Source: Actinomyces massiliensis 4401292
GTDB lineage: Bacteria; Actinomycetota; Actinomycetes; Actinomycetales; Actinomycetaceae
Assembly: GCF_000269805.1 (NCBI RefSeq)
Contig: NZ_JH711483.1
Span: 165,261-229,260, forward strand
Length of the DNA stretch: 64,000 nt
Reading direction: 5' to 3'
The notes under the pieces were generated by a model. That model was not told the origin of the DNA. It worked only from the letters and a program-made list of their open reading frames with translations, and did not search any database. Below, piece after piece: positions 1-64,000 of the stretch; positions within the stretch are counted from its first letter, which is position 1, and each line of letters opens with the position of its first letter. A program made the position numbers and the translations under genes.

Positions 1-90
1 CGCCACGGTGTCGACATTCTCCATGTCGGGATGAGTGCATAGTTGCTAATCGATTGTCGATGCCGACGATGTCCAACGGAGGTAATTCCG

Positions 91-1731
91 TTGAGCAATC
101 CCACGATCTCTCGCCGTCACTTCGGCCTGGGAGCCGCAACATTCGCGGTGCTGCTGGCCGGTGCCTGCGGCTCCGACAGCCCCGATGGCGGCCCCAGCGC
201 CGCCTCGGACGGCCAGGGCGCCGAGAGCGGCGGCAGGCTGACGTTCGCCTACAACTCCGATGGGCCCCACAAGGACTGGGTCGAGGCCGTGTGCAACTCC
301 GTCAGCAACACGCTGGGCATCTCCATGGAGCCGCTGCCCTATGCCCAGTTCTCCGAGCTGCGCCAGCAGATCACCGACCACACGATCGTCGGGGCCTTCC
401 GCGCCGGGTGGCAGGCGGGCTACCCCTCCATGGAGGACTTCCTCGACGGCCCCTTCCAGACGAACGGGGGCGCGAACGACGCCCAGTACTCCAGCACCGC
501 GTTCGACGACCTGATGGCTCAGGCCGCCGCGGCCAAGGACGATGCGGAGTCGAACGCTCTCTACGTGAAGGCTCAGGAGCAGCTCTTCGCGGACCTGCCG
601 GCCATCCCCCTGTGGTACCAGAACGGCTTTGGGGGTTACTCCAAGAACGTCAGTGACGTGACCTTCAACTGGCAGGCCATGCCCAGCTACGAGTTCATCA
701 CCACCACGAACTCCGACGGCTTCGTGCGCGCCAACAACTCCGAGCCCCAGAACCCTCTGCTGCCCGCCAACACGAATGAGACCGGCGGCGGCCGCATCGT
801 CGATCTGATCTTCGCGGGCCTGGTCGCCTACGAGAAGGACGGCACCGTGACGAACGAGGTCGCCGAATCCATCGAGACCTCCGATAATCAGACCTTCACG
901 GTCAAGCTCAAGGACGGCTGGACCTTCTCGGACGGCACCCCGGTCACCGCCGACTCCTTCATCAAGGCCTGGAACTACGGCGCGCTGATGTCCAACGCTC
1001 AGCTGTCCAGCTACGCCTACGAGCTCATCGAGGGCTACTCCGCGGAGAAGGACTCCGAGCTGACCGGACTGGCGAAGGTCGATGATCTGACGTTCACGAT
1101 CAAGCTCACCGCCCCGGCCCACGACTTCGTCAAGCGTCTGGGGACCTCCGCCTTCTACCCACTGCCCGAATCCGCCTACGCCGACATGGCCGCCTTCGGC
1201 GAGAAGCCCATCGGCAACGGCCCCTACACCCTGACCGAGTGGGTGCACGACTCCCAGGCCGTGCTGGCCAAGAACCCCTCTTACCAGGGCGTCCGCCTGC
1301 CCAAGAACGAGGGCATCACCTTCATCTTCTACACCAGCTACGACGCGGCCTACAATGATCTGCTCTCCGACGCCGTTGACGTGATCGATGCCATTCCTGA
1401 TTCGGCCCTGGCCTCCTTCCAGGACGAGCTCGGCGAGCGGGCCGTCAATGAGCCCGGCGCCCTCATCCAGAACTTCATCATCAATGTCAATGCCGAGCAC
1501 TGGAAGATGGACGACGAGGGCCGTGCCCGGCGGGCGGCGCTGTCCCGCGCCATCAACCGCAAGCAGATCTGCGACACCCTGTTCTACGACACCCGCACAC
1601 CCGCATCGGACTTCACCAGTCCCACCATCCCCGGGTGGAAGGACTCCGTGGCGGGCAACGAGGTCCTCCAGTTCGATGAGGCCGAGGCCAAGCGCCTGTG
1701 GGACCAGGCGGAGGCCATCTCCTCGTACTGA
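91..1731 (+). CDS. Circularly permuted peptide ABC transporter substrate-binding lipoprotein (family 5)
   Basis: Binds peptides or a similar solute outside the membrane and delivers it to the permeases encoded downstream. A TTG start at 91 follows GGAGGT (78-83) with 7-nt spacing. It gives a 546-aa protein opening with a twin-Arg-like ISRRHFGLG and lipobox LAGAC (Cys26). After a Ser/Asp/Gly linker (27-48) comes a segment (about 49-207) with hallmarks of the C-terminal part of OppA/DppA proteins: RLTFAYNSDGPHKDW, GWQAGYPS, LPAIPLWYQN. Only then, from about residue 208, comes the usual N-terminal part: FVRANNSEPQNP, WTFSDGTPVTADSF, IGNGPYTLTEW. The protein stops after FDEAEAKRLWDQAEAISSY, exactly where RLTFAYN would normally follow. 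The segment order is therefore C-then-N, fully in frame. Family assignment is firm; whether the permutation is biological or an assembly error cannot be decided from sequence. Confidence 0.9.
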   Translation: MSNPTISRRHFGLGAATFAVLLAGACGSDSPDGGPSAASDGQGAESGGRLTFAYNSDGPHKDWVEAVCNSVSNTLGISMEPLPYAQFSELRQQITDHTIVGAFRAGWQAGYPSMEDFLDGPFQTNGGANDAQYSSTAFDDLMAQAAAAKDDAESNALYVKAQEQLFADLPAIPLWYQNGFGGYSKNVSDVTFNWQAMPSYEFITTTNSDGFVRANNSEPQNPLLPANTNETGGGRIVDLIFAGLVAYEKDGTVTNEVAESIETSDNQTFTVKLKDGWTFSDGTPVTADSFIKAWNYGALMSNAQLSSYAYELIEGYSAEKDSELTGLAKVDDLTFTIKLTAPAHDFVKRLGTSAFYPLPESAYADMAAFGEKPIGNGPYTLTEWVHDSQAVLAKNPSYQGVRLPKNEGITFIFYTSYDAAYNDLLSDAVDVIDAIPDSALASFQDELGERAVNEPGALIQNFIINVNAEHWKMDDEGRARRAALSRAINRKQICDTLFYDTRTPASDFTSPTIPGWKDSVAGNEVLQFDEAEAKRLWDQAEAISSY

Positions 1732-1806
1732 CCTCGGTCCGGTTGCCCGCCCGGCCGCCCGCCGGCCGGTCATCCGGCGGGGCGGCTCGGCCCAGTCGTC
1801 CTCTCG

Positions 1807-1823
1807 GCCGGCCTCAGGCCGGC
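1807..1823. terminator. Intercistronic GC-rich stem-loop between binding protein and permease genes
   Basis: GCCGGCCT-C-AGGCCGGC is a perfect 8-bp inverted repeat in the 214-bp gap between the binding-protein stop and the first permease. A hairpin here commonly protects or partially terminates the message so that the binding protein is made in excess. There is no T-run, so it is not a classical terminator. The role is inferred from position. Confidence 0.4.
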
Positions 1824-1945
1824 TCCGGCGCGACGGTGCTCCAGCTAACCCGGGAAACCGCCGCCGCACCGGGCGCCGTGCCTGAACGAGAGCCCCCGGA
1901 ACCCTCTACGTTCGTCCGTTCCCATCCTGCTCTAAGGAGATGCCG

Positions 1946-2875
1946 ATGCTCCGCTACGCCGGACGCAGGCTTCTGCAGATGATCCCCGTGTTCTTCGGGG
2001 CCACGCTGCTCATCTACGCCATGGTCTTCGCCCTGCCGGGCGATCCTGTCGCCGCCATGGGCGGTGAGCGCGCCCTGAACCCCGATCTTCAGGCTCAGAT
2101 ACGCGCCCAGTACAACCTGGATCAGCCCTTCCTCGTCCAGTACTTCCTGTTCCTCAAGGGGCTGGTGACCTTCGACCTGGGCACCACCATTCGCGGGTCC
2201 AGGCCGATCGTCGATGTGCTCGCCGGCGCCTATCCGGTCACGATCAAGCTCGCCCTCATGGCGCTCGTCTTCGAAGCGGTGGCGGGCGTCGGCATCGGGC
2301 TCTTCGCCGGCATGCGCAAGGGCGGGATCTTCGACGCCACGGTGCTGATCCTGTCCCTCGTGGTCATCGCCGTCCCGACCTTCGTCATCGGCTTCCTCCT
2401 GCAGTTCTTCATCGGCGTCAAGCTCGGATGGCTGCCGACGACGGCCGGAGGCTCTCCGGGGTTCAAGGAACTGCTCATGCCCGCGATCGTGCTCGGGGCG
2501 GTCTCCCTGGCCTACGTCCTGCGCCTGACGCGCACGGAGGTGGGGGAGAATCTGTCGGCCGACCATGTCCGCATGGCGCGCGCCAAGGGCCTATCGAGCC
2601 GTCGGGTCATGGTCGTCCACGTCCTGCGCAACTCGCTGGTGCCGGTCGTCACCTTCCTCGGCGCGGATCTGGGCGCGCTCATGGGCGGAGCCATCGTGAC
2701 CGAGGGGATCTTCAATATCGACGGCGTGGGCGGCACCCTCTACAAGGCCATCATCAATGGGGAGGGTCCCACGGTCGTCGCCTTCACGACGGTGCTCATC
2801 CTGGTGTTCATCATCTCCAATCTGATCGTTGACCTTCTGTACGCAGCCCTGGACCCGAGGATCCGCTATGCCTGA
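1946..2875 (+). CDS. Peptide/nickel-type ABC transporter permease (DppB/OppB family)
   Basis: Inner-membrane subunit (309 aa) that forms the channel with the next gene product. It begins MLRYAGRRLLQMIPV, the usual DppB opening, with about six membrane segments and the EAA loop region around RMARAKGLSSRRVMVVHV. An in-frame ATG at 1940 is only two codons earlier, but AAGGAG (1934-1939) abuts it; the second ATG at 1946 has proper spacing and matches the family start. Its stop overlaps the next start in ATGCCTGA, indicating translational coupling. Confidence 0.93.
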   Translation: MLRYAGRRLLQMIPVFFGATLLIYAMVFALPGDPVAAMGGERALNPDLQAQIRAQYNLDQPFLVQYFLFLKGLVTFDLGTTIRGSRPIVDVLAGAYPVTIKLALMALVFEAVAGVGIGLFAGMRKGGIFDATVLILSLVVIAVPTFVIGFLLQFFIGVKLGWLPTTAGGSPGFKELLMPAIVLGAVSLAYVLRLTRTEVGENLSADHVRMARAKGLSSRRVMVVHVLRNSLVPVVTFLGADLGALMGGAIVTEGIFNIDGVGGTLYKAIINGEGPTVVAFTTVLILVFIISNLIVDLLYAALDPRIRYA

Positions 2876-4022
2876 CAACCTCGACATTCCCGACAGCACT
2901 GAGAGCGCTGACAACACCGACAGCGCCGACAGCTCCGAGAGCACTGACAACGCCGACAGCACTGAGAGCACTGAGGGACAGGACCAGAAGCCGCTCGAGG
3001 CTCAGACCCACGAGCAGCCCGAGCCTGAGGCTCGGTGGCCTCGGCCGTCCGACGGCCCCCGCGCCACCGGTGCCACCGGTGCAACCGCTGTCCGTATCGG
3101 GCAGGAGCACTTCGTCGCCGATACCGATGAGCAGGGGCTGGGCGCGGTCGATGCCGTCGCCGACGACTCCGCCCCCTCCTCGATGTGGGGGGAGGCGTGG
3201 AAGCAGCTGCGCCGTCGCCCCATCTTCTGGGTCTCCGCCCTGCTCATCGCCGTCGCCGTCCTGCTCGCCGTGGCCCCCGGACTGATCGCCCGCGCCACGC
3301 CCACCTACTGCCAGCTCAACAACTCCTACGGACCTCCGACCGTCCAGCACCCCTTCGGCTTCGACCGGCAGGGCTGCGACATCTTCGCCCGGACCATCTA
3401 CGGCGCCCGCGCGTCGGTGACCGTGGGCGTGCTCACGACGCTCCTGGTCACGCTGCTGGGCGGACTCATCGGCGCTCTCGCCGGGTTCTTCGGGGGCTTC
3501 TTCGACGCGCTGCTCTCGCGCATCACCGACGTGTTCTTCGCCGTGCCCTTCGTGCTGGCCGCGATCGTCGTCATGCAGATGTTCAAGGGCAGGTCCTCCA
3601 TCCTGACCGTCGTCGCCGTCCTGGCGCTGTTCGGATGGCCGCAGATCGCCCGCATCACCCGGGGCGCGGTCATGAGTGTCAAGAACGAGGACTTCGTGAC
3701 CGCCTCGGTCTCGCTCGGCAGCGGACGGCTCGCCATCCTGCTGCGCCATGTCCTGCCGAATGCCGCCGCTCCGATCATCGTCACCGCCACCGTCGAGCTC
3801 GGCATCTTCATCGTCGCCGAGGCGACGCTGTCCTTCCTCGGGATCGGGCTGCCGGCCTCGGTGGTCTCCTGGGGTGCGGACATCTCCACGGCCAACGTGG
3901 CGCTGCGCGACCACATCTCCGTCCTGTTGTACCCCGCGGGCGCTCTCGCGCTCACCGTGCTCGGCTTCGTCATGATGGGCGATGTGGTGCGGGACGCCCT
4001 CGATCCGAAGGCTCGCAAGTGA
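2868..4022 (+). CDS. Peptide ABC transporter permease (DppC/OppC family) with long acidic N-terminal extension
   Basis: Second channel subunit (384 aa). ATG 2868 overlaps the previous stop. Residues 1 to about 110 are hydrophilic and low-complexity, with Ser/Asp/Thr/Asn repeats such as DNTDSADSSESTDNADSTES. The first membrane helix begins near residue 119 (PIFWVSALLIAVAVLL). The DppC core is intact, with the EAA-type segment VTASVSLGSGRLAILLRHV and the closing MMGDVVRDALDPKARK. Usual DppC proteins have a cytosolic N-terminus of 20-40 residues, so the extension is an oddity of this lineage. Its stop overlaps the next start in GTGA. Confidence 0.93.
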   Translation: MPDNLDIPDSTESADNTDSADSSESTDNADSTESTEGQDQKPLEAQTHEQPEPEARWPRPSDGPRATGATGATAVRIGQEHFVADTDEQGLGAVDAVADDSAPSSMWGEAWKQLRRRPIFWVSALLIAVAVLLAVAPGLIARATPTYCQLNNSYGPPTVQHPFGFDRQGCDIFARTIYGARASVTVGVLTTLLVTLLGGLIGALAGFFGGFFDALLSRITDVFFAVPFVLAAIVVMQMFKGRSSILTVVAVLALFGWPQIARITRGAVMSVKNEDFVTASVSLGSGRLAILLRHVLPNAAAPIIVTATVELGIFIVAEATLSFLGIGLPASVVSWGADISTANVALRDHISVLLYPAGALALTVLGFVMMGDVVRDALDPKARK

Positions 4023-5884
4023 CTACCGACAACACCGCCGTTGATGCTTCTGAGGCTTCTGCCGCCTCCGCTTCTGCCGCTGAAGACTTTGCGCCCGCTG
4101 AAGCGCCGCTGCTGCGCATTGAGAATCTCGAGGTGGCCTTTCGCTCCTCGACCGGGATGGTTCCGGCCGTTCGCCAGGCCAATCTGACGATCTACCCCGG
4201 GCAGAGCGTGGCCATCGTCGGGGAGTCGGGCTCTGGGAAGACCACCCTGGCCAATGCCGTCATCGGCCTGCTGCCGGGGACTGGGCGGGTGACCGGGGGT
4301 CGCATCCTGTTCGATGGCGAGGACATCGCGCACGCCTCCGACAAGCAGATGCAGCGTCTGCGCGGCAGCGAGATCGGATTGGTCCCCCAGGACCCCATGA
4401 CCAATCTCAACCCGGTGTGGTCCATCGGCTTCCAGGTTCGTGAGGCGCTGCGCGCCAACGGGCTGGCGGGGGTGGCGGATGACCGTCTCGCCAGGCTCGC
4501 CGCCGGGCAGGAGGCCCCGGATGACTCCGACGTCTCGGATGGGGCCTCTTCGGAGGGATCGGGGGGATCGAGAGGGCAGGGCCAGAGCCGGATCGCCACC
4601 GCCGAGCAGGTGGCGCTTCTGCTCGAGGACGCGGGACTCCCCGACGCCGCCCGACGCGCCAAGCAGTATCCGCACGAGTTCTCCGGAGGCATGCGGCAGC
4701 GCGCCCTGATCGCCATCGGCCTGGCGGCGCGCCCCCGGCTGCTCATCGCCGATGAGCCGACCAGCGCCCTGGACGTCACCGTCCAGCGTCGCATTCTGGA
4801 CCACCTCGGGCGCCTCATCCACGAGCTGGGAACGGCGATGCTCTTCGTGACCCACGACCTCGGCCTGGCGGCGGAGCGGGCCGAGCACGTCGTCGTCATG
4901 CACCGCGGCCGCATCGTGGAGTCCGGGCCGAGTCTGGACGTGCTCCAGAACCCGCGCCACCCCTACACCCGCCGACTCGTCGAGGCGGCGCCGTCGCTGG
5001 CCTCTCAGCGCATCGAGGCGGCCCACGCCGAGGGCATCCAGGTCGCGGAGGACGAACTGGGCGTTCACGAGATCGCGAAGGACACTCCCGAGATCCTGCG
5101 GGTCGAGCATCTGACCAAGGTTTTCGACGTGCGCGGCGCCAAGGGCGCGGACGCGCATATCCGGGCCGTTGACGACGTCACCTTCGGAGTGCTCCGAGGC
5201 ACGACGACGGCGCTCGTCGGCGAGTCCGGCTCGGGCAAGTCCACGGTGGCGAACATCGTCCTCAATCTGATCGATCCCACCGAGGGCAAGGTCTTCCACA
5301 ACGGCGTCGACCTGTCGACTCTGGGACCCAAGCAGCTGTTCGAGCTGCGGCGCATCATGCAGCCGGTGTTCCAGAACCCCTATGGCTCCCTGGATCCGAT
5401 GTACTCCATCTACCGGATCATTGAGGAGCCGTTGCGGGTGCACGATGTGGGAGGTGGTCAGGAGCGCAGTGAGCGCGTCGCCGAGCTTCTCGACATGGTC
5501 GCCCTGCCCCGCTCGGCCATGCGGCGCTACCCCAATGAGCTCTCCGGGGGCCAGCGCCAGCGCGTGGCCATCGCCCGGGCTCTGGCCCTGAGGCCCGAGA
5601 TCGTGGTGCTGGACGAGGCCGTCTCCGCCCTCGACGTGCTCGTCCAGGCGCAGATCCTGCGACTGCTGGCGGAGCTTCAGCGAGAGCTGGACCTGACCTA
5701 CCTCTTCATCACCCACGACCTGGCGGTCGTGCGGCAGATCGCGGACGACGTCGTGGTCATGGAGAAGGGGCGGGTGGTCGAGTCCGGCCATGCGGATGAC
5801 TTGTTCGCCCACCCGCGCGAGACCTACACCCGCGAGCTGATCGACGCCGTTCCCGGCTCCAGAATCGCGCTGTACGGGGCGTGA
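4019..5884 (+). CDS. Fused dual ATP-binding protein of peptide ABC transporter (DppD-DppF type)
   Basis: Energises the transporter encoded upstream. The 621-aa protein holds two complete ABC cassettes that are often separate genes. Cassette 1 has Walker A GESGSGKTT (about 68-76), signature FSGGMRQRALIA and Walker B LLIADEPTSALD. Cassette 2 has Walker A GESGSGKST, signature LSGGQRQRVAIA and Walker B EIVVLDEAVSALD. Both contain the family insert FVTHDLGLAAE / FITHDLAVVRQ. A Gly/Ser/Asp-rich insert follows REALRANGLAG in cassette 1. The start is GTG 4019, overlapping the permease stop by four bases; a longer open frame upstream is only a shadow of that permease gene. Confidence 0.93.
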   Translation: MTTDNTAVDASEASAASASAAEDFAPAEAPLLRIENLEVAFRSSTGMVPAVRQANLTIYPGQSVAIVGESGSGKTTLANAVIGLLPGTGRVTGGRILFDGEDIAHASDKQMQRLRGSEIGLVPQDPMTNLNPVWSIGFQVREALRANGLAGVADDRLARLAAGQEAPDDSDVSDGASSEGSGGSRGQGQSRIATAEQVALLLEDAGLPDAARRAKQYPHEFSGGMRQRALIAIGLAARPRLLIADEPTSALDVTVQRRILDHLGRLIHELGTAMLFVTHDLGLAAERAEHVVVMHRGRIVESGPSLDVLQNPRHPYTRRLVEAAPSLASQRIEAAHAEGIQVAEDELGVHEIAKDTPEILRVEHLTKVFDVRGAKGADAHIRAVDDVTFGVLRGTTTALVGESGSGKSTVANIVLNLIDPTEGKVFHNGVDLSTLGPKQLFELRRIMQPVFQNPYGSLDPMYSIYRIIEEPLRVHDVGGGQERSERVAELLDMVALPRSAMRRYPNELSGGQRQRVAIARALALRPEIVVLDEAVSALDVLVQAQILRLLAELQRELDLTYLFITHDLAVVRQIADDVVVMEKGRVVESGHADDLFAHPRETYTRELIDAVPGSRIALYGA

Positions 5885-5995
5885 GCCGTGCGGAGCATGA
5901 GCTGTGCGGAGCATGAGCTGTGCGGGGCATGCGGAGTTGTGCGGGGCGTGAGGGTATGAACGAGGGCTGAGGCCGTCGCGGGCGGCTCCCTTCGC

Positions 5996-6095
5996 CGAGA
6001 TCGGTCGCATTCCGCATCGAGATCGGTCGTAACTCGGCTCGAGATCGGTCCGGTTCCGCGTCGAGATCGGTCCGGTTCCGCATCGAGATCGGTCC
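5996..6095 (+). repeat. 22-bp tandem repeat array, five forward units (core CGAGATCGGTC)
   Basis: Units begin at 5996, 6018, 6040, 6062 and 6084, exactly 22 bp apart. Each starts CGAGATCGGTC and continues with a half-conserved segment such as GCATTCCGCAT. It lies 111 bp after the stop of the plus-strand transporter operon and reads in the same direction. The same unit recurs at 16441, 19057, 32283, 36996 and 50287. Confidence 0.9.
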
Positions 6096-6144
6096 AGGGG
6101 AGCCCGAGTACGGGCGGGGCGGATCATGAACGTACCTTTCCGGC

Positions 6145-6211
6145 GTGAACGTACTTTTCTCTCATCCTTCTGCGGGTTGAGCTCAGAAGGATGAGAGAAA
6201 AGTACGTTCAC
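6145..6211. repeat. Long-stem hairpin element, copy 1 (perfect 28-bp arms, 11-nt loop)
   Basis: Left arm 6145-6172 starts GTGAACGTACTTTTCTCTC and the right arm 6184-6211 is its exact complement; the loop is 6173-6183. A degenerate half-motif, TGAACGTACCTTTCC, precedes it (from about 6127). Related copies at 21949 and 51283 have the same arm and loop lengths and carry paired substitutions in both arms. Confidence 0.9.
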
Positions 6212-6476
6212 CTGCCGAAGTTCCGTCGGCGTCGTAAACCGTCACCAATGGTCGGGGTGCGGCCTGCTTCGCCTACCGGCTCCAGATCGGAATCGATCAC
6301 CTGAGGCTGGGCCTCAGCAGGGGATCGCGGAAGCGTGAGCGGGCGCACAGCGTTCGTGTCACCCCCGTCATGGCGACTGCTGAACGGCAGCCTCTACCCT
6401 TGCCCCGCTGTGCGCCAGCGGTGGGCCCGCGTCTCGACCGTGCTCCGGCGCCCCTCGGACGGAAGAAGTGCCTCAC

Positions 6477-8399
6477 ATGACTGTGCGCCAGGATCTGCGC
6501 AACGTCGCCATCGTCGCCCATGTCGACCACGGCAAGACCACCCTCGTCGACGCGATGCTCTGGGAGGCGGGCGCTTTCGGCGCCCGCGCCACCGAGGAGA
6601 CCACCGGCGAGCGCGTCATGGACTCCGGCGAGCTCGAGCGCGAGAAGGGCATCACCATTCTCGCCAAGAACACGGCCGTCCACTACCGCGGTCCTGCGGC
6701 CGTGGCCGCCGGGCTCCCCGAGGGCATCACCATCAACGTCATCGATACTCCCGGGCACGCCGATTTCGGCGGTGAGGTCGAGCGTGGCCTGTCCATGGTG
6801 GACGGCGTCGTCCTGCTCGTGGACGCCTCGGAGGGGCCCCTGCCCCAGACGCGCTTCGTGCTGCGCAAGGCCCTGGCCGCCAATCTGCCGGTCATCCTCG
6901 TGGTCAACAAGGTGGATCGCCCCGACTCGCGCATCAGCGAGGTCGTCTCCGAGTCCACCGATCTGCTGCTCTCGCTGGCCTCCGACCTGTCCGACGAGCA
7001 GCCCGACATCGACTTGGAGGCCGTCCTCGACCTCCCCGTCATCTACGCCTCCGCCAAGGCCCGCCGTGCCGACACCGCCCAGCCCGCCGACGGCGAGCTG
7101 CCGGCCAGTGAGGATCTCGAGCCGTTCTTCCGCACCATCATCGAGCGCATCCCCGGCCCCTCCTACGATGAGGGAGCTCCTCTTCAGGCGCATGTCACCA
7201 ACCTGGACGCCTCGCCCTTCCTCGGCAGGCTGGCCCTTCTGCGCATCCACAATGGCGCTCTGCACAAGGGGCAGACCGTGTCGTGGGCCCGCCATGACGG
7301 ATCCCTGTCCACAGCGCGAGTCTCCGAGCTGCTCATCACCGAGGGTTTGGACCGCCGGCCCGCCGAGGAGGCCCATGCCGGAGATATCGTCGCCATCGCC
7401 GGTATTGAGAACATCACCATCGGAGAGTCCCTGGTGGACCCCGACGACCCGCGTCCGCTGCCGCTGATCACGGTGGATGACCCGGCCATCTCGATGACCA
7501 TCGGCATCAACACCTCTCCCATGGCCGGGCGTACCAAGGGGGCCAAGGTCACAGCCCGTCAGGTCAAGGACCGCCTGGATCGCGAGCTGGTCGGCAATGT
7601 CTCCTTGCGCGTGCTGTCCGCCGGACGCCCTGACGCATGGGAGGTCCAGGGGCGCGGCGAGTTGGCCCTGGCGATCCTGGTCGAGCAGATGCGTCGCGAG
7701 GGCTTCGAGCTGACTGTCGGCAAGCCGCAGGTCGTCACCCGCACGATCGATGGCAGGCGGCATGAGCCGGTCGAGCGCACGACCATCGACGTTCCCGAGG
7801 AGTACCTGGGCGCCGTCACTCAGCTCATGGCCGCCCGCAAAGGCCGCATGGAGACCATGATCAACCACGGCACCGGATGGATCCGCATGGAGTTCCTCGT
7901 CCCGGCGCGCGGTCTCATCGGATTCCGCACGCAGTTCCTCACGGAGACTCGCGGTACCGGTATCGCCTCATCCATCGCCGAGGGCTACGAGCCCTGGGCC
8001 GGTCAGATCGTGGCCCGCACCACGGGGTCGTTGGTCTCCGACCGTGCCGGGGCCGTCACCGCCTACGCCCTCATCCGCCTGCAGGACCGCGGCACGTTCT
8101 TCGTCGAGCCCGGCCAGGAGACTTACGAGGGCCAGGTCGTCGGCGAGAATCCGCGCAATGAGGACATGGACGTCAACGTCGTGCGCGAGAAGCAGCAGAC
8201 CAACATGCGCTCCGCCACGGCCGATTCTTTTGAGGGTCTGGTGCCGCCGCGTAAGCTGACCCTGGAGGAGGCTCTCGAGTTCGCCTCCGATGACGAGTGC
8301 GTTGAGGTCACTCCGGATGCGGTGCGCATCCGCAAGGTCATCCTCGACTCCCAGGAGCGTTTCAAGGACGCTGCCCGCCGCCGCCGTGCCAATGCTTGA
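6477..8399 (+). CDS. typA: Ribosome-associated GTPase TypA/BipA
   Basis: Translational GTPase of the EF-G/LepA superfamily that acts on the 50S subunit and helps ribosome assembly and stress adaptation. The 640-aa length fits the family. G1 AHVDHGKT lies at residues 14-21, followed by switch region [21 protein letters not shown]3 [14 protein letters not shown] and G4 NKVDRPDSR. The C-terminal half shows TypA-specific [25 protein letters not shown] and ETRGTG. ATG 6477 is chosen over GTG 6468 because GGAAGAA (6461-6467) touches the GTG but is nine bases from the ATG. The downstream VanW gene begins at or just after this stop. Confidence 0.96.
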
Positions 8400-8413
8400 G
8401 TAAGAATGCGACT

Positions 8414-11400
8414 ATGACCGACGACGTCCCCACTTCCGACGGCACCCGTCACACCGAGGAAGCCGTGAATATCCCGCAGGTGACCGATCCCCGTACCTCC
8501 TCGCTCGAGGATATCGCCCAAGTTCTCAGCGCCAAGACGCCGGATATCGCGGATGACCCGCACCCGGAGAAAGTGGACTCCAACGGTGCGGGGCCTGCTG
8601 AGGGCTCTACGGCCGAGGCCTCATCGGCCGATGCGGATACCGATGACGCTGACACCGAGACTGAGACTGGCTCTGAATCGGACGCCGAGTCGGCCGCAGG
8701 GGATGGGCCTGAGCCTTCCGATGAGGGGGAGGCCGAGTCGGACCAGGACGATGCTCCGGTTGAGGAGGCGGAGGCTGAGGCGCCCCAGGAGGGCGATGCT
8801 GTCGTCAGGTCGGGCGACTCGAAGGATGAGCTCTCCGAGGGGGAGTCCGTCACCGATGAGGACGCGCAACCCGAAGCCGATGGTGCTGAGTCCGACTCCG
8901 ATACTGATCCCGAGTCCGAGGCTGCTGAGGGCGCTTCCGAGTCTGTGGACGATGCCGGTGAGGGCGAGTCTGCTGCCGAGTCCGAAGAGTCCTCGTCTGC
9001 GGATGAGGCCGAGGTGGTCGAGGAAGCTGCTGAGCCGGAGACTGAGGCGGCCGAGCCCGATGAGGACGAGGGGGACGGTGCTTCGGCGGAGGATTCGGAG
9101 GTGACCGAGTCGGACGTTGAGACAGGCGAGACTGAGGAAGCTGAGTCGGTCGAGGCTGAGGCGGATGAGTCTCAGGTCGGTGAGGGCGAGTCTGCTGCCG
9201 ACTCCGGAGAGTCCTCGTCTGCGGATGAGGCCGAGGTGGTCGAGGAAGCTGCTGAGCCGGAGACTGAGGCGACCGAGTCGGATGAGGACGAGGAGGACGG
9301 TGCTTCGGCGGAGGATTCGGAGGTGACCGAGTCAGACGTTGAGGCAGGCGAGACTGAGGAAGCTGAGTCGGTCGAGGCTGAGGCGGATGAGTCTCAGGTC
9401 GGTGAGGGCGAGTCTGCTGCCGACTCCGGAGAGTCCTCGTCTGCGGATGAGGGCGAGGCGGTCGAGGAAGCTGCTGAGCCGGAGACAGAGGCGGCCGAGC
9501 CCGATGAGGCCGAGGAGCACGATTCCGAGTCTGTGGACGATGCCGGTGAGGGCGAACCCACCGAGCCCGACGCGCCAAAATCATCTGAGAAGGAGAGCGA
9601 GGCATCCGAGGAGGAGCCCCAGGCCGGCCAGGCCGCCGCTGACGGGACCCCGCAGGACGGCTCCGCGGTGGAGGCTGAAGAGGCGGAGGCCGAAGAGGCG
9701 GGGGCGGAGTCGAAGGATGCCGTCGCGGCTCCGGTCGGCGAGGCCCTGGCCGCCATGTCGGCGCCCACACCGGCCGAAGCCCCTCAGTCCGACGAGACCT
9801 TCGGGTCCGTGGACGATCAGCCCGGTGCCGCTACCGACGAGGCTGAAGCCGATGAAGCTGATGAGTCTGAAGCTGACGAGGCCGATGCGGCTGGGGCTGC
9901 CTCTGGAGACGATGCCGCGCAGAGCGAGCCGGCCAACGGAGAGGATTCTCCGGAGGGGGCCGCCGAGGGCGAGCCCGCCGTCGACGAGGATGAGAATGCG
10001 CAGTCCGAGCCCGAGCCCGCTGATGGCGAGAGCACGGATTCCGAACCCGAGGACGAGACCGACGAGACCGCTGAAGAGTCCGCATCCGTTGATGAGGAGG
10101 CTTCGCAGGACGGCTCCGCGGTGGAGGCTGAAGAGGTGGAGGCCGAAGAGGCGGGGGCGGAGTCGAAGGATGCCGTCGCGGCTCCGGTCGGCGAGGCCCT
10201 GGCCGCCATGTCGGCGCCCACACCGGCCGAAGCGCTTCAGCCCGACGAGATCCCCGCCCCCGCAGGCGATGAGCCCGCTGCAGACGAGGCCGCCCGCACC
10301 GCTGGTGCTTCCGACTCGTCCGGCTCTTCCGACGGCGCCGCCCCCGCGGCAGCCGCCGACTCCACTTCCGCCAAGGTGAAAGCGGCTCTCGCCAAAGCCA
10401 AGGCGGCATTGACGGAGCTGCTGCACGGTCGCGGGCCGGGCCGCGGCATGATGGCCTGCATCATCGGCCTGGGTCTGCTGGTCCTGATCTGGGGAGGCGC
10501 CGCCATCGCCACCACCCAGCACATCTTCGCCGGATCGACCGTTTCCGGCGTCGATGTCGGAGATATGAGTCCCGCTGAGGCGCGTCAAGCGGTGGACGAC
10601 CAGGTCGGCGCCGCCCTGACGTATCCCGTCATCCTCACCGTCAACGATTCCACCGATACGCTCGTGCCCGCCGACTCCGGTGTGGCCGTGGACGCCGACG
10701 CCAGCGTTGACCGTCTGGTCGGCCCCACCCTCAACCCGGTGACGCTCATCAAGCGTCTGAGCGGCAGCGATGTCGACGCCGTCACCACCGTTGACACCGA
10801 AGCGCTCACCGCCGCTCTCAATGAGCGGCTCGACACGCTCGCCACCGGTACGGCCGACGCCGTCGTCACCCTCGACGGCACAACCCCCGTTGTGACCCCG
10901 GGCGCCACTGGCACTGGCCTGGACGTCGACGCCTCCGTGAAGTCCTTAAGCGCGGACTGGCCCCTGGGGCAGGAGGCCATCGCCCTGGCCAGCGGCACCG
11001 CGAAGCCGGCGATCACCGACGAGGACGCCCAGACATTCGTCGATTCCGTCCTCACGCCCCTGCTCGCGGACGACCTCACCATCACCGCCGTCGGCACGAG
11101 CGCTGAGAAGACCGCCACCGGCAAGCAGCTCGTCCTCTCGCCCGAGCAGATCGCGAGTCTGACCACCATCTCGACCACCGATGGCGAGCTCTCCGCCGTC
11201 CTCGACTCCCAGCGGCTTCACGACGACCTCATCGCCGCCATGGGGCCGATCGAGACGCAGGCCGTCAATGCGGGCTGGACGATCGACGGTTCCGCGACCG
11301 GTGCGGCCGGGGCCAAGCCCCAGTATGTGGCCCCGTCCTCAGGCGAGGGCATCGACATGGCGGCTCTGACCCAGCAGCTCATCGACACGGGAACCACCAA

Positions 11401-12376
11401 GTCCGCATCCGCCGACCGCACCGTCGCCATCCCCATGACCACCACTGAGCCGGACACCACCACCCCTGAGGCGGACTGGGGCATTACCGAGGTCACCGGC
11501 GAGTTCGCCACACCCTTCAACTCCGAGCCCGGCCGCGATCAGAACCTCATACGCGGCGCCGAGCAGATGAATGGTCAGGTCGTCATGTCCGGGCAGACCT
11601 TCTCCGTCGAGGAGGCGCTCGGCCCGGTGGACTACGAGCACGGCTTCACCGATGCGGGCGTCATCTCCAACGGCCAGCACGTCGATGCGCTGGGAGGCGG
11701 GCTCTCCCAGATCGGCACCACCATGTTCAACGTCGGCTTCGAGGCCGGCATGGACGATGTCGAGCACCACCCGCACTCCTACTACTTCGACCGGTACCCG
11801 GCCGGGCGCGAGGCGACGCTCTGGACCGGCCAGAAGGACGTCAAGTTCACCAACTCCACTCCCTACGCGGCGCTCATCCAGGCCTGGGTCGCCGACGGCC
11901 AGGTCCACACCCGCATCTGGTCCACGCACTACTACGACGTCTCCATCACCAGCTCCGAGCGCTACAACTACCGGCCCGTCCAGACTCTCACCCGCCCGGC
12001 GGGCTCAGGATGCCAGTCGTACTACGGCGGGAACCCGGGCTTCGACATCACTGTCACCCGCACCCGCACAGCTTCTGACAAGACCGTTCCCGACGACGTC
12101 CTGACCACCACCTACGACGCCGACAACAATATCGAGTGCACGGGGTCCGCCAAGCCCTCCCAGTCCCTCCAACCCGGATCCTCAACGACGGATCAGGGCC
12201 GCAGCAGCTGGGAGGCGGCGCCGCAGCCGATCGGCGAGGCCGATACGCCGGCCGCCGGAGGGGTGGCCGCTCAACCGCAGCCCGCTCAACCTCAGGACGC
12301 CACGGGCGCGGAAGAAAATCTGCCGAGGGCGCCGGAGGGCTCCTCGGACGGGGGCTCCCCGGCCGGAACGCCGTAG
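8414..12376 (+). CDS. VanW-family membrane protein with giant acidic repeat-rich cytoplasmic domain
   Basis: Large (1320 aa) single-pass protein. Residues 1 to about 675 are extremely Glu/Asp/Ala/Ser-rich with no basic stretches and contain two sets of long internal repeats. A short basic stretch (KVKAALAKAKAAL) precedes a membrane helix (about 679-701, IIGLGLLVLIWGGAAIA). The extracellular part has two peptidoglycan-binding-like repeats (SGVDVGDMSPAEARQAV onward), then a VanW domain (about 1020-1190) with LGGGLSQIGTTMFN and HSYYFDRYPAGREAT, then a Pro/Ala/Gln tail. VanW proteins are linked to cell-wall metabolism; the exact function is unknown. The start is uncertain: TTG 8396 overlaps the typA stop and ATG 8414 follows, and neither has a clear ribosome site. 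Confidence 0.85.
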   Translation: MTDDVPTSDGTRHTEEAVNIPQVTDPRTSSLEDIAQVLSAKTPDIADDPHPEKVDSNGAGPAEGSTAEASSADADTDDADTETETGSESDAESAAGDGPEPSDEGEAESDQDDAPVEEAEAEAPQEGDAVVRSGDSKDELSEGESVTDEDAQPEADGAESDSDTDPESEAAEGASESVDDAGEGESAAESEESSSADEAEVVEEAAEPETEAAEPDEDEGDGASAEDSEVTESDVETGETEEAESVEAEADESQVGEGESAADSGESSSADEAEVVEEAAEPETEATESDEDEEDGASAEDSEVTESDVEAGETEEAESVEAEADESQVGEGESAADSGESSSADEGEAVEEAAEPETEAAEPDEAEEHDSESVDDAGEGEPTEPDAPKSSEKESEASEEEPQAGQAAADGTPQDGSAVEAEEAEAEEAGAESKDAVAAPVGEALAAMSAPTPAEAPQSDETFGSVDDQPGAATDEAEADEADESEADEADAAGAASGDDAAQSEPANGEDSPEGAAEGEPAVDEDENAQSEPEPADGESTDSEPEDETDETAEESASVDEEASQDGSAVEAEEVEAEEAGAESKDAVAAPVGEALAAMSAPTPAEALQPDEIPAPAGDEPAADEAARTAGASDSSGSSDGAAPAAAADSTSAKVKAALAKAKAALTELLHGRGPGRGMMACIIGLGLLVLIWGGAAIATTQHIFAGSTVSGVDVGDMSPAEARQAVDDQVGAALTYPVILTVNDSTDTLVPADSGVAVDADASVDRLVGPTLNPVTLIKRLSGSDVDAVTTVDTEALTAALNERLDTLATGTADAVVTLDGTTPVVTPGATGTGLDVDASVKSLSADWPLGQEAIALASGTAKPAITDEDAQTFVDSVLTPLLADDLTITAVGTSAEKTATGKQLVLSPEQIASLTTISTTDGELSAVLDSQRLHDDLIAAMGPIETQAVNAGWTIDGSATGAAGAKPQYVAPSSGEGIDMAALTQQLIDTGTTKSASADRTVAIPMTTTEPDTTTPEADWGITEVTGEFATPFNSEPGRDQNLIRGAEQMNGQVVMSGQTFSVEEALGPVDYEHGFTDAGVISNGQHVDALGGGLSQIGTTMFNVGFEAGMDDVEHHPHSYYFDRYPAGREATLWTGQKDVKFTNSTPYAALIQAWVADGQVHTRIWSTHYYDVSITSSERYNYRPVQTLTRPAGSGCQSYYGGNPGFDITVTRTRTASDKTVPDDVLTTTYDADNNIECTGSAKPSQSLQPGSSTTDQGRSSWEAAPQPIGEADTPAAGGVAAQPQPAQPQDATGAEENLPRAPEGSSDGGSPAGTP
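8960..9508 (+). repeat. 222-bp in-frame tandem repeat inside the VanW gene (about 2.5 copies)
   Basis: Copies begin GAGGGCGAGTCTGCTGCCGA at 8960, 9182 and 9404, exactly 222 bp (74 codons) apart; the third is partial. The encoded unit starts EGESAA(D/E)S and contains EVVEEAAEPETEA and VETGETEEAESVEAEADES. Near-identity of the copies at DNA level suggests recent expansion or ongoing gene conversion. Confidence 0.9.
9651..10250 (+). repeat. Pair of about 147-bp direct repeats 453 bp apart inside the VanW gene
   Basis: Segments 9651-9797 and 10104-10250 are nearly identical, beginning CGCAGGACGGCTCCGCGGTG and encoding a Glu/Ala-rich stretch followed by SKDAVAAPVGEALAAMSAPT. The offset is 151 codons, so the frame is preserved. 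This is a second repeat family, distinct from the 222-bp unit. Confidence 0.88.
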
Positions 12377-12624
12377 CCTCCGCATCGTCTCCGCTTCTCC
12401 ACGATCTCCGCCATCCCTGTATCCCTGTGGCGGTTCTCCGGGTTTTGTGCACTTACTGACGCAAACCCACACATGTGGGGCCTATAACCCTTAAAATGGT
12501 TGTGGATAGCAATATCGTAACATTTTGATCTCACCGTCGTATCGGCGGGCGTGGCTGCTGGCGTCCCACTACGCTTGTCTGGGCGATGGAGCATCGTTGT
12601 CCCCTTCCTATGAGGAGAACGTAT

Positions 12625-14397
12625 ATGACTGTGACGACATCGGACCGTTCCGTCGTTCGCAACGCTTCGGGTCTCCCGGCGGAGGCGGGGCCCGCTCGGC
12701 ACCACGCGGCTGCCGAGGCCGATGCAGCGCGCCACCGCGCTCCCGCCTCTGGGGGTGCCGGGGGAGGGGCGGGACACCGCGTCTCGCCCTCGGTCGTTCC
12801 CGCCTCCGAAGCCGGATTCCAGTCCTACTCCATGTTCTCGGGGTCCCGTCCTGCCGATGCCGTCCCGGTCTATCGCACGGCGGGTCACAGCACGGGGACC
12901 CAGCCGACTGTTCACAGCGCCCGTGGTGCTCATAGTGCGCCTAGCACGCCCGGTGCCGCAGACACCGGCGGAGCCTCCGCGTCGGGCGGGGAGTCCGCCC
13001 GTGCTCCTCGACGCTCCCCCTCCCAGGACAGGCCGGTGCGCCCGGCCTCCGCCAAGGCTCCCGGCTCTCGGACTCCCGGTCCGCGGCCTGCTGCCGCTTC
13101 GGGCGGCAGGGCTGCGTCAGCGCCCCGCCCCCGTCCGTCCGGGTTCGGCTCCGGTACTGGCTCCAGGGGTGGCGAGCCTCCATCTCCCGGACGCGCGGCA
13201 ACCGGTCAGCAGCCCGCAGTCCGGCCCCGCCCCGCTGCAGCGGCGGCTGCGACGCCTGCGCCCACGGGGCCTGCAGGACCCGACCTGTCCACCACAGAGG
13301 CGGAGCTCAGTGCTCTGCTTCTCGGCGGAGCCCCGGCTCGTCGTGAGACGAAGTCGGAGGCCCAGACGGGGCCTCAGAAGGCCACCACCGCTACTTCATC
13401 GGCTCCCGCGGCTTCTGGGCGTTCCGCGGCCTCGAATGTCGGCGTGACGGATCGCTCCCGGGCTGTGTCTCCTGCCTCCACCTCCAGCCGCCCCACAGCT
13501 TCTGGGCGTTCCTCGGCTCCGTCGGCCTCGTCCGCTACCGGCGGGCGGGCGAGGTCCGCCGCGCCCGCGACGCGGACGACTGCCACCCCCACGACTAGTG
13601 GACAAGCGGCTCCCTCAGCCGCGTCAGCCCCCGGCGCTGCGCGTCGTCGTCCCGTGTTCGCGCCGGGCGCCTCATCGGCGCCATCCGCCGGCACCGGTTC
13701 TGTCGGCATTCTCCCCTCATCGGCCGGGGCGGACGCCTCGGGGACGGCGACATACCGAGTGGTCGTCGCCAACCAGCAGGTCGCCGTGACTGCCGCTCAC
13801 GATGCTCCCGGTGCGTCCCGCGTCGCCTCTCCGGCTCGCGCTGCCTCTGCGCCGCTGCGGACCACGGGGCAGATTCCACCAATGGCGCCTGCGTCTCCGG
13901 CGTCGTCGCCCTCCTCACGATCCGCGGCCTCTGCTCCTTCGGCGTCGGCCGCCCCGCACAGGCCGGTAGTGACGGGAGCCGCGTCGGCCGCGTCGGCCAG
14001 GTCGGCATCGGCGCCGTCATCTGAGACGGCCTCCCAGCCCGCGGTACCCGCGCGCGCCGCCTCTGCCCCGACGACACCGGGTCCACAGGGGCGTGAGGTG
14101 TGGTCCAGGGGAGAGGACCTCACCTGGGTCACACTCTCGGATGCCTCCAGGAATGTTCAGGGCCGCTCGAGCTCCCGACGTGACGCGATCGCAGACAGCA
14201 AGGTGAAGAGGCGGGGAGTTCCGACGGCGGTGAAGGTCATGGCGATCGTCTTCATCGTCTTGCTGGTTGTGCTGGCGGGCCTGATCTGGGGCCTGCCCAT
14301 GGTGCTCGGTCCGGAATTCTCGCTGACGAACATCGTCGGCTCCCTGCTCGGCTCCTCTGCGACAGGCGCCTCTCCTCCGGCCGGAGTGCTTGCCTAG
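12625..14397 (+). CDS. Ala/Ser/Pro-rich protein with C-terminal membrane anchor, function unknown
   Basis: 590 aa, not recognised. GAGGAGAA (12612-12619) precedes ATG 12625 by five bases. Residues 1 to about 530 are low-complexity (Ala, Ser, Pro, Gly, Arg, Thr) without Cys and look disordered. Near the C-terminus a basic patch (RRDAIADSKVKRRGVPTAVK) is followed by a hydrophobic helix (VMAIVFIVLLVVLAGLIWGL) and a short tail. There is no signal peptide, so the long region is probably cytoplasmic. It could be a division or envelope scaffold like other actinobacterial disordered membrane proteins, but nothing in the sequence proves that. It is separated by 250 bp from the VanW gene, which has a similar disordered-plus-anchor design. 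Confidence 0.75.
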   Translation: MTVTTSDRSVVRNASGLPAEAGPARHHAAAEADAARHRAPASGGAGGGAGHRVSPSVVPASEAGFQSYSMFSGSRPADAVPVYRTAGHSTGTQPTVHSARGAHSAPSTPGAADTGGASASGGESARAPRRSPSQDRPVRPASAKAPGSRTPGPRPAAASGGRAASAPRPRPSGFGSGTGSRGGEPPSPGRAATGQQPAVRPRPAAAAAATPAPTGPAGPDLSTTEAELSALLLGGAPARRETKSEAQTGPQKATTATSSAPAASGRSAASNVGVTDRSRAVSPASTSSRPTASGRSSAPSASSATGGRARSAAPATRTTATPTTSGQAAPSAASAPGAARRRPVFAPGASSAPSAGTGSVGILPSSAGADASGTATYRVVVANQQVAVTAAHDAPGASRVASPARAASAPLRTTGQIPPMAPASPASSPSSRSAASAPSASAAPHRPVVTGAASAASARSASAPSSETASQPAVPARAASAPTTPGPQGREVWSRGEDLTWVTLSDASRNVQGRSSSRRDAIADSKVKRRGVPTAVKVMAIVFIVLLVVLAGLIWGLPMVLGPEFSLTNIVGSLLGSSATGASPPAGVLA

Positions 14398-14626
14398 AGG
14401 GCTGAGGCGACAGCGCCATAAACGGATGACTCGGTCCGCGCTCCAGGATCCCGGACCGGATTCGGTTCCCTTCTCATGACGAAATAAAGCGGCGCGAGCC
14501 CCCATATTCTCGTGCTCAGGCCCACGTTTTCAGCCTATTGGGCGGTGCGGGGCCGCGGGGCAATACTGTGGCCATGGTTGCGTTGCCGTCCGCCGCGACG
14601 CGTTCCAGGAGAAGAGGAATCCACCC

Positions 14627-14980
14627 ATGACCTACGTCATCGCCCAGCCATGTGTCGACGTCAAAGACCGTGCATGTGTGGACGAGTGTCCGGTCGACTG
14701 CATCTACGAAGGCGAACGCTCCCTGTACATCAACGCCGATGAATGCGTTGACTGCGGCGCCTGCGAGCCCGTGTGCCCCACCGAGGCGATCTTCTATGAG
14801 GACGACGTCCCCGATGAGTGGGAGGACTACACGCGCGCCAACATCGATTTCTTCGAGCTGCAGGGGCTGGGTTCTCCCGGCGGTGCCCAGAGTGCCGGTC
14901 CCCAGCCCTACGACGATCCGATGGTCGCCGCTCTTCCCCCGCAGAACGAGGACTATCGCGAGGCCAACGGACTCGACTGA
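14627..14980 (+). CDS. fdxA: Seven-iron ferredoxin FdxA
   Basis: Small (117 aa) electron carrier with one 3Fe-4S and one 4Fe-4S cluster. Cysteines lie at residues 9, 17, 21 and 25, then 40, 43, 46 and 50, in the FdxA pattern [13 protein letters not shown] and [17 protein letters not shown]. The C-terminal extension after [11 protein letters not shown] is typical of the actinobacterial form and ends in a Gly/Pro-rich tail. Upstream AGGAGAAGAGG gives a strong ribosome site. In actinobacteria fdxA commonly lies next to dapC, as here. The redox partner is not indicated. Confidence 0.95.
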
Positions 14981-14992
14981 CGTGCGCGCGAG

Positions 14993-15088
14993 GTTGCACA
15001 CTCGGTTGCGAATCGTCCTGAGCAGAACCGCGGAATCATGAGGAAGTGAGATTCCAGCGGCAGTCCGAGTAAGACTCCCATGTGCAGG
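14993..15088 (+). repeat. GGAATCATG inverted-repeat element, family A copy 1
   Basis: Begins GTTGCACACTCG and ends CCCATGTGCA, a near-perfect version of the GTTGCACA/TGTGCAAC terminal repeats seen intact in copy 2. The core CAGAACCGCGGAATCATG puts GGAATCATG 39 bases from the left end. It occupies most of the fdxA-dapC gap. Confidence 0.75.
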
Positions 15089-15158
15089 AATCGCCGATGC
15101 GTGTCAGGGGCCGGAACGGCAGCGCGTGCCCGGTGCGTCATGGGGGAGAATCGGACGC

Positions 15159-16418
15159 GTGACTGCCGCGCCCGACATGCCTGATACGCCCGATAGGCCT
15201 GGTTTGCCTTCCGATCTCCGTCTCACCCTGCCTCGGCCGCTCACTCTGCCCGATTTCCCCTGGGACACCCTGAAACCCGTCCGTGCCCTCGCCGCTGCCC
15301 ACCCGGACGGTGTCGTCGACCTGGCCATCGGCACTCCCGTGGACGACTCGCCCGATATCGCTCGCACCGCTCTGGTGGCGGCCTCCAACGCGCCCGGCTA
15401 CCCGGCCACCGTCGGCACATCGGCCGTCCGCGAGGCCATCATCGCCTGGATGGAGCGTCGGCGCGGGGTGCGCGGCCTGACCGATGACGCCGTGATCCCC
15501 ACCATCGGCTCCAAGGAGTCGGTGGCCCTTCTACCGCTGCAGCTCGGTGCCGGTCCCGGGGATGTCATCGTTCACCCGCGCGCCGCCTACCCCACCTACG
15601 ACGTCGGGGCGCGTCTGGCCGGCGCCACCCCCGTGCCCGTCGACACCGATGCGGATCCCGACACCTGGGAGCTGCCCGCCGGCCCCGACGGTGCCCCCGC
15701 CGCGCCGGTCATCGTGTGGCTCAACAGCCCCGGCAACCCCGACGGCCACGTCCTGGGCGTGGAGCAGCTGGCGCGCATCGTCGCCTGGGCGCGGAGCCGC
15801 GGGTCCATCGTTATCGCCGACGAGTGCTATGCAGAGCTCGGCTGGGCCGAGCCGTGGGCCTCCGAGGGCGTGCCGAGTCTGCTGGATCCGCGTGTGACCG
15901 CCTCCGTCGATGGTACAGAGGATGATCCGGTCGGGCTCCTCGCCCTGTACTCCCTGTCCAAGCAGTCGAACCTGGCCGGCTACCGGGCCGCCTTCCTGGC
16001 CGGCGACCCCTATCTCGTCAAGGCGGTCACCGAGGTGCGCAAGCACTCCGGCCTGCTCGTGCCCGCCCCGGTTCAGGCGGCCATGGTCGCCGCCCTCAAC
16101 GACGACGCCCACGTGGCGGTCCAGCGGGAGACCTACCGCCGACGTCGGGAGGCGCTCCTGGAGGCCACGGCCGCGGTGGGCCTGACCAACGACCCGGCCT
16201 CGGTCGCCGGCCTCTACCTGTGGTTGAAGGGTCCCGACTCCATGAGCACCGACCTGTTGGGCGCCTTCGCCGAACTCGGGATCGTTGTTGCTCCGGGAGA
16301 CTTCTACGGCGAGGCGGGCGCCGAGCGGATTCGCATGAGCCTGACCGGCACCGACGAGCGGGTGGCCGCCGCCTGCGAGCGCCTGCGTTCTGCGCGGGCC
16401 CGGGAGCTGTTCACCTGA
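15159..16418 (+). CDS. dapC: Succinyldiaminopimelate aminotransferase (class I/II, DapC type)
   Basis: PLP enzyme converting N-succinyl-2-amino-6-oxopimelate to N-succinyl-LL-diaminopimelate in lysine and peptidoglycan-precursor synthesis (419 aa). The fold-type I signature is clear: NSPGNPDGHVLG, ADECYAELGW and the PLP lysine in LYSLSKQSNLAGYR (K268). The start is GTG 15159, with GGGGGAGA nine bases upstream; ATG 15177 is an alternative. Assignment to DapC rather than another aminotransferase rests on the fdxA neighbour, the LPDFPWDTL N-terminus and the dapD gene 3.7 kb away. A 22-bp repeat array starts 22 bp after the stop. Confidence 0.88.
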   Translation: MTAAPDMPDTPDRPGLPSDLRLTLPRPLTLPDFPWDTLKPVRALAAAHPDGVVDLAIGTPVDDSPDIARTALVAASNAPGYPATVGTSAVREAIIAWMERRRGVRGLTDDAVIPTIGSKESVALLPLQLGAGPGDVIVHPRAAYPTYDVGARLAGATPVPVDTDADPDTWELPAGPDGAPAAPVIVWLNSPGNPDGHVLGVEQLARIVAWARSRGSIVIADECYAELGWAEPWASEGVPSLLDPRVTASVDGTEDDPVGLLALYSLSKQSNLAGYRAAFLAGDPYLVKAVTEVRKHSGLLVPAPVQAAMVAALNDDAHVAVQRETYRRRREALLEATAAVGLTNDPASVAGLYLWLKGPDSMSTDLLGAFAELGIVVAPGDFYGEAGAERIRMSLTGTDERVAAACERLRSARARELFT

Positions 16419-16440
16419 ACGGTGCGGCGAGCGAAGCGCT

Positions 16441-16540
16441 CGAGATCGGTCGCATTCCGCGTCGAGATCGGTCGTACTCCGGCTCGAGATCGGTCGTACT
16501 CCGCGCCGAGATCGGTCGCAGTCCGCCGTGAGATCGGTGC
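16441..16540 (+). repeat. 22-bp tandem repeat array, five forward units, 22 bp after dapC stop
   Basis: Units start at 16441, 16463, 16485, 16507 and 16529, a strict 22-bp period. The core is CGAGATCGGTCG followed by CATTCCGCGT or TACTCCGGCT; the last unit is degenerate (TGAGATCGGTGC). Forward orientation matches the gene that ends just before it. The rest of the dapC-gltA gap (16541-16767) shows no gene. Confidence 0.9.
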
Positions 16541-16767
16541 TGCGCCTGTTGCGTCGGCTCGCCGTCACGATGCCGCCCGCATGGCGGCCGGCACGGATCT
16601 GCTGCCGCTTGCTCTCGGCTCATGAGGAGTTCTTTTGCCCGCAGTCCGGCTCCCGGCAACGCCGTAGGCCGGGAGCCCGTAGAGTTACCCCAGATGCGGG
16701 ACCGAGGCTCACTCGCGATGAGCTAGGGTGCGGCAGCGCCGACGTCGTCAGCCCTTGAGGAGGCACC

Positions 16768-18156
16768 ATGACCGACATGACCATTGACCCCAACGACCTG
16801 GATGTTCCGGGCGAGCTCACCGTCGGGGGGGTCGGCCTGGAGCTGCCGCGAGTCCACTCCACCGAGGGGTCCGACGGCCTGGGGGTCAGCAGGCTGCTGG
16901 GGTCCACCGGGATGGTCACCCTCGACCCGGGCTTCACCAACACCGCCTCGTGCACCTCGGACATCACCTACATCGACGGCGGCGCCGGCATCCTGCGCTA
17001 CCGCGGCTATCCGATCGCCGAACTCGCCAAGTCCTCGTCCTTCCTCGAGGTCGCCTATCTCCTCATTAACGGCGAGCTGCCCGACGCCAAGACTCTCGAG
17101 CGCTTCGAGCGCCGCATCGGACGCCACCGCCTCCTGCACGAGGACTTCCGCAGCTTCTTCACCTCCTTCCCCTCCTCCGGGCATCCCATGGCGATCCTTC
17201 AGGCGGGCATCGCCGGTCTGGCCACCTACTACGAGGACACCCTCAACCCGCACGACCCCTACGAGCGCGAGCTCGCCACGGTGCTGCTTCTGAGCAAGAT
17301 GCCGACGATGATCTCCTACATCGCCCGTCGCGCCATCGGCCTGCCACTGCTCTACCCGGATTCCAAGCGCGGCTACGTCGAGGACTTCCTCAACATGACC
17401 TTCGGCATGCCCGACCAGACCTACGAGATCGATCCTGCGGTCATCAGGGCCCTGGACATGCTGCTCATCCTGCATGCCGACCACGAGCAGAACTGCTCGA
17501 CCTCCACTGTGCGCCTGGTCGGCTCCTCGGACGCCAACATGTACGCCTCCGTGGCGGCCGGAGTCGGGGCGCTGTCGGGGCCGCTGCACGGAGGCGCCAA
17601 CGAGGCCGTCCTGCGCATGCTCGACATCATCCAGGCCGAGGGCATGACGACGACCGAGTTCGTCCGCAAGGTCAAGAACAAGGAGGACGGGGTGCGCCTC
17701 ATGGGCTTCGGCCACCGCGTCTACAAGAACTACGACCCGCGCGCCGCCCTGGTCAAGGAGACCGCTCACGACGTCCTGAACCGCCTGGGCAGCGAGGACG
17801 GGGACCGCAAGCTCGAGATCGCCATGGAGCTGGAGGAGGTCGCCCTGTCCGACGAGTACTTCGTCTCCCGCAGTCTCTACCCGAACGTCGACTTCTACAC
17901 GGGCCTGATCTACCAGGCCATGGGCTTCCCCACGAAGATGTTCACGCCGCTGTTCGCCCTGGGGCGCCTGCCCGGCTGGATCGCCCAGTACCGCGAGATG
18001 ATCTCCGACCCGGCCAAGCGCATCGGCCGTCCGCGCCAGGTCTACACCGGTGAGATCGAACGGCACTACATCGCCATGCGTCGTCGCAAGCGCGCCGCCG
18101 AGTACCCCGGCACCCGCGTGGGAGAGACGAGCCTGGACCACGTCAACAAGGTTTGA
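16768..18156 (+). CDS. gltA: Citrate synthase, type II
   Basis: Condenses acetyl-CoA with oxaloacetate to start the TCA cycle (462 aa, longer than many homologues because of a 60-residue N-terminal part). Characteristic stretches are DITYIDGGAGILRYRGYPI, LHADHEQNCSTSTVR, GPLHGGANEAV with the catalytic His, MGFGHRVYKNYDPRA, and the catalytic Asp in NVDFYTGLIY. It starts at ATG 16768 after TTGAGGAGGCACC. It is probably its own transcription unit because the next gene appears to have its own promoter. Confidence 0.96.
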   Translation: MTDMTIDPNDLDVPGELTVGGVGLELPRVHSTEGSDGLGVSRLLGSTGMVTLDPGFTNTASCTSDITYIDGGAGILRYRGYPIAELAKSSSFLEVAYLLINGELPDAKTLERFERRIGRHRLLHEDFRSFFTSFPSSGHPMAILQAGIAGLATYYEDTLNPHDPYERELATVLLLSKMPTMISYIARRAIGLPLLYPDSKRGYVEDFLNMTFGMPDQTYEIDPAVIRALDMLLILHADHEQNCSTSTVRLVGSSDANMYASVAAGVGALSGPLHGGANEAVLRMLDIIQAEGMTTTEFVRKVKNKEDGVRLMGFGHRVYKNYDPRAALVKETAHDVLNRLGSEDGDRKLEIAMELEEVALSDEYFVSRSLYPNVDFYTGLIYQAMGFPTKMFTPLFALGRLPGWIAQYREMISDPAKRIGRPRQVYTGEIERHYIAMRRRKRAAEYPGTRVGETSLDHVNKV

Positions 18157-18216
18157 GAGGTCAGAATGAGGAGGCCGAAGACGCCTTCGCCGCTGTTTCT
18201 CACGGTAAGGCCAGGT

Positions 18217-18222
18217 TAAACT
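18217..18222 (+). promoter_or_regulatory. Candidate -10 box of a leaderless promoter
   Basis: TAAACT lies eight bases before ATG 18230, and no Shine-Dalgarno sequence is present in the gap (CGCCTTC). Initiation would fall at or next to the start codon, a common leaderless arrangement in actinobacteria. No convincing -35 was found. Confidence 0.4.
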
Positions 18223-18229
18223 CGCCTTC

Positions 18230-19036
18230 ATGAGCGAGAAGTCCGCCTCCGAGGTTCCCCTCCCGTACGCCGACCGCCCCATCGCCACCGCACCCGGTCA
18301 CTGGGTCCTCGCCCGCGCGGGCAAACGCGTCCTGCGCCCCGGGGGCGCCGCCCTGACCGCCGACATGCTCGCCCACGCCCGGCTTGCGGGAGCCGACGTC
18401 GTCGAGCTCGCCCCCGGACTGGGGCGCACCGCCGCCGAGATCGTCGCCGCCGCCCCCGCCTCCTACACGGCGATCGATCGCGACCCGCAGGCGGCGGCCC
18501 GGGTCTCCGCCGTCGTCGGGGACCGCGGCAGCGTCCGTCAGGGGGAGGCCGCCGATACCGGTCTGCCGGACGACAGCGCGGACGTCGTCGTAGGCGAGGC
18601 CATGCTCACCATGCAGGGGGACAAGGCCAAGGCGGCCATCGTCGGTGAGGCCGCTCGCGTCCTGCGATCCGGGGGTCGCTATGCGATTCACGAGCTCGGC
18701 GTCGCCCCCGACGACATCGACGAGGAGTACTACACGCAGCTGCGCCGGGACCTGGCCCGGTCCATCCACGTCAATGCCCGCCCCATGACCGCTGCCGCCT
18801 GGCGCAAGCTCATGGAGGATGCCGGACTGGAGGTCGATTGGGTGGGCACCGCTCCTATGGCGCTGCTCAAGATGGGCCGTAACCTGCGTGATGAGGGTCT
18901 TGGCGGCTCGCTGAGGATCATGCGCAACGTGATGGGGGACAAGGAGCTGCGGGCCCGGATCCTGCAGATGCGTTCAGTGTTCACCCGCTACGAGAAGGAC
19001 ATGGTGGGCATCGCCGTCGTCGCTCACAAGCCCTGA
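18230..19036 (+). CDS. Class I SAM-dependent methyltransferase, substrate unknown
   Basis: 268 aa with a Rossmann methyltransferase core: motif I VVELAPGLGRTAAEI, acidic motif II AIDRDPQ, and a motif IV region around LPDDSADVVVGEAMLTM. Motif I departs from the usual E/DxGxGxG (APGLGRTA), seen in some actinobacterial UbiE-like proteins of unknown function. C-terminal features (GLEVDWVGTAPMALLKMGR) give no substrate clue. It is a standalone gene, probably leaderless, convergent with dapD across a two-plus-two repeat array. Confidence 0.85.
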   Translation: MSEKSASEVPLPYADRPIATAPGHWVLARAGKRVLRPGGAALTADMLAHARLAGADVVELAPGLGRTAAEIVAAAPASYTAIDRDPQAAARVSAVVGDRGSVRQGEAADTGLPDDSADVVVGEAMLTMQGDKAKAAIVGEAARVLRSGGRYAIHELGVAPDDIDEEYYTQLRRDLARSIHVNARPMTAAAWRKLMEDAGLEVDWVGTAPMALLKMGRNLRDEGLGGSLRIMRNVMGDKELRARILQMRSVFTRYEKDMVGIAVVAHKP

Positions 19037-19056
19037 TCGCTTCCCTTTCTTTTCGC

Positions 19057-19127
19057 CGAGATCGGTCGAGTTCCGCGTCGAGATCGGTCCGGGCGACCGA
19101 TCTCGAACCGGAAACGGACCGATCTCG
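19057..19127. repeat. 22-bp repeats as inverted pair (two forward, two reverse) at a convergent junction
   Basis: Forward units start at 19057 and 19079; reverse units (GACCGATCTCG) start at 19095 and 19117. The inverted set can fold into a hairpin (CGAGATCGGTC with GACCGATCTCG). It sits exactly between the methyltransferase stop (19036) and the dapD stop (19147), where a bidirectional terminator would be expected. Confidence 0.85.
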
Positions 19128-19146
19128 ACGAAGGAGGGGAGGCGCG

Positions 19147-20130
19147 CTACTGGTTGGTGTGTAGGAGGCTGTTGAGCTCGATGCCCTTGCCTCCGCGCGC
19201 CAGCGCCTCCACGGCGCCGGACTGCGAGTTGCGGCGGAAGAGCACATTCGAGGCGCCCGCCAGCTCACGGGCCGACACCACGCGCGGCTCCTTGAACAGG
19301 CCATGCGGACCCGGCACCACGCCGCCCGAGGGCAGCACGGAGACCTTGGTTCCGGCCGTCAGATACAGCCCCGCCTCGACGACGCAGTCGTCGCCCAGCG
19401 GAATGCCCAGTCCCGAGTTGGCACCCAGCAGGCAGCGCTCGCCCAGCGCCACGCGCTGGAGGCCGCCGCCCGAGAGCATCCCCATTGTCGAGGCGCCGCC
19501 GCCGACGTCGGAGCCGTCCCCGATGATGACGCCCTGGGACACCCGGCCCTCCACCATGGAGCGGCCCAGCGTGCCGGCGTTGTAATTGACGAAGCCGGAG
19601 TGCATGACCGTCGTCCCCTCCGACAGGTAGGCGCCCAGGCGGACATTGGCCGCATTGCCGATGCGCACGCCCGAGGGCAGCACGTAGTCGGTCATGCGCG
19701 GGAACTTGTCGACCGAGTCCACCTGCACCGCGTGGCCGAGCTTGGCGCGCAGGCGGGTGCGCGTGACCTCGAAGTCCTCGGCGGCGCAGGGTCCGACGGA
19801 GGTCCACACGACATTGGGCAGGCGGGAGAAGACCCCGTCCAGGTTGACCGTATTGGGCAGGGCCAGACGATGGGACAGGATGTGGAGGCGCAGGTAGGCG
19901 CCCGCCACCGTCTTCGGGGCGTCGTCCAGGTCGGCCCAGCTGCGCACGACGGTGGTGTGAACTCCACGTGCGGCGTCCTTGCTCTCCATGGCCGACAGAG
20001 TGGTGAGCAGGTCGGCGTCGCCGTCGGCGGGCTCATCGCCCAGGATCGGCCTCGGGTACCAGACGTCGAGGGTGTTGCCGTCGTCGGTCACGGTCGCCAG
20101 GCCGAGACCCCATGCTCTGCGAGTCGTCAT
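19147..20130 (-). CDS. dapD: Tetrahydrodipicolinate N-succinyltransferase (actinobacterial DapD)
   Basis: Transfers succinyl from succinyl-CoA to tetrahydrodipicolinate, the committed step of the succinylase branch (327 aa). The left-handed beta-helix shows as hexapeptide-like turns: [54 protein letters not shown]. The C-terminal [18 protein letters not shown] and the N-terminal [11 protein letters not shown] are typical of the actinobacterial subgroup. The start is ATG at 20130; longer upstream reading has no support. Together with dapC it shows this organism uses the succinylase pathway. Confidence 0.95.
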
Positions 20131-20211
20131 GGTGCCCAACCATACGGGACGAGGTCTCGGTGCGCCCCGGAGCGACCGGCATCCGGGCGGGTCCGGCGCA
20201 AAGCGGCAAGG

Positions 20212-20338
20212 GCTTGTCCACGGCGGCGGCCTAGAATCGTCGAGGGTGGCGAAGGTCGGGAAAGATCCGCATGATTCCAAGGCTGTCAGGCCTGCACCGG
20301 AGGAATCCGGGGGCTCTAAGCCGCCGCCGTGGACAAGC
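20212..20338. repeat. GGAATCATG inverted-repeat element, family C
   Basis: 24-bp arms 20212-20235 (GCTTGTCCACGGCGGCGGCC...) and 20315-20338 are inverted repeats with one mismatch. The core CCGCATGATTCCAA lies midway (20267-20280): 57 bases from the left end and 60 from the right. The right arm overlaps the last codons (LSTAAA) of the MFS gene. On the minus strand the core reads TTGGAATCATGCGGATCT, matching family B. Confidence 0.8.
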
Positions 20339-21677
20339 GGGCAGCGGGCACTGCGGCTGCGAGGAATACCGCCGCCGCGGTGCCGACGGCGAGGTGGAAT
20401 CCGGTGAGGAACGCGCCGCCGGTGATCATCGCTCCCAGAACAGCCACGCCGATGACGCTTCCGGTCTGCCGAGCCGCGTTGATGACGCCACCGGCCAGTC
20501 CGGTGTATGCGGGCGGTGCCGAGGCCACCGCTGCGGACGTCGCCGCCGGCATGGCGAAGGCCATGCCGAAGCCGCCGGCAAAGGTTAGGAGCGCAATCAG
20601 TGGATACGGCGTGCTATCCGTGACCACAACAAGACTTCCGAATCCCGCTGCGCCTGTGAGAAGGCCGATCAGCATCGTGGCGGGTGCCCCGATGCGCGCC
20701 GTGCTGAGTCCTCCGAGGGGAGAGGCGATGATCGCGCTGCAGGCCTGCGGGGCGAGCGCGAGGCCCGCGAGCCAGGGGGCGTAACCCATATAGCTTTGGA
20801 AGAACAACGAGAGGACGAAGAGCTGGCCGAAGAAGCTGATGTTCAGCGCCATGCCGACGAGCACAGAGACCGTGAACCGGGCATTCTTGAACAGTGATGG
20901 GGGAAGCATCGGATCGTCAGCATGATGCTCGACGAGGGCGAATCCCCCGAGTGCGATCGTCCCGCAGCAGATCGCCGTGATCGACGTGCCGCTCCAACCG
21001 CTCTCTCCGCCGCTGATGACTCCGTAGGTGATCGAGGCCAGGCCCACGACGGACAGGACCTGCCCCGGTGGATCGAACCGGCGCTCATGCTGCGCGGCTC
21101 GTGCGACCGGCGCGCCCACTGCGGGCGACGAACGAGCGATAAGCCGGAAGGCGACCACGAGGAAAGGAACAGCCGCCCAGAACACGGCCCGCCAACCGAT
21201 CCAGGAGACCAGCGCTCCTCCGAGCACCGGCCCCACCGCGGCTGCGATCCCTCCCGCTCCTCCCCACAGGCCGATCGCCCGCGCTCGGGCACTCGGGTCC
21301 TCGTAGATCGCCGAGAGCAGCGCCAGTGAGCCGGGCACGATGGCGGCCGCGCCCGCCCCCTGAGCCGCTCGTGCGGCGATCAGCGGTCCACTGGCGGGTG
21401 CGAGTGCGCACGCGGCTGAGAACCCGCCGAATACGAGGAGGCCGAACCTGTAGACGGTCCGGGCGCCCAGTCGATCGCAGGCCGCTCCCGACGTCAGTAG
21501 AAAAACCGCGAACATGAGCGTGTAACTGTCGACAACCCATTGCAGGGAGGCGGTCGGGGCATTCAATTCCGCACCGATATCACCCAGCGCCACATTGACG
21601 ATGGTGGCGTCCAGCATAACGATGAAGAATCCGAGAAGGACGGCGATGAGCGCTTCGCGCTGACGCAATGCAATCAA
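20316..21677 (-). CDS. MFS drug exporter, DHA2/EmrB-QacA-like
   Basis: 453-aa multi-spanning transporter, probably drug or toxic-compound:H+ antiport. N-terminal [18 protein letters not shown] and [19 protein letters not shown] are the DHA2 helix 1-2 signature; DRLGARTVY matches motif A and [16 protein letters not shown] motif C. About 12-14 helices are visible. The 3' end lies inside an inverted-repeat element. An ArsR-type regulator is transcribed divergently 443 bp away, with an inverted repeat between them, suggesting regulated expression. Confidence 0.9.
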
Positions 21678-21756
21678 TTGTTATTCCACCTTCCGCGGAG
21701 TGCCGGTCCGGAGCCTGTTGAGAAGATCCTGCCGGAAGGCAAGATAATGCCGGTCT

Positions 21757-21776
21757 TGTTCGGCACCGGCCGAACA
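21757..21776. promoter_or_regulatory. Inverted repeat, candidate operator of the ArsR-type regulator
   Basis: TGTTCGGC-ACCG-GCCGAACA: perfect 8-bp arms with a 4-bp spacer, 80 bp upstream of the MFS start and in the divergent region shared with the regulator gene. Size and symmetry suit a winged-helix dimer. Binding is inference. Confidence 0.5.
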
Positions 21777-21948
21777 GTCGGGAATCTAAGTTGTTGATTC
21801 CAACGGGTGTCGGGCGGGCATGCGGCTTCCTTTCGTCGAGTCGGACGTGAACCGATCTCGAGGAAATCTCGGCGAAGGGGGCGGCGGTGCTGCGTGCTGG
21901 CCGGGTGCGCGAGTGGAGCGCGCTGGAGCGTGAACGTACTTTTCCAGC

Positions 21949-22015
21949 GTTAACGTACCTTTCTCGCATCCTTCTGGGGGCAGAGGTCAGAAGGATGCGA
22001 GAAAGGTACGTTAAC
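21949..22015. repeat. Long-stem hairpin element, copy 2 (perfect 28-bp arms, 11-nt loop)
   Basis: Left arm 21949-21976 begins GTTAACGTACCTTTCTCGC; the right arm 21988-22015 is its exact complement; loop 21977-21987. Relative to copy 1, three positions differ (G to T, T to C, T to G on the left arm), each compensated on the right. A half-motif TGAACGTACTTTTCC precedes it (21931-21945). Confidence 0.9.
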
Positions 22016-22120
22016 TCGGCGAACCTCCGTTGACGTTGAGCGCGTCGCCCACACGCCGCACGCCCGCTGCCCCGGAATCAGTCATCAACCAGTCACCAAC
22101 CAGTCATCTAGGATCGGAAC

Positions 22121-22834
22121 ATGCTCTCCCGCACTTTTCCGGAAGCGGTCCCGGATATTTCTGCGATTGCGACTGTGCTGGCGGATCGCTCGCGGGCGGC
22201 CATGTGCGCTGCGCTCATGGACGGCCGCGCGTGGACCGTCGGCGAGCTCGGCGCGTACGCCGGGCTGGCACGATCGACTGCCACTGAGCACGTCGGCGTC
22301 CTGGTCGGTCGCGGTATCGCCGTCGATACACGGCAAGGGCGTCACCGGTACATCAGCCTCGCCGGTGACGACATCGCCCGAGTGATTGAAGCGCTCGGCG
22401 TCGTCACCGAGGACACCCTGCCCACCCCGCCGAGCCTCAACGCCTGGACGGCCAACAAGCAACTGCGACAGGGCCGCACCTGCTACAAGCACCTGGCCGG
22501 TCGCCTCGGCGTCGGACTCACCGCCCGGTTCAGGGCCCGCGGCCTCGTCGACCGGAACTGGCGGCTGACGCGGAACGGAGAAGAGCTCCTGACCACCTGG
22601 GGCGTCCTGCCGGGAGAGAGCAGTACGGAGAATCTCGTCACGCCGTGCATGGACTCCACCGAGCGCCGCTTCCACCTCGCCGGGCCTCTGGGCACGGCGA
22701 TCTGCCGGATCTTCTTCTCCCGCGGGTGGCTCGAACGCCTCGGAGCCACCCGCGCGGTGCGTCTGACCCCGGCGGGTGGCGCGATCCTCCGCGATGCCGG
22801 CCTCGACCCCGGGGAGTACGGGTCCGCTCTCTGA
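22121..22834 (+). CDS. ArsR-family winged-helix transcriptional regulator
   Basis: 237 aa. The N-terminal winged helix-turn-helix has ALADRSRAAMCAALMDG-like helix 1 (here LADRSRAAM), WTVGELGAYAGLARSTATEHVGVLV and wing QGRHRYISLA. The C-terminal half contains RTCYKHLAGRLGVGL, seen in a group of ArsR-type proteins beside MFS exporters, and a Cys-containing CMDSTERRFHLAG. There is no ArsR metal-box CVCDL motif, so the ligand is unlikely to be a metal sensed that way. It is divergent from the MFS gene, its probable target. Confidence 0.85.
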   Translation: MLSRTFPEAVPDISAIATVLADRSRAAMCAALMDGRAWTVGELGAYAGLARSTATEHVGVLVGRGIAVDTRQGRHRYISLAGDDIARVIEALGVVTEDTLPTPPSLNAWTANKQLRQGRTCYKHLAGRLGVGLTARFRARGLVDRNWRLTRNGEELLTTWGVLPGESSTENLVTPCMDSTERRFHLAGPLGTAICRIFFSRGWLERLGATRAVRLTPAGGAILRDAGLDPGEYGSAL

Positions 22835-22946
22835 GCAGCCCGGCGGCGGACGCCCCGCCGCGCCGATCCTCGGTGCGTCTTCCGCGGCCGTACCGCCTTC
22901 CTGAACGGCCGCCCCCGCCACGCGGATCTTCGCCGTCGGACGGGCA

Positions 22947-22955
22947 TGCGAGAAT
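22947..22955 (+). promoter_or_regulatory. Candidate extended -10, leaderless promoter
   Basis: TGCGAGAAT ends six bases before ATG 22962; no Shine-Dalgarno follows. This suggests leaderless expression of the phosphatase gene. No clear -35. Confidence 0.35.
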
Positions 22956-22961
22956 CACACT

Positions 22962-23684
22962 ATGGCGCGTACGACGATCCACCTCATGAGGCACGGCGAG
23001 GTCCACAACCCCGAGGGCATCCTGTACGGACGCCTGCCCGGCTACCACCTCTCGGAGCTGGGCAGACAGATGGCGCTGCAGGTCGCCGACGTGCTGTCCG
23101 CCTCCGGCCACGACATCGCCGCGGTCGTCACCTCCCCGCTGGAGCGGGCCCGTGAGACCGGCGCGCCGACCGCCGCCGCCTTCGACCTCGCCCCGACGAC
23201 GGACGCCCGCCTCATCGAGGCCGGCAACCACTTCGAGGGCGTGTCCGTCAACCGCAACCGATGGGTCCTGGCCCACCCCGAGCACTGGCGCTACTACCTC
23301 AACCCCCTGCGGCCGAGCTGGGGCGAGCCCTACACCGAGCTCGTGGCCCGAATGAGCGCGGCCGTGCGCGACGCCATCGGACTGGTCGAGGGCCGCGAGG
23401 CACTGCTCGTCTCCCATCAGCTGCCCGTGTGGGCCACCCGCCTGTGGCTCGAGGGCCGCTCCCTGGCCCACGACCCCCGCCGTCGTCAGTGCTCGCTGGC
23501 CTCGCTGACTTCCCTGACCTTCGACTCGCGCACACTCGTGGGCCTGTCCTACTGGGAGCCGGCCAGCGACCTCCTGCGCCGTGCCGAGGACATGGTCCCG
23601 GGGACCTCCGCCGCGGCCGCGGCGATGGGGCGCGAGCCCGAGGCGGACGACGCCGCCGGCGCCTCGGCCGAGGCGCCGGCGTGA
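22962..23684 (+). CDS. Histidine phosphatase family protein (phosphoglycerate-mutase-like)
   Basis: 240-aa acid-phosphatase/mutase fold. The catalytic phosphohistidine motif is HLMRHGEV (RHG), with SPLERARETG as second Arg box and LVSHQLPVWA carrying the second catalytic His. GRLPGYHLSELGRQMA is typical of this subgroup. The Ala/Glu-rich C-terminal tail is variable. The substrate cannot be told from sequence. Its stop overlaps the GTG of the next gene by four bases (GTGA), so the two are translationally coupled. Confidence 0.9.
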   Translation: MARTTIHLMRHGEVHNPEGILYGRLPGYHLSELGRQMALQVADVLSASGHDIAAVVTSPLERARETGAPTAAAFDLAPTTDARLIEAGNHFEGVSVNRNRWVLAHPEHWRYYLNPLRPSWGEPYTELVARMSAAVRDAIGLVEGREALLVSHQLPVWATRLWLEGRSLAHDPRRRQCSLASLTSLTFDSRTLVGLSYWEPASDLLRRAEDMVPGTSAAAAAMGREPEADDAAGASAEAPA

Positions 23685-24502
23685 CCCTCCAGCCCGTGTC
23701 CCGACCGGGAGGGCCCGACGACGCCCCGCGTGCGCTCGCCTCCGCTGAGTCGACTGAGTCCGCCGAGTCCACTGAGTCCACCGGCCTGACCCTGTCGGGC
23801 GAACGCGCCCCGGCCAGGCCCGCCCCGCGGCGCCCGTGGACGGGGCAGGACTTCGTGTGGTGGAACACCGCCGCCGTTCTGACCGCTGTGCGCAACGGGC
23901 GCCGTCCCAATCCCGTCTCACCGGTCGTCGACCCCGTGCGCTGCGCCTTCGCCGCGGACGAGGTTATGCTCGCCACCTGCGACGCTGAGCTGCTCATGTG
24001 GCGCCGCGGGGACGCCACCTACAACCCGTCGCGCGGCTTCTTCCTCGCGGGCGGGCCCGTCGGGCTGGCCCTGACCGCCGCCTTCTTCGGCGGGCAGGCC
24101 TACGTGAACTCGCGGCGAAAGAAGGCCGCCGAGGCCGACGCCGTCGAGCGCTGGCGCCACCTCGCCGACGCCCGCCTGACCGTGTCCACCCACGGGATCT
24201 ACCTGGGCACGGGGGAGGGGATCATGCCCATCGCTCTGCACGACGTCCAGGAGATCCAGCTCACCGGTACCGGCGAGATCGTCATGGCGGCCGCCAACGC
24301 CAGCGGCTCGGCACGCTGGAAGCTGCGCGGTCAGTGGGCCGAGCTCGTGCTCGTGCTGTGGTCGACCCGGTACATGCCCGAGCATCCGCAGATCGTGGGG
24401 CGCACGTGGCTGCCCGGCGACTGGTTCATGCACGCGGCCGCCCACGGCTACGACGTCGATACCTCCGCCTGGCCGCGCTTCACCCCGCGCGCCCCGGGCT
24501 GA
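23681..24502 (+). CDS. Membrane-associated protein of unknown function, coupled to histidine phosphatase
   Basis: 273 aa starting at GTG 23681, which overlaps the upstream stop. The N-terminal 40 residues are Ser/Thr/Glu low-complexity (ESTESAESTEST). A single hydrophobic stretch, GFFLAGGPVGLALTAAFFGG, is followed by a region that looks like a bacterial PH-type domain: ARLTVSTHGIYLG, EIQLTGTGEIVMAA, then WAELVLVLWST. A shared ancestry with the genes at 26939 and 30670 is possible but weaker than between those two. Function unknown. Confidence 0.7.
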   Translation: MTLQPVSRPGGPDDAPRALASAESTESAESTESTGLTLSGERAPARPAPRRPWTGQDFVWWNTAAVLTAVRNGRRPNPVSPVVDPVRCAFAADEVMLATCDAELLMWRRGDATYNPSRGFFLAGGPVGLALTAAFFGGQAYVNSRRKKAAEADAVERWRHLADARLTVSTHGIYLGTGEGIMPIALHDVQEIQLTGTGEIVMAAANASGSARWKLRGQWAELVLVLWSTRYMPEHPQIVGRTWLPGDWFMHAAAHGYDVDTSAWPRFTPRAPG

Positions 24503-24640
24503 GAGCCGCGTCGCGCGCGGGGCTCATTGACGGCTCAGTGCCGGTTCGGTGCCGGTTCGGTGCCCGCTCGTGTTAGCCCAGAGTCAGCTCAGGGCCGGCT
24601 CGATACCCGGGACGCGGCGATGACGCACCCCGGCGCCGAA

Positions 24641-25033
24641 TCAGCCGTTGTCATCGGGGCCGGAGTCCTCGGGGGATTCCCCGCTGCTCTCGTCGTGGTG
24701 ATGGCGCTTGCGGCGGATGTCCTGCTCGAGCCCTCGCAGGAACTCCGGATCGTCGTCGGGAGCCACGGGGCGCGGTCGCTCCGCACGGTGGAAGGTCGTG
24801 CCCTCCTTCGAGGACCACACCGTCGGCTCGACCGCGCCGCCCCGCTCCTCGGCGGCCTTGACGCGGCTGACGATGATCCATGCGATCGGTCCGATGGGCG
24901 TGATCACGGCGATCAGGGCGACCCATAACAGTTTGGGCATACGGGCCGGCATCGACTCCTCCGGAGTGCGTGCGCAGTCGAGCAGGGAGTAGATCGTCAG
25001 GGCGAGGACGAGGACGAGGAGGGCAGCGAGCAT
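24641..25033 (-). CDS. Small membrane protein with PLD-nuclease N-terminal (PLDc_N-like) domain
   Basis: 130 aa. Two helices, LAALLVLVLALTIYSLLDCA and LLWVALIAVITPIGPIAWII, flank the short loop RTPEESMPARMPK; this is the PLDc_N pattern found in many small actinobacterial proteins, without a catalytic phospholipase domain. The C-terminus is charged (DDDPEFLRGLEQDIRRKRHHHD) and cytosolic. The gene is divergent from menE; in related genomes such proteins often sit inside menaquinone clusters. Function unknown. Confidence 0.85.
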   Translation of the reverse strand: MLAALLVLVLALTIYSLLDCARTPEESMPARMPKLLWVALIAVITPIGPIAWIIVSRVKAAEERGGAVEPTVWSSKEGTTFHRAERPRPVAPDDDPEFLRGLEQDIRRKRHHHDESSGESPEDSGPDDNG

Positions 25034-25103
25034 GGCGTCACCCTAGCGGTAGTCGGCCCTGATCTTGCACGGCCACAGGCGGCCCGTGTGCGACCCTGGA
25101 GTC

Positions 25104-26552
25104 GTGAGCGCACCGACTCCCTCCCCGCGCACTCCCCGCCTGGTCGTGGGCGGAAACGATGAGCCGCATGTCGCCCGTCTGCATCGCGCACTCGCCGAGA
25201 TCCTCGCCGATCCCCTCGCGCGGGCGACCTCGGCGGTCGGCGTCGAGGAGCGGGCAATGGGCAATGGCGGCCATCGCCCCCTGCTCGTGCCGATCAGTCC
25301 TCATGAAGATCCCGATGCCGTGCGCGCCGACCTGTCCCGGCGGCTCGACGGTGTTCCGGAGCACGCCGACGTCATCCTGCGCACCTCCGGCTCCACCACG
25401 GGCACAGCCAGCCTCGTCGCCATGAGCGCCGCCGCCCTGATCGCCTCGGCGCGCGCCACTCACGAACGGCTTGACGGCCCGGGAACCTGGGTGCTCGCCC
25501 TGCCGGCCCACCACGTCGCCGGCCTGCAGGTGCTAGTGCGTTCCATCGTGGCCGGGACCCGGCCCGTCATCGTCGACACCACCGGAGGCTTCGAGCCCGG
25601 CGCGCTGGCAGCCGCTCTCGAGCGGACGCTGAAAACCGGGGGACCCGTGTACGTCTCGCTCGTTCCCACTCAGCTCCTGCGCGTGCTGACCAACTCCGAT
25701 GCGGCCGCCTCTCTGGCGCTCGCTGATGCCGTGCTCGTCGGCGGTGCGGCCACCGACCCCGAGTTGCTCAGGCGCGCCCGGGCGGTGCGAATCCGCGTGG
25801 TGACGACCTATGGCATGAGTGAGACCGGGGGAGGGTGCGTCTACGACGGCGTACCGCTGGGAGGCGTGCGCGTGAGTGTCGAGAACCCCGACGAGACGGG
25901 CGCGGGCAGGATCGTGCTGGCCGGGCCCGTCCTGGCGGAGGGCTATGTCGAGGCGCGCGTTCCCGACGCCGGGGCGGGAAGGCCCGACGGCGTGGCCCGG
26001 GGCGGGGCGGAGCCGCGCGTCCCCGATGCTGCAGCGGCAGATGCTGCAGTGGCGCAGACCGTTCCTGGGGGCGCATCCGCCACCGGCGGCCCGCCCGGCG
26101 CTCCGCACGATGGTCTCTTCCGCCAGGCCATCGGGGCCGCCTTCTTCCGCGCCGACCCTCGCGAATTCGTCACCGCCGACCGCGGGCGGCTGGAGACCCT
26201 GCCCGACGGCTCCGCCCGGCTGACAGTGCTCGGACGCCTTGACGACCTCATCGTCACCGGCGGCATCAAGGTCGATCCGCGCGAGGTCGAACAGGTGCTG
26301 GTCGCGCTGCCCGGCGTCGCCCGGGCCTGTGTCGTCGGCGTCCCGGATGAGGTCTGGGGCAGTGCTGTCGTCGCCGCGGTCGTGCCCGAGGCGGGTGCGA
26401 GGCTCGACGGCGAGGAACTGCGCGGACTGGCCAGAGCGCATCTTGACGGCGCCCACGCCCCCAAGCGCGTCCTGGTCGTGCCCGACCTGCCCCTGCGTGG
26501 CCCGGGCAAGACCGATCGGCGTGCTGTGGCCGCGTTCTTCGAGTCGGTGTGA
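25104..26552 (+). CDS. menE: o-Succinylbenzoate-CoA ligase (MenE)
   Basis: AMP-forming ligase making o-succinylbenzoyl-CoA for menaquinone (482 aa). Motifs: P-loop LRTSGSTTGTA, ALPAHHVAGLQVLVRS (MenE-specific), TYGMSETGGGC, VLGRLDDLIVTGGIKVDPREVE and the C-terminal catalytic Lys in LRGPGKTDRRAV. An Ala/Gly-rich insert (around residues 298-338, GREGPD-like repeats and DAAAADAAVAQ) is unusual. Start is GTG 25104 in the context GGAGTC-GTG; a longer open frame begins at 25065 without better support. menA follows 1.5 kb later on the same strand. Confidence 0.92.
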   Translation: MSAPTPSPRTPRLVVGGNDEPHVARLHRALAEILADPLARATSAVGVEERAMGNGGHRPLLVPISPHEDPDAVRADLSRRLDGVPEHADVILRTSGSTTGTASLVAMSAAALIASARATHERLDGPGTWVLALPAHHVAGLQVLVRSIVAGTRPVIVDTTGGFEPGALAAALERTLKTGGPVYVSLVPTQLLRVLTNSDAAASLALADAVLVGGAATDPELLRRARAVRIRVVTTYGMSETGGGCVYDGVPLGGVRVSVENPDETGAGRIVLAGPVLAEGYVEARVPDAGAGRPDGVARGGAEPRVPDAAAADAAVAQTVPGGASATGGPPGAPHDGLFRQAIGAAFFRADPREFVTADRGRLETLPDGSARLTVLGRLDDLIVTGGIKVDPREVEQVLVALPGVARACVVGVPDEVWGSAVVAAVVPEAGARLDGEELRGLARAHLDGAHAPKRVLVVPDLPLRGPGKTDRRAVAAFFESV

Positions 26553-26938
26553 GGCGCTCTCGGTCTGCTCCTGGTGCTCTCGTGCTTACGACACTCGTTG
26601 AGTCCTGCCTGAATTCCTGCATCCCCGCTTCCTTCTGCAAGGAAGTAGCGGTGCAGGGCTTGTGGGATGCGACCAGACCTTACTTTCGGGGGCTTCCGGA
26701 GGCTGAGTCGAGGGCGTTGCACACTCGTGTGAGGCCATGCAAAGGCGGAACCGCGGAATCATGGGAAACGAAGTATCGATGGCAGGCGAAATATCCCTCC
26801 CATGTGCAACCCGCTCGCCGCTGTTGGAAGCGGCCGCTGAGCGCGCGCTCCTCGCGCGTGGGGCATGATCCCCATGGGGACGGACCCGTTAGTTCGCTTA
26901 ATGTAGTCGTGACCTCATCCAATTCCAGGAGATGCCCC
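26553..26938. other. 386-bp intergenic region after menE
   Basis: Contains the family A inverted-repeat element copy 2 (26716-26810) and a short repeat GCGCGCTCCTCGCGCG (about 26837). No gene. The last 60 bases should hold the promoter of the next gene; AGGAGATG directly precedes its start. Confidence 0.5.
26716..26810 (+). repeat. GGAATCATG inverted-repeat element, family A copy 2 (intact terminal repeats)
   Basis: Starts GTTGCACACTCGTG and ends CCCATGTGCAAC, giving perfect GTTGCACA/TGTGCAAC terminal inverted repeats. The core GGAACCGCGGAATCATGGG places GGAATCATG 39 bases from the left end, exactly as in copies 1 and 3. Confidence 0.8.
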
Positions 26939-27850
26939 ATGTCTCAACCATCCTTGCCCGGCCAGTATGGGTATCCGCCCGCCTCCGGCCACCCCGCCGG
27001 TTCCGCCGGTTCCAACGGTTCATGGACGGACTCACGGCGGGGCTACGGCGCCTACGGCCGGCCTCAGGAGGGACTTCAGGGAGGGTATGGAGGATACGGG
27101 GGACATGGGGCGCAGGGGCAGGCGAGCCCCGCCGGGTACGGGCAGACTCCGGCCAGATACAGCGAATATAGCGATTACGGCGGGTACAGCGCCCACAGCC
27201 AATACGCAGCCTCCGGCGCCCTGCCGGCGGGGTCCACGGGGCTTCCGCCGGCCGGCGCCCCGATTCCCGTGACGCAGGAATCCGTGGTCTTCCGGGCCTC
27301 GGCCACCAGCTCTGCTCGCATATCGATGATCGCCCTCGCGGCCTTCGGGCTCTTCATTCTTGCCGGCGCCATCTACAACCTCATCGACACGAAGTTCCTC
27401 ACCGGTATTCTCCTGCTCCTTCTCAGCATGCTCCTGTTCGCCATGGTGGCGTTCCTGATGTCCGTGCGCACCACTCTGGATGCCACCGGGATTCACATCG
27501 GCACAGCCACCGGGGCCAGGGACTTCCCCTGGCCGGAATCGCGAACCGGAATGTTCGTGCAGATCAAGATCGCCGGAGGCAAGGCGGCTCTCATCGCCAA
27601 CAGTGCTAATACCGTCCTCGTCACCCCCGAGGGCAAGCCGGTCATTCTCGCCGGCCTGACGTGGATGGGGCCCTTGCCCAACCGACTCGAGGCCAAGGGC
27701 ATGGCGGAGCTCGATCGCATCTGGGCCTGGGCGGTTGCGCGCGGGTACACCCGTGAGACCGGCCAGTACACCGAGCTCAACGTCCACGGTCCGCGGAGAC
27801 TGATCCAGATCCAGCGCCGTCACCAGGAGGAGCGCTACGGGCTCGTCTGA
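26939..27850 (+). CDS. Two-helix membrane protein with Gly/Tyr-rich N-terminus, function unknown
   Basis: 303 aa. Start ATG 26939 after CCAGGAGATG. Residues 1-100 are Gly/Tyr/Ser/Pro low-complexity (GGYGGYGGHGAQGQASP). Two hydrophobic segments, SMIALAAFGLFILAGAIYNLI and LTGILLLLLSMLLFAMVAFL, lead into a C-terminal cytosolic domain resembling bacterial PH domains (TTLDATGIHIGTATGARDFPW, VQIKIAGGKAALIA) and ending in LDRIWAWAVARGY. The same end pattern (LDELWSWGVEHG) occurs in the gene at 30670, so the two look like paralogues flanking menA and an MFS gene. Confidence 0.8.
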   Translation: MSQPSLPGQYGYPPASGHPAGSAGSNGSWTDSRRGYGAYGRPQEGLQGGYGGYGGHGAQGQASPAGYGQTPARYSEYSDYGGYSAHSQYAASGALPAGSTGLPPAGAPIPVTQESVVFRASATSSARISMIALAAFGLFILAGAIYNLIDTKFLTGILLLLLSMLLFAMVAFLMSVRTTLDATGIHIGTATGARDFPWPESRTGMFVQIKIAGGKAALIANSANTVLVTPEGKPVILAGLTWMGPLPNRLEAKGMAELDRIWAWAVARGYTRETGQYTELNVHGPRRLIQIQRRHQEERYGLV

Positions 27851-28027
27851 GCCACTGAGCCACTGAGCCCTCGGGCCGCCGCGGCACCGGGCCGCCGACA
27901 CCCCGGGGCCGGGCGAGGTGGCATAGCGGCCGGCTCCGATCCGGCCGCGCGCGACCTCCCTCATTGGCCCACGCATGCGAGGGCGTAGGCTGATACAACA
28001 AGTTTCGCATGGGGGAGAGGGGTGTTC

Positions 28028-29059
28028 ATGGGCGCCAGCAGCGTCGCGCAGCGGCCGGACGGGCAGTCGGACAGGTGCCCGGAGAGCCGGTCGAGCACAG
28101 ACCCGCGCGCCACCAGCTGGGCCGAGGTCGTGCGCCTGCGCACCCTGCCCGCAGCCGTCGCCCCGGTGATCCTGGGCGGGGGTGCGGCCCTGGCTCTGGA
28201 GACCTTCTCGGCGCCGCGCACCGTCCTGGCCGCCGGCGTCGCCCTCGCGCTCCAGATCGGCTGCAACCTCGCCAACGACTACTCCGACGGCGTGCGCGGC
28301 ACCGACGACGAGCGCACCGGCCCCCCGCGTCTGACCGCTTCCGGGGCGGTGCCGCCCCGAGTCGTCAAGCTGGCCGCCTTCGGCTGCTTCGGGGTTGGCG
28401 GTCTTCTCGGACTGGCGCTGCTGGCGCTGTCCGGCCAGTGGTGGATGCTGCTTCTGGGGGCCGCCGCGATCGCGGCCGCCTGGTTCTACACGGGTGGTTC
28501 CCGCCCCTACGGCTATGCGGGACTCGGCGAGGCCTTCGTCTTCGTGTTCTTCGGGCTCATGGCCACCACCGGCACCCTTTACGTCCAGGGCGGGAGCGTG
28601 CCGGGATGGGCGTGGCTCGCCGCCTGCGGGATCGGGCTCATCGCCTGCTCGCTGCTCATGGTCAACAACCTGCGTGATATCGGCACCGACCCGCTCCACG
28701 GCAAGCGCACGCTGGCCGTGCGGCTGGGGGAGCGCGGCGCGCGGGCGGCCTTCTGCGCCATGCTCGCCGTCCCGATCCCCCTCGGGGTGATCGCCCTGTG
28801 GTGGGCGCGCAGTGCGCATGAGGCTCAGGGCGGCGTCGGGGCGTCCGGCGGTGCAGCCACCGCCGTCGTCGGTTACCTGATCTACCTGGTCTACCCGGCC
28901 TATCTGCTCCTCCTCGTGCCGCTCGCCGTCCGCGCCGTTCGTCCCGTCCTGCGCGGAGTCGCCGGGCGCACGCTCATCCCGTCCCTGCGCGACGCCGGGA
29001 TGTACGAGCTCGTGTACGGCATCGCCACCGCGGTGGCGCTGGTCGTCGTCACCCTGTGA
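28028..29059 (+). CDS. menA: 1,4-Dihydroxy-2-naphthoate polyprenyltransferase (MenA)
   Basis: Membrane UbiA-family enzyme attaching the polyprenyl tail to DHNA (343 aa). The Asp-rich prenyl-diphosphate motif is GCNLANDYSDGVRGTDDER and the second motif is MVNNLRDIGTDPLHGKRTLA. About eight helices. Start ATG 28028 follows GGGGGAGAGGGG; the open frame begins two codons earlier at GTG 28022. An Ala/Gly loop after WWARSAHEAQ is lineage-specific. Its last 11 bases overlap the 3' end of the convergent MFS gene. Confidence 0.95.
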   Translation: MGASSVAQRPDGQSDRCPESRSSTDPRATSWAEVVRLRTLPAAVAPVILGGGAALALETFSAPRTVLAAGVALALQIGCNLANDYSDGVRGTDDERTGPPRLTASGAVPPRVVKLAAFGCFGVGGLLGLALLALSGQWWMLLLGAAAIAAAWFYTGGSRPYGYAGLGEAFVFVFFGLMATTGTLYVQGGSVPGWAWLAACGIGLIACSLLMVNNLRDIGTDPLHGKRTLAVRLGERGARAAFCAMLAVPIPLGVIALWWARSAHEAQGGVGASGGAATAVVGYLIYLVYPAYLLLLVPLAVRAVRPVLRGVAGRTLIPSLRDAGMYELVYGIATAVALVVVTL

Positions 29060-30284
29060 GCGGCTGCTGTGAGCGACCCGCGGAGGCCGCCGGACGGGTG
29101 GCGGTGGCGGAAGAGCCGGAGTGTCCGCTCAGGGAGGCGATGATCAGCAGTGTGGCGGTGGCTAGGAGTACCACGGTGAACGTGAGCGGGAGAGTCGAGT
29201 TCTCGGCGGCGAAGCCGATAGCGGGCGGGCCTGCGATATAGGCGGCGTAGCCGATGATGCTCAGTCGTGCGGATACGCCGGCGAGATCATTCGGTACGTT
29301 CTGCCCCGCCTGTGCAAGAGCGAGTGGGAACATCGGCCCGACGCAAAGACCCGTGATCGTCAGACTGACGACGACCAATGGGACTGAGGCGATGGCGATG
29401 GCGAGCGGGGTGGACGTGGCGATGACGACGGCTGCGATGAGCACGATTTTTCGTGCGCCGGTTCTTCGGAGTACCGCGTCGCTCAAAGAGCGGGACAAGA
29501 ACATTGCGATACTGAACAACGAGAGGACGGAGGCGGCGATCGTTGGGTCGGCATTGAGATCGCGGCGCAGAAGGAGAGCCGACCAGTCTGTGATGAGTCC
29601 TTCGAGGAGGAAGCCTCCAATGGCGATGACTCCGATGCTGATCGGTAGTCGGTGCGAGACGGTGCGCCCTCGCGGAGCGGGATCGGCGTCATCGACGGCG
29701 GACATGGCCGGTGCGGAGGCGTGCGGTGCTCTGGGCAGCAGCACGGTCAGGGCCGCAATTGCCGCGATGAGCAGGATGGTGCTGACCGCGGTGAAGTGGG
29801 CGCTGACGCTGAGGTTGAGGCGAGTGGCGACAACGGCGCTTGCGGTTCCGCACAGGACGCCAAGACTATAAGCGCCGTGAAGGCGTCCGAGAATGGGAAT
29901 GCGCCATAGCGCCTGCAGTCGAGTGGCCAGGGCGTTCATTGCGACGTCCAGTCCACCGCTGGCGGCGCCCAGGATGATCAGGGCCGTGGTCAGTGATTCC
30001 AGGCCGGTGGTGATGCTGATGGCCGGTAATGCAGCGGGGAAGGCGATCGTGGTGATCGCGCACAGTGCTGTGTCGCGCACCCTTCTAAGAATTCGTGCTG
30101 TGACCAGCATTGCGGGCACTGCCCCGAGGGCGATTCCCAACAGGGCTATTCCGAATTCCGAGTCCAGGAGCCCGAGGCGCTCTTTGACTAATGGGATTCG
30201 AGGAGCCCAGCTGGAGAGTACGGCACCGTTGATGAAGAAGATGAGCCACAGGCCCGCCAGGACAGAGGAGCGTGAGGAAGACAC
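29049..30284 (-). CDS. MFS transporter (YbjJ-like), substrate unknown
   Basis: About 411 aa with roughly 12 helices: LAGLWLIFFINGAVLSSWAPRIP opens helix 1, followed by LGIALGAVPAMLVTARILRRV and DVAMNALATRLQ; the central loop (APAMSAVDDADPAPRGRT) separates two six-helix halves. This resembles the YbjJ group of sugar/drug-like MFS proteins. GTG 30284, with AAGGG seven bases upstream, is my preferred start; the frame is open to 30362, where a hydrophobic lead would add an unusual extra segment. It converges on menA with an 11-bp overlap. Confidence 0.8.
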   Translation of the reverse strand: MSSSRSSVLAGLWLIFFINGAVLSSWAPRIPLVKERLGLLDSEFGIALLGIALGAVPAMLVTARILRRVRDTALCAITTIAFPAALPAISITTGLESLTTALIILGAASGGLDVAMNALATRLQALWRIPILGRLHGAYSLGVLCGTASAVVATRLNLSVSAHFTAVSTILLIAAIAALTVLLPRAPHASAPAMSAVDDADPAPRGRTVSHRLPISIGVIAIGGFLLEGLITDWSALLLRRDLNADPTIAASVLSLFSIAMFLSRSLSDAVLRRTGARKIVLIAAVVIATSTPLAIAIASVPLVVVSLTITGLCVGPMFPLALAQAGQNVPNDLAGVSARLSIIGYAAYIAGPPAIGFAAENSTLPLTFTVVLLATATLLIIASLSGHSGSSATATRPAASAGRSQQPLTG

Positions 30285-30669
30285 AGGGAACCCTTGGGTC
30301 GCCCTGTTGACTGCTGGCGATCCGCTCCCGGACGAACACAGGAGCAGCAAGGTGAGACACATGTTACGAGAAGCAGGCGTGTGATGTCACTGACGATCAG
30401 CGTCGATCGTGACGATTCTGAAGCGGTGGTGGGTGCTTGGGCACTTGGGCGCTGCGGCCAACTATGGCTAATTGCAGCCAATGGGGAGTGTGTCCCATAC
30501 AGTCCGCACCCGGGAACGGGCAGCATTCGAGCGCTGAGGCTCGTCAGTGCTCCCGAGTGCTCCCGTCAGTGCCGGGGCCGACGGACGTGATCGGTTCGGG
30601 GAAGGGTTCTGGAGGGGTTCTATGGACGACGGTGACGGTTAGTGGGCGGCGTCCACGTGTGAGGAGGCG
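30285..30669. other. 385-bp region with mini-ORF and short repeats
   Basis: No full gene. It contains a GTCACTGACGATCAGCGTCG near-palindrome (about 30385), an imperfect inverted repeat GGCCAACTATGGCTAATTGC..., tandem CAGTGCTCCCGAGTGCTCCC (about 30548), and a six-codon ORF with a good ribosome site (30622-30642). Confidence 0.45.
30622..30642 (+). other. Six-codon ORF (MDDGDG) with strong ribosome site, in frame with next gene
   Basis: GGAGGGG lies a few bases before ATG 30622, and the frame reads M-D-D-G-D-G-TAG. It is in the same frame as the TTG at 30670, separated by one stop codon. Either the next gene truly begins here and carries a nonsense mutation, or this is a leader coupled to a weak TTG restart. 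Confidence 0.4.
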
Positions 30670-31269
30670 TTGGCCTTCATCGTCTCGGGACTAAAGCTCG
30701 GAAGAAGTGCCGCTGCCGCCCGCCCCCGCCGCAGAAGCTCTATCACGGTATTAATGCTGGGCGGTAGTGCTATCGCAATCCTCATGTTTTTCTGCCTCAT
30801 GATGGGGTCATTATTTGCGGAAGGCGCGACCGGGGTATTTATTTTTCTAATGTGGGATGCTTTCGTCCTCGCGTATCTTTCGTCCTATATTCTTCGGACG
30901 CACCTCCGTCCGGTCGCCGGTGAGGGCAGTGAGGGTTCAGTGAGAATGCTGGCGACACGCCGTGGCATTGAGGCGACCACCTTCATGGTCATGCCGTGGC
31001 CGCGCTCGCGCTCCAGTCTCTACCCGGTGGTCGGGCGTGGCTCCGGCGGGGCGGTTGTCGATGCCTACCTGGTCCTGGAGGGCGGCCAGGCGCGGCTCCT
31101 GCCGTACATCGGCCGGTTCAGGACCGGAGAATCCACCGGACGCATGCTGGAGATCGTCAATGCCAGACTCGATGAGCTCTGGTCCTGGGGTGTGGAGCAC
31201 GGTTCGTCGTCCGCGCCGAGGTCGGCCTCGCCGCACGAAGTCAAGGGCGGCACCGCCGGCCTCGGGTGA
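30670..31269 (+). CDS. Membrane protein of unknown function, paralogue-like to the gene at 26939
   Basis: 199 aa. Basic N-terminus (LGRSAAAARPRRRSS) followed by two helices (ITVLMLGGSAIAILMFFCLM and FIFLMWDAFVLAYLSSYIL), then a cytosolic domain with RMLATRRGIEATTFMVMPWP and the terminal pattern RLDELWSWGVEHG, shared with the gene at 26939. The TTG start is weak: AGGAGG (30662-30667) is only two bases away. An in-frame ATG at 30622 with good spacing is cut off by a TAG at 30640, so the annotated start may hide a nonsense mutation. The 5' half is noticeably lower in GC than its neighbours. Confidence 0.7.
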   Translation: MAFIVSGLKLGRSAAAARPRRRSSITVLMLGGSAIAILMFFCLMMGSLFAEGATGVFIFLMWDAFVLAYLSSYILRTHLRPVAGEGSEGSVRMLATRRGIEATTFMVMPWPRSRSSLYPVVGRGSGGAVVDAYLVLEGGQARLLPYIGRFRTGESTGRMLEIVNARLDELWSWGVEHGSSSAPRSASPHEVKGGTAGLG

Positions 31270-31294
31270 GAATGCCGGCCTCGACGCGGTGCGC

Positions 31295-31882
31295 TCAGCG
31301 GTCCGCGTCAGCCAGGGGGACCTCGGCGTCGGGCTGATGGGTGATGCGGTTGCGCAGGTCGCGGCGCACGATCTCAATGGACCACAGCCACACGATGTGA
31401 CCGAAGAACTCCGAGAAGTGCTCGGACCACGTCTGGGCTCCGTCCACCCACGGGAAGGGATTCGGCGCCCAGCCCAGCAGCGGCATGACGACGACGTGCG
31501 CGCCGATGTACACCGCGATGCCGAACACGGCGCCCTGCCACATCTTGATACGCGGGAAGTACTCGGCGCCGATGCAGTAGATGAGGCCGAATACGATCGC
31601 GAAGCCGAAGTGCACGATGAAGGACATGATCGGCAGCTGGTTGTTGCTGAAGGTCACCATCGTGTGCGAGGTGTCATGAGACATTCCGAACCACTCCAGC
31701 ATGGACTGGGGTGGATTCGTCTCCGAGCGCAGGCCGGGAGTGCGAGGCGGGAAGGGGACCTCCCAGCCGAACTTCACGATTGCGGAGAACACTCCACCGA
31801 TGAGCCCCACGATCGTGGCGACCTTGAGGTTGCGGCGGGCGGGGTCGGTGCTGCCGAGCAGCGAGGTGATCCACGCGGGCAT
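31295..31882 (-). CDS. YagU-family inner membrane protein
   Basis: 195 aa, four probable helices: VATIVGLIGGVFSAIVKFGWE, PIMSFIVHFGFAIVFGLIYCI, AVFGIAVYIGAHVVVMPLLGW and FGHIVWLWSIEIVR. The segments VKFGWEVPFPPRTP and YFPRIKMWQGAVFG are typical of the YagU family, linked in E. coli to acid resistance. The chosen ATG at 31882 fits the family N-terminus; the frame is open far upstream through a repeat element and should not be used. Convergent with the gene at 30670. Confidence 0.88.
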   Translation of the reverse strand: MPAWITSLLGSTDPARRNLKVATIVGLIGGVFSAIVKFGWEVPFPPRTPGLRSETNPPQSMLEWFGMSHDTSHTMVTFSNNQLPIMSFIVHFGFAIVFGLIYCIGAEYFPRIKMWQGAVFGIAVYIGAHVVVMPLLGWAPNPFPWVDGAQTWSEHFSEFFGHIVWLWSIEIVRRDLRNRITHQPDAEVPLADADR

Positions 31883-32069
31883 GAGAACTCCGGAGTTGAA
31901 AATAGGACGCCGGCACTGCTGTTCAGGCCGATCAATTCCTGACCAGGACTGACTGGTGCCGGCGGAGGATGCTAGGGGGCGAGGGGCGGCGCTCGCAAGA
32001 GTGTGCCCGTCCGTCACCATGTCATGGCGCCGCCGCGGTGTCCAGATGTCACCCCCGGAATCGGTCGCG

Positions 32070-32189
32070 TGTCCAAATCCGGGACAAACACTCCGTAAGG
32101 TCTTCCGCTGTCCTGAATCGGCCGTTGGAATCATGCAGTTCTCTCAGGCGACATGAAGGTGTCTGACCTCGTTTGTCGCGGATCGTGAC
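32070..32189 (-). repeat. GGAATCATG inverted-repeat element, family B copy 1 (120 bp)
   Basis: Left end TGTCCAAATCCGGGACAAAC and right end GTTTGTCGCGGATCGTGACA are imperfect inverted repeats. The core TTGGAATCATGCAGTTCT lies near the middle. On the minus strand the core GCATGATTCC begins 54 bases from the end, the same offset as in copy 2 at 36486. Confidence 0.8.
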
Positions 32190-32282
32190 AACTCTGGCCT
32201 CGGCCCCCGCCAACGAGTCCTCGTCCCCGCAAGCACCGCCGCGCCGCTCGCCAAGCACTGCCTCAGATGACCTGACACCCCA

Positions 32283-32312
32283 CGATCTCGGTGCGGACTA
32301 CGACCGATCTCG
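32283..32312 (-). repeat. 22-bp repeat array, two reverse units
   Basis: CGATCTCGG occurs at 32283 and 32305, 22 bp apart, in reverse orientation. It lies downstream of the minus-strand lipoprotein gene, consistent with the 3'-end orientation rule. Confidence 0.75.
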
Positions 32313-32395
32313 GCGAGGGGGAGCGGAGCGGTGGGGGCTGTGAGCGGGCGCAGTGTCCGGGCGTCCAGCCGTTCACGTGGGGAAGTGCCGTTGAC

Positions 32396-32430
32396 GGCGG
32401 TCCGCCCCGATCGTCTCGGGGCGGACCGCC
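32396..32430 (-). terminator. Strong GC hairpin after the lipoprotein gene
   Basis: GGCGGTCCGCCCCGA, loop TCGTC, then its exact 15-bp complement. It starts about 40 bp beyond the stop of the minus-strand lipoprotein gene. There is no T-run, as often in actinobacterial terminators. Confidence 0.6.
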
Positions 32431-32471
32431 GCGAAGGTGGAGGTGACTGACTCAGCCGGCGATCCGGAATC

Positions 32472-32786
32472 TCACTTGCTGCCCATCTTGTCGCCCTTGT
32501 CGTTCATGCCGTCGGTCATCTTGTCGTCGGGCATCATGCTGCCGTTGCCGTCGTCCATCTTTCCGTCACCCATCTTGTCGTTCATGCCGTCGGTCATCTT
32601 GTCGCCAGGCGTCATGCTGTCCTTGCCGCCGGAGCCGTCGGTCATCTTGTCGTCGGTCATCTTGTCGCTCGGGGTGGACGTCTCCTGCATGGCGGGCTTG
32701 TCCTTGTCCATCGAACCGCAAGCGGCGGTGCCGACTGCGAGGGCGGCGACGAGAAGGGAGGCGGACACAGCGGTGCGAATGCGCAT
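32472..32786 (-). CDS. Small Met/Asp/Lys-rich repeat lipoprotein, function unknown
   Basis: 104 aa. Signal peptide RIRTAVSASLLVAALAVGTAAC with lipobox VGTAAC, so a lipid-anchored surface protein. The mature part is almost entirely Met, Asp, Lys, Thr and Gly, with DKMTDGMNDK repeated twice and related DDKMTDGS-type units. There are about 14 Met in 80 residues, and an acidic Met-rich composition is reminiscent of extracellular copper-binding proteins, but no known fold is recognisable. CAAGGAG precedes the ATG. It is divergent from dipZ and occupies the place where fasciclin-type lipoproteins sit beside dipZ/sigK in mycobacteria. Confidence 0.85.
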   Translation of the reverse strand: MRIRTAVSASLLVAALAVGTAACGSMDKDKPAMQETSTPSDKMTDDKMTDGSGGKDSMTPGDKMTDGMNDKMGDGKMDDGNGSMMPDDKMTDGMNDKGDKMGSK

Positions 32787-32976
32787 GGGATCTCCTTGAG
32801 GAAGAAATGGCGTGAATCGTGAATCTGGAGCGCCGATGGGCGCCCGTCATCACAGATTCGGAGCTGCGGGAACGTCGGATTGGGTAGATCGCGTGAGCTT
32901 CGTCACTCGATGATCGGGCATCCGAGCCGCCGTCCGCGACGAATACACGGTGACTCGATCGCAAAGGAGGAACCAC

Positions 32977-34665
32977 ATGATCAGTCTCGTTCTCATCGGC
33001 CTGCTCGGCGGTCTCATCACCGGCATATCGCCCTGCATCCTTCCGGTCCTGCCGGTGATCTTCCTGTCCGGAGGGGCCCAGAGCGCACGCGACCAGGGCG
33101 GGGACGGGCCGCCGGCCGTCTCCAGGTGGCGGCCCTACCTCGTCGTCGCGGGACTGGTCATCAGCTTCACCGCCTTCACGCTGCTGGGATCCACACTCCT
33201 CAATCTCCTGCACCTGCCGCAGGACGTCATCCGCTGGACCGGAATCGTCCTTCTGGCCCTCATCGGCATCGGCATGATCATCCCCAGGGTCATGGAGATC
33301 ATGGAGCGCCCCTTCGCCCGCTTCCAGCGCGCGGGCTCGGCCAACCCCGCGAACGGATTCCTGCTGGGCATCGTCCTGGGCGCCGCATACGTGCCCTGCG
33401 CGGGCCCGGTGCTCGCGGCCGTGTCGGTCGCCGGCTCCACCGGTCAGATCGGCGCCGACACCGTCACCCTCGCCGTCTCCTTCGGACTGGGCACCGCCGT
33501 GCCGCTGCTCGCCTTCGCCCTGGCCGGCCGGAAGCTCACCGAGAGGCTCCAGGCATTCCGCCGTCGTCAGAAGGCCGTGCGCGTCACGGCCGGAGCGGTG
33601 ATGCTGGCCCTGTCCGTGGCGCTCGTGCTCGACCTGCCGGCCGCCCTCCAGCGCGCCCTGCCGGACTACACCGCCTCGCTCCAGGCCGGCACCGACGCCG
33701 TGCTGCACGGCGGCCGCATGGGGGTCGGCGAGGGAGGCCGGTGCGTCGACGGCGCCGACGAGCTCGCCCACTGCGGAGCGCTGCCCCATATCGACGGCAT
33801 CAGCGCCTGGCTCAACACCTCCGGTGAGCAGCCCCTGGCCGACGCCGACCGCGCGGGCAAGGTGAACCTGGTCGATTTCTGGGCGTACTCCTGCATCAAC
33901 TGCCAGCGCTCCATCCCCGGCATCCAGAAGCTCCACGAGACCTACGGCGACCTGGGCCTGCAGGTCATCGGCGTCCACTCCCCGGAGTACGCCTTCGAGA
34001 AGGAGGTCGATAACGTCCGCGGGGGCGCCGCCGACCTCGGCGTCACCTACCCGGTGGCGGTCGACTCCGACCTGGTGACCTGGCGCAACTTCGACAACCA
34101 CTACTGGCCCGCGCACTACCTCGCCGACTCCACTGGCGAACTGCGCCAGGTCAAGTTCGGCGAGGGCGGCGAGGCCACCACCGAGAGGCTCGTGCGCGAG
34201 CTCCTGCGCGAGGCGAATCCCGACGTGCAGCTGCCCGCCCCGGTATTCACCGACGACGAGCCCGCCGTCAACGGTCCGCGCACCCCCGAGACCTACCTCG
34301 GCTCCGCCCGCGCCAACAACATCGCCGGCGACAGGCTCTCGAACGGGACGTCGTCGTACAGCTTCCCGGACAAGCAGGCGTCCGACACCTTCTCCCTGGA
34401 CGGCAGGTGGAACGTGTCGGCCCAGTCCATCTCACCCGACGGGGGTGCCGCCCGTCTGCGGCTGCGCTACCAGGGGAAGCAGGTCAACCTGGTCGCCTCC
34501 GGCGAGGGGGACATCACGTACACGACCGGCGGTGAGAAGCGCACGATCCACGTCTCGGGCGTCCCCAACTCGATCGAGCTCGTGAGCACGGAGGAGACCC
34601 AGGAGGGCACACTCGATCTGGAGGCGAGCGAGGGCCTGTCCCTGTACTCCTTCACCTTCGGATGA
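32977..34665 (+). CDS. dipZ: DipZ-like cytochrome c biogenesis/thioredoxin-like membrane protein
   Basis: 562 aa. The N-terminal CcdA-type membrane domain carries the paired cysteines [14 protein letters not shown] and [14 protein letters not shown] thioredoxin-like extracellular domain follows with CxxC in [17 protein letters not shown] and [20 protein letters not shown]. The C-terminal beta domain starts at [13 protein letters not shown]. This is the M. tuberculosis DipZ architecture: CcdA moves electrons from the cytosol to reduce extracellular disulfides. ATG 32977 follows AAAGGAGGAACCAC. The sigma factor and anti-sigma factor genes follow 88 bp later. Confidence 0.94.
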
Positions 34666-34720
34666 TCGTCGCTGATCCTCGCCGGACGGGGCCGGCGAGA
34701 CCGGGAAGCCCGATGAGATC

Positions 34721-34744
34721 GGAACGAGTACCCGGGACCCGTAC
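34721..34744 (+). promoter_or_regulatory. Possible ECF-type promoter upstream of the sigma factor gene
   Basis: GGAAC at 34721-34725 and CGTAC at 34740-34744 resemble ECF -35 and -10 elements, though the 14-bp spacer is a little short. The GTG start follows within 10 bases, so the message would be nearly leaderless. A second GGAAC with CGT 18 bp further on lies upstream of dipZ (32869-32894). Confidence 0.3.
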
Positions 34745-34753
34745 CATGCGACT

Positions 34754-35308
34754 GTGCATGACGAGGAACTGGATCGCGACAACGCCCTCGTGCTCAGGGT
34801 GGCCGTCGGGGATCACGACGCCTTCGCCGAGTTCTACGACCGCTGGTCGGGCCGGCTTCTCGCCCTCATCGTCCAGATCCTTGTGGATCGCGCCCAGGGC
34901 GAGGAGGTGCTTCAGGAGGTCTTCCTGGAGATATGGCGGAGTGCTTCGACCTTCTCCCCGAGCCGGGGCAGTGCTCGGGCCTGGGCGGTGACCATGGCGC
35001 GGCGCAGGGCGATCGACAGGGTCCGTTCCTCCCAGGCGGCCAGGGACCGTGAGGATCAGTGGCACGGCTACATGCCGGACACGGACCTCACGGTCCAGGC
35101 CGTCGAGGACCGGCTCGTCGGACAGGATGTGCGCCGGGCCCTGGACGCCGTCGGCGAGCCGCAGCGGTCCACATTGGTCATGGCCTACTTCACCGGTCTG
35201 ACCCATACCGAGATCGCCCGGCGCACCGGCGTCCCGCTCGGCACGGTCAAGACCAGGATCAGGAACGGAATCGCACGACTTCGCAAGGAGATGGGGGCGG
35301 AATCATGA
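34754..35308 (+). CDS. sigK: ECF RNA polymerase sigma factor, SigK-like
   Basis: 184 aa. Region 2 is visible in DAFAEFYDRWSGRLLALIVQ, EEVLQEVFLEIWR and SRGSARAWAVTMARRRAIDR; region 4 in VMAYFTGLTHTEIARRTGVP and LGTVKTRIRNGIARLRKEM. The GTG start at 34754 gives the normal family N-terminus. The stop overlaps the ATG of the anti-sigma gene (ATGA). SigK identity rests on the DipZ neighbour and the RskA-type partner: in mycobacteria SigK controls a dipZ-containing locus. The regulon here is inferred. Confidence 0.9.
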   Translation: MHDEELDRDNALVLRVAVGDHDAFAEFYDRWSGRLLALIVQILVDRAQGEEVLQEVFLEIWRSASTFSPSRGSARAWAVTMARRRAIDRVRSSQAARDREDQWHGYMPDTDLTVQAVEDRLVGQDVRRALDAVGEPQRSTLVMAYFTGLTHTEIARRTGVPLGTVKTRIRNGIARLRKEMGAES

Positions 35309-36360
35309 CGGGGCTGGACAGGCACCACCGACCGGAGGACCCCCGTGACGGCGAATCTGCGGGCATGACGGGTGCTGCAGACGATGAGTGGGGCGAATGG
35401 AGCGACGAGGACCTGCTCGGCATGCCGGATGAGGCCCTCGGCCGGCTCGGGGCGTCCCTGGAGCCGATCGAGCCGCCCGCCTCCATGCGCGCCGATCTGC
35501 TCGAGCGCATTGGGCGCGAGCCGCAGGTGACCGGCGGGGCGGTTGGGTCGGGCGGGTCGGCTGAAGCCGCGGGCGCTGGGATACCGGCCTGGCCGGTTGA
35601 GCTCGAGAGGGGCGCCTCCGCTGAGCCTGCTGGGCCTGCTGAACCAGTCGGCTCGGGCGGTCCCGAGGCTGCCGGGCCGGTTGAGTCGGTCGGGCCGGTT
35701 GAGCCTGCTGCGGTCGCGGCTGGCGGCGAATCGGTCGAGGCCGGCGAATCGGTGGGGGCCGCGCCTCAGGAGGCGGAAGGGCGAGACGCGCAGGATGAGA
35801 AGGCTGCCGCTGAGCGGTCGGGCGCCGTCGTCCCCCTGCACCCGCGCCGACGCCGGTGGCGCACGGCCGGACTGCGGATCGCCGCGGCCGTCGTCATCCT
35901 CGGCGTCGGCATCGGAGCGGGCCGCTGGACGGCTATGAGCTCGATGGCCCCCACCGAGCACTACGCCCACCTCAACCAGGCCCAGGATGTCCAGCGCGTG
36001 ACCGACACCATGCCCGACGGCCATATCGCGACTCTCACCTGGTCTGAGGACATGAGCATGACGGCGCTGAGCCTGCCGAGCGAGATGATGGATGCGGCCG
36101 CGGGGGGCGGCCTCCAGGTCTGGCTGCGCAAGGGCGACGCCGTGAGCTCGCTGGGGCTGTACGACCCGGCGTCGGGCACGGGCTTCACCTTCCTCGACCT
36201 CATGCCCGAACCGGGGGAGCAGGTCTTCATCACCCAGGAGCCGGCCGGCGGGTCGGAGCAGCCGACGGGGGAGGTACTGGTCGCCTTCGACGTCAACGCC
36301 GACGGCACGACCACCCGCCATTCCCCGTCGGCGCCGGAGACCGGTGGCGCCGACGCGTGA
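35305..36360 (+). CDS. rskA: Anti-sigma factor, RskA-like, with Gly/Ala/Pro-rich insert
   Basis: 351 aa single-pass protein controlling the adjacent sigma factor. ATG 35305 overlaps the sigma stop. The N-terminal cytosolic part has SDEDLLGMPDEALGRLGASL (sigma-binding-like). Then comes a long low-complexity stretch (about 75-165; PAGPAEPVGSGGPEAAGP), a basic patch RRRRWRTAG, one helix (LRIAAAVVILGVGIGAG), and the RskA extracellular domain: GHIATLTWSEDMSMTALSL, GLQVWLRKGDAVSSLGLY, VFITQEPAGGSEQPTGEVLV. The insert separates the sigma-binding and membrane parts further than in typical RskA proteins of about 230 aa. Confidence 0.9.
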   Translation: MTGLDRHHRPEDPRDGESAGMTGAADDEWGEWSDEDLLGMPDEALGRLGASLEPIEPPASMRADLLERIGREPQVTGGAVGSGGSAEAAGAGIPAWPVELERGASAEPAGPAEPVGSGGPEAAGPVESVGPVEPAAVAAGGESVEAGESVGAAPQEAEGRDAQDEKAAAERSGAVVPLHPRRRRWRTAGLRIAAAVVILGVGIGAGRWTAMSSMAPTEHYAHLNQAQDVQRVTDTMPDGHIATLTWSEDMSMTALSLPSEMMDAAAGGGLQVWLRKGDAVSSLGLYDPASGTGFTFLDLMPEPGEQVFITQEPAGGSEQPTGEVLVAFDVNADGTTTRHSPSAPETGGADA

Positions 36361-36485
36361 GGAGCCCGGGGGCATGAGGAGCCCTGCCCCTCCGCTTTTC
36401 CCGCGATTTTCCCCCCATTCGCCGAGATCGGTTCGGCGGGCACGGCTGCTGATGGTGAGATCTGTGCGGTGTGCTGGGGCGTGTG

Positions 36486-36605
36486 TGTCAGGATTCGGGA
36501 CAAGCGGGATCCGACCCATCCGCGCCACGACACAGAACCGCATGATTCCAACCCTCACCTTGGGAGAGTGAAAGTCGTTTCAGACCGTTTGTCCCGAATC
36601 CGGAC
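36486..36605 (+). repeat. GGAATCATG inverted-repeat element, family B copy 2 (120 bp)
   Basis: Left end TGTCAGGATTCGGGACAAGC and right end CGTTTGTCCCGAATCCGGAC are inverted repeats of about 20 bp. The core AGAACCGCATGATTCCAACC sits in the middle with GCATGATTCC 54 bases from the left end. Length and core offset equal those of copy 1, which lies in the opposite orientation. Confidence 0.85.
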
Positions 36606-36777
36606 GACTTCGGCGGATTCCGGGTGGTGATGATCGATGGCGAGCCCACCGGACCGATCTCGACGCGGGGCGTGGTGGGTGTGGTTGTTTTTGGTGGCTG
36701 GGTACTTTGTGGGGTGGGGGATGTTTTTTGTTGGAATGATGGGCTTTTCTGGTGATCGTGGTGTGTGGTGGTCGGGC

Positions 36778-36896
36778 TCCCATGTGCGGTGAGGGGGGCT
36801 GCGCACATGGGAGGTGAGGGCGTGGTTGCTGCTGACGTTGCTGTTCCGCATGATTCCGGGGTTTCTGCTGACGCGGAGCGCGCACGAGTGTGCAAC
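36778..36896 (-). repeat. GGAATCATG inverted-repeat element, family A copy 3, with extra hairpin
   Basis: On the minus strand it starts GTTGCACACTCGTGCG (36896) and reaches GGAATCATGCGG 39 bases in, as in copies 1 and 2; it ends CCCATGTGCGCA near 36800. Adjacent sequence CTCCCATGTGCG/CGCACATGGGAG (36778-36813) forms an additional stem, as if a second right end had been added inverted. Confidence 0.75.
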
Positions 36897-36995
36897 ATCG
36901 ACCGACCGCCCCTGGCATACGCGGGCACCGGTAGAGCCGACCCACAGCGGTGAAGCTCGACTCATACGAGAGACCACCACACACTGGACTACGAC

Positions 36996-37050
36996 CGCTC
37001 TCGACGCGGAAGTGGACCGATCTCGGTGCGGAGTACGACCGATCTCGGCG
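36996..37050 (-). repeat. 22-bp repeat array, three reverse units downstream of menB
   Basis: Units at 36996 (CGCTCTCG, degenerate), 37018 and 37040 (CGATCTCGG), 22 bp apart, in reverse orientation. They lie 80-140 bp beyond the stop of the minus-strand menB gene. Confidence 0.85.
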
Positions 37051-37132
37051 TCAGGAGGGGCGGGCCGAAGCGTCATCGGGCGTCACTCGGGTGCGGCCGT
37101 CATCGGCACCCCCGGACCCCTTGGCGAAAGTC

Positions 37133-38341
37133 TCAGAAGTAGTACGGGAAGGGCGACCAGTCGGGCTCGCGGCGCTGCAGGAAGGCGTCGCGCCCCTCCA
37201 CCGCCTCGTCGGTCATGTAGGCCAGACGCGTGGCCTCGCCGGCGAAGACCTGCTGACCGGCCAGGCCGTCGTCGGCCAGGTTGAAGGCCAACTTGAGCAT
37301 GCGGATGGCCTGCGGGGACTTGCCCGCCACGATCGCCGCCCATTCCAGGGCCCGCTCCTCCAGCTCGGCGTGGGGGACGGCCTCGTTGACCACGCCCCAG
37401 CGCTCGGCGTCGGCGGCGTCATAGGTGCGGGCCAGGAAGAAGATCTCGCGGGCGCGCTTATCGCCCACCTGCCGGGCCAGCAGGGCCGAGCCGTAGCCGG
37501 CGTCGAAGGAGCCGACGTCGGCATCGGTCTGCTTGAAGCGGGCGTGCTCGAGACTTGCCAGGGACAGGTCGCACACGACGTTGAGGCTGTGCCCGCCGCC
37601 TGCGGCCCAGCCCGGCACCGCGGCGATGACCACCTTGGGCATGGTGCGGATGAGGCGCTGGACCTCCAGGATGTGCAGGCGTCCGGCGCGGGCCGTGTCC
37701 ACCCGGGCCTGGGCGGCGGCGACGTCGACCGCATGGTCGTGGGCTGCCGGTGCGGGCTCGGGTGCCGTGTCGGCGGCAGCGGAGGAGGGGACGCCCGCAT
37801 GGTCGGTCGGGCCCTCGGCACGTGCGGGGCCGGCGGGATTCGTGGGATCGACGTCGTCTCCGGCCGCGGTCCCGTTCGCCGGCTCGTCGTTGCGCTCGTA
37901 GTGGTAGCCGTCGCGCCCCCGGATGCGCTGGTCGCCGCCGGAGGAGAAGGCCCACCCGCCGTCGCGGGGCGAGGGGCCATTGCCGGTCAGGATGACGGCG
38001 CCGACGTCGCCGCTCATGCGGGCGTGATCCAGGGTGCGGTAGAGCTCGTCCACGGTGCGGGGGCGGAAGGCGTTGCGCACCTCGGGGCGGTTGAGAGCGA
38101 TGCGCACGACCGGCAGGTCGCGGACCCAGGCGCCGTCGGCGTCGCGTACGCAGCCGCGGTGGTAGGTGACGTCGGTGAGGTCGCCGGAGAGGTTCCTGGG
38201 GGTGCTCGTTCCGTGGGTGAAACCGTCGATCTCGCGCCAGTGGGCGGGATCGAAGATCTCCGAGACGCGGTGCGGCAGCGGGTGCGGTGAGGCTGGCGCG
38301 GCGTGGGTGTGGGCGCGGGCGTGAGGGGCGGGCTCGTTCAT
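37133..38341 (-). CDS. menB: 1,4-Dihydroxy-2-naphthoyl-CoA synthase (MenB) with about 64-aa insertion
   Basis: Crotonase-fold enzyme cyclising o-succinylbenzoyl-CoA (402 aa against roughly 300-315 usually). Conserved parts: ALNRPEVRNAFRPRTVDEL, FSSGGDQRIRGRDGY, PGWAAGGGHSLNVVCDL, FKQTDADVGSFDAGYGSA and EGRDAFLQRREPDWSPFPYY. Between GYHYERND and ARAGRLHILEVQRL lies an Ala/Pro/Asp/Gly-rich insertion (about 151-214), where M. tuberculosis MenB has only a few residues in a flexible active-site loop. ATG 38341 is the first sensible start. Confidence 0.95.
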   Translation of the reverse strand: MNEPAPHARAHTHAAPASPHPLPHRVSEIFDPAHWREIDGFTHGTSTPRNLSGDLTDVTYHRGCVRDADGAWVRDLPVVRIALNRPEVRNAFRPRTVDELYRTLDHARMSGDVGAVILTGNGPSPRDGGWAFSSGGDQRIRGRDGYHYERNDEPANGTAAGDDVDPTNPAGPARAEGPTDHAGVPSSAAADTAPEPAPAAHDHAVDVAAAQARVDTARAGRLHILEVQRLIRTMPKVVIAAVPGWAAGGGHSLNVVCDLSLASLEHARFKQTDADVGSFDAGYGSALLARQVGDKRAREIFFLARTYDAADAERWGVVNEAVPHAELEERALEWAAIVAGKSPQAIRMLKLAFNLADDGLAGQQVFAGEATRLAYMTDEAVEGRDAFLQRREPDWSPFPYYF

Positions 38342-38940
38342 GAGGACAGGGTAGGGGCGAATGGCTGTAGCTAGAATGGGGTAGAGGTGGGTTGGCGATG
38401 AAGCGCCGGTATTGGGCTTTCCCCGCGTCTGTTGGTTCTGAATATCTTGCGCCGGGTCTGTGCTGGCCGTGTATCGGCTCTGTGCTGGTTCTGTTCTTGT
38501 TCTGCTCTGCCTCGATCTGCGGATAGGTGCCGAACTCTTGACGAGGATCGACTGTGGTGACGATGACGTCATTATCTTCAGCAAGGACCAGTTACGGCCA
38601 GGTACATAATTAATTCGCGTGTATGTGGATCGTTGGTGTCGATATTGGGGATAATATGAGACCATTCTATTTATGGGAGGCCACTCGAATGGTCAGGTGT
38701 GATACGGCGATAAACCTAGGAAGCGACGGGCCTGTACGCAACTGTATGTCCAAGCGGAGGGGTGGTTCTTCGGCGTCTCTTGAGGTAGGGTGCTTTGTAT
38801 GCTCGCAGCTGCTGATCTGAGTGAATGGTGGGGGTGACCGTACGGGCGGCAGATTGGGGCAGCGTGTGAGGCGACTGGAAGGTGATTTAGTTGTCGCAAT
38901 CTCAACCGACTGATCTCGGTGAGGAATGGAGTGACGGATA
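38342..38940. other. 599-bp non-coding stretch at the edge of a lower-GC island
   Basis: No convincing gene on either strand. Contains CTGTGCTGGTTCTGTTCTTGTTCTG-type repeats (about 38458-38510) upstream of menB, an AT-rich stretch (38565-38700) and a degenerate reverse 22-bp unit, ACTGATCTCGGTGAGG (about 38910). Base composition falls visibly from here to about 40800. Confidence 0.5.
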
Positions 38941-39231
38941 TTGAAGCACAAACGTCACATTTACGGAGTCCTTTTGTCTGCGCTCATGGTCGGAGTTGCC
39001 TTGCCATTCCATCCTGGAATTCCATGGATTGCATGGGTGACGGCATTCATCTTTTTCATACTAGAGGCCGAGCTGCTTCTTGCGATGGTTGATGGAGGTG
39101 CTTTAGTTGCGAGGTCGACTGATCCTGGAAAGCGAATGCACTCCCGGAGAATTCTCATTGCGGCTAGTGTCGCAGCTATTCTTCTGCTTCTGGTGTTGGT
39201 TTTTGGTGTTTTGTGGGCGGTGTTGACATGA
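38941..39231 (+). CDS. Small three-helix membrane protein, function unknown
   Basis: 96 aa from TTG 38941. Helices: IYGVLLSALMVGVALPFH, IPWIAWVTAFIFFILEAELL and ILIAASVAAILLLLVLVFGV. A weak GGAG lies about 11 bases upstream. Codon use is less GC-rich than in flanking genes. Not recognised; it may form a unit with the next gene, also a membrane protein. Confidence 0.6.
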   Translation: MKHKRHIYGVLLSALMVGVALPFHPGIPWIAWVTAFIFFILEAELLLAMVDGGALVARSTDPGKRMHSRRILIAASVAAILLLLVLVFGVLWAVLT

Positions 39232-39350
39232 AGGGATATCGCGGATTTCCTGCTGAGTTGACGCCGAATTAGTAATTTCCATGTTTGCGTTTCGGGTGGT
39301 CCCAAGAAAGTCGATGCTGTGCGGTAGTAATCTTTGATGGTGGAGATCTC

Positions 39351-39731
39351 GTGGATCCAAGAAGAGGAATTGCTCAGATAATTGCGGGTGGTGCCGCCTT
39401 GGCGGCAGCATATGAGATTCGGGAGGGGTTCTTCGAGGGCGATCTTGTTCTATTTGCTGTGTTCGTCGTGATGCACGCGACGATGGTGGTTATGTCCGTG
39501 ATGATGTTCCTGCGTGCGTGGCGAGAGATCGAGGAGCTCGATGGTCCTCTCCGTTTTGCCAGAATGTGGTACGTTCTTTCGGATGTCGGCGTCATCCTTG
39601 GCCTTTATGGAATAGCGTTCAGTCGTAGCAAGTATTCGGTAGTCCTTGTTGTAGGTGTTTTCTATATTTGGGTCTGGGTGGGGAAATGGGTTGCGCGGCA
39701 TGTCCGTAAATGTGGATGGAAAAAACAGTGA
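39351..39731 (+). CDS. Small membrane protein, function unknown
   Basis: 126 aa. GTG 39351 follows GGTGGAG with about five-base spacing and is preferred over the earlier open-frame start at 39285, whose extra residues (FGWSQESRCC) look untranslated. Hydrophobic segments: GIAQIIAGGAALAAAY, LVLFAVFVVMHATMVVMSVM, YVLSDVGVILGLYGIAF and VVLVVGVFYIWVWVG, with a basic C-terminus (RHVRKCGWKKQ). Not recognised. Convergent with the response regulator gene. Confidence 0.6.
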   Translation: MDPRRGIAQIIAGGAALAAAYEIREGFFEGDLVLFAVFVVMHATMVVMSVMMFLRAWREIEELDGPLRFARMWYVLSDVGVILGLYGIAFSRSKYSVVLVVGVFYIWVWVGKWVARHVRKCGWKKQ

Positions 39732-39832
39732 TAAATACGAGGAAGCAATGGCGATAGGCTCGATTGGTGGTGGTAGCCGAAGAGCGCTGTCCCTTGGCCG
39801 ATGGTCATCGCGGCTAGAATCGTGCGGCCTTC

Positions 39833-40565
39833 TTATGATTCTGCTGCTTCAGTAATGTTGCAGATGGGCTTTTCTGTGTGAGGTACTTTAGGCGCTTCTA
39901 GCAGTGAAGCAGCCGTGAGCTCCTCTCGAGATGCATATCCTAGACGATGTAGGAGATCGGATACGTAGATCCGCGTAGTATTCTCGGAGATACCGCTCCG
40001 CCTGGCTATTTGGCGATTAGTGAGATCTTTCAGTATAAAATCGTGTACGTTTCGAAGCCTGGGAGGCAGGTTCATAATTTTACGCTGCGCCTGAGCGGCG
40101 TTGCGTTGGCGGCGCTGCTCCGACTGATAGGCGCTCACAAGAAGCTCAATGGGGTGTGCGGACATGGTAGACATGCCCTTTTTTGCGCGAATGAGTGCAG
40201 TCGCGACTCCCTCAACACTTTCGTTTTTTGTAATAAACCCTTTCACTCCCTCGGTAAGAGTTTCGGAGAGTGTTCTTTCATCGCTGAAAGCGGTGAACAT
40301 GACAATAGGAAGGTCTGGTAGATTCCTGTGTATGGCGCGAGCGGTCTGGATACCATTGAGGCCGGGCATGCTGATGTCGAGAAGAATGACGTCGATATGA
40401 TGACTTCTCCACGACGGGGTATCCAGTGCATGCTCGCCTCCTGCTGCTGTGGCGCATACGGAGATGGTTAGCTGCGCATCAAGTTCTTTGGCGAAAACGG
40501 TGAGGATGCGCGGGTCGTCGTCGACGATCAGGACTCGTAGGGGGGGAAACGACTTCTTCGGACAT
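39833..40565 (-). CDS. NarL/LuxR-family response regulator with poly-C frameshift near the start
   Basis: DNA-binding response regulator. The receiver domain has the acidic pocket LIVDDDPR, phospho-acceptor Asp in VILLDISMPGLNG, Thr in IVMFTAFSDE and Lys in FITKNES; the LuxR-type helix-turn-helix is LTNRQIARRSGISENTTRIY. The natural start appears to be ATG 40565 (MSEEVVSP), but a run of seven C (plus strand G, 40540-40546) throws it out of frame; six C would give MSEEVVSPLRVLIVDDD and a 243-aa protein. As sequenced, only a TTG at 40645 is in frame. It could be phase-variable, a broken gene or a homopolymer error. No histidine kinase gene is adjacent. Confidence 0.8.
40540..40546 (-). other. 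Seven-C homopolymer deciding the reading frame of the response regulator
   Basis: GGGGGGG on the plus strand. Removing one base joins ATG 40565 to the receiver domain. A tract of this kind just inside a start codon is a typical slipped-strand on/off switch, but also a typical sequencing-error site. Confidence 0.6.
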
Positions 40566-41592
40566 GGTCGTCCCCGTCCGACGTCGCGACCTCTGCATCG
40601 ATTCTCGCCTTCCACGTGAAAGCGTCCTCCGGAGTAATAGCGCAATATTGCTCGGAGGTGATTCGGATCGGAATCTGGACGTTCTTCTCAGGGATGTCAC
40701 GTACATGGTGCCGATATAGGTTGTGAGTTGTGCAGAATAGTGATCGGACAGATCTTCTGCATGATAACACGTTTGTCGAGACGTATGATGAGGTGATCTC
40801 GGGGCGCGGGGAGAACTGCTCCTGCAGGGGACGTGACGCGTTTTAGAGGGCGAGAAGGGGATTCGAGGGTCAGCCGGCCCACCGTCGTGGTCGGAGAGGG
40901 CAGCTCCATGACCATGCGATTGCGCCGTGCAGGCCCGGGCGAGGCCGGAGCCCTGGGGTGCAGGCCGGTCCGCGGCCTCATGCGCGCCATCCATGTCCGA
41001 ATGGCCGTCCGGTGCCGGCATATGAGAAGCCATGAAAGTGTGATAATTCCTACACGGACGCCCCTTCTGGGTCCGCGGTTGCGGATGCTGCGCGGGTTCG
41101 TTATGGGGCGGCGCGTGCGATCGGGGCGGGGTGATGGCGTCGACTGCTCGTCATTCCGCGTCATAGCAACGATTGCTCGTTATCTCGGGTCGGGTGGGCG
41201 GGCCCTCTCCCGTTGTGGCGTGCCCCGGCGGATCGCTGACGTGGCCTCAATCACTTCAAATCCGGTGTCAAGGCCGTGCGGGCGATGATTCGACGGGCCG
41301 CACGATGTCCAACGCTTGACCGGTCGCTCATCCCGCAGCATTCTGATGCGGGTCTCGTGGTCGTGCCGGGCTCGTCCGATTCATCTCGAAGTCATCCCGA
41401 GTGGTGGCGGGTTCGACGCGTTGACGAGCGCCTCCGCCGTCCTGGCAGTCCCGAATCCATTCCATGTACGTAGCGAAGCCATCCGATCCCGGCCCTGGTC
41501 ATCCAGAGGACGCCCGGAAGTGACTCCTGAACATCCTTGCCTCCGGTCTTCCTCATGGCCCGAGTTCCGGAGATCGGATCTCGAGGAGCGCT
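40566..41592. other. 1-kb region without recognisable gene, possibly decayed kinase locus
   Basis: No frame shows kinase or other family motifs. On the minus strand an open frame at 40528-40770 (VQIPIRITSEQYCAITPED...) overlaps the regulator start and could be the tail of a lost upstream gene. A stem CCCGCA/TGCGGG lies at 41332-41352. The last part should contain the betaine-transporter promoter. Confidence 0.4.
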
Positions 41593-42891
41593 GTGAAAGT
41601 AATAGAGGCCGATAACATCTATAAAATTTTTGGTCGGCGTCCGGCCGCCGCCGTGAGGAGACTCCAGGCCGGCGAGTCGCGTGATGATCTCAGGAAAGAA
41701 GGTACGACGGCCGCCGTCATCAATACCTCCTTCGATGTCAACGAGGGAGAGATCTTCGTCGTCATGGGCCTGTCGGGGTCCGGCAAGTCCACGCTGATCC
41801 GAATGGTGAACGGACTCCTCCCGATCACCTCGGGTGACATGACCCTCTACGACGAGAACCTGGCCAGCATCTCCAAGCAGAAACTGCGCGAGGTCCGCCG
41901 CCGGCGGGTATCCATGGTCTTCCAGAACTTCGCCCTCCTTCCTCACCGGACGGTGGGGGAGAACGCCGCCTACGGTCTGCAGATCCAGGGCATCAATCGT
42001 TCCGATCGCCGGAGCAGGGCCGAGAGGGCCCTCGCGATGGTCGGGCTCGAGGGCTGGGCGGACTACAAACCGGGTGAGCTCTCCGGCGGAATGCGTCAGC
42101 GTGTCGGACTGGCTCGGGCCCTGGCAGCCGAGACCGACGTCCTGCTCATGGACGAGGCCTTCTCCGCACTCGACCCGCTCATCCGCCGTGAGATGCAGGA
42201 CCAGCTCATCGACCTGCAGGGCGAGCTTGGAAAGACGATCCTGTTCATCACTCACGATCTCAATGAGGCGATGCGCCTGGGGGATCGGATCGCGATGATG
42301 AGGGACGGGCGGATCGAGCAGGTCGGCACCGCCGAGGAGATCCTTCGCGTCCCCGCCTCGGACTACGTCGCGCGCTTCGTCGCGGACGTCGACCGCACTC
42401 GTGTGCTGACCGCCGGGTCGATCGCCGAGCCGCCTTACGCGATACTCGGCTCGGATCGCAGCCCTCGCGCGGCTCACACGCTCCTGCGGGAGAACCAGCC
42501 GGCCTGGCTCCTCGTGCAGAACCGCGACCGCACTCCCTTCGGATTCGTCTGGGAGGACGACGTCGCCCGCGCGGTGACCGAGGGCTCCGACACCCTCCCG
42601 CTATCCACCGTCCACGAGATGCCCGTCGTGCGGGAGGACACTCCTGTCAACGAGCTGTTCGACTACGCGGTGCAGCACGCCGCCCCCATCGTCGTCGTCG
42701 ACGACGGTGGCCGGATCTCCGGCATCATCCCGCGCGTCACCCTGCTCGCCGCGATCAGTGAGCACAGCCAGGACGAGGGGGCCGAGGAGCCCGCCGACGC
42801 CGAGGGGGCCGAGGGGGCCGAGGAGCCCGCCGACGCCGACGAGGCCGATGAGACCGAGCGGACCGCCGAGACCGAAGGAGAGAACGACTGA
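41593..42891 (+). CDS. proV: Glycine betaine/proline ABC transporter ATPase (ProV/OpuAA type)
   Basis: Energises osmoprotectant uptake (432 aa). Walker A GLSGSGKSTLIRMVNGL, signature LSGGMRQRVGLARALA, Walker B VLLMDEAFSALDPLIR. The ProV-specific N-terminal segment NIYKIFGRRPAAAVRRLQ and C-terminal tandem CBS domains (STVHEMPVVREDTPV, GGRISGIIPRVTLL) identify the subfamily. The tail repeats GAEEPADAEGAEGAEEPADA. GTG 41593 follows GAGGAGCGCT. The stop overlaps the next ATG (TGATG). Confidence 0.94.
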   Translation: MKVIEADNIYKIFGRRPAAAVRRLQAGESRDDLRKEGTTAAVINTSFDVNEGEIFVVMGLSGSGKSTLIRMVNGLLPITSGDMTLYDENLASISKQKLREVRRRRVSMVFQNFALLPHRTVGENAAYGLQIQGINRSDRRSRAERALAMVGLEGWADYKPGELSGGMRQRVGLARALAAETDVLLMDEAFSALDPLIRREMQDQLIDLQGELGKTILFITHDLNEAMRLGDRIAMMRDGRIEQVGTAEEILRVPASDYVARFVADVDRTRVLTAGSIAEPPYAILGSDRSPRAAHTLLRENQPAWLLVQNRDRTPFGFVWEDDVARAVTEGSDTLPLSTVHEMPVVREDTPVNELFDYAVQHAAPIVVVDDGGRISGIIPRVTLLAAISEHSQDEGAEEPADAEGAEGAEEPADADEADETERTAETEGEND

Positions 42892-43781
42892 TGCTCCTCG
42901 CAGAGACCCCCATCCCCAGGATTCCCGTCGGCTCGTGGGCCGAGCTCATCATCAGGTGGATCCAGAACAACCTCAACGGATTCCTCGACGCCATCGCCCA
43001 CGCCGGGAACCAGATCAACGACAGCCTCACGGACGTCCTCCTGGTGGCCTCGCCGTTGGTCATGGTGGTGATCTTCGCGCTCATCGCCTGGGTGGTGAAG
43101 TCGTGGAAGCTGGCCGTGGGCACCGCCATCACCTTCCTCCTCATCATCTCGATGAATCAGTGGGAGAACGCGATGGAGACGCTGGCCCTCGTCATCGTGG
43201 CCACCGCGACCGCCCTCATCATCGCCATCCCCCTGGGGATCTGGGCGGCCCGGAACAGATACGTCAGCGCAGTCGTCCGTCCTGTCCTCGACCTCATGCA
43301 GACCATGCCGGCCTTCGTCTACCTCATCCCGGCAGTGCTGTTCTTCTCGATCGGCGCCGTTCCCGGCTTGTTCGCCACGCTCATCTTCGCCATGCCCCCC
43401 GGGGTGAGGATGACCGAGCTGGGGATCAAGCAGGTCGACAAGGAGACCGTCGAGGCGGGCCGAGCCTTCGGCGCGACCGACTGGGAGATCCTCACAGGCA
43501 TTCAGCTCCCCCTGGCCATCCCCACGATCATGGCCGGGGTCAACCAGGTCATCATGCTCGCCCTGTCCATGGCCGTCATCGCGGGAATGGTCGGCGCCGA
43601 TGGGCTGGGCCAAGAGGTCGTCTCGGCACTCGCGAAGATCAATATCGCCAAGGGCACGGAGGCCGGCCTGTCGATCGTCTTCCTGGCGATCTTCCTCGAT
43701 CGCGTCACGTCGGCGCTCGGCGCACCGAGGGAGAAGGGGTCCCTGCTCTCCCTCATGAGCGGGATCGGGCGGCGATCCTGA
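42891..43781 (+). CDS. proW: Glycine betaine/proline ABC transporter permease (ProW/OpuAB type)
   Basis: 296-aa channel subunit. N-terminal amphipathic part (WIQNNLNGFLDAIAHAG) precedes about six helices; the EAA loop is VEAGRAFGATDWEILTGIQLP, with the family sequences DLMQTMPAFVYLIPAVLFF and VIAGMVGADGLGQEVV. Start ATG 42891 shares a base with the proV stop, so synthesis is coupled. The binding-protein gene follows 87 bp later. Confidence 0.95.
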   Translation: MLLAETPIPRIPVGSWAELIIRWIQNNLNGFLDAIAHAGNQINDSLTDVLLVASPLVMVVIFALIAWVVKSWKLAVGTAITFLLIISMNQWENAMETLALVIVATATALIIAIPLGIWAARNRYVSAVVRPVLDLMQTMPAFVYLIPAVLFFSIGAVPGLFATLIFAMPPGVRMTELGIKQVDKETVEAGRAFGATDWEILTGIQLPLAIPTIMAGVNQVIMLALSMAVIAGMVGADGLGQEVVSALAKINIAKGTEAGLSIVFLAIFLDRVTSALGAPREKGSLLSLMSGIGRRS

Positions 43782-43868
43782 ATGGTGCCATTTCTCCGCC
43801 ATCCTCAGGGTCGTCAGCGCGGGGCGGACTCGCGAGCACTAGTCACCGGTACACACGAAAGGAACACC

Positions 43869-44747
43869 ATGCAGACCTCTCGACGGACATTCAACGCGGC
43901 CCTCGCCTCCCTCGCAGTGGGGAGCGCCCTCGCCGCTTGCAGTGGCTCGCGCTCGAAGGGCAAGAAGCTCACGCTCGGCTTCATCTCCTCCTGGACCGAC
44001 GGCGTGTGCATGACTCACCTCACTAAGATCCAGGTCGAGAAGAACGGGTACACGACCGAGCTCAAGGACCTCAGCGAGCCCAGCGTCCTGTACACCGGCC
44101 TGAGCAAGGGCGATATCGACCTCTACGCCTCCGCGTGGCCCGAGGTCACTCACAAGCAGTACATGGACCAGTACGGCGAGTCCATCGAGGACCTGGGGTC
44201 CTACTACGGGTCGGCGAAGCTGACCTGGGCCGTTCCCTCCTACTCCGCGATGAACTCGATCGCCGATATCCCGGGGCACGCCGATGAGCTCGATCACAAG
44301 ATCATCGGGATCGAGGACGGTGCCGGTATCACCCAGATCTCCAAGGAGAAGGTCCAGCCCGCCTACGGGCTCGATGATGGCACGTGGGAGGTCAAGACCT
44401 CCTCGACCCAGGCCATGGTCACCGAGCTCGAGAAGGCGATCGATGCGCAGAAGGAGATCGTCGTGACTCTCTGGCACCCCTTCTGGGCCTACAACAAGTA
44501 CGACGTGCGCGACCTGGAGGACCCGGAGGGCGCGCTCGGCAGCGGTGAGGGACTCCACTTCCTGGGGCGCAAGGGATTCACGGACGACTTCCCCGAGGTG
44601 GCGAGCTGGCTCGGCTCTCTCAAGCTGGAGGAGAGCCAGTACGGCGAGCTCGAGAGCCTCGTCAGCAACTACGGCGAGGGCAAGGAGGACGACGCCGTCA
44701 CCGAGTGGTCCGACAGCCACCCCGAGTTCGACTTCAAGAAGTCCTGA
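43869..44747 (+). CDS. proX: Glycine betaine-binding lipoprotein (ProX/OpuAC type)
   Basis: 292 aa. Signal peptide TSRRTFNAALASLAVGSALAAC with lipobox SALAAC gives a membrane-anchored receptor. Family features: LTLGFISSWTDGVCMTHL, GDIDLYASAWPEVTHKQY, IGIEDGAGITQISKEK and VTLWHPFWAYNKYDV, with aromatic residues that would box the quaternary ammonium group. ATG 43869 follows GAAAGGAACACC. It closes the proVWX operon and is followed by a strong hairpin. Confidence 0.93.
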   Translation: MQTSRRTFNAALASLAVGSALAACSGSRSKGKKLTLGFISSWTDGVCMTHLTKIQVEKNGYTTELKDLSEPSVLYTGLSKGDIDLYASAWPEVTHKQYMDQYGESIEDLGSYYGSAKLTWAVPSYSAMNSIADIPGHADELDHKIIGIEDGAGITQISKEKVQPAYGLDDGTWEVKTSSTQAMVTELEKAIDAQKEIVVTLWHPFWAYNKYDVRDLEDPEGALGSGEGLHFLGRKGFTDDFPEVASWLGSLKLEESQYGELESLVSNYGEGKEDDAVTEWSDSHPEFDFKKS

Positions 44748-44760
44748 CCTTCCCCGACGC

Positions 44761-44815
44761 CGTGCTGCGGCCCCGTCGACTCGAGCCGTTGTCGAGCCGA
44801 CGGGGCCGCAGCACG
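44761..44815 (+). terminator. Long hairpin terminating the betaine-transporter operon
   Basis: CGTGCTGCGGCCCCGTCG (44761-44778) pairs perfectly with 44798-44815 (18 bp); an inner GACTCGA/TCGAGCC pairing extends it. It starts 14 bases after the proX stop. No T-run follows. Confidence 0.75.
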
Positions 44816-44883
44816 CGGTGGTGCACCCGCCATGCCATACGATCCTCCTGCTCCACCCCTCACCCTCCGACTCACCGCACTGA

Positions 44884-45102
44884 CACCGCAACACCGTCAT
44901 CGGCGAGCAGATCTACGAGGCCACGGGCATGGACGGCCTGGAGGTCACCGATGAGGTCTTCGAGTCGCCGGCCTCCATCGTCTTCGACCAGGCCGAGAAC
45001 CGCATGCACACCATCAAGGCCATCATGGTCTCGACCTGGAGAGCTGACGCGCCCGCCGCACGGGCACTCGCCCCTCTCCTCCGCCGGCCGACGTCGTCGT
45101 GA
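44884..45102 (+). pseudogene. Orphan coding fragment without start (72 codons)
   Basis: Between proX and menC, a stop-to-stop frame reads [20 protein letters not shown]..., then [20 protein letters not shown] before drifting into Ala/Arg-rich sequence and TGA. The first 48 residues have balanced protein-like composition, quite unlike the shadow frames around them, and no start codon or ribosome site precedes them (TGA is at 44881-44883). It looks like the C-terminal piece of a deleted gene. I do not recognise the parent family. Confidence 0.5.
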
Positions 45103-45181
45103 CGATCGTTCCGCAGAGCGAGCGGGACCGGCACCCGGACGGCGGGCACGGCCCGGCGCTCGTCTGGCTATCCTGGAGGCT

Positions 45182-46300
45182 GTGCCCACCGAGAACGCGT
45201 CGTTCGACTCATCGCTCCGCATACGCGGCGAGCTCGACCTGCGCGCTCTTAGGGCTCAGGACTCCTCCGGTCTGCTGACCGGTATCGACCGCGCCGTCGT
45301 GTGGACCATCAAGTTGACCACGCGATTCCGCGGCATTACGCGCCGGGACGGCGTTCTGCTCCACGGCGGCGCCGGTTGGGGGGAGGTCGCCCCCTTCTGG
45401 AACTACGGCCTCGAGGACTCCGCCGCCTGGCTCGCCGCCGGCCTTGAGTGGGCCCTGGCGGGCGCCACCGGACTGCCCCAGATCCGGCACTCCGTCCCCG
45501 TCAACGTCACCATCCCAGAGGTCTCACCGGAGGCGGCCCGCACTCTTGTCAGACGATCCCGGGCCGATACCGCCAAGGTGAAGGTCGCAGGCGCGTCCGA
45601 CTCCGACAGCCTGGATTCCGATATCCAGCGACTGGGGGCCGTCCGCGATGAACTCGGGCCCGAAGGCCGCATCCGCATCGACGCCAACGGCGCCTGGGAT
45701 CCGAGGACCGCCGCCACGGTTCTGCCGCTGCTCGACAAGGCCGCAGGGGGGCTGCAGTACGTCGAGCAGCCCTGCCCCGATCTCGCCGATCTGGTCGCCC
45801 TGCGCCGCGTCATCGACATCCCCATCGCCGCCGACGAGTCCATCCGCCTGTCCACCGACCCCCTGGCCGTCGCCCGGAGCGGCGCCGTCGATGTCGCCAT
45901 CCTCAAAGTTGCGCCGCTCGGCGGTGTGCGTCGCGCCTACACTCTGGCCCAGAGCCTCGGCATGCCCGCCGTCGTCTCCTCCGCGCTCGACACCTCGGTG
46001 GGGCTGAGCGCCGGGGTCTCGCTGGCCGCCGCGCTGCCCGAGCTCGCCGGCGCCTGCGGGCTCGGCACCATCCGCCTGCTGGATCGCGACGTCGCCGCTC
46101 CCTCCTTCACGCCCGTCTCGGGAGCCCTGCCCGTCAGGCCCGTCCATGTCTCGCGCAGGCTTCTGGCGAGCGTCGCCGCCGATGACGATCTGACCTCCCG
46201 CTGGCAGGTGAGGCTCGGACACATCGTGAGCGCACTACGCACCCGCCGTGAGCGCGAACGGCGCGACCCCGGCTGCGCCATCGCGGGGATCCCACTGTGA
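45182..46300 (+). CDS. menC: o-Succinylbenzoate synthase (MenC)
   Basis: Enolase-superfamily enzyme dehydrating SHCHC to o-succinylbenzoate (372 aa). Catalytic set: Lys in TAKVKVAG, metal-binding Asp in RIRIDANGAWD, Glu in YVEQPCPDL, Asp in IAADESIRL and Lys in VAILKVAPLGG. GTG 45182 lies right after CTGGAGG and gives a normal N-terminus (SSLRIRGELDLRALRAQ); the frame is open far upstream without meaning. Its stop overlaps the menD start (GTGA). Confidence 0.93.
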   Translation: MPTENASFDSSLRIRGELDLRALRAQDSSGLLTGIDRAVVWTIKLTTRFRGITRRDGVLLHGGAGWGEVAPFWNYGLEDSAAWLAAGLEWALAGATGLPQIRHSVPVNVTIPEVSPEAARTLVRRSRADTAKVKVAGASDSDSLDSDIQRLGAVRDELGPEGRIRIDANGAWDPRTAATVLPLLDKAAGGLQYVEQPCPDLADLVALRRVIDIPIAADESIRLSTDPLAVARSGAVDVAILKVAPLGGVRRAYTLAQSLGMPAVVSSALDTSVGLSAGVSLAAALPELAGACGLGTIRLLDRDVAAPSFTPVSGALPVRPVHVSRRLLASVAADDDLTSRWQVRLGHIVSALRTRRERERRDPGCAIAGIPL

Positions 46301-48285
46301 GTGCTGTGAATGCTGTGAGCGCGGCCACTCAAGAACCTCGGGGCGCCGCGCCCGACGGCGAACCGGCGCCGGCAGCACTCCTGACCGCGCAGACGGTCCT
46401 CGCGGCCCTGGTCGATGCCGGTGTGCGGCACGTCGTCCTGAGCCTCGGCTCCCGCAGCGCTCCGTTCGTGCCCGTTCTGGCCGATGCCGAGGCCGCCGGT
46501 CTCATCGACGTCCGGGTCGTTCTGGACGAGCGCAGCGCCGGATTCGTCGCCCTGGGCATGGCCCGCGCCGGTATGCGGCGCCGATGCACCGCTCCGGCCG
46601 CCGTGATCACCACATCCGGTACCGCCGTGGCCAACCTTCACCCCGCCGTCCTCGAGGCCGATGCGGCCGGCATCCCCCTCCTGCTGATCACCGCCGACCG
46701 CCCCCACGAGCTCGTCGGCACCGGCGCCAACCAGACCACCGAGCAGACCCGCATGTTCGGAGCCGCTGTGCGCACCGTCGTCGATCTGCCCGCCGATCTT
46801 CCGCGCGACCTCGGCGCCGACGCCGCGATACCCGCCATCGGCGGCCAGATCCGCCGCGCTGTCGAGGCCGCCCGCGGCCGGCTCAGCCGGGACCCCGGGC
46901 CCGTGCAGATCAATGTCCGCTTCCGTCCGCCGCTGGCGGGCCCGTCCCCGGGGCGGTTGGGGCGGTCCGCGCCTCGGCCCGCTCCTGCGCCGCCAGGGCT
47001 GCCAGGGGTGCCAGGGCAGTCGGCGTCCGCAGGCCCGGCTGCAGCCCCCGCTTCCGCTTCTGGCGCCCCTTCCGGCGCCCCGGCCGCCGTCCCCGCCGCC
47101 TCACCGGACGGTGCTCCGCCTCAGCCGCGGCGCCCCCGAAGCGGTGCGTGCGGGCTGGTCGTCGTCGGCGACACCGCGGACGACCTCGGCCACCTGGGCC
47201 GCGCGCTCGCCGAGCACCTGAACTGGCCGCTCCTGGCCGAGCCCACCTCCGGGGCGCGCGGCGGTCCCCAGGCCCTTGTGCGCTACGCCGAGCTCCTGGG
47301 CACACCGGCTGGTGCGAAGTTGAGCGGGCGGGCCGAGCGCATTGTGGTCCTCGGTCATCCCAGCCTCACCCGGTCCGTGACCGCGCTGCTGGCCCGCACT
47401 GACCCGTCCATCGACGTCCTGACCAGTACAGCGCGCTGGACCGATGTCGCCGGTACCGCGGCAGCTGTTCATGCCGTCGGCGCTTCTGAAGCTTCTGAAG
47501 CTATGGCGTCTGTCGAGGCCACTGAAGACGCTGAAGCCGCTGAGCCAGAGGCCGCCGGGGCCCGGAGCTGGGACGTCCCCGCACTCGCCGCGGCTCTGGG
47601 CCTGGAGGCGGCGCCGCCGTCGTGGATGGACGCCTGGCGCGAGGCCGAGCACCGGCTCCCGGACCTGCCCGAGGAGGGCGAGGCGCTGACCCCCGATGGC
47701 GCCGTCCTGGCCGTCTACACCTCCTGCCAGTCCTGCTACGGCTCGGGGAACGCACGGGGCGCAGGGGTGCCTGCGCCGGCTCTCGTGCTCGGCTCGTCGA
47801 TGACGATCCGCCGTCTCGACCGGCTCGCCCCGCCTGCGAACGGGTGCGCTCCCGCGCCGATCGCCAACCGGGGCCTGGCGGGCATCGACGGCACCCTGGC
47901 CACGGCCCTGGGAGTCGCGCTGGCGCAGGACCGGGGAGCGGGCGTGCGGGTCGTCGTCGGGGACCTCACCTTCCTCCACGACGCCATGAGCCTGGGGCGA
48001 GGGCGCGGCGAGACCGAGCCGGACCTGCAGGTCGTCGTCATCGACGACGCCGGGGGAGCGATTTTCTCGACTCTGGAGTACCCCGCCGTCACGGCGCCGC
48101 CAGTGTTCGACAGGTACTTCACCGCCCCTCAGGGCGCGGATATCGCGGCGCTCGCCCGGGCACTGGGGGCGCGGGTCCATCAGCCGCGCACCATGACTGA
48201 ACTGCGCGATGTGCTGGCCGGGCCGGTGCACGGGCTCAGCGTTGTGCATGTGAGTGCGCAGGCGAGCACGGCCGGCTCCGCCTGA
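46297..48285 (+). CDS. menD: SEPHCHC synthase (MenD), with low-complexity insertions
   Basis: Thiamine-diphosphate enzyme joining isochorismate and 2-oxoglutarate, the first committed menaquinone step (662 aa, longer than the usual 550-580). Motifs: HVVLSLGSRSAPF, DERSAGFVALGMARA, TTSGTAVANLHPAVLEAD, TADRPHELVGTGANQTTEQ and the ThDP region VVGDLTFLHDAMSLGRG...VVIDDAGGAIFS. Ala/Pro/Gly-rich insertions at about 210-280 and 390-420 (EASEAMASVEATEDAEAAE) lie between domains. GTG 46297 overlaps the menC stop by four bases. Confidence 0.94.
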   Translation: MSAVNAVSAATQEPRGAAPDGEPAPAALLTAQTVLAALVDAGVRHVVLSLGSRSAPFVPVLADAEAAGLIDVRVVLDERSAGFVALGMARAGMRRRCTAPAAVITTSGTAVANLHPAVLEADAAGIPLLLITADRPHELVGTGANQTTEQTRMFGAAVRTVVDLPADLPRDLGADAAIPAIGGQIRRAVEAARGRLSRDPGPVQINVRFRPPLAGPSPGRLGRSAPRPAPAPPGLPGVPGQSASAGPAAAPASASGAPSGAPAAVPAASPDGAPPQPRRPRSGACGLVVVGDTADDLGHLGRALAEHLNWPLLAEPTSGARGGPQALVRYAELLGTPAGAKLSGRAERIVVLGHPSLTRSVTALLARTDPSIDVLTSTARWTDVAGTAAAVHAVGASEASEAMASVEATEDAEAAEPEAAGARSWDVPALAAALGLEAAPPSWMDAWREAEHRLPDLPEEGEALTPDGAVLAVYTSCQSCYGSGNARGAGVPAPALVLGSSMTIRRLDRLAPPANGCAPAPIANRGLAGIDGTLATALGVALAQDRGAGVRVVVGDLTFLHDAMSLGRGRGETEPDLQVVVIDDAGGAIFSTLEYPAVTAPPVFDRYFTAPQGADIAALARALGARVHQPRTMTELRDVLAGPVHGLSVVHVSAQASTAGSA

Positions 48286-48523
48286 GGCGCGCGATCGGGG
48301 CGGTGACCGGATGACCGGACGGCGAGAATCGGGTCGAGGGCGGATGGGGAGTGCAGCCGGTGATGTAGACGTCTGACGTCATGCACGATGGACGCTATAG
48401 ACTCGCACTTCACAGGAGAGTCCCAGACTGGATTCGGTCGTGGCTCAGACCGGCAGTGTTGGGTGAGCGTCGGGCGAGAGCCGTTTACGTTTGATGACAG
48501 GGCTGCGGCCCAGGGAGGACCTA

Positions 48524-50245
48524 ATGAGCACATACGACGAGGACTCTGGCGCTGCGCCCTGGCAGGGAAGCGGCGGCTCGCAGGCACCGCGGACCTCGCG
48601 GACCCCGCAGGCCCCGCAAACCTGGCATGACGCGGAGGCCGCGGAGGCCACTGAGGGGCCGACGACCTCGCGCTTCTCCGCGCCGGGGCCCGAGAGGTCG
48701 AGCGCGGGAGCCGGGGAGGCCGCGGGGACCTGGGGAGCCAGGGGAGCTGCAGGGGCGCAGTGGGGCGCAGACGACTCGTCCGACTCATCGACCGCTGATC
48801 ATCGGGCGGGCTCGTCCAACTCGCCCTACCGCGAGGTCTCCTCCAGCTCGCCCTACCGCGAGGCCCCGCCCAACTCGCCCTACACCGCGGCGCCGCAGAC
48901 TCCGGCGGGCTACAGCTTCGCACGATCCTCCTCCGCCCCGGCAGCGGGCCCGGGCATGCCCGGCGGCGCTCCGGGCGATCAGTCGCCGTCGTACCCGATC
49001 GCGGCGCCTCCGATGCCGGCCTCCGTGGCTTCTGCGGCCTCCGCCGGCTCCAACGACAGGCGCCGTGGCCCGGGGTGGGGCGGAGTCATCGTCACCTCCG
49101 CGGTGGTGGCACTGCTCGCCTGCGCCGGTACGGCCTCGGGCCTTCACTACTTCGGCGCGGGTTCTCCCATGACCGCCTCGACCGCCGCCCCCACGGCCAT
49201 CGCCACCGGCTCGACCACCCAGACCGTCTCCTCGACCGGCACCGCCCCCGATTGGGAGGCCGTGACCGCCGCCGTCTCCAACGCCGTCGTCTCCATCACC
49301 GTGGAGCAGGGACAGGGAACGGCGGTCGGCTCGGGGGTCGTCTACGACTCCTCCGGGCATATCGTCACCAACAACCATGTCGTCGGCGGGGCCAGCCGAA
49401 TCCAGGTGACTCTGGCCGACGGCCGCATCTACAACGCGAATCTGACGGGCACCGATTCAGCCACCGACCTGGCGGTCATCGCGCTGGAGAACCCGCCCTC
49501 GGATCTGACGGTGGCCCAGATCGGGGACTCCGCCGGCCTCGTGACCGGGCAGGACGTCATGGCCATCGGGAATCCGCTGGGGCTGTCCTCCACCGCCACC
49601 ACGGGCATCATCTCGGCTCTTGACCGACCCGTCGTCACGACGCAGGAGGAGGGCGAGCCGTCCGATGGCTCCTCCGGCAACAATCAGCGCGACCCGAACA
49701 GGCGGCTGGCCCCAGACGACAAGAAGAGCTCTCAGGTGTTCACCAACGCCATCCAGATCGATGCCGCGATCAACCCGGGTAATTCGGGCGGCCCGCTCTT
49801 CGACGAGACCGGAACAGTCATCGGCATCACCAGCTCGATCGCCTCGACGGGGTCGTCCTCCTCAGAGCAGGCCGGCTCGATCGGCATCGGGTTCGCAATC
49901 CCGTCGAACCTGGCCAAGAAGGTTGCCGATCAACTCATCTCGACGGGCACGGCCACCCACGCCTACATAGGCGTCACCATCGGCAACGGCGGAGGCACCG
50001 CGGGCGGGGTGACCCGTGCGGGTGCCGAGGTCGGTTCGGTGGAGTCCGGCTCGCCCGCGGAGGCCGCGGGTCTGAAGGAGGGCGACGTCATCACCGCCAT
50101 CGACGGCAAGCCGACGCGCGAGGGCTCTGCGCTCACCGGGTTCGTCAGGCAGTACTCCGCCGACGATCAGGTGACCCTGACGGTGATCCGCGATGGCGAG
50201 GAGCTCCAAACGCCGGTGACGCTGTCCGAGCGCAAGGACACCTGA
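48524..50245 (+). CDS. HtrA/DegP-family serine protease with PDZ domain
   Basis: 573 aa membrane-anchored extracytoplasmic quality-control protease. Residues 1 to about 185 are Ser/Pro/Ala-rich with SSSPYREAPPNSPY repeats; one helix (GVIVTSAVVALLACAGTASGL) anchors it. Catalytic triad: His in IVTNNHVVGG, Asp in GTDSATDLAVIALE, Ser in INPGNSGGPLF. One C-terminal PDZ domain (EVGSVESGSPAEAAGLKEGDVI). An insert GEPSDGSSGNNQRDPNRRLA lies before the Ser loop. ATG 48524 follows CAGGGAGGACCTA; an ATG 11 codons earlier lacks a site. It converges on menG over a repeat array. Confidence 0.93.
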   Translation: MSTYDEDSGAAPWQGSGGSQAPRTSRTPQAPQTWHDAEAAEATEGPTTSRFSAPGPERSSAGAGEAAGTWGARGAAGAQWGADDSSDSSTADHRAGSSNSPYREVSSSSPYREAPPNSPYTAAPQTPAGYSFARSSSAPAAGPGMPGGAPGDQSPSYPIAAPPMPASVASAASAGSNDRRRGPGWGGVIVTSAVVALLACAGTASGLHYFGAGSPMTASTAAPTAIATGSTTQTVSSTGTAPDWEAVTAAVSNAVVSITVEQGQGTAVGSGVVYDSSGHIVTNNHVVGGASRIQVTLADGRIYNANLTGTDSATDLAVIALENPPSDLTVAQIGDSAGLVTGQDVMAIGNPLGLSSTATTGIISALDRPVVTTQEEGEPSDGSSGNNQRDPNRRLAPDDKKSSQVFTNAIQIDAAINPGNSGGPLFDETGTVIGITSSIASTGSSSSEQAGSIGIGFAIPSNLAKKVADQLISTGTATHAYIGVTIGNGGGTAGGVTRAGAEVGSVESGSPAEAAGLKEGDVITAIDGKPTREGSALTGFVRQYSADDQVTLTVIRDGEELQTPVTLSERKDT

Positions 50246-50286
50246 GAGATGGCCGACGGCGGGGCGCCGCCAGCTGCTCTGCTCGT

Positions 50287-50360
50287 CGAGATCGGTTCAG
50301 TTCCGGCTCGAGATCGGTTCATCGGACCGACCTCGACACGGAGTACGACCGATCTCGACG
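50287..50360. repeat. 22-bp repeats as inverted pair at the htrA/menG convergent junction, partly coding
   Basis: Forward units at 50287 and 50309; reverse units at 50328 (CGACCTCG, degenerate) and 50350, 22 bp apart within each orientation. Same two-plus-two design as at 19057. The menG reading frame runs through most of it before stopping at 50297. Confidence 0.85.
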
Positions 50361-51118
50361 TTCTCCGGCTCGGCCTCGGGCTCCACCGTCAGGGCGCCCG
50401 ACCGGGTCGTGGCCGGCTGGGGCTCGGCCGGTCTGGTGGCGCGGTGGACCGCCACGATTCCGCCCGACAGGTTCTTGTACCCCACGCCGCGCCAGCCGGC
50501 CTGCTGCATGAGCGCGGCCAACTCCTTCTGGTCGGGCCAGGCCAGAATCGACTCGGCCAGGTAGTCATAGGCCTCGGCGTTGGAGGACACGAGTCGCGCG
50601 GCCGTCGATAGGGCCGTGTCCAGGTAGAAGCGGTAGGCACTGCGGAAGGGGCGCCAGACGGGCGTGGAGAACTCGGCGATGACGAGGCGTCCGCCCGGGC
50701 GCGTCACGCGCGCCATCTCCCGCAGGGCCCCGGCGGTGTCCTGCACGTTGCGCAGTCCGTAGGAGATGGTGACCGTATCGAAGCTCGCGTCGGCGAAGGG
50801 CAGCGCCGTGGCGTCCCCGGCGACGAAGGCGATGTCCGGGTGACGGCGCTTGCCCTCGGCGACCATGCCGGTGGAGAAGTCGCAGGCGACGACGTCGGCG
50901 CCGTCGTCGGCGTACTCCGCGGAGGAGGTTCCGGTGCCGGCCGCCAGGTCGAGCACCCGTGCGCCGGGCCGGGCCGCGACCGCGGCGCGCGTCACGGCGC
51001 GCCACACGCGCACCTGCCACAGGCTCATGACGTCATTCGTCAGGTCGTACCGGGAGGCGACGGCATCGAACATTCCCGCGACCTCGCGGGGATTCTTGGC
51101 AAGCGTGGCTCGGCTCAT
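50297..51118 (-). CDS. menG: Demethylmenaquinone methyltransferase (MenG/UbiE); C-terminus derived from repeat array
   Basis: Last step of menaquinone synthesis: SAM-dependent C-methylation (273 aa, usual length about 230). Motifs: [80 protein letters not shown] and [16 protein letters not shown]. The core ends around [11 protein letters not shown]; the remaining 40 residues are a low-complexity tail whose last about 20 ([20 protein letters not shown]) are the translation of the 22-bp repeat array. ATG 51118 gives the family N-terminus. Confidence 0.95.
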
Positions 51119-51623
51119 GGGCTCATGATCTCAGGTGGGGCCGTCGCGTGGGCAGCCTGCGGTCGGACCCCGGCTCCGCGTGCCGCGTCGCGCCGTGTGC
51201 GCGCCCGCGCGGTTCGTTTGCCCTCGAGTCCCCGCCCGCACGTCATATCGGCCGGTACGTGATCCTCTTCAACATGTTCAACGTGAACGTACTTTTCTCC
51301 CATCCTACTGAGCTCTATCCCCAGAAAGATGGGAGAAAAGTACGTTCACGTGACGAAGGTACGTTGAAGTTCCGGCGCGTCGCGGACAGGCGCTCCGACG
51401 CTGCGCCCGCTGTTGGGCTTTCGTCGACTCTCCGGGCCTCCGAGATCCCCAGGAGCCACCTTTTCTCCACCGTGCAGCGCCGCCTCGACCCGGAATCACT
51501 CAATCTAGAGAGGGAGGACTCACTCATGACTCGCCGCTCGCTGAGGACGCAACGGCTCCGGAGCACTGGTGGGGTGAGTCGCCTCCTGGTGCGCGGGGCG
51601 GTGTGGTGTGTTGGTCTTGGGGG
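51119..51623. other. 505-bp intergenic region with hairpin element copy 3
   Basis: Between the menG start and the stop of the small gene at 51624 (both minus strand). Besides the hairpin (51281-51351) there is a GAGGGAGGACTCACTCATGACTC-like stretch (about 51510) resembling a ribosome site followed by ATG on the plus strand; the frame behind it encodes nothing recognisable. Confidence 0.45.
51281..51351. repeat. Long-stem hairpin element, copy 3 (30-bp arms, two mismatches)
   Basis: Arms 51281-51310 and 51322-51351; loop 51311-51321 (11 nt). The left arm reads ACGTGAACGTACTTTTCTCC, with a C where copies 1 and 2 have T and G, compensated by G on the other arm. Two mismatches lie next to the loop. 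A reversed half-motif (GAAGGTACGTTGAAG) follows immediately. Confidence 0.88.
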
Positions 51624-52133
51624 TCATTCGTAGCCTTTTTCCTTGTAGTAGGTCTCCAGCTCGTAGGCCTGGGTTTCGTGGGGTGAGTGGACGTGGGCAT
51701 TGATCAGTCCGTCCTGTCCGGTGATGGCCACGGAGACCTGGTTGGGCAGGACCCACCTGTGCTCCTTGACCCCGTCGCGCTCGCCCTTGTCTTGGCCCGG
51801 TCCCCACAGGGTGGTCAGGGCTTGGATGTACTGGGGGTAGGCGGCTCGAGTGAGGGGGGCCGCCTGGGGCCATTGCGGGGGCAGCGCCCGCGAGGACAGA
51901 GGGAAGTCGACGCCTGGGACGCCGTGGTCGTCGACGCGATCGATGCTGCCGTCTTCCTGGCCGTCGGTTGCGAGTTTGGTGGTGAAGAAGCGGCCGTCGT
52001 CGGGGGCTGGTTTCCAGCCGAGGTGGTCGCGGATGGTGAAGGCCTCCTGGAGCGTCATGGGCCAGGAGTGGTCCGTCCAGGCCCGAAGCCAGGCCACGGC
52101 CTCCTGAACCGGCAGAACGAGGAAGTCAGTCAT
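51624..52133 (-). CDS. Small cytosolic protein, candidate immunity protein for the upstream PrsW-nuclease fusion
   Basis: 169 aa, acidic-to-neutral, no signal or helix spanning the membrane. Start ATG 52133 with AAAGGA seven bases upstream. Visible features: LPVQEAVAWLRAWTDHSWPM, TIRDHLGWKPAPDDGRFFTT, QYIQALTTLWGPG and YELETYYKEKGYE. From memory it resembles actinobacterial DUF6301-type proteins, which I cannot verify. It lies 43 bp downstream of, and on the same strand as, a gene ending in a nuclease-like domain, the standard place for an immunity gene. Its GC content is somewhat lower than neighbouring men genes. Confidence 0.65.
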   Translation of the reverse strand: MTDFLVLPVQEAVAWLRAWTDHSWPMTLQEAFTIRDHLGWKPAPDDGRFFTTKLATDGQEDGSIDRVDDHGVPGVDFPLSSRALPPQWPQAAPLTRAAYPQYIQALTTLWGPGQDKGERDGVKEHRWVLPNQVSVAITGQDGLINAHVHSPHETQAYELETYYKEKGYE

Positions 52134-52176
52134 GGGACAGTCCTTTCTCTTGGATGCTTGATGAGTGGTTGAGTGT

Positions 52177-54666
52177 TTAGCGGCCGGCGATCTTCTGCTC
52201 CATCTTGGCAATGAAGTCCGGTGAGGGTGAGAAGCCCGTGGTGTGGACCCTGCTGATCTGTCCCGGACCGGGGGTCTCGAAGACGTCTGCGCGCAGGCTG
52301 GTACGGCCGTTCTTGACGGATTCCCATAAGTCGGGGTTGTCCCGGAAGTATCGGGGAACGCGTTCGTCCTGCAGCATGCGGTCCATGACGTAGTCGGGCG
52401 TGCCCTGAGCCGCGGGCGGGGCGCCGAGCTCATCAAGAGCGTAGGTCTTGCGCGGATTGTAGGTTGAGGTACCGCCCTTGTACTCGGGGATGACGACCTC
52501 ATCCCCGCGGGGTGAGACGGCCAGGCCGTCCACATGGCCCGGACCCGGGCCGCGTGCGGGGGGACGGACCGAGTGAAAGGCCTCCGGGATGTGGTGACCC
52601 TCCCGGTTCAGCACCTGCTCCCCACCCCGCTCGCCGGCGTACTCCGCCAGACGACTCACACTGCTGCGACCGTTAGACACCGCTTTCGCGAGATCTTTCA
52701 GTTCGTCGTGTTCCCGTTTGCTCACTCCGGACGCCCGAAGGCGGTCGAGCGTTTTATCAACCCTCTCCCGCGTGAAATCCGACGTCGTGCACCCGTACCT
52801 GCTGGCCAGCTGCTCCAGCCTGCCCTCGGCGGCCCGCGTAGCGGCCTGCGCCTGGGCGTGGGCGGCGAAGTGCATCTGCTGCTCGACGAAGTCGGCGGAG
52901 GCTCTTATGGCGCGCGCCTCGGCGAGTGCCGAGGCAGGAGCCCCCAAGGCCCAGCGGGTCGCTCGCCCGAGCGCGCTGCCGGGTACGAAGGTCAGCAGGA
53001 AGTCCAGCGTGTCAAGACAGAGCTGGCCCGGGGTGACGGTGGTGACGTAACCCATGAAGGCGCCTCTCGGGTCCCGCAGCAGGGCGGCCAGCCCCCGCCC
53101 GTGCGACAGTCCCCAGGCCGCCACACCGGTGGCGCCCATGGCCAGGGCGAAGGAACCCCCGGACGCCATGATGAGAAGGACCCCCATAGCGATCATGAAG
53201 ACCTGGCCCGGCCAGCCCAGGCCGTCCCACCACTGGCTCAGCCCCTCGAGAAGTCCGGCGAAGAACGTGCTGTCGCCTTCCAGGCCCAGCATGCCGCCGA
53301 TGCTCATGGCCGCCCACAACCCGTACACGATCCACAGCAGCCCCGCCGTCGTCACGGCCAGGGCGCCCAGCCGAAAACGCCATCGTGCCCCCGGCTCGCG
53401 GCCCGCGGTGACGGCCCCCATGGCGTCGGCCCGCACCCCGCGCACCTGGACCGCGGTCGCCCGGCCCTGCCACATAGCCGCTATCACGCCCGGGCGGCGG
53501 TCGCCGTAGGCCGAGCAGACCACCACCAGGTCGCTCCAGGTGAACTGCGCCAGCGCCATGACCGCGATCAGCGCCGCCTGCAGGGGGCCGGGAACGCCAG
53601 GCAGCACCGACAGGCGCACCGCGGGGGCCTCCGGCAGGGTCAGCCCGCGCACTCTCGCGCCCCCGCGCCGATAGGCGTCCACCAGCAGGCAGCACCCGAG
53701 CAGCACCACCGAGACCGGGATCGCCAGGTTGCCCTGCCCGCCGACCAGCCACAGTGGACGGACCCACCACGGGATGCCCTCGGCGTCGCCGTCCATCCAG
53801 CTGGGGGCGTACTCATGGGCGTTCCACCCCGCGTGGTCGGCGGTCGCCTGCGCCAGCGCCAGCACGGGCAGGACCACGGCCGCCACCCGCCGGACCGGGC
53901 GGAGGGAGGCGCCGGCCCGCACCGAGCCGACCCGCCACAAGGCGATCCCCAGGCCCACCGCCATGGTCACGATCATCGTGTGCACCTGGTGGCCCACCGC
54001 CATGGCTCCGTCCCAGTCCGCGTAGCTGCCCAGCGTCCACGGGTTCGGGGAGAAGGAGAACCTGGACTCCCCGAGGAGCGCCTCCAGCAGTCCCGGTTCC
54101 CGGAGACGACGGACGGAGTCCTCCGCCACCGTGAAGCCGAGTCCGGCCGCGTATCCCAGCAGCGCCCAGTCGGTCGCGGCGAGGCGCCGCACGCGCCCCG
54201 GCGCCACCAAGGCCATCACCGCCAACGGGATCAGCTTGCCGGGCTCCTCGACGAAGGCCGCCAAGGCGATGGAGGCGCCGTCGTCCTGCGGAGAGAGTCC
54301 TCCCAGTTCGCCCACCCATCCGGTGGCCACGGCCACCGCGAAGGCGCACCAGATCCCCACTCCGTACATCGTGCCCACAGCCCGCCAGCTCACTGTCCGG
54401 GTGCGCGCGAGCCCCGTCATGATCACCAGACCCATAGCGGCGAACAGGCCGGGGACCATCGCGATCGCCAGCCGGGGAATCACCAGCAGTGCCAGTAAGA
54501 GCAGAGGAATCGCCACCAGGTAACACACCCAGACCAATCGGCCCAATCCATGCGCCAGCCCGGGGTGACGCGCCCACCAAGCCCGGTAGGCCGCCCCCGC
54601 GCGCTCCCACAACTCGGGCGGCCGACCCAGGTACACAGGGGGTGGTGCAGCAGCCACAGCACTCAT
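52177..54666 (-). CDS. PrsW-like intramembrane protease fused to C-terminal putative PD-(D/E)xK nuclease toxin
   Basis: 829 aa. Residues about 45-290 are a multi-helix domain with the PrsW protease motifs: EEPGK (140-144), FTVAE (178-182), HQVHTMIVTMAVGLG (226-240) and DHAGWNAH (277-284). Further helices continue to about 560. A helical linker follows (FVEQQMHFAAHAQAQAATRA...), then a soluble end (about 700-829): GHVDGLAVSPRGDEVVIPEY (D713, E728) and then K730, reading D...E-x-K as in restriction-type nuclease cores, plus PDYVMDRMLQDERVP and NGRTSLRADVF. Known: PrsW enzymes cut anti-sigma factors; polymorphic toxins carry C-terminal nucleases. The combination, and that the C-terminus is a toxin, is inference. 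The small gene downstream would be its immunity partner. Confidence 0.75.
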   Translation of the reverse strand: MSAVAAAPPPVYLGRPPELWERAGAAYRAWWARHPGLAHGLGRLVWVCYLVAIPLLLLALLVIPRLAIAMVPGLFAAMGLVIMTGLARTRTVSWRAVGTMYGVGIWCAFAVAVATGWVGELGGLSPQDDGASIALAAFVEEPGKLIPLAVMALVAPGRVRRLAATDWALLGYAAGLGFTVAEDSVRRLREPGLLEALLGESRFSFSPNPWTLGSYADWDGAMAVGHQVHTMIVTMAVGLGIALWRVGSVRAGASLRPVRRVAAVVLPVLALAQATADHAGWNAHEYAPSWMDGDAEGIPWWVRPLWLVGGQGNLAIPVSVVLLGCCLLVDAYRRGGARVRGLTLPEAPAVRLSVLPGVPGPLQAALIAVMALAQFTWSDLVVVCSAYGDRRPGVIAAMWQGRATAVQVRGVRADAMGAVTAGREPGARWRFRLGALAVTTAGLLWIVYGLWAAMSIGGMLGLEGDSTFFAGLLEGLSQWWDGLGWPGQVFMIAMGVLLIMASGGSFALAMGATGVAAWGLSHGRGLAALLRDPRGAFMGYVTTVTPGQLCLDTLDFLLTFVPGSALGRATRWALGAPASALAEARAIRASADFVEQQMHFAAHAQAQAATRAAEGRLEQLASRYGCTTSDFTRERVDKTLDRLRASGVSKREHDELKDLAKAVSNGRSSVSRLAEYAGERGGEQVLNREGHHIPEAFHSVRPPARGPGPGHVDGLAVSPRGDEVVIPEYKGGTSTYNPRKTYALDELGAPPAAQGTPDYVMDRMLQDERVPRYFRDNPDLWESVKNGRTSLRADVFETPGPGQISRVHTTGFSPSPDFIAKMEQKIAGR

Positions 54667-55161
54667 AACCGCGACGCTATGGCGCCCCGAGGGATCACAG
54701 CAAGGACGCGGTACCCGGGGACCCCCGGTACTCCCCGGGGAGCGGAGGGCGATGCGGAGGGTGATGCAGGGACGACGTCAATGGGCCGGGTGGGCTCGAC
54801 GGGCGGAGCGGGGCGCGGTCGCCCGGCACCCGCCATCGCCGATGCGCATGGGACCCGCATAGGACCCGCATGGGACTGGAGTCCCAGGTTGCGCTGCGCA
54901 AATTAGTCACACTGATCATCTGTAATTGGATATTGATCTGCGGGGCCGTGACGGCGCGTCCCCAAGTCGCTGCAGCGCCATGACGCCGAAAAACATGTCC
55001 GCACCCGCCCCTGCCCGGAGGGCGTCGGGAGGGTGGGGCGGCGTCGGTAGAGTCGGTGACGGCTCTCCCTGGTCGGGAGGTCGTTGAAGGCGGTCGGCGT
55101 CCTCATGGTCCTCATGGCTGTGCGCCGCCCGGGTCCCACGCAGTTGAGGAGGCACGCACTG
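54667..55161. other. 495-bp divergent intergenic region upstream of the reductase-nuo operon
   Basis: Contains repeated GGACCCGCATGGGA-type words (about 54850-54880), a palindrome TTGCGCTGCGCAA and an AT-rich stretch (54900-54940, AATTAGTCACACTGATCATC) that is the best candidate for the nuo promoter. No gene. Confidence 0.5.
54889..54901. promoter_or_regulatory. Perfect palindrome in the divergent region, candidate operator
   Basis: TTGCGC-T-GCGCAA, 6-bp arms around one base, just before the AT-rich promoter-like stretch that would serve the reductase-nuo operon. The regulator is unknown. Confidence 0.35.
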
Positions 55162-56493
55162 ATGGCGCACTCAAGCACCGCAAGCGACGCAGCCCCAGCC
55201 AAGGGGCCCGTCTCAGCCGACGACCTGAAAGCCGATGTCGTCGTCGTGGGCGCAGGCCCCGCCGGCTCCTCCGCCGCCTACCATCTGGCCACCTGCGGTC
55301 TGGACGTCATCCTGGTTGACAAGCAGGAGCTCGGCCGCGACAAGGTCTGCGGCGACGGGCTCACACCATCGGCGGTGCGCGAGCTCGTCCGCATGGGCGT
55401 GGACATATCGACCTGGCAGCGCAACAAGGGCCTGCGCGTCATCGGGGGCGGGCACCGCCTCCACATCCCCTGGCCCGAGCAGGCCTCCCTGCCGTCCTAC
55501 GGGCTGGCGCGCCGGCGCTCCGAGCTCGACCGGGACCTGGCCGAGCGCGCCGCCGACGCCGGCGCCCGCCTGCTGACCGGCGTGACCGTCACCGGTCCGA
55601 TCACCACCGCGGCCGGTCGCGTCATCGGCGTCGACGCCAAGCCGACCCCCCGTGTCACCTACCCCGGCATCTCCGCCCCGGCCGCTCTGCGCGCGCCCCT
55701 GGTCATCGACGCCGGCGGCGTCTCCGCCCGCCTGGCCACCGCCGTGGGCCGGCGCAAGGACGAGCGCAGACCGTTGGGCGTGGCCGTGCGCGCCTACTTC
55801 CGCTCCCCGCGGGCCCAGGACGCCTGGATGGAATCCCGCCTCGAGCTGTGGGACGGCCCCCCGAACCGCTCCGACCTCCTGCCCGGCTACGGGTGGCTGT
55901 GGAGCGTCGGCGACGGGCTGGTCAATGTGGGGCTGGGCTCGGTGTCCTCGCGGGCCGCGACCACCAAAGTCGACTATCGGGCCGTCTTCAGCCGCTGGGT
56001 GGCGGGCGCCCCCGCATCCTGGGCCTTCACCCCGGACAACCAGGTCGGGCGCCTGGCCTCCGCCGCCCTGCCCATGGCCTTCAACCGCAAGCCCCACTAT
56101 GCCGACGGCCTCATGCTGCTGGGCGACGCCGGCGGCATGGTCTCGCCCTTCAACGGCGAGGGGATCGCCCAGGGCCTCATGTCCGGGCGCCTGGCCGCCG
56201 AGGCCGCGGCGCAGGCCGCCGCCCGCTCCACGACGATCGGCCGTGAGCGGGCCCTGGCGCAGTACCCGGCAGCCCTGGAGGCCGAGATGGGCGGCTATTA
56301 CACCCTCGGCCGTATCTTCGTGTCCCTCATCGAGCATCCCGAGGTCATGCGCCTGTGCACGCGCTACGGCCTGCCGCGCAAGCACCTCATGAGGCTCGTG
56401 GCCAAGCTCCTGTCCGACGGTTGGGAGCGTCGCGGAGGCGACGCGATCGACCGCTTCATCCAGCTCCTGACAAGAATGGTGCCGGCAGCATGA
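55162..56493 (+). CDS. Geranylgeranyl-reductase-family FAD oxidoreductase, probable menaquinone side-chain reductase
   Basis: 443 aa flavoprotein. FAD-binding N-terminus VVVVGAGPAGSSAAYHLA, then the family signature GRDKVCGDGLTPSAVREL, the product-site sequence LPGYGWLWSVGDGLVNVGLG, and the second FAD motif GLMLLGDAGGMVSPFNGEGI. This is the group containing mycobacterial MenJ, which saturates one isoprene unit of menaquinone; that role fits the location directly before nuoA but is not proven. ATG 55162 follows TTGAGGAGGCACGCACTG. Its stop overlaps the nuoA start (ATGA). Confidence 0.9.
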   Translation: MAHSSTASDAAPAKGPVSADDLKADVVVVGAGPAGSSAAYHLATCGLDVILVDKQELGRDKVCGDGLTPSAVRELVRMGVDISTWQRNKGLRVIGGGHRLHIPWPEQASLPSYGLARRRSELDRDLAERAADAGARLLTGVTVTGPITTAAGRVIGVDAKPTPRVTYPGISAPAALRAPLVIDAGGVSARLATAVGRRKDERRPLGVAVRAYFRSPRAQDAWMESRLELWDGPPNRSDLLPGYGWLWSVGDGLVNVGLGSVSSRAATTKVDYRAVFSRWVAGAPASWAFTPDNQVGRLASAALPMAFNRKPHYADGLMLLGDAGGMVSPFNGEGIAQGLMSGRLAAEAAAQAAARSTTIGRERALAQYPAALEAEMGGYYTLGRIFVSLIEHPEVMRLCTRYGLPRKHLMRLVAKLLSDGWERRGGDAIDRFIQLLTRMVPAA

Positions 56494-56849
56494 ACCCGTA
56501 CGTCTCCCTGCTCATCATGGCGGCGATCGCCCTGGTCGTGGCCATCGGCGGCCTGGTCCTGTCCGCGATCGTGAGCCCCAACCGCCGCAATCGGGTCAAG
56601 GTCGCCAACTACGAGTGCGGCATCGACCCCACGCCGTCGAATGTCGATACCGGGCGGTTCCCGGTCGCCTTCTACCTGGTGGGCATGACCTTCATCATCT
56701 TCGACGTCGAGGTCGTCTTCCTCTACCCCTGGGCAACGGCCTTCGCGCGCCTGGGCCTGTTCGGGCTCTGCGCCGCCCTCGTCTTCATCGCCCTGATCAC
56801 GGTGCCCTACATCCTGGAATGGCGTCGCGGCGGACTGGACTGGGACTGA
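56490..56849 (+). CDS. nuoA: NADH-quinone oxidoreductase subunit A
   Basis: Small membrane subunit (119 aa) of complex I with three helices: LLIMAAIALVVAIGGLVLSAI, FYLVGMTFIIFDVEVVFLYP and LFGLCAALVFIALITVPYIL. Family sequence YECGIDPTPSNVDTGRFPVAF with the conserved Cys, and the acidic FDVEVVFLYPW. ATG 56490 overlaps the preceding reductase stop, tying quinone modification and complex I to one message. A 71-bp gap precedes nuoB. Confidence 0.96.
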   Translation: MNPYVSLLIMAAIALVVAIGGLVLSAIVSPNRRNRVKVANYECGIDPTPSNVDTGRFPVAFYLVGMTFIIFDVEVVFLYPWATAFARLGLFGLCAALVFIALITVPYILEWRRGGLDWD

Positions 56850-56920
56850 GAACTGATGAGGCACGACGCCACTGAGGGCGCTGAGGGCGCTACCGGGGAA
56901 GCTATGGAGGCAGGCAGATC

Positions 56921-57541
56921 ATGAACATGCGCGATTACAACGAGAAGATGCTGACCATCCCCTCCAAGCGGGATGACCTCCAGCTCGCCGCGGAGCAGTC
57001 CGTGGACGGACCCGGCTTCCTGATCACCAGCGTCGAGCAGCTCTCGGGTCTGGCCCAGGCGCGCTCGCTGTGGCCGGTGACCATGGGCCTGGCCTGCTGC
57101 GCCATCGAGATGATGGGGGCGGGCACCCCCCGCTTCGACATGTCCCGCTTCGGCTGGGAGATCTTCCGCGCCTCACCGCGCCACGCCGACGTCATGATCG
57201 TCTCGGGCCGCGTCTCCCACAAAATGGCCCCGATCGTCCGCAACGTCTACGACTCCATGCCCGAGCCCAAGTGGGTCATCTCCATGGGGGCCTGCGCCTC
57301 CTCCGGCGGCGTGTTCAACAACTACGCGATCGTCCAGGGGTGCGACCACATCGTGCCGGTGGACATCTACCTGCCCGGCTGCCCGCCGCGCCCCGAGATG
57401 CTCATCAACGCCATGCTCGAGCTGACCCGTCAGATCGAGCGCCGCCCCATCTTCTCGCACCGCGAGGAGATCGCCCGCGCCGTCGAGGCCGCGGCCCTGG
57501 CCGCCGCCCCCGTCTCCGAGATGAAGGGGCAGCTCGCATGA
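56921..57541 (+). CDS. nuoB: NADH-quinone oxidoreductase subunit B
   Basis: 206-aa peripheral-arm subunit carrying the N2 4Fe-4S cluster that passes electrons to quinone. Ligands: the vicinal Cys pair in [10 protein letters not shown], Cys in [12 protein letters not shown] and Cys in [12 protein letters not shown]. The N-terminal 40 residues are longer than minimal but normal for actinobacteria. ATG 56921 follows GAAGCTATGGAGGCAGG. The stop overlaps the nuoC start (ATGA). Confidence 0.97.
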
Positions 57542-58307
57542 GTGAGAACACGTCTTCTTCCGGTGACGCCGCGGGCGAGGAGGTCGAGGCGGTTGCCGCC
57601 GTCCCCGAGGTCGTCCCCGGCCGTCCGGTGCGCCCCGAGCTGGTCGCCGAGGTCGTGGGCGCCCACTCGGGCCAGTTCGGCGCCGCCGACGCCGGCGACA
57701 CCACCGGCTACGGCCGGCACCGCAGCGTGGTGACCCTGGCCCCGGCGGCGGTGCGCCCCTACGGCTCCTGGTTCGATAGCGTCGTCGATGCCCTCATCGA
57801 GGACCTGGCCGCCTCCGGCATCGACCCGGCCGAGGCCATTGAGAAGGTCGTCATCGAGCACGACGAGCTCACCCTGTTCATCGCCCGCGAGCACCTGCTC
57901 GACGTGGTGCGCCCCCTGCGCGACGACCAGGATCTGCGTTTCGAGCTGTGCCTGGGCGTCAACGGCGTCCACTACCCGGATGACCCCGGCCGCGAGCTGC
58001 ACGCCTGCTTCGCGCTGATGAGCCTGACGCACGGCGGGCGCCAGCTGCGCCTGGAGGTCGCCTGCCCCGCCACCGACCCGCACGTGCCCTCGATCGTGTC
58101 GGTCTACCCGGGCGACGACTGGCACGAGCGCGAGACCTGGGACCTCATGGGCATCGTCTTCGACGGGCACCCCAACCTCACGCGCTCGGCCATGCCCGAC
58201 GACTGGGTGGGCCACCCCCAGCGCAAGGACTACCCGCTCGGCGGCATCCCCGTCGAGTACAAGGGCGCCACTACTCCGCCCCCCGACACCCGGAGGTCGT
58301 ACCGCTG

Positions 58308-58308
<1 letters not shown>
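57538..58308 (+). CDS. nuoC: NADH-quinone oxidoreductase subunit C
   Basis: 256 aa. The 30-kDa subunit signature is [21 protein letters not shown] and the C-terminal [17 protein letters not shown]. An N-terminal acidic extension ([18 protein letters not shown]) is typical of actinobacterial NuoC. It forms the scaffold beside NuoD near the quinone site. ATG 57538 overlaps the nuoB stop; its own stop shares a base with the nuoD ATG (TGATG). Confidence 0.96.
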
Positions 58309-59743
<1,435 letters not shown>

Positions 59744-59744
<1 letters not shown>

Positions 59745-60454
59745 TGAGCACCACCGAGAACACCCGCGCGACCGCCGCCGGTGCCGGCTACGACCCCGAG
59801 CTCGGCGCCCGCCTCGACGCCGACATCGAGCAGATCAAGTCCCGCTACCCCGCGGGCCACGAGCGCAGCGCCCTGATCCCCATGCTGCACCTGATCCAGA
59901 GCATCGACGGCTACGTCTCGCCGCGCGGCATCGCCCTGTGCGCCGAGAAGCTGGACCTGACGCGCTCGGAGGTCAGCGCTGTCGCCACCTTCTACAGTCA
60001 GTTCCGCCGCCATCCCGCCGGGCAGTACCACGTGGGCGTGTGCACCAACGCCCTGTGCGCGGTCATGGGCGGCGACGACGTCTGGCGGGCCGTGAGCGCG
60101 CACACCGGCCTGGGCAACGACGAGACCAGTGAGGACGGCCGGGTCAGCCTGGAGCGCGTGGAGTGCAACGCCGCCTGCGACTACGCCCCCGTCGTCATGG
60201 TCAACTGGGAGTTCTTCGACAACCAGACCCCGGACTCCGCCGTCGAGCTGGTGAGCCGCCTGGAGCGCGGCGAGGATGTAGCGCCCACTCGCGGCCCCGA
60301 GACCCTGCCGACCTTCCGCCAGAACGAGCGCCTGCTGGCCGGCTTCGAGGACGGCCTGGCCGATGAGGGCGTCGGCGCGGGCGAGCCGAGCCTGCTGGGG
60401 CTGCGCATCGCCCGCGAGCGCGGCTGGACGGTTCCGAAGGAGGAGAGCAAGTGA
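59744..60454 (+). CDS. nuoE: NADH-quinone oxidoreductase subunit E
   Basis: 236 aa 24-kDa-type subunit with a 2Fe-2S cluster (N1a) in the NADH-input module. Thioredoxin-like ferredoxin ligands are in VCTNALCAVMGG and ECNAACDYAPVVMVN. The leading helical part includes KSRYPAGHERSALIPMLHL, and the C-terminal 60 residues are actinobacteria-specific. ATG 59744 follows the nuoD stop in TGATG; the stop overlaps the nuoF GTG by four bases. Confidence 0.96.
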
Positions 60455-61821
60455 GCCCCGTGAGCGGCAGTGCAACCGACGACGCGACCCAGCCGAGCGG
60501 TCCGGCCTTCACCGCCCCGGGAACCCTCACGCCGGCCATCACCGACATGTGGGACAAGGACCGCTCCTGGACCCTGAGGGCCTACTGCGACAACGGCGGC
60601 TACCGGGGCCTGCGCCGGGCCAAGACCATGAGCCAGGACGAGCTGGTCGGCCTGGTCAAAGCCTCCAACCTGCGCGGCCGCGGCGGCGCCGGCTTCCCCA
60701 CGGGCCTGAAGTGGTCCTTCCTGCCCGCCCCCGACGGCGGAGCGCGCTACCTCGTCGTCAACGCCGACGAGTCCGAGCCGGGCACCTGCAAGGACATCCC
60801 CACCATCCTGGCCAACCCGCAGGCCCTCATCGAGGGCGTGGCGATCTGCTCGCGCGCCATCGGCTGCGATCACGCCTTCATCTACCTGCGCGGCGAGGTC
60901 GCCCATGTCTACCGCCGCCTGCTGCGCGCCGTCGCCGAGGCCGGTCGGTCGGGCATGCTGGACACCGGCTTCGGCCTGGACGGCGACCAGCCGCTGACCA
61001 TCACGGCGCACGCCGGGGCCGGCGCCTACATCTGCGGCGAGGAGACTGCGCTGCTCGACTCCCTGGAGGGCCGCCGCGGCCATCCGCGTCTCAAGCCCCC
61101 CTTCCCGGCGGTCCAGGGCCTGTACGCCCGCCCGACGGTCATCAACAACGTCGAGACCATCGCCTCCCTGCCGGGCATCCTCGCCCGCGGAGCCGAGTGG
61201 TACTCCGCGATGGGCACCGAGCGCTCCAAGGGGCACGGCATCTTCTCCGTGTCCGGCCATGTGGTCCGCCCCGGCCAATTCGAGGCGCCCTTCGGCATCA
61301 CCATGCGCGAGCTGATCGATCTGGCCGGCGGCATTCGGCCCGGCCACAAGCTCAAGTTCTGGGTTCCCGGAGGCTCCTCCACCCCGATCTTCGGACCCGA
61401 CGAGCTCGATGTTCCCCTGGACTACGAATCGGTCGGGGAGGCCGGTTCCATGCTGGGCACGCGCGCGCTCCAGGTCTTCGACGAGACGGTCTCGGTGGTG
61501 CGCGTGGTGGCCCGATGGACCGAGTTCTACCAGCACGAGTCCTGCGGGAAGTGCACCCCCTGCCGCGAGGGCACGTACTGGATGCGTCAGATCATGCTGC
61601 GCCTGGAGGCCGGTCGGGGTCTGCCCGGGGACGTCGAGAAGCTCGAGGACATCGCCTCGAACATCGCCGGCCGCTCCTTCTGCGCCCTCGGCGATGCCTC
61701 CGCCACCCCGGTCCTGTCCGGCATCAAGCGGTTCCGCGGCGAGTTCGAGGCCGGGTACACCTCCGCCGCCCACGAGCTCTTCCCCTACGGGGCCTCTGCA
61801 ATCGTTGAAAGTGCACGGTGA
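60451..61821 (+). CDS. nuoF: NADH-quinone oxidoreductase subunit F
   Basis: 456-aa NADH-dehydrogenase subunit. FMN/NADH site: GRGGAGFPTGLKWSF, VVNADESEPGTCKD, AYICGEETALLDSLEG and GRPRLKPPFP-type sequence (here GHPRLKPPFPA). The N3 4Fe-4S cluster is held by ESCGKCTPCREGTYWM plus a later Cys in RSFCALGD. GTG 60451 overlaps the nuoE stop. The first 35 residues are variable. nuoG starts three bases after its stop. Confidence 0.96.
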   Translation: MSPVSGSATDDATQPSGPAFTAPGTLTPAITDMWDKDRSWTLRAYCDNGGYRGLRRAKTMSQDELVGLVKASNLRGRGGAGFPTGLKWSFLPAPDGGARYLVVNADESEPGTCKDIPTILANPQALIEGVAICSRAIGCDHAFIYLRGEVAHVYRRLLRAVAEAGRSGMLDTGFGLDGDQPLTITAHAGAGAYICGEETALLDSLEGRRGHPRLKPPFPAVQGLYARPTVINNVETIASLPGILARGAEWYSAMGTERSKGHGIFSVSGHVVRPGQFEAPFGITMRELIDLAGGIRPGHKLKFWVPGGSSTPIFGPDELDVPLDYESVGEAGSMLGTRALQVFDETVSVVRVVARWTEFYQHESCGKCTPCREGTYWMRQIMLRLEAGRGLPGDVEKLEDIASNIAGRSFCALGDASATPVLSGIKRFRGEFEAGYTSAAHELFPYGASAIVESAR

Positions 61822-61824
61822 GAC

Positions 61825-64000
61825 ATGACTGACATGGTCCACATGACGATCGACGGAGTCCCTGTCGAGGTCGAGAAGGGCACGCTCCTCATCCGCGCCG
61901 CCGAGAAGATCGGGGTGCGCATCCCGCGCTTCTGCGACCATCCGCTGCTGGCGCCGTCGGCCAACTGCCGCCAGTGCCTGGTGGACGTGGCCATGCCGGG
62001 CCGCGACGGCGTGGTCCGCCCCATGCCCAAGCCGCAGCCCTCCTGCGCCATGACCGCCATGGACGGCATGGAGATCAACACCCAGGCCACCAGCGAGGTC
62101 GCGGCCAAGGCGCAGGCCGGGACCATGGAGTTCCTCCTGATCAACCACCCGCTGGACTGCCCGGTGTGCGACAAGGGCGGCGAGTGCCCCCTGCAGAACC
62201 AGGCCCTGGAGCTCATGGCCTCCGGCGCCCAGAGCGCCACCCGCTTCACCGACGTCAAGCGCACCTTCCCCAAGCCCCTGCGCCTGACCAGCAACATCCT
62301 GCTCGACCGCGACCGCTGCATCCTGTGCCAGCGCTGCGTGCGCTTCACCGATCAGATCGCCGGCGACCCCTTCATCGCCCTGCAGGGGCGCGGCGCCGGG
62401 CATGTCGGCGGCGAGATCACCGGGGGCCTGTACTCCGAGCAGATCGGCCGCTACGACTCCACCGTTCTGGACTTCTTCGACCCGGAGGGCACCGCGGGGA
62501 TGCTCACCGAGACGATCCGCGGCGAGGCCTACCTCGCGCCCGAGGCCGGCCTGGCCGGGCCGGGTGGCCAGGCCGGCGTCGTCGACGGCGCTGTCTACGG
62601 TCCCGGCGACCTGGCGGGCCGCGAGGATCTCGACGTCTCGGGCCGCCCCTTCGCCTCGTACTTCTCGGGCAACATCATCCAGATCTGTCCCGTCGGGGCG
62701 CTGACCAGCGCCCGCTACCGCTTCCGCTCCCGCCCCATGGACCTGGTCTCCACCGACTCGGTCACCGAGCACGACGCCTCAGGATCCGCCATCCGGGTGG
62801 ACATGCGCCGCGGCGTCGTGCTGCGCCGCCTGGCCGGCAACGACCCCGAGGTCAATGAGGAGTGGATCACCGACAAGGATCGCTTCGGCTTCGCCTGGTC
62901 CGCCCAGCCCGACCGCCTACGGGTCCCGCTCGTGCGCGATGAGGAGACCGGCGAGCTGGTGTCCACCTCCTGGTCCGATGCGCTCGACGTGGCCGCCCAG
63001 GGCCTGGCCAAGGCGAGGGACCGCGGCGGCGTCGCCCTGCTGCCCGGCGCCCGCACCACCCTGGAGGACGGCTGGGCCTGGTCCCGCTTCGCCCGCCAGG
63101 TGATGCGCACCAACGACATCGACCAGCGCGTGCGCGACCACAGCGAGGAGGAGGACCTCTTCCTCGCCTCCCGGGTCGCGGGCACGGGCTTGAGTGAGGT
63201 GACCTACTCCTCGTTGGAGCGGGCCGGGCAGGTGCTCCTGGTGGCCCTCGAGCCCGAGGACGAGTGCGGCTCCCTCTTCCTGCGCCTGCGCAAGGGGGTG
63301 CGCGCCGGCGGCGTGCGTGTGGCGACCATCGCCCCCACGAGCACAAACGGCTCGCGCAAGCTCAGCGCCACCACGATCCTGGCCGTTCCCGGTCAGGAGG
63401 CGCGCACCATCGCCCTGCTCTCCCAGACCCACCCCGACGTCGTCGAGGCGCTCAAGTCCGAGGGCGCCGCCATCCTCGTGGGGGAGCGCGCGGCCGCCGT
63501 CCCGGGCCTGCTCACCACCGTCGACACCCTGGCCACCGCCACCGGGGCCCGCCTGGCCTGGGTGCCGCGGCGCGCCGGGGAGCGCGGCGGGATCGAGGCG
63601 GGTCTGCTGCCCTTCCTCCTGCCCGGCGGACGGCCCGTCTCCGACGACGGCGCCCGTCGTCAGGTCCAGGACGCCTGGGGCATCGACCCGAGCGGGCTTC
63701 ACGCCCACGCCCCTCTACCCGATGCGCCCGGGCGCGACGCGACCCGGATCCTGGAGGCGCTGGCCGACGGCGCTCTCGGCGGCCTGGTGGTCGGCGGCAT
63801 CGACGTGCGCGACTTCCCGGACCCGGGCCTGGCCAGGGCGGCGCTGGCCGCCTCCGGCTTCACCGTCCAGCTCGAGGTGCGCCGCTCCGAGGTGAGCGAG
63901 CATGCCGACGTCGTGCTGCCGGTCGCCCCCGCCGAGGAGAAGAACGGTACCTTCGTCAACTGGGAGGGGCGCGTGCGCCCCTTCGGACAGGCGCACGTCT
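61825..64000 (+). CDS. nuoG: NADH-quinone oxidoreductase subunit G (3' end beyond window)
   Basis: 725 complete codons are visible; the gene runs off the window edge in frame (last readable residues [13 protein letters not shown]). The N-terminal 2Fe-2S domain has [15 protein letters not shown] and a further Cys in [10 protein letters not shown], then [15 protein letters not shown] and [12 protein letters not shown] for N5-type and N4-type clusters, then a molybdopterin-oxidoreductase-like domain ([38 protein letters not shown]). ATG 61825 follows a weak GGTGAGAC three bases after the nuoF stop. The remaining nuo genes presumably follow. Confidence 0.95.

Follow-up and report, generated by a model that had tools for sequence, protein, structure and literature searches.

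The dppA locus of Actinomyces massiliensis

The stretch of DNA analysed here (the window) covers 64,000 nucleotides of Actinomyces massiliensis 4401292. Close to its left end lies dppA (91..1731; 546 codons plus stop), a circularly permuted gene for the lipoprotein substrate-binding protein of a peptide ABC importer. Its single open frame starts with TTG at 91 and closes with a TGA whose last base is 1731, and a ribosome-binding site, GGAGGT (78..83), was read by eye 7 bases 5' of the TTG; these and all other features of the operon given below are on the + strand. The gene opens with a lipoprotein signal peptide (91..168; SRRxFG...LAGA followed by Cys), twin-arginine-like in sequence (SRRHFGLGAATFAVLLAGA before the Cys), which from the SRR motif on resembles, by eye, that of unpermuted Actinomyces dppA genes. 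The lipid-bearing residue was assigned by eye and by pattern to Cys 26 (166-168). A linker rich in Ser, Gly and Asp follows (169..228), most of it predicted to be disordered. The remainder consists of a segment equivalent to the C-terminal third of normal DppA (229..708), which includes the peptide-site motif GWQAGYPS, a linker of about four residues (NSDG, 709..720) leading from the normal C-terminus to the normal N-terminus, and a segment equivalent to the N-terminal two thirds of normal DppA (721..1728).

Downstream are three genes that we take, from general knowledge of the family and from their position, to be dppB (permease subunit, 1940..2875), dppC (permease subunit, 2871..4022) and dppDF (ATPase with two nucleotide-binding domains in one chain, 4076..5884, start approximate). 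All three frames are open, and typA comes next. The N-terminal end of dppC (2871-2990) carries unusual repeats rich in Asp, Ser, Thr and Glu (DSTESADNTDSADSSESTDNADSTESTEG) before the permease domain. A dppB gene follows most permuted and unpermuted dppA genes: its start lies within 700 bases downstream in 40 of the 44 distinct permuted genes that have at least 1,500 bases of downstream sequence, and in 65 of 85 unpermuted genes. Of the four permuted exceptions, two are broken genes (L182 in G071 and L181 in G018) and two appear intact (L180 in G072 and L058 in G342); no match to dppB, dppC or dppDF was found within 4 kb downstream of either intact gene. L180, an Actinomyces gene with an intact frame, is thus apparently an orphan receptor.

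The two parts of DppA are in swapped order

A phmmer search of solved structures matched the window protein to Mycobacterium tuberculosis DppA (7jls) with a full-sequence E-value of 9.7e-143. Window residues 47-206 (nucleotides 229-708) correspond to 7jls 378-537 (130.5 bits) and residues 209-545 to 7jls 28-376 (350 bits), so that the match in swapped order is far above chance. The cut in the chain falls cleanly at 7jls residue 376/378. No sizeable segment has been lost relative to 7jls, and a check for segments occurring twice in the window protein found none. Each part is present once, the order is rotated, a short linker connects the native ends and the new ends share one site, as in a circular permutant. 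The original prediction, made from the letters of the window, had read a C-part followed by an N-part at 91..1731 and an end exactly where the normal order would continue. Its coordinates proved right, and the chain does stop at an aromatic residue immediately before the point at which its own first segment begins.

Among the 60 structure matches listed of 74, we saw no solved chain with the permuted order, since the best stretch begins at query position 204 or later in all of them except 6ofq (105-177). SBP_bac_5 is the only Pfam family in the window protein (197.8 bits, above the curated cut-off of 32.4), and NCBIfam and structure matches are likewise to DppA/OppA-type proteins. The best Pfam stretch covers profile positions 2-276 of 368, compared with 2-366 in an unpermuted Actinomyces protein. 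Since Pfam still calls SBP_bac_5 on such partial coverage, the rotation is easily overlooked in annotation. Lacking the normal N-before-C order, the window protein is classed as a permuted SBP_bac_5 variant. No second copy of this dppA family, in either order, was found in the window genome; the one other match there is a 30% identical relative on contig C2.

Permuted and normal dppA within Actinomyces

We scanned 213 genomes of the family, 49 of them listed for the genus Actinomyces, with a match limit of 1e-28. A close match was present in 34 of the 49 genus genomes, 29 with the permuted order (window included) and five with the normal one (G005, G012, G014, G017 and G064); in the other 15 there was no close dppA match at that limit. 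Several of the 29 are single-contig assemblies. Matches also came from 103 genomes belonging to other genera of this family, with the unpermuted pattern among the matches listed. In a separate scan, the best 80 of 130 loci were sorted by part order; its named loci are largely assemblies of the genus scan, so the two counts are not additive. Permuted genes were found there in A. israelii, A. gerencseriae, A. oris, A. naeslundii, A. johnsonii, A. dentalis, A. haliotis, A. gaoshouyii and A. bovis (frameshifted), and unpermuted ones in A. oricola, A. glycerinitolerans and A. ruminis.

The original prediction had proposed a search of related genomes for the same order, which found it in assemblies independent of the window's, those of A. 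israelii, A. gerencseriae, A. oris, A. naeslundii and A. dentalis among them. It had also held that unpermuted relatives with the same flanks would tell against a permutation. Such relatives exist: all five unpermuted genus-mates carry dppA beside the same downstream genes. They form a separate supported clade and therefore do not refute the permutation, which stands. The permutation in the window is natural and old, having arisen before the permuted Actinomyces clade diverged. Breakage affects some permuted copies: those of G018 and G071 are split, and those of G034, G032 and G006 are frameshifted. In the split genes (L182, 8273-9388, in G071; L181 in G018) dppA lies in pieces, with about 1.1 kb between the pieces in G071.

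Permuted genes in other families and at other cut sites

A query consisting of the normal C-terminal end followed by the normal N-terminal start gives one unbroken match to any permutant with joined native ends. This junction query was run on overlapping sets: 396 genomes from the order, 394 from the class, 296 from the phylum and 35 from family f67, plus 197, 150, 199 and 18 from four families. Beyond Actinomyces, permutants with the same cut turned up in four further families of actinobacteria. These are f45, with Aeromicrobium among its members (G807, G988, G992 and G1053, the last being locus L054), f8 (G395, G1101, G1128, G1150, G1140, G1143, G1159 and G1098), f19, placed with Microbacterium on the tree (G276, G1273 and G1332), and f20 (G443, and G342 with three copies). 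The three different permuted dppA-like genes of G342 (L190, L191 and L192) lie on three contigs; in the stretches available, L190 alone matched the window dppB and dppDF, and L192 has little downstream sequence. No unpermuted match was found in the permutant genomes of the junction searches at the E-value limit used.

Three other cut positions were represented by four genes in three genomes, each gene from one genome. In L057 (MAG Micrococcales bacterium 73-13, G1221, f19) the cut lies about 50 residues beyond the common one (query 21-131 matching 7jls 429-539, and query 120-518 matching 7jls 15-427). In L296 (G1480, f67) it lies near 7jls 311, and in L304 (G1669, f67) near 7jls 146 (query 64-452 matching 8wd9 126-512, and query 466-569 matching 8wd9 18-119). 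The nearest solved chain to L305, a second gene of G1480, is Escherichia coli DppA (query 117-491 matching 1dpe 121-504, and query 538-603 matching 1dpe 45-116), and its cut falls in the loop equivalent to that of L304. A permease gene is downstream of all four. In total, the fetched loci contain 49 distinct permuted genes (L057 included) and 144 distinct unpermuted ones, a non-random sample collected by similarity. Six plasmid records contained a single place that covered 80% or more of the query, and those listed are two-piece matches. Both the further families and the further cut positions show that the original prediction understated the permutation.

These data leave next to no probability that a normal dppA was misassembled or missequenced in the window genome. 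In favour of such an error, five genus-mates have dppA in the normal order next to the same genes. The error would have to coexist with the same permuted order in 29 of 49 genus genomes, single-contig ones and other named assemblies among them, and in single-contig genomes of other families (G395, G807, G988, G1150, G1159 and G1098). In addition, the window gene has an open frame and dN/dS values below 1. An assembly artefact is thus refuted by independent assemblies and single-contig genomes.

Number of permutation events

For the trees, both parts of each permuted protein were restored to the normal order. Three short rows (L182, L181 and L135) were dropped before the first trees, 12 of 27 Actinomyces permutants and 57 of 143 unpermuted rows were kept, and a 91-row set was obtained by adding 13 further named loci and removing nine unpermuted rows; L296, L304 and L305 stayed outside the trees. 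On the 91-row tree the permutants fall into six separate groups, and the starred branches force six changes. A single permutant clade appeared in none of 200 bootstrap trees of this set, whose bootstrap is unsettled, and was rejected by the AU test (dlnL 529, p-AU 7e-31). FastTree trees of 190 rows gave the same six groups from the N-part alone and ten from the C-part alone, which is short.

A smaller set of 50 rows included five Actinomyces permutants, four of the eight from f8, two of three from f19, three of four from f45 and three of four from f20; its starred branches force five changes. Of the ten pairwise unions of these five same-cut groups, nine were rejected, with p from 0.008 down. 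The exception was the union of f8 and f20, where holding the two together improved on the free tree by 2.3 log units (p 0.57); f8 and f20 may therefore share one origin. The p values are uncorrected, and that of the f19 and f20 union (0.008) would fail a Bonferroni bound for 11 tests. A single group of L057 and the f19 permutants was also rejected, f19 being the one group against which L057 was tested.

Signal peptides lie outside the tree data and were compared separately. Those of the f8 and f45 permutants scored 0.52 and 0.53, respectively, against unpermuted genes of their own family, versus 0.36 at most against other permutants. For the f19 permutants support is weak, with scores of 0.39 against unpermuted f19, 0.41 against L057 and 0.34 against the f8 permutants, and for f20 the comparison was uninformative, giving no signal-peptide support. 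In Actinomyces a signal of the form SRRxFGxGA is common to both arrangements, with a one-residue shift seen by eye that the ungapped score (0.22) misses.

A single ancient permutation, spread by transfer or descent, whose two blocks were later rewritten by recombination with local genes while their order was kept, is an alternative that we consider unlikely. It would account for the same cut in five groups, for their short Gly-containing junction linkers (often KADG, a junction that recurs in L057 despite its different cut) and for the failure to separate f8 from f20. It requires near-total replacement of both blocks in each lineage, with the N-part alone returning the same six groups (ten from the short C-part) and with signal peptides that follow the local unpermuted genes in f8 and f45. 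Moreover, the other cut sites demand further events, and permuted and unpermuted copies were never found in one genome at the limits used. Judging from sequence comparisons, we conclude that permutation probably occurred four times or more at the common cut and three times or more elsewhere, if no reversal and no rewriting by recombination took place; gain and loss are indistinguishable in such gene-tree counts.

A bolder reading, possible yet on balance doubtful, is that permutation of membrane-tethered peptide receptors is a recurrent adaptive route in Actinomycetota, with at least seven independent events in which the normal gene was replaced in its own operon and with selection on tether position as a possible driver. 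If so, four or more of the events would belong to one site (Actinomyces, f45, f19 and f8, the last perhaps together with f20), and the rest to three more cut sites, of which one is found in two subfamilies. In the three classes cut in the C-terminal half, the tether would have moved from the N-lobe to the C-lobe, and the way in which the receptor hangs above the transporter would have been under selection.

Fold, peptide site and lipid tether

A structure prediction had been suggested along with the original prediction. AlphaFold2, run on the mature window protein with 82 aligned rows, returned a confident model (mean pLDDT 93.3, pTM 0.89), in which pLDDT is below 50 at mature residues 1-20 only and the joined native ends lie in confident sequence. 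Permuted DppA would therefore be predicted, on model confidence and sequence, to keep the usual two-lobed Venus-flytrap fold. It would also bind peptides and dock on DppB/DppC as normal DppA does.

In OppA both native chain ends lie in the N-lobe. In M. tuberculosis numbering, the common cut (about 380) and those of L057 (about 432) and L296 (about 315) fall in the C-terminal half, and that of L304 in the N-terminal half; by our own count, 7jls numbering runs four below the numbering used for W442 and D445. With its new ends in the C-terminal half, the window protein would have its lipid tether hanging from the other lobe. M. tuberculosis DppA is described as consisting of two halves with a hinge helix at 250-266, and as also binding heme (PMC6751184).

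Asp445 of M. tuberculosis DppA is reported as a conserved peptide-site residue, and according to the same source E. coli yielded no D445A protein (PMC6751184). Of the permuted rows 45 of 47 have the equivalent Asp, and of the unpermuted rows 142 of 143, which indicates that the peptide site is kept in permuted DppA as a group. The two permuted rows without it are L192 and the window protein, which has Gly at this position within GWQAGYPS (412-441). The Trp equivalent to W442 is present in 46 of 47 permuted rows, the window protein among them. Given this Gly and the fate of the D445A protein, the window DppA may have an altered ligand or be weakened.

Further along this line, the window copy could be a decaying, non-functional gene. 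The Gly in place of the Asp of its relatives and the broken copies in other genomes (G018 and G071; frameshifts in G034, G032 and G006) point that way. Decay is nevertheless improbable: the frame is intact, dppB, dppC and dppDF are open in the window, and dN/dS of the window gene is 0.31 to A. gerencseriae and 0.39 to A. israelii. More generally, dN/dS was below 1 in all 36 pairs among nine permuted Actinomyces genes (0.13 between A. oris and A. naeslundii), dS being rough owing to GC bias. In this bacterium, and apparently several times over in other branches of its phylum, a peptide-pump receptor with swapped parts still looks functional.

Mechanism

Permutation by duplication (PMC3320104), which the original prediction had inferred, fits best here. 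A tandem copy of dppA would first be fused in frame with the existing one, and the redundant first N-part and last C-part would then be lost; the signal peptide would stay in place during the trimming. The permuted gene would in this way replace the normal one in place, several times independently. We favour duplication since tandem dppA copies exist, the signal peptide is retained, and permuted and unpermuted genes did not appear together in one genome at the limits used. Tandem arrays provide the raw material: a Boudabousia locus has three unpermuted dppA genes in tandem (L088, 9008-14342), and an unpermuted array in G038 (C1:727407-740199) contains seven N-part matches.

The step of duplication and loss is inferred, as neither an intermediate nor a relic was found. 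GGCGGC microhomology at the linker, put forward in the original prediction as a possible route, would have acted before the permuted Actinomyces lineages separated. Among open reading frames of at least 380 residues in 289 loci there were no fused, double-length or half-trimmed forms. A search for relics of the lost parts in flanks of up to 3 kb around the 49 permuted genes (E 0.05) returned nothing beyond pieces of the broken genes themselves (G018 and G071) and a weak match upstream of L057. Fission and fusion, in which separate genes for the two parts were joined again in the other order, is a recognised model (PMC3320104), to which we give a low probability here: half-genes were not noticed in passing among the loci read, and tandem whole dppA copies such as the three of Boudabousia suit duplication better. 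Taken together, the dppA product is very probably a lipid-anchored peptide receptor of a DppABCDF-type importer and a natural circular permutant that arose in place several times.

Relation to known systems

To our knowledge, most natural circular permutants are known as single cases with great evolutionary distances between them. For dppA, both arrangements are found among orthologues of a single genus and occupy the same place in the operon; several separate lineages and more than one cut position are involved. Orthologues that stand side by side in this way make events countable and intermediates searchable, and the effect of the tethered lobe on transport becomes testable. A rare oddity of protein evolution thus becomes a repeated natural experiment.

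M. tuberculosis DppA (Rv3666c; 7jls, 6e3d and 8wd9) belongs to the same family as the window DppA over nearly its full length. It is described as a periplasmic lipoprotein (PMC6751184), as the window protein is predicted to be, and M. tuberculosis DppD is reported to have two consecutive nucleotide-binding domains, like the window dppDF (PMC12136057). Compared with it, the window protein keeps the peptide-site Trp, lacks the peptide-site Asp and has its parts swapped at 7jls 376/378. E. coli DppA and OppA, of cluster C, share the Pfam family SBP_bac_5 with the window DppA and are peptide receptors of ABC importers (PMC12136057); they are soluble and unpermuted, whereas the window DppA is a permuted lipoprotein.

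A precedent for a permuted binding protein is TpMglB-2 (Tp0684) of Treponema pallidum and its relatives, for which a 'Cluster Bc' has been proposed (PMC4990184). Like the window DppA, it is a natural circular permutant of a membrane-tethered ABC ligand-binding protein, and it was shown to bind glucose with a conformational change; its authors considered that the topology is possibly an adaptation to anchoring (PMC4990184). It has the sugar-binding cluster B fold (PMC4990184), whereas the window DppA is of the cluster C, peptide-binding type. The window protein contains no cluster B (type I) sugar-binding sequence and so falls outside Cluster Bc. The permuted part of TpMglB-2 matches its normal relatives poorly (13% identity; PMC4990184), whereas both parts of the window DppA match well and the window DppA has unpermuted orthologues in its own genus. 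No mention of independent recurrence was seen for TpMglB-2 (PMC4990184). TpMglB-2 is the one natural permutant of ABC substrate-binding proteins that we recognised in the open-access literature, which leaves out most subscription-journal papers; no natural SBP_bac_5 permutant was recognised there. The saposin/swaposin pair and the transhydrogenases also have a rotated order of homologous parts and differ from the window DppA in fold and function; the transhydrogenase arrangements are said to have been fused independently (PMC3320104).

Genes near the permuted operon

In several Actinomyces loci (L038, 15714-19626; L039, L040, L046, L047 and L074) a second peptide-permease-like set lies directly after the first, with about 30% identity for DppB and about 40-48% for DppDF; typA comes next in other Actinomyces. 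In G020 (L183, 13044-14370), whose operon has a permuted dppA, about 1.3 kb interrupts the dppDF matches. Finally, the window contains at 8396-12376 an open reading frame of 1326 amino acids, with a highly acidic and repetitive N-terminal half followed by what appears by eye to be a membrane segment.
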